Source: Chloroflexota bacterium (GTDB taxonomy: Bacteria; Chloroflexota; Anaerolineae; J102). Taken from it: DNA of 10,376 bases. Under the pieces are notes generated by a model. It did not search any database. It saw only the letters and a list, made by a program, of their open reading frames with translations, and was not told the DNA's origin. A program made the translations under genes and the position numbers. Where the stretch lies: positions 1 to 10,376 of the forward strand of contig PIVW01000187.1 in assembly GCA_003353825.1 (NCBI GenBank), written 5' to 3'. This document shows positions 1-10,376 of the stretch, one piece after another. The stretch's first letter is position 1, and each line of letters opens with the position of its first letter.

Positions 1-196
1 ATTTCGCGTGGTACGGATTTTTCCCACACTATATCTAGGCGCTTGACACAACCAGCCACTAGGTGTGGGGGAATCATCAACGGAAATTCGTGATCGTCAC
101 GCGAAGTCCCAAAGAGCCGTCATAATCTAATCCGTGTGTTTTGAAATTGGAATTGCTCTCCCTTGCGGCCAGGCAGCACCATAAGACCACTGTCGG

Positions 197-220
197 GACG
201 AGAGACGAGAGACGAGAGAC
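197..220. repeat. Heptamer tandem repeat (GACGAGA)x3.4
   Basis: Three perfect head-to-tail copies of GACGAGA (197-203, 204-210, 211-217) are followed by a partial GAC. It lies in non-coding DNA. The period of seven resembles the short tandem repeats of other spacers in this window (4598, 5219, 7217). No function can be assigned. Confidence 0.85.
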
Positions 221-293
221 AAATCCGCAAATTGCTTAAGTCGACCCTTGTACAAAACTCTGAACACTATTGATCTTCCTCATGCAGAACCAC

Positions 294-333
294 AAGCGTG
301 CTACAATATCAGTCCTGATATTGTAGCACGCTT
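294..333. repeat. Perfect 19-nt inverted repeat with 2-nt centre
   Basis: AAGCGTGCTACAATATCAG at 294-312 is repeated exactly in reverse complement at 315-333, separated only by TC. The 40-nt unit reads almost the same on both strands and could extrude a cruciform or form a 19-bp RNA hairpin. It begins two bases after the stop codon of the minus-strand ORF at 336-629, so it could act as that ORF's transcript end. However, no T-tract follows on either strand, which argues against a standard intrinsic terminator. A dimeric-repressor operator, a transcript stabiliser or a REP/MITE-like element are alternatives. Confidence 0.9.
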
Positions 334-335
334 AT

Positions 336-629
336 CTACATTTTGCTGTCGAAACAGCTTGCAGTTTGCTTACGAATTTCCGAAAGAATGTCTGACTTTA
401 GGCTAATGGTGTAATATAACTCGTATCTTCTCAATAACTTGGGGGGAACTAACCCGTCCATGAAGGTGGACGTTCGGCGTAGGTTCGTAGAACCCCGCCC
501 CCAGAGCCCGAATTCATTCGGCGAGTGCCCCGGAATATCGAGAAGATACAGCTGAACAATCGACATGTGCATTGATATGTTCATACCTTCCTGTACAAGC
601 AGGCGTGCTCCGATTGATCCACAGTTCAA
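336..629 (-). CDS. Unrecognised ORF, 97 aa, doubtful
   Basis: This open frame runs from a TTG codon at 627-629 to TAG at 336-338. I recognise no family. An AGGAAGG box lies only one base before an in-frame ATG (residue 16), so the start is uncertain; a later ATG about 13 nt downstream of that box is also possible. The C-terminal half is rich in basic and hydrophobic residues (LLRRYELYYTISL). The overlapping minus-strand frame at 514-813 also reads protein-like up to about position 625, where it could join this frame through one frameshift. The two may therefore be halves of one decayed gene. Three small hairpins (455-521) lie inside it, which could equally mean the region is not coding. A palindrome follows the stop. 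Confidence 0.2.
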   Translation of the reverse strand: MNCGSIGARLLVQEGMNISMHMSIVQLYLLDIPGHSPNEFGLWGRGSTNLRRTSTFMDGLVPPKLLRRYELYYTISLKSDILSEIRKQTASCFDSKM

Positions 630-735
630 AAATCAAAAAACAATCTTTGTAGTCCTGCCACTCCAAACATTGATATCGAGATGCCAGACTTGATATCTCC
701 TCCATCCATATATTTCGACCCGGATCTGGCGCCTC

Positions 736-980
736 ATGGTCATGAGGATTAGTCAATACCGCTTGGTCAACGACATTAGTGTTCCCCTGCGCCGAATTAA
801 TGAAATCGTGCAAGGTAAACGCAAAATCACGCCTGATACGGCATCTCGGCTGTCTCGTATTTCGGCTTTTCAGAACGATTCTGGATCAATTCTCAGTCGC
901 GTTATGATCTTGAGATCGAAAAAGACAGATTACATGATCGATAAGATAAGGAAGCGTGTATCTTTGCGTCGGCAACGTAG
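736..980 (+). pseudogene. higA: Broken HigA-type antitoxin (XRE-family HTH)
   Basis: The first part encodes ISQYRLVNDISVPLRRINEIVQGKR and then ITPDTASRLSR, which matches the helix-turn-helix core of HigA-family antitoxins. In working members this is followed by a YFG...FW.N.Q..YDLE segment. Here that segment (YFGFSERFWINSQSRYDLEI) is present but in another frame starting at 858. A single base has been lost near 857, in the third position of the Arg codon. In the restored frame a TAA at 942-944 interrupts HDR-DKEACIF, where a Leu TTA would fit. A natural stop TAG follows at 978-980. The usual N-terminal HPGE..LEEFL segment upstream of 736 is not recognisable. No HigB toxin gene is visible on either side. 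The unshifted frame stays open to 1023 but does not look like family sequence past residue 40. HigA normally neutralises the HigB ribosome-dependent mRNase and represses its own operon; this copy is probably inactive. Confidence 0.8.
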
Positions 981-1044
981 AAATCAATCTCTATTGCGCT
1001 TGAATTTGCAGCACAAGCTTTGAAGGCTGATGTAGTCTACGATG

Positions 1045-1084
1045 AAAAAGGGCCTGGCCGATTCAGGAAATCAGACCAGACCCT
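1045..1084 (-). terminator. Intrinsic terminator of the PA14/META operon
   Basis: Read on the minus strand, AGGGTCTGGTC pairs with GGCCAGGCCCT (11 bp, two G-U pairs). The stem continues through a one-base bulge into GATT/AATC and closes on a TCCTG loop. TTTTT follows directly. It lies 38 nt beyond the stop codon of the PA14-domain gene, in the right orientation to end that transcript. No T-run is present on the plus-strand side, so it should be one-directional. Confidence 0.9.
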
Positions 1085-1121
1085 ATGTTAGGTTGAATTG
1101 GCTATGAACTGCGCGATGACC

Positions 1122-1907
1122 CTATTTCGAGTACCGGCCAGCCAACGTCTTTGAACAACGGAAACTCTTGACGGTAACGGGATCGGTATTCACATCCACC
1201 GTCCAGGTCATATCGCTATCAGGTGGCTCGCAGTTACCCCAAACCGTGATCTCGGGTTCCATCTGGATCGAACCCACGTTGGGTGAATTCCAGGCGCCGT
1301 CCGACTGGAAGCAGTTGGATTGGTGCGAGTTATTTTGTATACAAGGGGTGTAGTCGCCGTACTTGGTCGTGACTGATGTCGCCGAGGGTGGCGGGGTAGG
1401 ATAGGGAAGCGGCTTGATCACAGGCGTGGGCGTTCCCTGCCCTGGTTTGATCAAACCCCAGGTCAGATAAAGATAGGCTTGTCCCGTGTACTGGCGGACA
1501 TCGACGCTGACATTATGGTTGCCCTGGGTCATGTTGATGTCGACCACCAGTGTCTTACCTGATTGCCCCTGCCCACGTGTGTCCAGATAAACGACGTTAT
1601 CGACGGTGAGCATGACTTCGTCATCCGCTTTGATGGTGTAACGGTAGGTGCCACTATAGAAATAAGCGGTAGAATAGGCGCGCGCCGTCCAGTTCTGTGA
1701 CGGCATGTTGGGGCCGGGCGCCGCTGATCCCCAGTTCATATTCAGAAAGGGGGCAGTCTGCGAATAGACCGGCGCACCCTGCCAGTTTTCATTGGGAAAG
1801 TAGTTGATCTGCCAAGAATTACCGCTCTGCGACTGCACGGCCATGGCGCCAACAAGAACCAAGGCCAGAACCGCTACAACGGCAGATATCAAAAGTATAC
1901 GTCTCAT
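1122..1907 (-). CDS. Secreted PA14-domain protein
   Basis: This 261-aa exported protein starts at an ATG preceded by AAGGAGA at ideal spacing. Residues 1-23 form a Sec signal peptide (MRRILL, hydrophobic core, AMA before the likely cleavage site). Residues about 31-152 read as a PA14 domain: WQINYFPNENWQGAP opening, the typical ADDEVMLTVDN turn near 94-104, and closing strands ending YLYLTWG. PA14 domains usually bind carbohydrate or act as cell-surface modules. A Pro/Thr-rich linker (about 155-178) leads to a C-terminal segment of about 80 residues with four cysteines (189, 199, 226, 251), probably two disulfides in the exported form. I do not recognise that segment. No catalytic domain is visible, so a binding or adhesion role is more likely than an enzyme. 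It lies 53 nt downstream of the META lipoprotein gene and probably shares its transcript, which ends at 1045-1084. Confidence 0.87.
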   Translation of the reverse strand: MRRILLISAVVAVLALVLVGAMAVQSQSGNSWQINYFPNENWQGAPVYSQTAPFLNMNWGSAAPGPNMPSQNWTARAYSTAYFYSGTYRYTIKADDEVMLTVDNVVYLDTRGQGQSGKTLVVDINMTQGNHNVSVDVRQYTGQAYLYLTWGLIKPGQGTPTPVIKPLPYPTPPPSATSVTTKYGDYTPCIQNNSHQSNCFQSDGAWNSPNVGSIQMEPEITVWGNCEPPDSDMTWTVDVNTDPVTVKSFRCSKTLAGRYSK

Positions 1908-1960
1908 GAGAATTCTCCTTTTCGTTCAGCTATTGTGCGCTGAAACCGTTGTAGGTTGGG

Positions 1961-3739
1961 TTATTGGGTAGCTGCCGGAGCGAGCACATCGGGAGATTGA
2001 TCAAGGCTGGTGACGGTCAATACACCACTGACCGGCGCTTCCGGATTCAATCGTCCCACATAAACGGCATACTGTCCTTTGGCCGGATCGCTGATCAGCA
2101 CCAGGGGGTTGATGTTCTCAGCGGCGACTGTATCATCGTTGCAGAGGATGCGTTGGTCAGCAGTCACAACCAATAAGGAGGCATCCGTTTCCCCTTCGAA
2201 GAAGATCGCCAGCTCTGCTGCCGCACCCGACCAGTCGAAGAGGTAATCGGGCGTCTCGTTGATGAAGCCAGAACATCGGTCCCCAACCAACGGGATCTCA
2301 TGGGCGGCGATCTCACCTTCAGCGCTGACCTCAACCTTCGCAGCTTCCTCGTCAGAGGCGGAGAGCGAGCCAACTTCACCTTCATACCCTTCAATGGAAG
2401 CGATCACCCTCTGGGCGATTTCCTGGCCTTCCGGGGTTTGCAATATCTCGGGAATGGAGTCACGGCGAATGAGCCCGCCCAGATCAAAATTGCCGATATT
2501 GACTTCGGGCTTGGTGGTGAGCACCAAGACGCCGGGGAGCAACTGATTCGGGTGGAAACTGCCGACCCAGATGTTGTAGGTACCCGATTCGGGATTTTCC
2601 ACCTCGATCACCGGATCCAGCAGTAGGGGATTGGCGTCATCATTGCACAAGTACTCGCCATCCGGTGTCTGGATGATAAGCATCGGATCATGGTCGCTAT
2701 AGAAGAACACTTCCACGAAATCGGTCTCCCCTTCCCAGTCGATGCTCAAAACCGGTTCTTGATGCACCCAACCTGAGCAGCCATCACCCAGGCGACTGGC
2801 ATCCAACTCACCCCCCCCATTGACACTAACGAAGAAGGGATCCAGGGGGAACCCGGCTTCGAGATCAAGGGTGAGGAAAGCGCGGCCGCCGTGATCGAGC
2901 GGCATGGCCGCCGCAGTTCGGCGATTGAGGGGAAGGTCTTCGGTTCCGTAGAAAACGTAACCATGATCCTCAGCAATGAGACGGTCGCCATCCAGCACGA
3001 AATTGAATTCGAGTGGCTCATCATAAGGCTCACCATTGCTCTCCAGCAATGTGATCACCACGTCCTCGCCATCTCGCTCCCAAACACCTGTTTCCAGGGC
3101 AGGGTCGCTGTCATTCAACGAATCGACGGTCACTTCCACGGTGCCATCGGCCGCTGGGACCAGGGTCACATAGCGTCCGGGGCTGTCGTCAGAAGGTAGT
3201 AAGGCATGGAACTTGGCAACGATATCAGCATCAGCATTCTCTGTATCGCTGTCTTCAGCGTCGCTCTCTGAACCGGCCTCGCCGAAGATCATATTTCCGC
3301 CATCTGCCATCATATTGAGGATCAGGTTGCCTTCATTTATTACGTAAGAGGCGGTGGCGCCCAACTGGGCCAGATACTCATCTGCCAACGAGTCGGGTGG
3401 ACAGGCGGCCAAAGTTGATGGTCCCAAGGTGTTGAATGTGAGGCTGGCGCCATCGACTTCATAGGTCCAGCTTACCTGGTTGCAGTCTGCTTTGATGCTG
3501 GCCCTACCATCGGGCATGAACTCGATAGTGTAGCGGCCGGGGTCGTCCACCGTGAGGGTGGAGTCATCGCTGCTGGCTGTTTCTTGCCAATGCCAGACCA
3601 CGCCGACGAAGTCGGGTGATTCGGCCTGCACTGCCACTGAATCTGCCTGCACCGTTGCGCCGCAACCTGAGACGAGCGCGGCAAGCAGAATCAAGCCCAG
3701 TGCCACAACGAGAGTCTGGGATGTTGGTGGTTTGTTCAT
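1961..3739 (-). CDS. META-domain lipoprotein with two PPC-like repeats
   Basis: This is a 592-aa predicted lipoprotein. The signal peptide ends in a lipobox LVSGC with Cys26 as lipidation site. Residues about 43-153 match the META (HslJ-type) fold: WHWQET, RYTIEFMPDGRASIKADCN, and Cys86/Cys113 as a likely disulfide. An acidic linker (155-172) precedes a second small beta domain (about 172-272, RYVTLVPAADG...GVWERDGEDVVITL) reminiscent of NlpE/META-like lipoprotein domains; that call is weak. Two copies of a beta-sandwich module resembling bacterial pre-peptidase C-terminal (PPC) domains follow at about 320-410 and 488-578. Each has CSG(W/F), a central LCNDD and a final G-Y-x-(I/V)-(W/Y)-V-G...GVL. 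The cysteine pairs 321/365 and 489/533 have identical 44-residue spacing. AGGAGG lies 13 nt before the ATG, rather far but usable. Probably surface-exposed; substrate or ligand unknown. A promoter lies upstream and a PA14 gene follows in the same direction. Confidence 0.88.
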   Translation of the reverse strand: MNKPPTSQTLVVALGLILLAALVSGCGATVQADSVAVQAESPDFVGVVWHWQETASSDDSTLTVDDPGRYTIEFMPDGRASIKADCNQVSWTYEVDGASLTFNTLGPSTLAACPPDSLADEYLAQLGATASYVINEGNLILNMMADGGNMIFGEAGSESDAEDSDTENADADIVAKFHALLPSDDSPGRYVTLVPAADGTVEVTVDSLNDSDPALETGVWERDGEDVVITLLESNGEPYDEPLEFNFVLDGDRLIAEDHGYVFYGTEDLPLNRRTAAAMPLDHGGRAFLTLDLEAGFPLDPFFVSVNGGGELDASRLGDGCSGWVHQEPVLSIDWEGETDFVEVFFYSDHDPMLIIQTPDGEYLCNDDANPLLLDPVIEVENPESGTYNIWVGSFHPNQLLPGVLVLTTKPEVNIGNFDLGGLIRRDSIPEILQTPEGQEIAQRVIASIEGYEGEVGSLSASDEEAAKVEVSAEGEIAAHEIPLVGDRCSGFINETPDYLFDWSGAAAELAIFFEGETDASLLVVTADQRILCNDDTVAAENINPLVLISDPAKGQYAVYVGRLNPEAPVSGVLTVTSLDQSPDVLAPAATQ

Positions 3740-3780
3740 AAAATTGGGTATTCCTCCTGTGAGGGAATTTGGACAAGACC

Positions 3781-3809
3781 ATATTAGTGGAATGTCTAGG
3801 ACTTGTCAG
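3781..3809 (-). promoter_or_regulatory. Sigma-70-type promoter of the META lipoprotein gene
   Basis: On the minus strand, CTGACA (3809-3804, five of six matches to TTGACA) is separated by 17 bases from TAATAT (3786-3781, a close match to TATAAT). Transcription would start around 3773, giving a 5' leader of about 35 nt that contains the AGGAGG ribosome-binding site. Orientation and position fit the 3739-1961 gene. Confidence 0.65.
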
Positions 3810-4431
3810 TCAGATTGCTTTGCATGTTATGTCAGGTGTGTTCAGTAATGCAAATTATTTCTGGCATGCCAACAGGCGCGGCCTTTGATATCGGCAATCA
3901 AGCGCCATCAGGTAAGAAACCACCTGTGGTCGTCGCCAAGATGGCCGCGGCAGCAGGTTATCAACACCCTCCAGCGTCGTATAGACGAGTGGTTGCTGAG
4001 CTGTACCACGATCTTCTGAGGCCGACCCCTCTGCCGCCAGTTCGCGATACACACCGCCGCTCAGAGGTGTTTCACCCAAGGCAGTGTGTTATGGGACGCT
4101 GCTTCTGAACCATGCCCTTTTTGGGTTATTTTGACCCACCACAGAATCCAGTAGAACTAGAAAAATCATCTACCCTTCTGATCCATGGTGAAGTGTTTAA
4201 TACTTCACTAAATTAGTATAAGTGATATGCCTGCGGAATTTTGTAGTTCGGTGAACACTTTGTGCCGCAGGTTACGAAGTGAGGCAATGACAGCCCGAAA
4301 TTGGTGAAGAATCGAGAGAGCGTAGAAGCAAGCTCGGGTCTCAAGAAGACAGGATCGTGATGTTTTTGTGTGGGATTTTTGTTCATCGGTGTGCCAAGCC
4401 CAGTGCACACTATCCAAAGCACTGCAATATA
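3810..4431. other. Intergenic region, no gene recognised
   Basis: About 620 nt lie between the META promoter and the tRNA. Short open frames exist on both strands (for example minus 4079-3855 and plus 3803-4108). None has recognisable family motifs, a good ribosome-binding site or a plausible partner. Visible structure is limited to a small stem TGGGT/ACCCA at 4122-4138 and a 9-bp imperfect hairpin TGGTGAAGT/ACTTCACTA at 4186-4210. Neither is followed by a convincing T-tract. The part just past the tRNA 3' end could be remnant DNA from past integration, but no attachment-site duplication of the tRNA end is seen in the window. Confidence 0.5.
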
Positions 4432-4505
<74 letters not shown>

Positions 4506-4517
4506 GATAGCCTGCAA

Positions 4518-4546
4518 ATTATGCCATATCGGCCATTCCGTGGCAA
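4518..4546 (-). promoter_or_regulatory. Promoter of tRNA-Val
   Basis: On the minus strand, TTGCCA (4546-4541) and CATAAT (4523-4518) are separated by exactly 17 bases, each with five of six matches to the sigma-70 consensus. The -10 box ends 12 bases before the mature tRNA 5' end, leaving room for a short leader to be removed by RNase P. Confidence 0.75.
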
Positions 4547-4597
4547 GATTGTCGGGTCTGACCGACAGATCGTTTGCGAAAATCTGATCCAGGTTGG

Positions 4598-4627
4598 AAC
4601 CAGTAAACCAGTAAACCAGTAAACCAG
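4598..4627. repeat. Octamer tandem repeat (AACCAGTA)x3.75
   Basis: Three exact copies of AACCAGTA (4598-4605, 4606-4613, 4614-4621) and a partial fourth (AACCAG) run head to tail in non-coding DNA. The core CCAG also occurs just before the array (CCAGG at 4589-4593). Same style of short-period repeat as in the other spacers of this window. Confidence 0.88.
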
Positions 4628-4843
4628 GTTGATTTCGCCACCTTGCTCGTCTTGGCGACCTATCCCGGTCTGTGGGTCTACCGATACCTGGTCTATAGAT
4701 GTTCAGAAAAAGATTTTGACTTTTGGCCTGATCCTCACGCTTGCCAAAAGGCTACTTTGTCCAAAACATTATCTGAAGGTCTATACAAAGATGCTCCACA
4801 TTTGAAATACTAAATCTAGCTTCAGAAGAACTCAGATCAACCA

Positions 4844-5104
4844 ATGCGCCATTTCAACAGAGGCTCGGCCCTCGTTTTCATATTCATCATCGTCGTCGCA
4901 GCCCTTAGCATTCGCTGGACTTACCAGCGGGTGGAAGGGCGCTATCAACCACAATTCAATGAATTGACCGAGTATACAGTGGATGACTGGCTGGAGGTGC
5001 TACGGCTGGAGGAGATCTTGGGCGATCCCCCCGTGACGCCCCTTTCCGCCGACCAGTTGCCTCTCTTGAGCACGCCTTCCTCAGAATCAGATAGCAATCC
5101 TTAA
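4844..5104 (+). CDS. Small putative membrane-anchored protein
   Basis: An 86-aa open frame runs from ATG to TAA. Residues 1-7 are positively charged (MRHFNRG) and are followed by one strongly hydrophobic segment (about 9-25, ALVFIFIIVVAALSI). An acidic soluble part (EYTVDDWLEVLRLEEILGD) and a Pro/Ser-rich tail follow. The pattern is that of a single-pass protein, N-terminus inside, or of a protein with an uncleaved signal anchor. I do not recognise a family. The ribosome-binding site is weak (AGAAG about 15 nt upstream) and no clear promoter is seen, so the gene call rests mainly on the ordered hydrophobic/charged layout. It is the only plus-strand gene candidate between two minus-strand units, so it is unlikely to belong to either operon. 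Confidence 0.45.
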   Translation: MRHFNRGSALVFIFIIVVAALSIRWTYQRVEGRYQPQFNELTEYTVDDWLEVLRLEEILGDPPVTPLSADQLPLLSTPSSESDSNP

Positions 5105-5218
5105 GGTTACGTTGGTCGTGGAGTAGAATCGCCGGTTGCATCCGCTACAGCATCCCGAAGGAACTGCTTATGCATGGGTGCTCTTCGTGGCCGAACGTCT
5201 CGTCAGACGACCAACAAA

Positions 5219-5246
5219 TAACAGCCAATAATTAACAGTCAACAAT
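5219..5246. repeat. Degenerate 14-nt (2 x 7) tandem repeat
   Basis: TAACAGCCAATAAT (5219-5232) is followed directly by TAACAGTCAACAAT (5233-5246), identical at 12 of 14 positions. GAACATCAAAC continues the pattern weakly. Internal 7-nt spacing is apparent. The array lies in the 200-nt spacer between the small plus-strand gene and the end of the minus-strand operon. A short CGTCT/AGACG hairpin is nearby at 5196-5209. Confidence 0.7.
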
Positions 5247-5304
5247 GAACATCAAACCGCACAGCGAGCGCCATCTGCTAACTGCTGGCGGCTAACCCCT
5301 TCCC

Positions 5305-6591
5305 TCACCGCTGCGGATGCACAGCCAGGTACTGTTCGAGGATGTTCACCGTCGGTCCGCCAATCTCAAAGGAGTGCCAGCCTTGTGGCCCGGCCAGCGC
5401 GTAGATTGTTGCCCCCAGCACATAGTCATCTTTCATCAACTCGGCGTCGTACCAGGCCAGTTGCTCGACATAAAAACCCTCTTCGGTGGTACTGACACCG
5501 CCCTGTTCCCGCCACCACCGGCCAAAATCCTGCCAGCCCAGTCCCTCCGGTCCCGGGCGGTTGCCGACCTGGCCGTCGATACCGGTTTCGGTTATCACGA
5601 GGGGGATATCGAGGCCGTTTGGAGAGAGGAAGTTTCTGTAGACTTTGCGATAGCGCAAAGTGAGCCAGCCTTCGTCACCTTCGTCGCTACCCTCGGCAAG
5701 CTGGTGGGGACCGCTGGCGAACCACATATAGGGCGCCGAATATTCATGGAGACTGAGGTAGCCACCCCATGCTTTCGCAGCCTCCAGCGCTGGGAAAAAC
5801 GCAGGCCAAAGTTCCAGTGAGGGTTGTCCCGTACTGAAGTTGCCCACACAGGAGCGAACGCCCATTTCAGCCAGCAGGCGCGTGCGTTCTGCCTCGAATT
5901 GCGCATAACTCGCCATCTGCTCGGCATTGGAGATAACTGGCTCGTTATACGATTCCCAGCAATCTATATTGGCCAGGCGCCGTGGTTCAGTGGCAATCGG
6001 CGCCACTAGATCGGCAAATGTCTGGGCGGCGGCGATAGGATCCCACTGATTTAGGTCGGGTAATGGCAATGGTGTGTAGCGGGCGACAATCAGGGTTTGG
6101 GGCGAGATCCGTTTGATCTCGGCCACGAAATTGGCATCATACTCCAGTGTCTTGATCACCGAGACATTGCCGGTTTCGAGCAAGTCGAATATCTGCGGAT
6201 CGTTGCGCCCCACGAATAACCCGAGTTTAGAAGGAGGTCCGGGTGGGAAGGGCGTTGCTGATGGGGTCGGAGTGGCGGTAGGGATCGGTGAAGGGGTCGG
6301 GGTGGGCGTTGCTGCTTGAGCCTGAACAACGGGTTTTACCAGGATTTCCTGTTCTGTCATCACCAGGGGTTGGTGGGATTCGAAAATCGTCTCGACAGTA
6401 CTCGTACTCGTCGCCGTTGCTAAAACAGTCTTCGTGGCCGTGGCTGTTGCCGTGGGGGTCTGTGTGCGCCCACATCCAACCAGAGTGATTGTCAGCAAGA
6501 TCGCTATCAGCAGTCCCCATCGACTGTAGTCGCGTCTCAGCCGGTTCCCGTTATCTCCCCAATCCAGTGCCCCTATGTTTGAGGCAACCAT
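5305..6591 (-). CDS. Lipoprotein resembling a clan GH-A glycoside hydrolase
   Basis: This 428-aa exported protein has a hydrophobic signal (about 25-37) ending in lipobox LVGC, with Cys40 for lipid attachment. A long Thr/Ala/Pro-rich tether (TPTATATATKT, then TPTPTPSPIPTATPTP, to about 120) leads to a catalytic-type domain at about 121-428. That domain has features of a TIM-barrel glycosidase of clan GH-A. W-E-S-Y-N-E217-P fits the end-of-strand-4 acid/base Asn-Glu pair, H282-E283-Y284 is an active-site-like aromatic/His segment, and I-T-E335-T-G fits the strand-7 nucleophile. Substrate and GH family cannot be named from sequence alone. The ATG directly abuts the stop codon of the shell protein gene (TAA-ATG) with no clear Shine-Dalgarno, and the 24-residue region before the hydrophobic segment is long for a signal peptide. 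A downstream non-ATG start, or re-initiation after the shell gene, is possible. It would act outside the cytoplasm, so a direct role in the microcompartment is unlikely despite the shared transcript. Confidence 0.8.
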   Translation of the reverse strand: MVASNIGALDWGDNGNRLRRDYSRWGLLIAILLTITLVGCGRTQTPTATATATKTVLATATSTSTVETIFESHQPLVMTEQEILVKPVVQAQAATPTPTPSPIPTATPTPSATPFPPGPPSKLGLFVGRNDPQIFDLLETGNVSVIKTLEYDANFVAEIKRISPQTLIVARYTPLPLPDLNQWDPIAAAQTFADLVAPIATEPRRLANIDCWESYNEPVISNAEQMASYAQFEAERTRLLAEMGVRSCVGNFSTGQPSLELWPAFFPALEAAKAWGGYLSLHEYSAPYMWFASGPHQLAEGSDEGDEGWLTLRYRKVYRNFLSPNGLDIPLVITETGIDGQVGNRPGPEGLGWQDFGRWWREQGGVSTTEEGFYVEQLAWYDAELMKDDYVLGATIYALAGPQGWHSFEIGGPTVNILEQYLAVHPQR

Positions 6592-7176
6592 TTATCGCCG
6601 AATCAGCCTCTCGAATCTGCTAGATGCCAACAGATTCTCTGCCAATTCCTCGTGCAGTTGCGAGATCACCCTGGCCTCGAGCAGTTGGCCTGAGCCCAAT
6701 ACCCCGGTGCCTATCTCGACCGCGGCCTCGACATCAGCCACCCATCCCCCCAAAAAGACCAGACCTTTTCCGCCCATTCCATCAGATAGTCTTATTTCCA
6801 GCAGGGTGACATCGGCCCCTTTGAGAGCGGCGTCCGCCGCTGCTATTGCCGCCGGCGCCATTGTGGTTTCGATTATTCCCAGGGCGGCGATGGGCGATGT
6901 ATCCCTGTGACCCGCTATCCCCTCGAACACCTGAGGATGGATGTCCGGCAACAATATTTGACCTCGTAGACTGCTGCCTCCCACTGCATTTGCCGCCTCG
7001 ACCGCTTCCTCTACCGGCGCCACCCCCCCTATCACCACAACCAAATAGCGGCCGGGCTGCACAGTGCCGCCGGCGATCCCATCCACAGGCGCGCGTTTCA
7101 CCATAGCATCGGCTGAAACTATACCGGCGGCGATGCTATCGAATTCTAGTAGTGCGAGGGCTGGGGGGTGGGGCAT
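6592..7176 (-). CDS. PduT-like tandem-domain microcompartment shell protein (BMC-T)
   Basis: This 194-aa protein is built of two BMC domains. Domain 1 (about 5-92) has ALALLEFDSIAAGIVSADAMVKRAPV, then PGRYLVVVIGGVAPVEEAVEAA. Domain 2 (about 95-175) has ALGIIETTMAPAAIAAADAALKGADV, then GGKGLVFLGGWVADVEAAVEIG. Two such domains per chain make pseudo-hexameric trimers that tile the shell. Resemblance to PduT runs from end to end: LLPDIHPQVFEGIAG between the domains matches PduT's LANIHPSVLPAISG, and the C-terminal HEEL region also aligns. PduT binds an Fe-S cluster at the three-fold pore through Cys38 in ICPGKF. Here the equivalent is VQPGRY with Gln40, so that cluster should be absent. No Shine-Dalgarno is evident before the ATG. 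The gene lies 131 nt after the aldehyde dehydrogenase gene, and its stop codon abuts the next start. Confidence 0.93.
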   Translation of the reverse strand: MPHPPALALLEFDSIAAGIVSADAMVKRAPVDGIAGGTVQPGRYLVVVIGGVAPVEEAVEAANAVGGSSLRGQILLPDIHPQVFEGIAGHRDTSPIAALGIIETTMAPAAIAAADAALKGADVTLLEIRLSDGMGGKGLVFLGGWVADVEAAVEIGTGVLGSGQLLEARVISQLHEELAENLLASSRFERLIRR

Positions 7177-7307
7177 GGATTTGCGTAGTCGTTTGGTCGG
7201 GTGATGCGACGCGATAACTTGTCTACTTGTCTACTTGTCTACTTGTTTACCTATTACTTGTCTACTCATTACCAAAACTCATCAATTCAGCACAACATGC
7301 GCTCGAA
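7177..7307 (-). other. 131-nt leader between aldehyde dehydrogenase and BMC-T genes
   Basis: This is the only sizeable gap in an otherwise closely packed operon. It contains the octamer array at 7217-7263 and then about 40 nt of C/A-rich sequence without a Shine-Dalgarno before the shell gene. No clear stem with a T-run and no strong promoter is visible. It could set different expression of the shell protein by a processing site, an internal promoter or mRNA structure; all are inference. Confidence 0.45.
7217..7263. repeat. Octamer tandem repeat (ACTTGTCT)
   Basis: Three perfect copies of ACTTGTCT (7217-7224, 7225-7232, 7233-7240) are followed by a one-mismatch copy ACTTGTTT (7241-7248), a diverged seven-base copy, and another perfect copy at 7256-7263. 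On the transcribed strand of the operon the unit reads AGACAAGT. It is located between two genes of the microcompartment string. Confidence 0.88.
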
Positions 7308-8792
7308 TTACACTATTCTAAAATGATCGACAAGTGTGCAGCGGCGAGGTCTACTGAAGCTGAGGGCGTTGGTCATACCTTCGCCGGTGGGGCTGGCGAT
7401 AGAAAAGGAGGTGTAGCCTTCACCACCGAAACCGAGCCCGGCCAGGTTGGGACCGTTCTTGATGAAGATCGAGACATTTATCAGCCTGGCCATACGCGAG
7501 AGATTGTCGATGTTGCGCGAGTGCATCGATGCTGTGTGGCCGAAACCATGTTCCGCTTCCACCGCCAGATCGATGCCTTCGTCGGCCGAGCGTACGCGAG
7601 CCAGGGGGAAAACAGGCATCAGTTGCTCGGTCCACACCAGGGGGTGATCGACAGGCACATCCACCAGGGCCAGGCGGGCGTCAGCTGCATTGATGCCGAT
7701 CTCTTTGAGGATAAGACCGGCATTCTTGCCCACCCACTCTTTGTTGGTCACGCCCGCTTGACGTGGCCCGCGCAACTCTTTGAAGATCACATTTTCCAAT
7801 GACCTGATCCGATGTTTGGGCACCTCTACAGCGCCATTGGCCAACATCGCCTGTTTAAGTGCATCTGCCACGCTGTCGACTACAAAAACCTCTTTTTCGT
7901 CGGTGCAGATTACGTTATTGTCAAAGGAGGCGCCGAAGAGAATATCCCGACCTGCCTGATCGATATCAGCGGACTCATCAACCACCACCGGGGGGTTTCC
8001 AGGACCGGCGCAGATCGCGCGCTTGCCACTCTGCATCGCTTCACGCACGACGCCCGGGCCACCGGTGACGAGAAGCAAGCGCACACCGGGGTGGCGCATC
8101 AACGCTTGCGCGCTTTCGACGGTTGGCTCGGCAGGGGCAGTCAAAAGGTCTGCTGGGCCACCTACGGCGACGATTGCCTGATTCAGGGCCTGGATGACTG
8201 TGTTAGAAATATGTCGAGCACCGGGATGGACATTGAATACTGCGGCATTGCCGGCGGAGATGATGCCGATGCTGTTGTTAATGATCGTGGCCGTGGGATT
8301 GGTGCTGGGTGTGATCGAAGCCACCACACCATAGGGGGCCCATTCCACCAGCGTCAAGCCTCTATCACCTGTCCAGGCAGAAGGCTGTAGTAATTCGGGG
8401 CCTGGCGATTTATCGGCGACTAGCAAGTTCTTCTTGGTCTTGTCTTCAGCACGGCCCAACCCCGTCTCTTCATGGGCCATACGCGCCCACAATTCAGCAT
8501 TATGACGTGTGATATCACGGACCGCATCGATCAATATCCTGCGCTCTTCTAATGTTATCCCGTTCAGCGCAGTAAAGGCCCGCCTTGCAGCAGCAACAGC
8601 ACTGTCGATGTCAGGATAGATGCCATCACGGCCCGATGAGATTGTGCTATCGAGCCTGCGCCCGCTGCGGCCCACATACGATAGATGAGGCGCCCTGTTG
8701 GGGTTAGCTTGTGGGGCAGGGGTAGGGTGTCCGGCTCGTTCTAGGACGCGCCGGCTAATACTTTCAATCTGCTGGTCGCTCAGTGTACTCAT
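7308..8792 (-). CDS. CoA-acylating aldehyde dehydrogenase, PduP/EutE-like
   Basis: This 494-aa protein is full length for the microcompartment aldehyde dehydrogenases that convert an aldehyde plus CoA and NAD+ to acyl-CoA. Seen: NAD-binding segment with PYGVVASITPSTNP (about 153-166) and GNAAVFNVHPGA, the glycine turn VTGGPGVV (242-249), CAGPGNPPVVVD, and the catalytic cysteine Cys296 in FDNNVICTDEKEVFVVD, closely matching PduP/EutE. The C-terminal half keeps GFGHTASMHS and the GLGFGGEGYTSFSIASPTGEG segment. Residues 5-20 (SDQQIESISRRVLERA) form a predicted amphipathic helix, separated from the enzyme by a Pro-rich linker (22-35). This is the layout of a shell-targeting encapsulation peptide. 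Its ATG overlaps the stop of the vertex protein gene (ATGA), with AGGAAGG just upstream, so translation is coupled. Substrate chain length cannot be read from the sequence. The partner enzymes that would make the aldehyde and recycle NAD+ and CoA are not in view. Confidence 0.95.
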   Translation of the reverse strand: MSTLSDQQIESISRRVLERAGHPTPAPQANPNRAPHLSYVGRSGRRLDSTISSGRDGIYPDIDSAVAAARRAFTALNGITLEERRILIDAVRDITRHNAELWARMAHEETGLGRAEDKTKKNLLVADKSPGPELLQPSAWTGDRGLTLVEWAPYGVVASITPSTNPTATIINNSIGIISAGNAAVFNVHPGARHISNTVIQALNQAIVAVGGPADLLTAPAEPTVESAQALMRHPGVRLLLVTGGPGVVREAMQSGKRAICAGPGNPPVVVDESADIDQAGRDILFGASFDNNVICTDEKEVFVVDSVADALKQAMLANGAVEVPKHRIRSLENVIFKELRGPRQAGVTNKEWVGKNAGLILKEIGINAADARLALVDVPVDHPLVWTEQLMPVFPLARVRSADEGIDLAVEAEHGFGHTASMHSRNIDNLSRMARLINVSIFIKNGPNLAGLGFGGEGYTSFSIASPTGEGMTNALSFSRPRRCTLVDHFRIV

Positions 8793-9082
8793 GCGTCCTT
8801 CCTGTACTTCTCATCACCATCGACCTCCCAAGTATCGATGATGGCCATGATCACGGCATCGCAGGGCCGCTTATCTGTTTGCAGGGTCTGGCGGGCAGAG
8901 GAACCTGTGGCATAAAGCACATATTCGCCAACACCTGCCCCTACGGCATCGGCGGCGACCACATAATTCGAACCGGTCTCGCCCTCGATATCCACCGCTT
9001 TGACGACCATAAATCTCAAGCCGGTGAGACTTTCTTCTTTCTGTGTAGAAACCAATGTTCCCACGATTTTGCCTATGACCAT
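8789..9082 (-). CDS. Microcompartment vertex protein (BMC-P, EutN/CcmL family)
   Basis: This 97-aa protein is the usual size for the pentameric shell proteins that cap the twelve vertices of a bacterial microcompartment. Family features seen: MVIGKIVGTLVST opening strand, GLRFMVVKAVD, the AADAVGAGVGEYVLYATGSSAR core (about 43-64), and DAVIMAIIDTWEV near the C-terminus. A short charged tail follows. It starts four bases after the MBL-fold gene and ends in a 4-nt ATGA overlap with the aldehyde dehydrogenase gene, so all three should be made from one message. The ribosome-binding site is weak, which fits coupling to the upstream gene and the low vertex stoichiometry. The family also includes carboxysomal CcmL/CsoS4; the neighbouring PduP-like enzyme makes a metabolosome the better reading. 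Confidence 0.95.
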   Translation of the reverse strand: MVIGKIVGTLVSTQKEESLTGLRFMVVKAVDIEGETGSNYVVAADAVGAGVGEYVLYATGSSARQTLQTDKRPCDAVIMAIIDTWEVDGDEKYRKDA

Positions 9083-9086
9083 AAGC

Positions 9087-9782
9087 TTACTCGTTCAGCA
9101 ATTGGATGAATGTGTTGACGGTATTTTTGGCATCGGATAGGATAGGAGGTCCATGCCCAAAACAGATGATCTCGTAGTCAAGTGTGCGCAATTTATCGAG
9201 GCTGTCAACGGTTTGCGCATAGTCAGGAGTAAACAGTTTTGGCGGCATCCTCAGCTTACCATCACGATTACTCAGGGCATCGCCTGTAATCAAGAGCTTG
9301 CGCTCAGCATGAAATAGGGCGATCTGGCCTGGCGAATGTCCGGGCATATGCAATACCGCAAAACCCCCCGGCAGAACCTGGCCTTGGATAACCAGGGTGT
9401 CGATTTCGATCGGGTCGGGCTTGTATCGGCGGTTAAGCAGGAGGACGGCGGGTCGAATCAGGTAGCCCGCCAAACTGGGGTTGGGCCGTTTAACTTTGAG
9501 TCCTTTAACATAAGCTTTTTCTACAGCGTGGCAGCAGATCGGAGTTTGATGTTCGCCTAAGATCACGGGCAATCCACCTACATGGTCGATATCCGCATGA
9601 GTGATAATGATGCTTTGCAGATCTTTGGGGTGGATATCGACGCTCGCCATTTCCTGCAGCAGCGTCCTGCTAGACCAGGGTAAACCTGTATCGATCAGCG
9701 TGGGGCCACCTGTGCCGGTCCAAAGATAGGCGTTGACACCGTTGAGGGCGATGAGTTGCAGATCGGGCACTATCGTTTCCAA
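9087..9782 (-). CDS. MBL-fold metallo-hydrolase
   Basis: A 231-aa metallo-beta-lactamase-fold protein. Metal-site residues in order: T-H62-A-D64-I-D66-H67-V-G-G (motif 2), H149 in MPGHSPGQ, D168 in LLITGDAL and H210 in CFGHGPP. The second histidine of the usual HxHxDH signature is Asp here (HxDxDH), a variant that other MBL proteins also carry. General layout is glyoxalase II/lactonase-like, and such proteins hydrolyse thioesters, lactones or phosphoesters; the substrate cannot be named. Translation starts at TTG (9782-9780), immediately after the TAG of the pyrophosphatase gene. GGGAGG seven bases upstream lies inside that gene's last codons, so the start is well supported and coupled. The vertex protein gene follows after four bases. 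Co-transcription with shell genes could mean it removes an unwanted thioester or aldehyde adduct. That is speculation. Confidence 0.9.
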   Translation of the reverse strand: METIVPDLQLIALNGVNAYLWTGTGGPTLIDTGLPWSSRTLLQEMASVDIHPKDLQSIIITHADIDHVGGLPVILGEHQTPICCHAVEKAYVKGLKVKRPNPSLAGYLIRPAVLLLNRRYKPDPIEIDTLVIQGQVLPGGFAVLHMPGHSPGQIALFHAERKLLITGDALSNRDGKLRMPPKLFTPDYAQTVDSLDKLRTLDYEIICFGHGPPILSDAKNTVNTFIQLLNE

Positions 9783-10328
9783 CTACAATCCTCCCAGGCC
9801 GAAACGTTCCTGATAGGATTGCATCGCTTGCCGGATAGTCTGCTTCGCCCGATCAGCCCCTTGCCACCCACCTATTGTCACCCGGCCACCCTCTTCCAGA
9901 TCCTTGTAGACACTGAAAAAGTGGGCGACTTCTGACAAGAAGTGTTTGGGGACATCGTCCAGATCACGGTAATCCCTGAAGATGGGGTCACCGCTGGGAA
10001 CGGCAAGGATCTTGTCATCTGATTCGCCCCGATCTTCCATGCTGAAAACGCCAATCGGGCGGGCCTCGATTATGCAGCCGGGGAAGGTGGGTTGATTGAC
10101 CATGACCAGGATATCGAAGGGGTCGCCATCCTCCCAATAGGTTTGCGGCATCAGTCCATAGTCCCCAGGATACGATACAGAGGAATAGAGGACACGATCT
10201 AGCTTTAAAACCCCATGTTCTTTGTTGTATTCATATTTGTTGCGCGATCCTTTGGGGATCTCGATGATAGCATAAACGATCTCGGGGGCATCGGGGCCGG
10301 TACGAAGGTCTCGCCACAGGTTCTGCAT
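9783..10328 (-). CDS. ppa: Inorganic pyrophosphatase, family I
   Basis: This 181-aa protein has the length and motifs of prokaryotic soluble family I pyrophosphatases, which hydrolyse PPi to two phosphates with Mg2+. Seen: EIPKGSRNKYEYNKEHG (about 23-39) for substrate binding, YPGDYGLMPQT (53-63), the signature EDGDPFDILV (D67, D69 and D72), and MEDRGESDDK with D99, D104 and K106. D67, D72 and D104 correspond to the metal ligands Asp65, Asp70 and Asp102 of the E. coli enzyme. All key residues are kept, so it should be active in the cytoplasm. AGAGG nine bases before the ATG supports the start. It is the first gene of the string visible here; its last codons supply the ribosome-binding site of the MBL gene. 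Whether it serves the compartment pathway (pulling a PPi-forming ligase step) or is a housekeeping gene caught upstream cannot be decided. The upstream 48 nt are pyrimidine-rich on the coding strand, with no clear promoter. Confidence 0.95.
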   Translation of the reverse strand: MQNLWRDLRTGPDAPEIVYAIIEIPKGSRNKYEYNKEHGVLKLDRVLYSSVSYPGDYGLMPQTYWEDGDPFDILVMVNQPTFPGCIIEARPIGVFSMEDRGESDDKILAVPSGDPIFRDYRDLDDVPKHFLSEVAHFFSVYKDLEEGGRVTIGGWQGADRAKQTIRQAMQSYQERFGLGGL

Positions 10329-10376
10329 AAGAGAATGCCTCTGAAAGGGGGGCGAAGGGTAGGGTACTGTGGGAGG

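Follow-up and report, generated by a model that had tools for sequence, protein, structure and literature searches.

A probable SPU-type metabolosome operon truncated at a contig end in a Chloroflexota bacterium

Gene content of the contig

A metabolosome core that carries neither a hexameric shell protein (BMC-H) nor a source of aldehyde raises the question of whether it is an organelle type of its own or a fragment of a known one. Such a core was present in DNA of 10,376 bases from a Chloroflexota bacterium (the window, meaning the whole stretch that was analysed), which appears to be a complete contig whose end cuts the locus, since its length equals that of the longest contig listed for its BMC-T protein. 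The following features were assigned:

10365..10376: contig edge; by alignment with the relative L001, the stop codon of BMC-H would lie about 5 bases beyond it
9783..10328, minus strand: family I inorganic pyrophosphatase (PF00719, E 1.5e-59), the first complete gene of the contig
9087..9782, minus strand: MBL-fold metallo-hydrolase (PF00753, E 3.6e-34), with a TTG start directly 3' of the pyrophosphatase stop
8789..9082, minus strand: BMC-P (EutN/CcmL) vertex pentamer (PF03319, E 5.2e-30; closest solved structure 5v74, 4.3e-29)
7308..8792, minus strand: CoA-acylating aldehyde dehydrogenase (AldDH) of the PduP/EutE family (NF011927, 618 bits; cut-off 403)
6592..7176, minus strand: two-domain BMC-T with a PduT-like fold (PF00936 in two stretches, E 8.6e-33; 3nwg, 1.9e-31)
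5305..6591, minus strand: lipoprotein-like gene, downstream of the BMC-T

Transcription runs from the pyrophosphatase through the MBL hydrolase, BMC-P, AldDH, and BMC-T to the lipoprotein-like gene, and the AldDH and BMC-P genes overlap by 4 bases. The initial annotation had read a BMC-P, an acylating AldDH, and a PduT-like BMC-T from this DNA, all co-directional, and the profile searches listed above bore out all three on the minus strand. The AldDH also matched solved AldDHs, at up to 2.8e-124. The nearest solved relative of the MBL hydrolase was a hydroxyacylglutathione hydrolase (1.3e-12), and profile searches and solved structures gave only generic matches as to its function. The lipoprotein-like gene had no relative in Pfam, in NCBIfam, or among solved structures, and was seen only in L001 and L003 among the 80 loci surveyed below, many of whose contigs are too short to tell; it was left out of the proposed system.

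Genes upstream of the contig edge in close relatives

The closest relative found was Chloroflexi bacterium Bse_26 (locus L001), which shared 92.6% DNA identity with the window over 3,112 + 1,909 aligned bases. Window position 10364 aligned with L001 position 8431, placing the last base of the window at about 8419, and the stop codon of a BMC-H gene was located in L001 at 8412-8414, approximately 5 bases past that point. This BMC-H (PF00936, 1.3e-30) lies directly upstream of the pyrophosphatase. Further upstream are a CcmP-like double BMC-T (PDB 5lsr, 2.2e-92), DeoC, whose best solved match was a deoxyribose-phosphate aldolase (4e-83), and RpiB, which matched a solved ribose-5-phosphate isomerase (2.1e-43) and PF02502 (3.9e-51). 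The close Chloroflexota loci L003-L011 showed the same order as L001, as far as each contig extends. The main locus in the relatives therefore reads RpiB, DeoC, CcmP-like BMC-T, BMC-H, (pyrophosphatase), (MBL hydrolase), a first BMC-P (P1), AldDH, and PduT-like BMC-T, with parentheses marking the genes that come and go. The core looked stripped-down because the contig ends, by alignment with L001, just short of BMC-H, and a continuation past position 10376, one of the options that the initial annotation had offered, agreed with what L001 carries upstream of the pyrophosphatase. For the window's own genome, BMC-H, the CcmP-like BMC-T, DeoC, and RpiB are predicted from these relatives.

A further option of the initial annotation, taken up in its title, was a variant of unknown aldehyde source that has no BMC-H; the corresponding rival is a distinct minimal microcompartment type truly devoid of both hexamer and signature enzyme. 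Both genes are missing from the 10,376-base contig, and in G002, one of 12 relatives' genomes, all drafts of unknown completeness in which each single absence is weak, only a PduT-like gene and no BMC-H was found. However, the absence reported for the window, although true of its 10,376 bases, is uninformative on the locus as the edge would fall beside BMC-H. When the 12 relatives' genomes were searched for BMC and EutN genes, both were present in all 12 and a single-domain BMC frame was present in 11, and BMC-H was found near the AldDH in 64 of the 81 sequences surveyed. The arrangement that the initial annotation had itself set against its proposal, a locus in which a hexamer gene and a known signature enzyme immediately precede the pyrophosphatase gene, occurs in the relatives; in L001, BMC-H directly precedes the pyrophosphatase, and DeoC lies beyond it. 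A minimal type would survive only if the window's genome, more than 92% identical to L001, had lost the upstream half of the locus, and we regard it as extremely improbable.

Assignment to the SPU type

The locus survey comprised the best 80 of 166 loci encoding a relative of the AldDH, together with the window (81 sequences); many of the contigs are cut, so the count for each gene depends on contig reach. AldDH was present in all 81 sequences, BMC-P in 78, a PduT-like BMC-T in 73, BMC-H in 64, a CcmP-like BMC-T in 57, and DeoC in 49. Every one of the 49 DeoC-bearing loci also held BMC-H and AldDH. RpiB, either separate or fused, was found in 46 of them, with a DeoC fusion in 14, and in the remaining three the contig begins at DeoC. 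DeoC was not found in L014, L016, L020, and L069, despite at least 4 kb of sequence upstream of the CcmP-like BMC-T. These four loci belong to three Planctomycetota and one Myxococcota, with AldDH identities of at most 61%, and indicated that relatives of the AldDH do not all reside in SPU loci.

SPU loci were named in 2014 (Axen), with DeoC, RpiB, and AldDH as their signature (PMC4207490, PMC8217296), and by 2021 (Sutter) the type had grown to more than 280 loci, spread over 26 phyla and divided into seven subtypes, SPU1-SPU7 (PMC8217296). In the SPU passages of these papers, the predicted role is the catabolism of DNA-derived deoxyribose-5-phosphate (PMC4207490, PMC8217296), and Anaerolineae are among the hosts, assigned to SPU6, and DNA detritus is proposed as the substrate (PMC8217296). 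The locus type described here shares with SPU a DeoC, an RpiB-type isomerase, an acylating AldDH, BMC-H, BMC-T, and BMC-P. A DeoC-type aldolase (PF01791) is encoded by L001 and by 48 other loci, and an RpiB-type isomerase (PF02502) by 46 of these 49 loci, L001 included, in both cases off the window's contig. The AldDH, BMC-P, and one BMC-T are in the window itself, and BMC-H and a second BMC-T are in L001. We are therefore confident that the window carries the downstream genes of a Chloroflexota metabolosome operon of the SPU type, truncated where the contig stops. The presence of DeoC and RpiB upstream in relatives suggested that deoxyribose-phosphate aldolase, giving acetaldehyde, would be the most likely aldehyde source. 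This assignment removed a false lead, a microcompartment without hexamers, and placed the fragment in a widespread organelle type.

An organelle of the HO type (Haliangium ochraceum) in place of SPU was also considered. The best match of the window BMC-P was 5v74, an entry that also holds 'HO-5816' and that we take to be an HO shell structure. HO type I shares a similar BMC-P and a double BMC-T with the locus type described here, as well as a satellite of two BMC-P and an aldolase (PMC8217296), which the BMC-P and aldolase satellite of the relatives (described below) resembles; a BMC-P triplet is likewise found in the relatives. In contrast, the relatives carry DeoC and RpiB, the two enzymes that mark SPU, in their main loci, whereas the HO passage of PMC8217296 reports PF01791 in some genomes only and at a different genomic location. 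An HO-type organelle is therefore very unlikely. Within the SPU type, the CcmP-like BMC-T fits the SPU2/SPU3/HO clade rather than SPU6, as these are worded in the passage of PMC8217296, but it is SPU6 to which the same paper assigns Anaerolineae. EUT and PDU metabolosomes share with this locus type their shell proteins and an EutE/PduP-family AldDH, but no ethanolamine lyase, diol dehydratase, PduL, or alcohol dehydrogenase was found among the examined genes of the window and L001.

Overall, the window is an ordinary SPU locus end at a contig boundary, with a few features worth noting. The points that go beyond the SPU passages of the cited papers are an insert between BMC-H and P1, a satellite locus, the absence of PduL, and a PduT-like trimer without the PduT cysteine. 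No paper on this gene arrangement was found in the open-licence literature, which was covered mostly at the level of abstracts, and the gene order may already be catalogued in published supplementary tables.

Pyrophosphatase and MBL hydrolase between BMC-H and BMC-P

In contrast to SPU, the locus type described here has a pyrophosphatase, an MBL hydrolase, or both inserted between BMC-H and P1. The gap from BMC-H to the first BMC-P was at most 292 bases in 54 of the 64 loci holding both genes, and 576 to 2,018 bases in the other 10, all of them Chloroflexota. The MBL hydrolase was present in nine of these 10 inserts and the pyrophosphatase in six (L001, L003, L007, L008, L010, and L011). The insert was missing from six other Chloroflexota loci of the 64 (L025, L028, L034, L036, L039, and L049), indicating that it marks a sub-lineage.

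The two inserted genes may be unrelated housekeeping genes that landed in the operon, an explanation compatible with the SPU assignment and, in our judgement, evenly balanced. Each gene is dispensable, as four of the 10 insert loci are without the pyrophosphatase and one is without the MBL gene, and by eye both proteins lack the kind of N-terminal extension seen in DeoC, RpiB, and AldDH. A PF00719 gene was found in 8 of the 12 relatives' genomes and was the sole copy in 7 of them, as would suit a housekeeping enzyme. However, one copy adjoins BMC-H in all 8 of these genomes, and an H+-pyrophosphatase was present in 11 of the 12, indicating that the soluble enzyme usually supplements another pyrophosphatase instead of being the only one.

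A satellite locus with further BMC-P genes and a class II aldolase

The locus type also differs from SPU in that its second and third BMC-P genes (P2 and P3) lie in a satellite together with a class II aldolase. A further EutN site was found on another contig in 11 of the 12 relatives' genomes, as a pair in 10 and as a single gene in G001; no such site was found in G007. A class II aldolase follows the EutN gene at all 11 satellites examined; those of L081, L083, L088, and L092 were assigned to PF00596 by Pfam, and the alignment covers this domain in all 11. A locus split across the genome, which the initial annotation had listed as another option, was thus partly supported, as two further BMC-P genes and a class II aldolase lie apart from the main locus in relatives. 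In a tree of EutN proteins (194 rows), there were three groups; one contained the window protein, and the other two contained 11 and 10 of the 21 satellite proteins; support was 0.0 for the branch to the window's group, 0.78 and 0.96 for the next branches inside it, and weak at some deep nodes. The grouping would make the window BMC-P a P1, the first member of the BMC-P triplets, whose three paralogues in three clades were found in the genomes of relatives and not in that of the window.

In 4 of the 81 sequences (L018, L019, L021, and L069), the satellite-type aldolase is part of the main locus itself. A profile built from 8 of the 11 satellite aldolases was searched against 41 further genomes (40 wider genomes and G007); it gave matches at E 1e-40 in 12 of the 41, three of which adjoin a P-P pair of the main locus, and no match in G007. 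This distribution indicated that the linkage of aldolase and satellite is not universal. A P-P pair apart from P1 was also found in G031 and G043, on another contig, and in G013, about 19 kb away, showing that the separation of P1 from the pair is not unique to this lineage.

As to the substrate of the satellite aldolase, the NCBIfam matches listed were all far below cut-off (for L081, the best was 3-oxo-tetronate 4-phosphate decarboxylase, at 103.5 against 250 bits), and the best solved relatives were labelled 'Aldolase', followed by L-fuculose-phosphate aldolases. Tentatively, and with less than even confidence, the SPU organelle could be built from two unlinked loci and fed by both DeoC and the satellite class II aldolase, with CoA recovered without a PduL-type phosphotransacylase. 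The satellite enzyme would then cleave, for example, 5-deoxyribulose-1-phosphate or fuculose-1-phosphate, supplying acetaldehyde or lactaldehyde to the same AldDH. The conserved satellite of pentamer genes and aldolase, together with the lack of PduL described below, provides a hint that one SPU shell may process two sugar phosphates.

CoA recycling and the PduT-like trimer

A search for PduL (PF06130) found none in 51 of 52 genomes, comprising all 12 close genomes and 39 of 40 wider genomes; of these 40, 37 have DeoC in the locus. The same search detected PduL in 2 of 14 control genomes. The close genomes differ in this from SPU as described in 2014, when PduL was reported in two of three SPU phyla (PMC4207490), and the 2021 SPU passage does not name PduL as a requirement (PMC8217296). 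Phosphate acetyltransferase (PF01515) was found in 6 of the 12 relatives' genomes and not in G001, the closest, and an ADP-forming acetyl-CoA synthetase scored over cut-off in 4 of the 12 and below it in the other 8. Neither enzyme therefore provides a single CoA-recycling route common to all 12. The absence of PduL from 51 of 52 genomes, together with the conserved satellite, sharpens the stated question of CoA recycling in metabolosomes with an incomplete core.

The initial annotation had called the BMC-T of the window PduT-like, which holds for its two-domain fold (3nwg, 1.9e-31) but not for its agreement with PduT itself, as it scored 88.6 bits with the PduT model TIGR02526, under the cut-off of 250.3, and has Gln at PduT position 38. 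Cys38 of PduT is presumably a ligand of a [4Fe-4S] cluster. Among 71 aligned sequences, those scoring below 80 bits to the window BMC-T having been excluded, none had Cys in this column (35 Gln, 26 His, and 10 others). With no cysteine in this column, a PduT-style electron path through the trimer would be unlikely; that PduT has a coordinating cysteine is stated in PMC4207490.

Proposed working and encapsulation

Gene content, order, and homology were observed, and a pyrimidine-nucleoside phosphorylase scored over cut-off in all 12 relatives' genomes; from these we infer a substrate and its flux. DNA-derived (deoxy)nucleosides would be phosphorolysed in the cytosol, for which the pyrophosphatase may provide phosphate, unless it is unrelated. 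Deoxyribose-5-phosphate would enter the shell, probably via the gated CcmP-like trimer, and be cleaved by DeoC to glyceraldehyde-3-phosphate and acetaldehyde. By converting acetaldehyde to acetyl-CoA and NADH inside the shell, AldDH would keep the toxic aldehyde contained, and acetyl-CoA or its product would exit without PduL. In at least one relative's genome, G001, a separate DeoC was found beside the nucleoside phosphorylase (G001:C25), indicating that deoxyribose catabolism is possible without the organelle.

DeoC, RpiB, and AldDH have N-terminal extensions ahead of their catalytic domains, which by position and conservation look like encapsulation peptides. The extension of DeoC contains four conserved cysteines. 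In the AldDH, approximately 43 N-terminal residues precede the part alignable to solved enzymes and are possibly such a peptide. In a hydrophobic-moment test, shuffled sequences reached at least the observed value in 237 of 2000 cases for AldDH, 261 of 2000 for DeoC, and 978 of 2000 for RpiB, so that none of the three stands out; for the MBL hydrolase and the pyrophosphatase, 568 of 2000 and 326 of 2000 shuffles were as high. The satellite class II aldolase was the one exception (28 of 2000), but its Gly/Ser-rich stretch is not helical-looking.

Cysteine-containing segments in the aldolases

In the locus closest to the window (L001) and in some of the other relatives' loci, DeoC carried an N-terminal extension with four cysteines.

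L001:6062-6976, DeoC with four-cysteine N-terminal extension

These cysteines preceded the DeoC domain and were spaced C-x2-C, then C-x-G-x-C, possibly forming a metal or Fe-S site. The extension with its four cysteines was present in all seven close Chloroflexota loci whose sequence includes DeoC (L001, L003-L007 and L011) and, when counted by a looser four-cysteine pattern, in 17 of the 49 DeoC loci overall. The four-cysteine extension was absent from the more distant Chloroflexota loci L025, L028, L034, L036, L039 and L049. A cysteine-rich, CGVC-like C-terminal tail was conserved in the class II aldolases of the satellite loci (11/11), including nine satellites besides the two listed here.

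L081:2012-2782, satellite class II aldolase with cysteine-rich tail
L083:169-936, satellite class II aldolase with cysteine-rich tail

RpiB and its neighbors

Fourteen loci (L012, L015, L018, L019, L021, L022, L026, L031, L032, L035, L043, L055, L059 and L060) encoded RpiB and DeoC as a single fused ORF, 445-512 aa long. Separately, a signal peptidase I gene lay immediately upstream of RpiB in 6/6 close Chloroflexota loci whose sequence includes RpiB (L001, L003-L007).

L001:4511-5281, signal peptidase I, directly upstream of RpiB

Other features of the window and relatives

7217-7266, tandem repeat of an 8-base unit, ACTTGTCT, 6.4 copies, in the AldDH/BMC-T spacer
5305-6591, lipoprotein-like gene, first base directly after the BMC-T stop codon
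1122-3739 and 4432-4505, PA14-domain protein, META/PPC-domain protein and tRNA-Val(cac)

The alignment of the window with L001 was broken at the spacer repeat. The lipoprotein-like gene matched no known family in Pfam, NCBIfam or among solved relatives, and counterparts were present in L001 and L003. No organelle connection was indicated for the PA14-domain protein, the META/PPC-domain protein or the tRNA in the window. The draft genome containing locus L008 held a further cluster of BMC and EutN domains, separate from its SPU locus.

G008:C222:14558-16443, second BMC/EutN cluster
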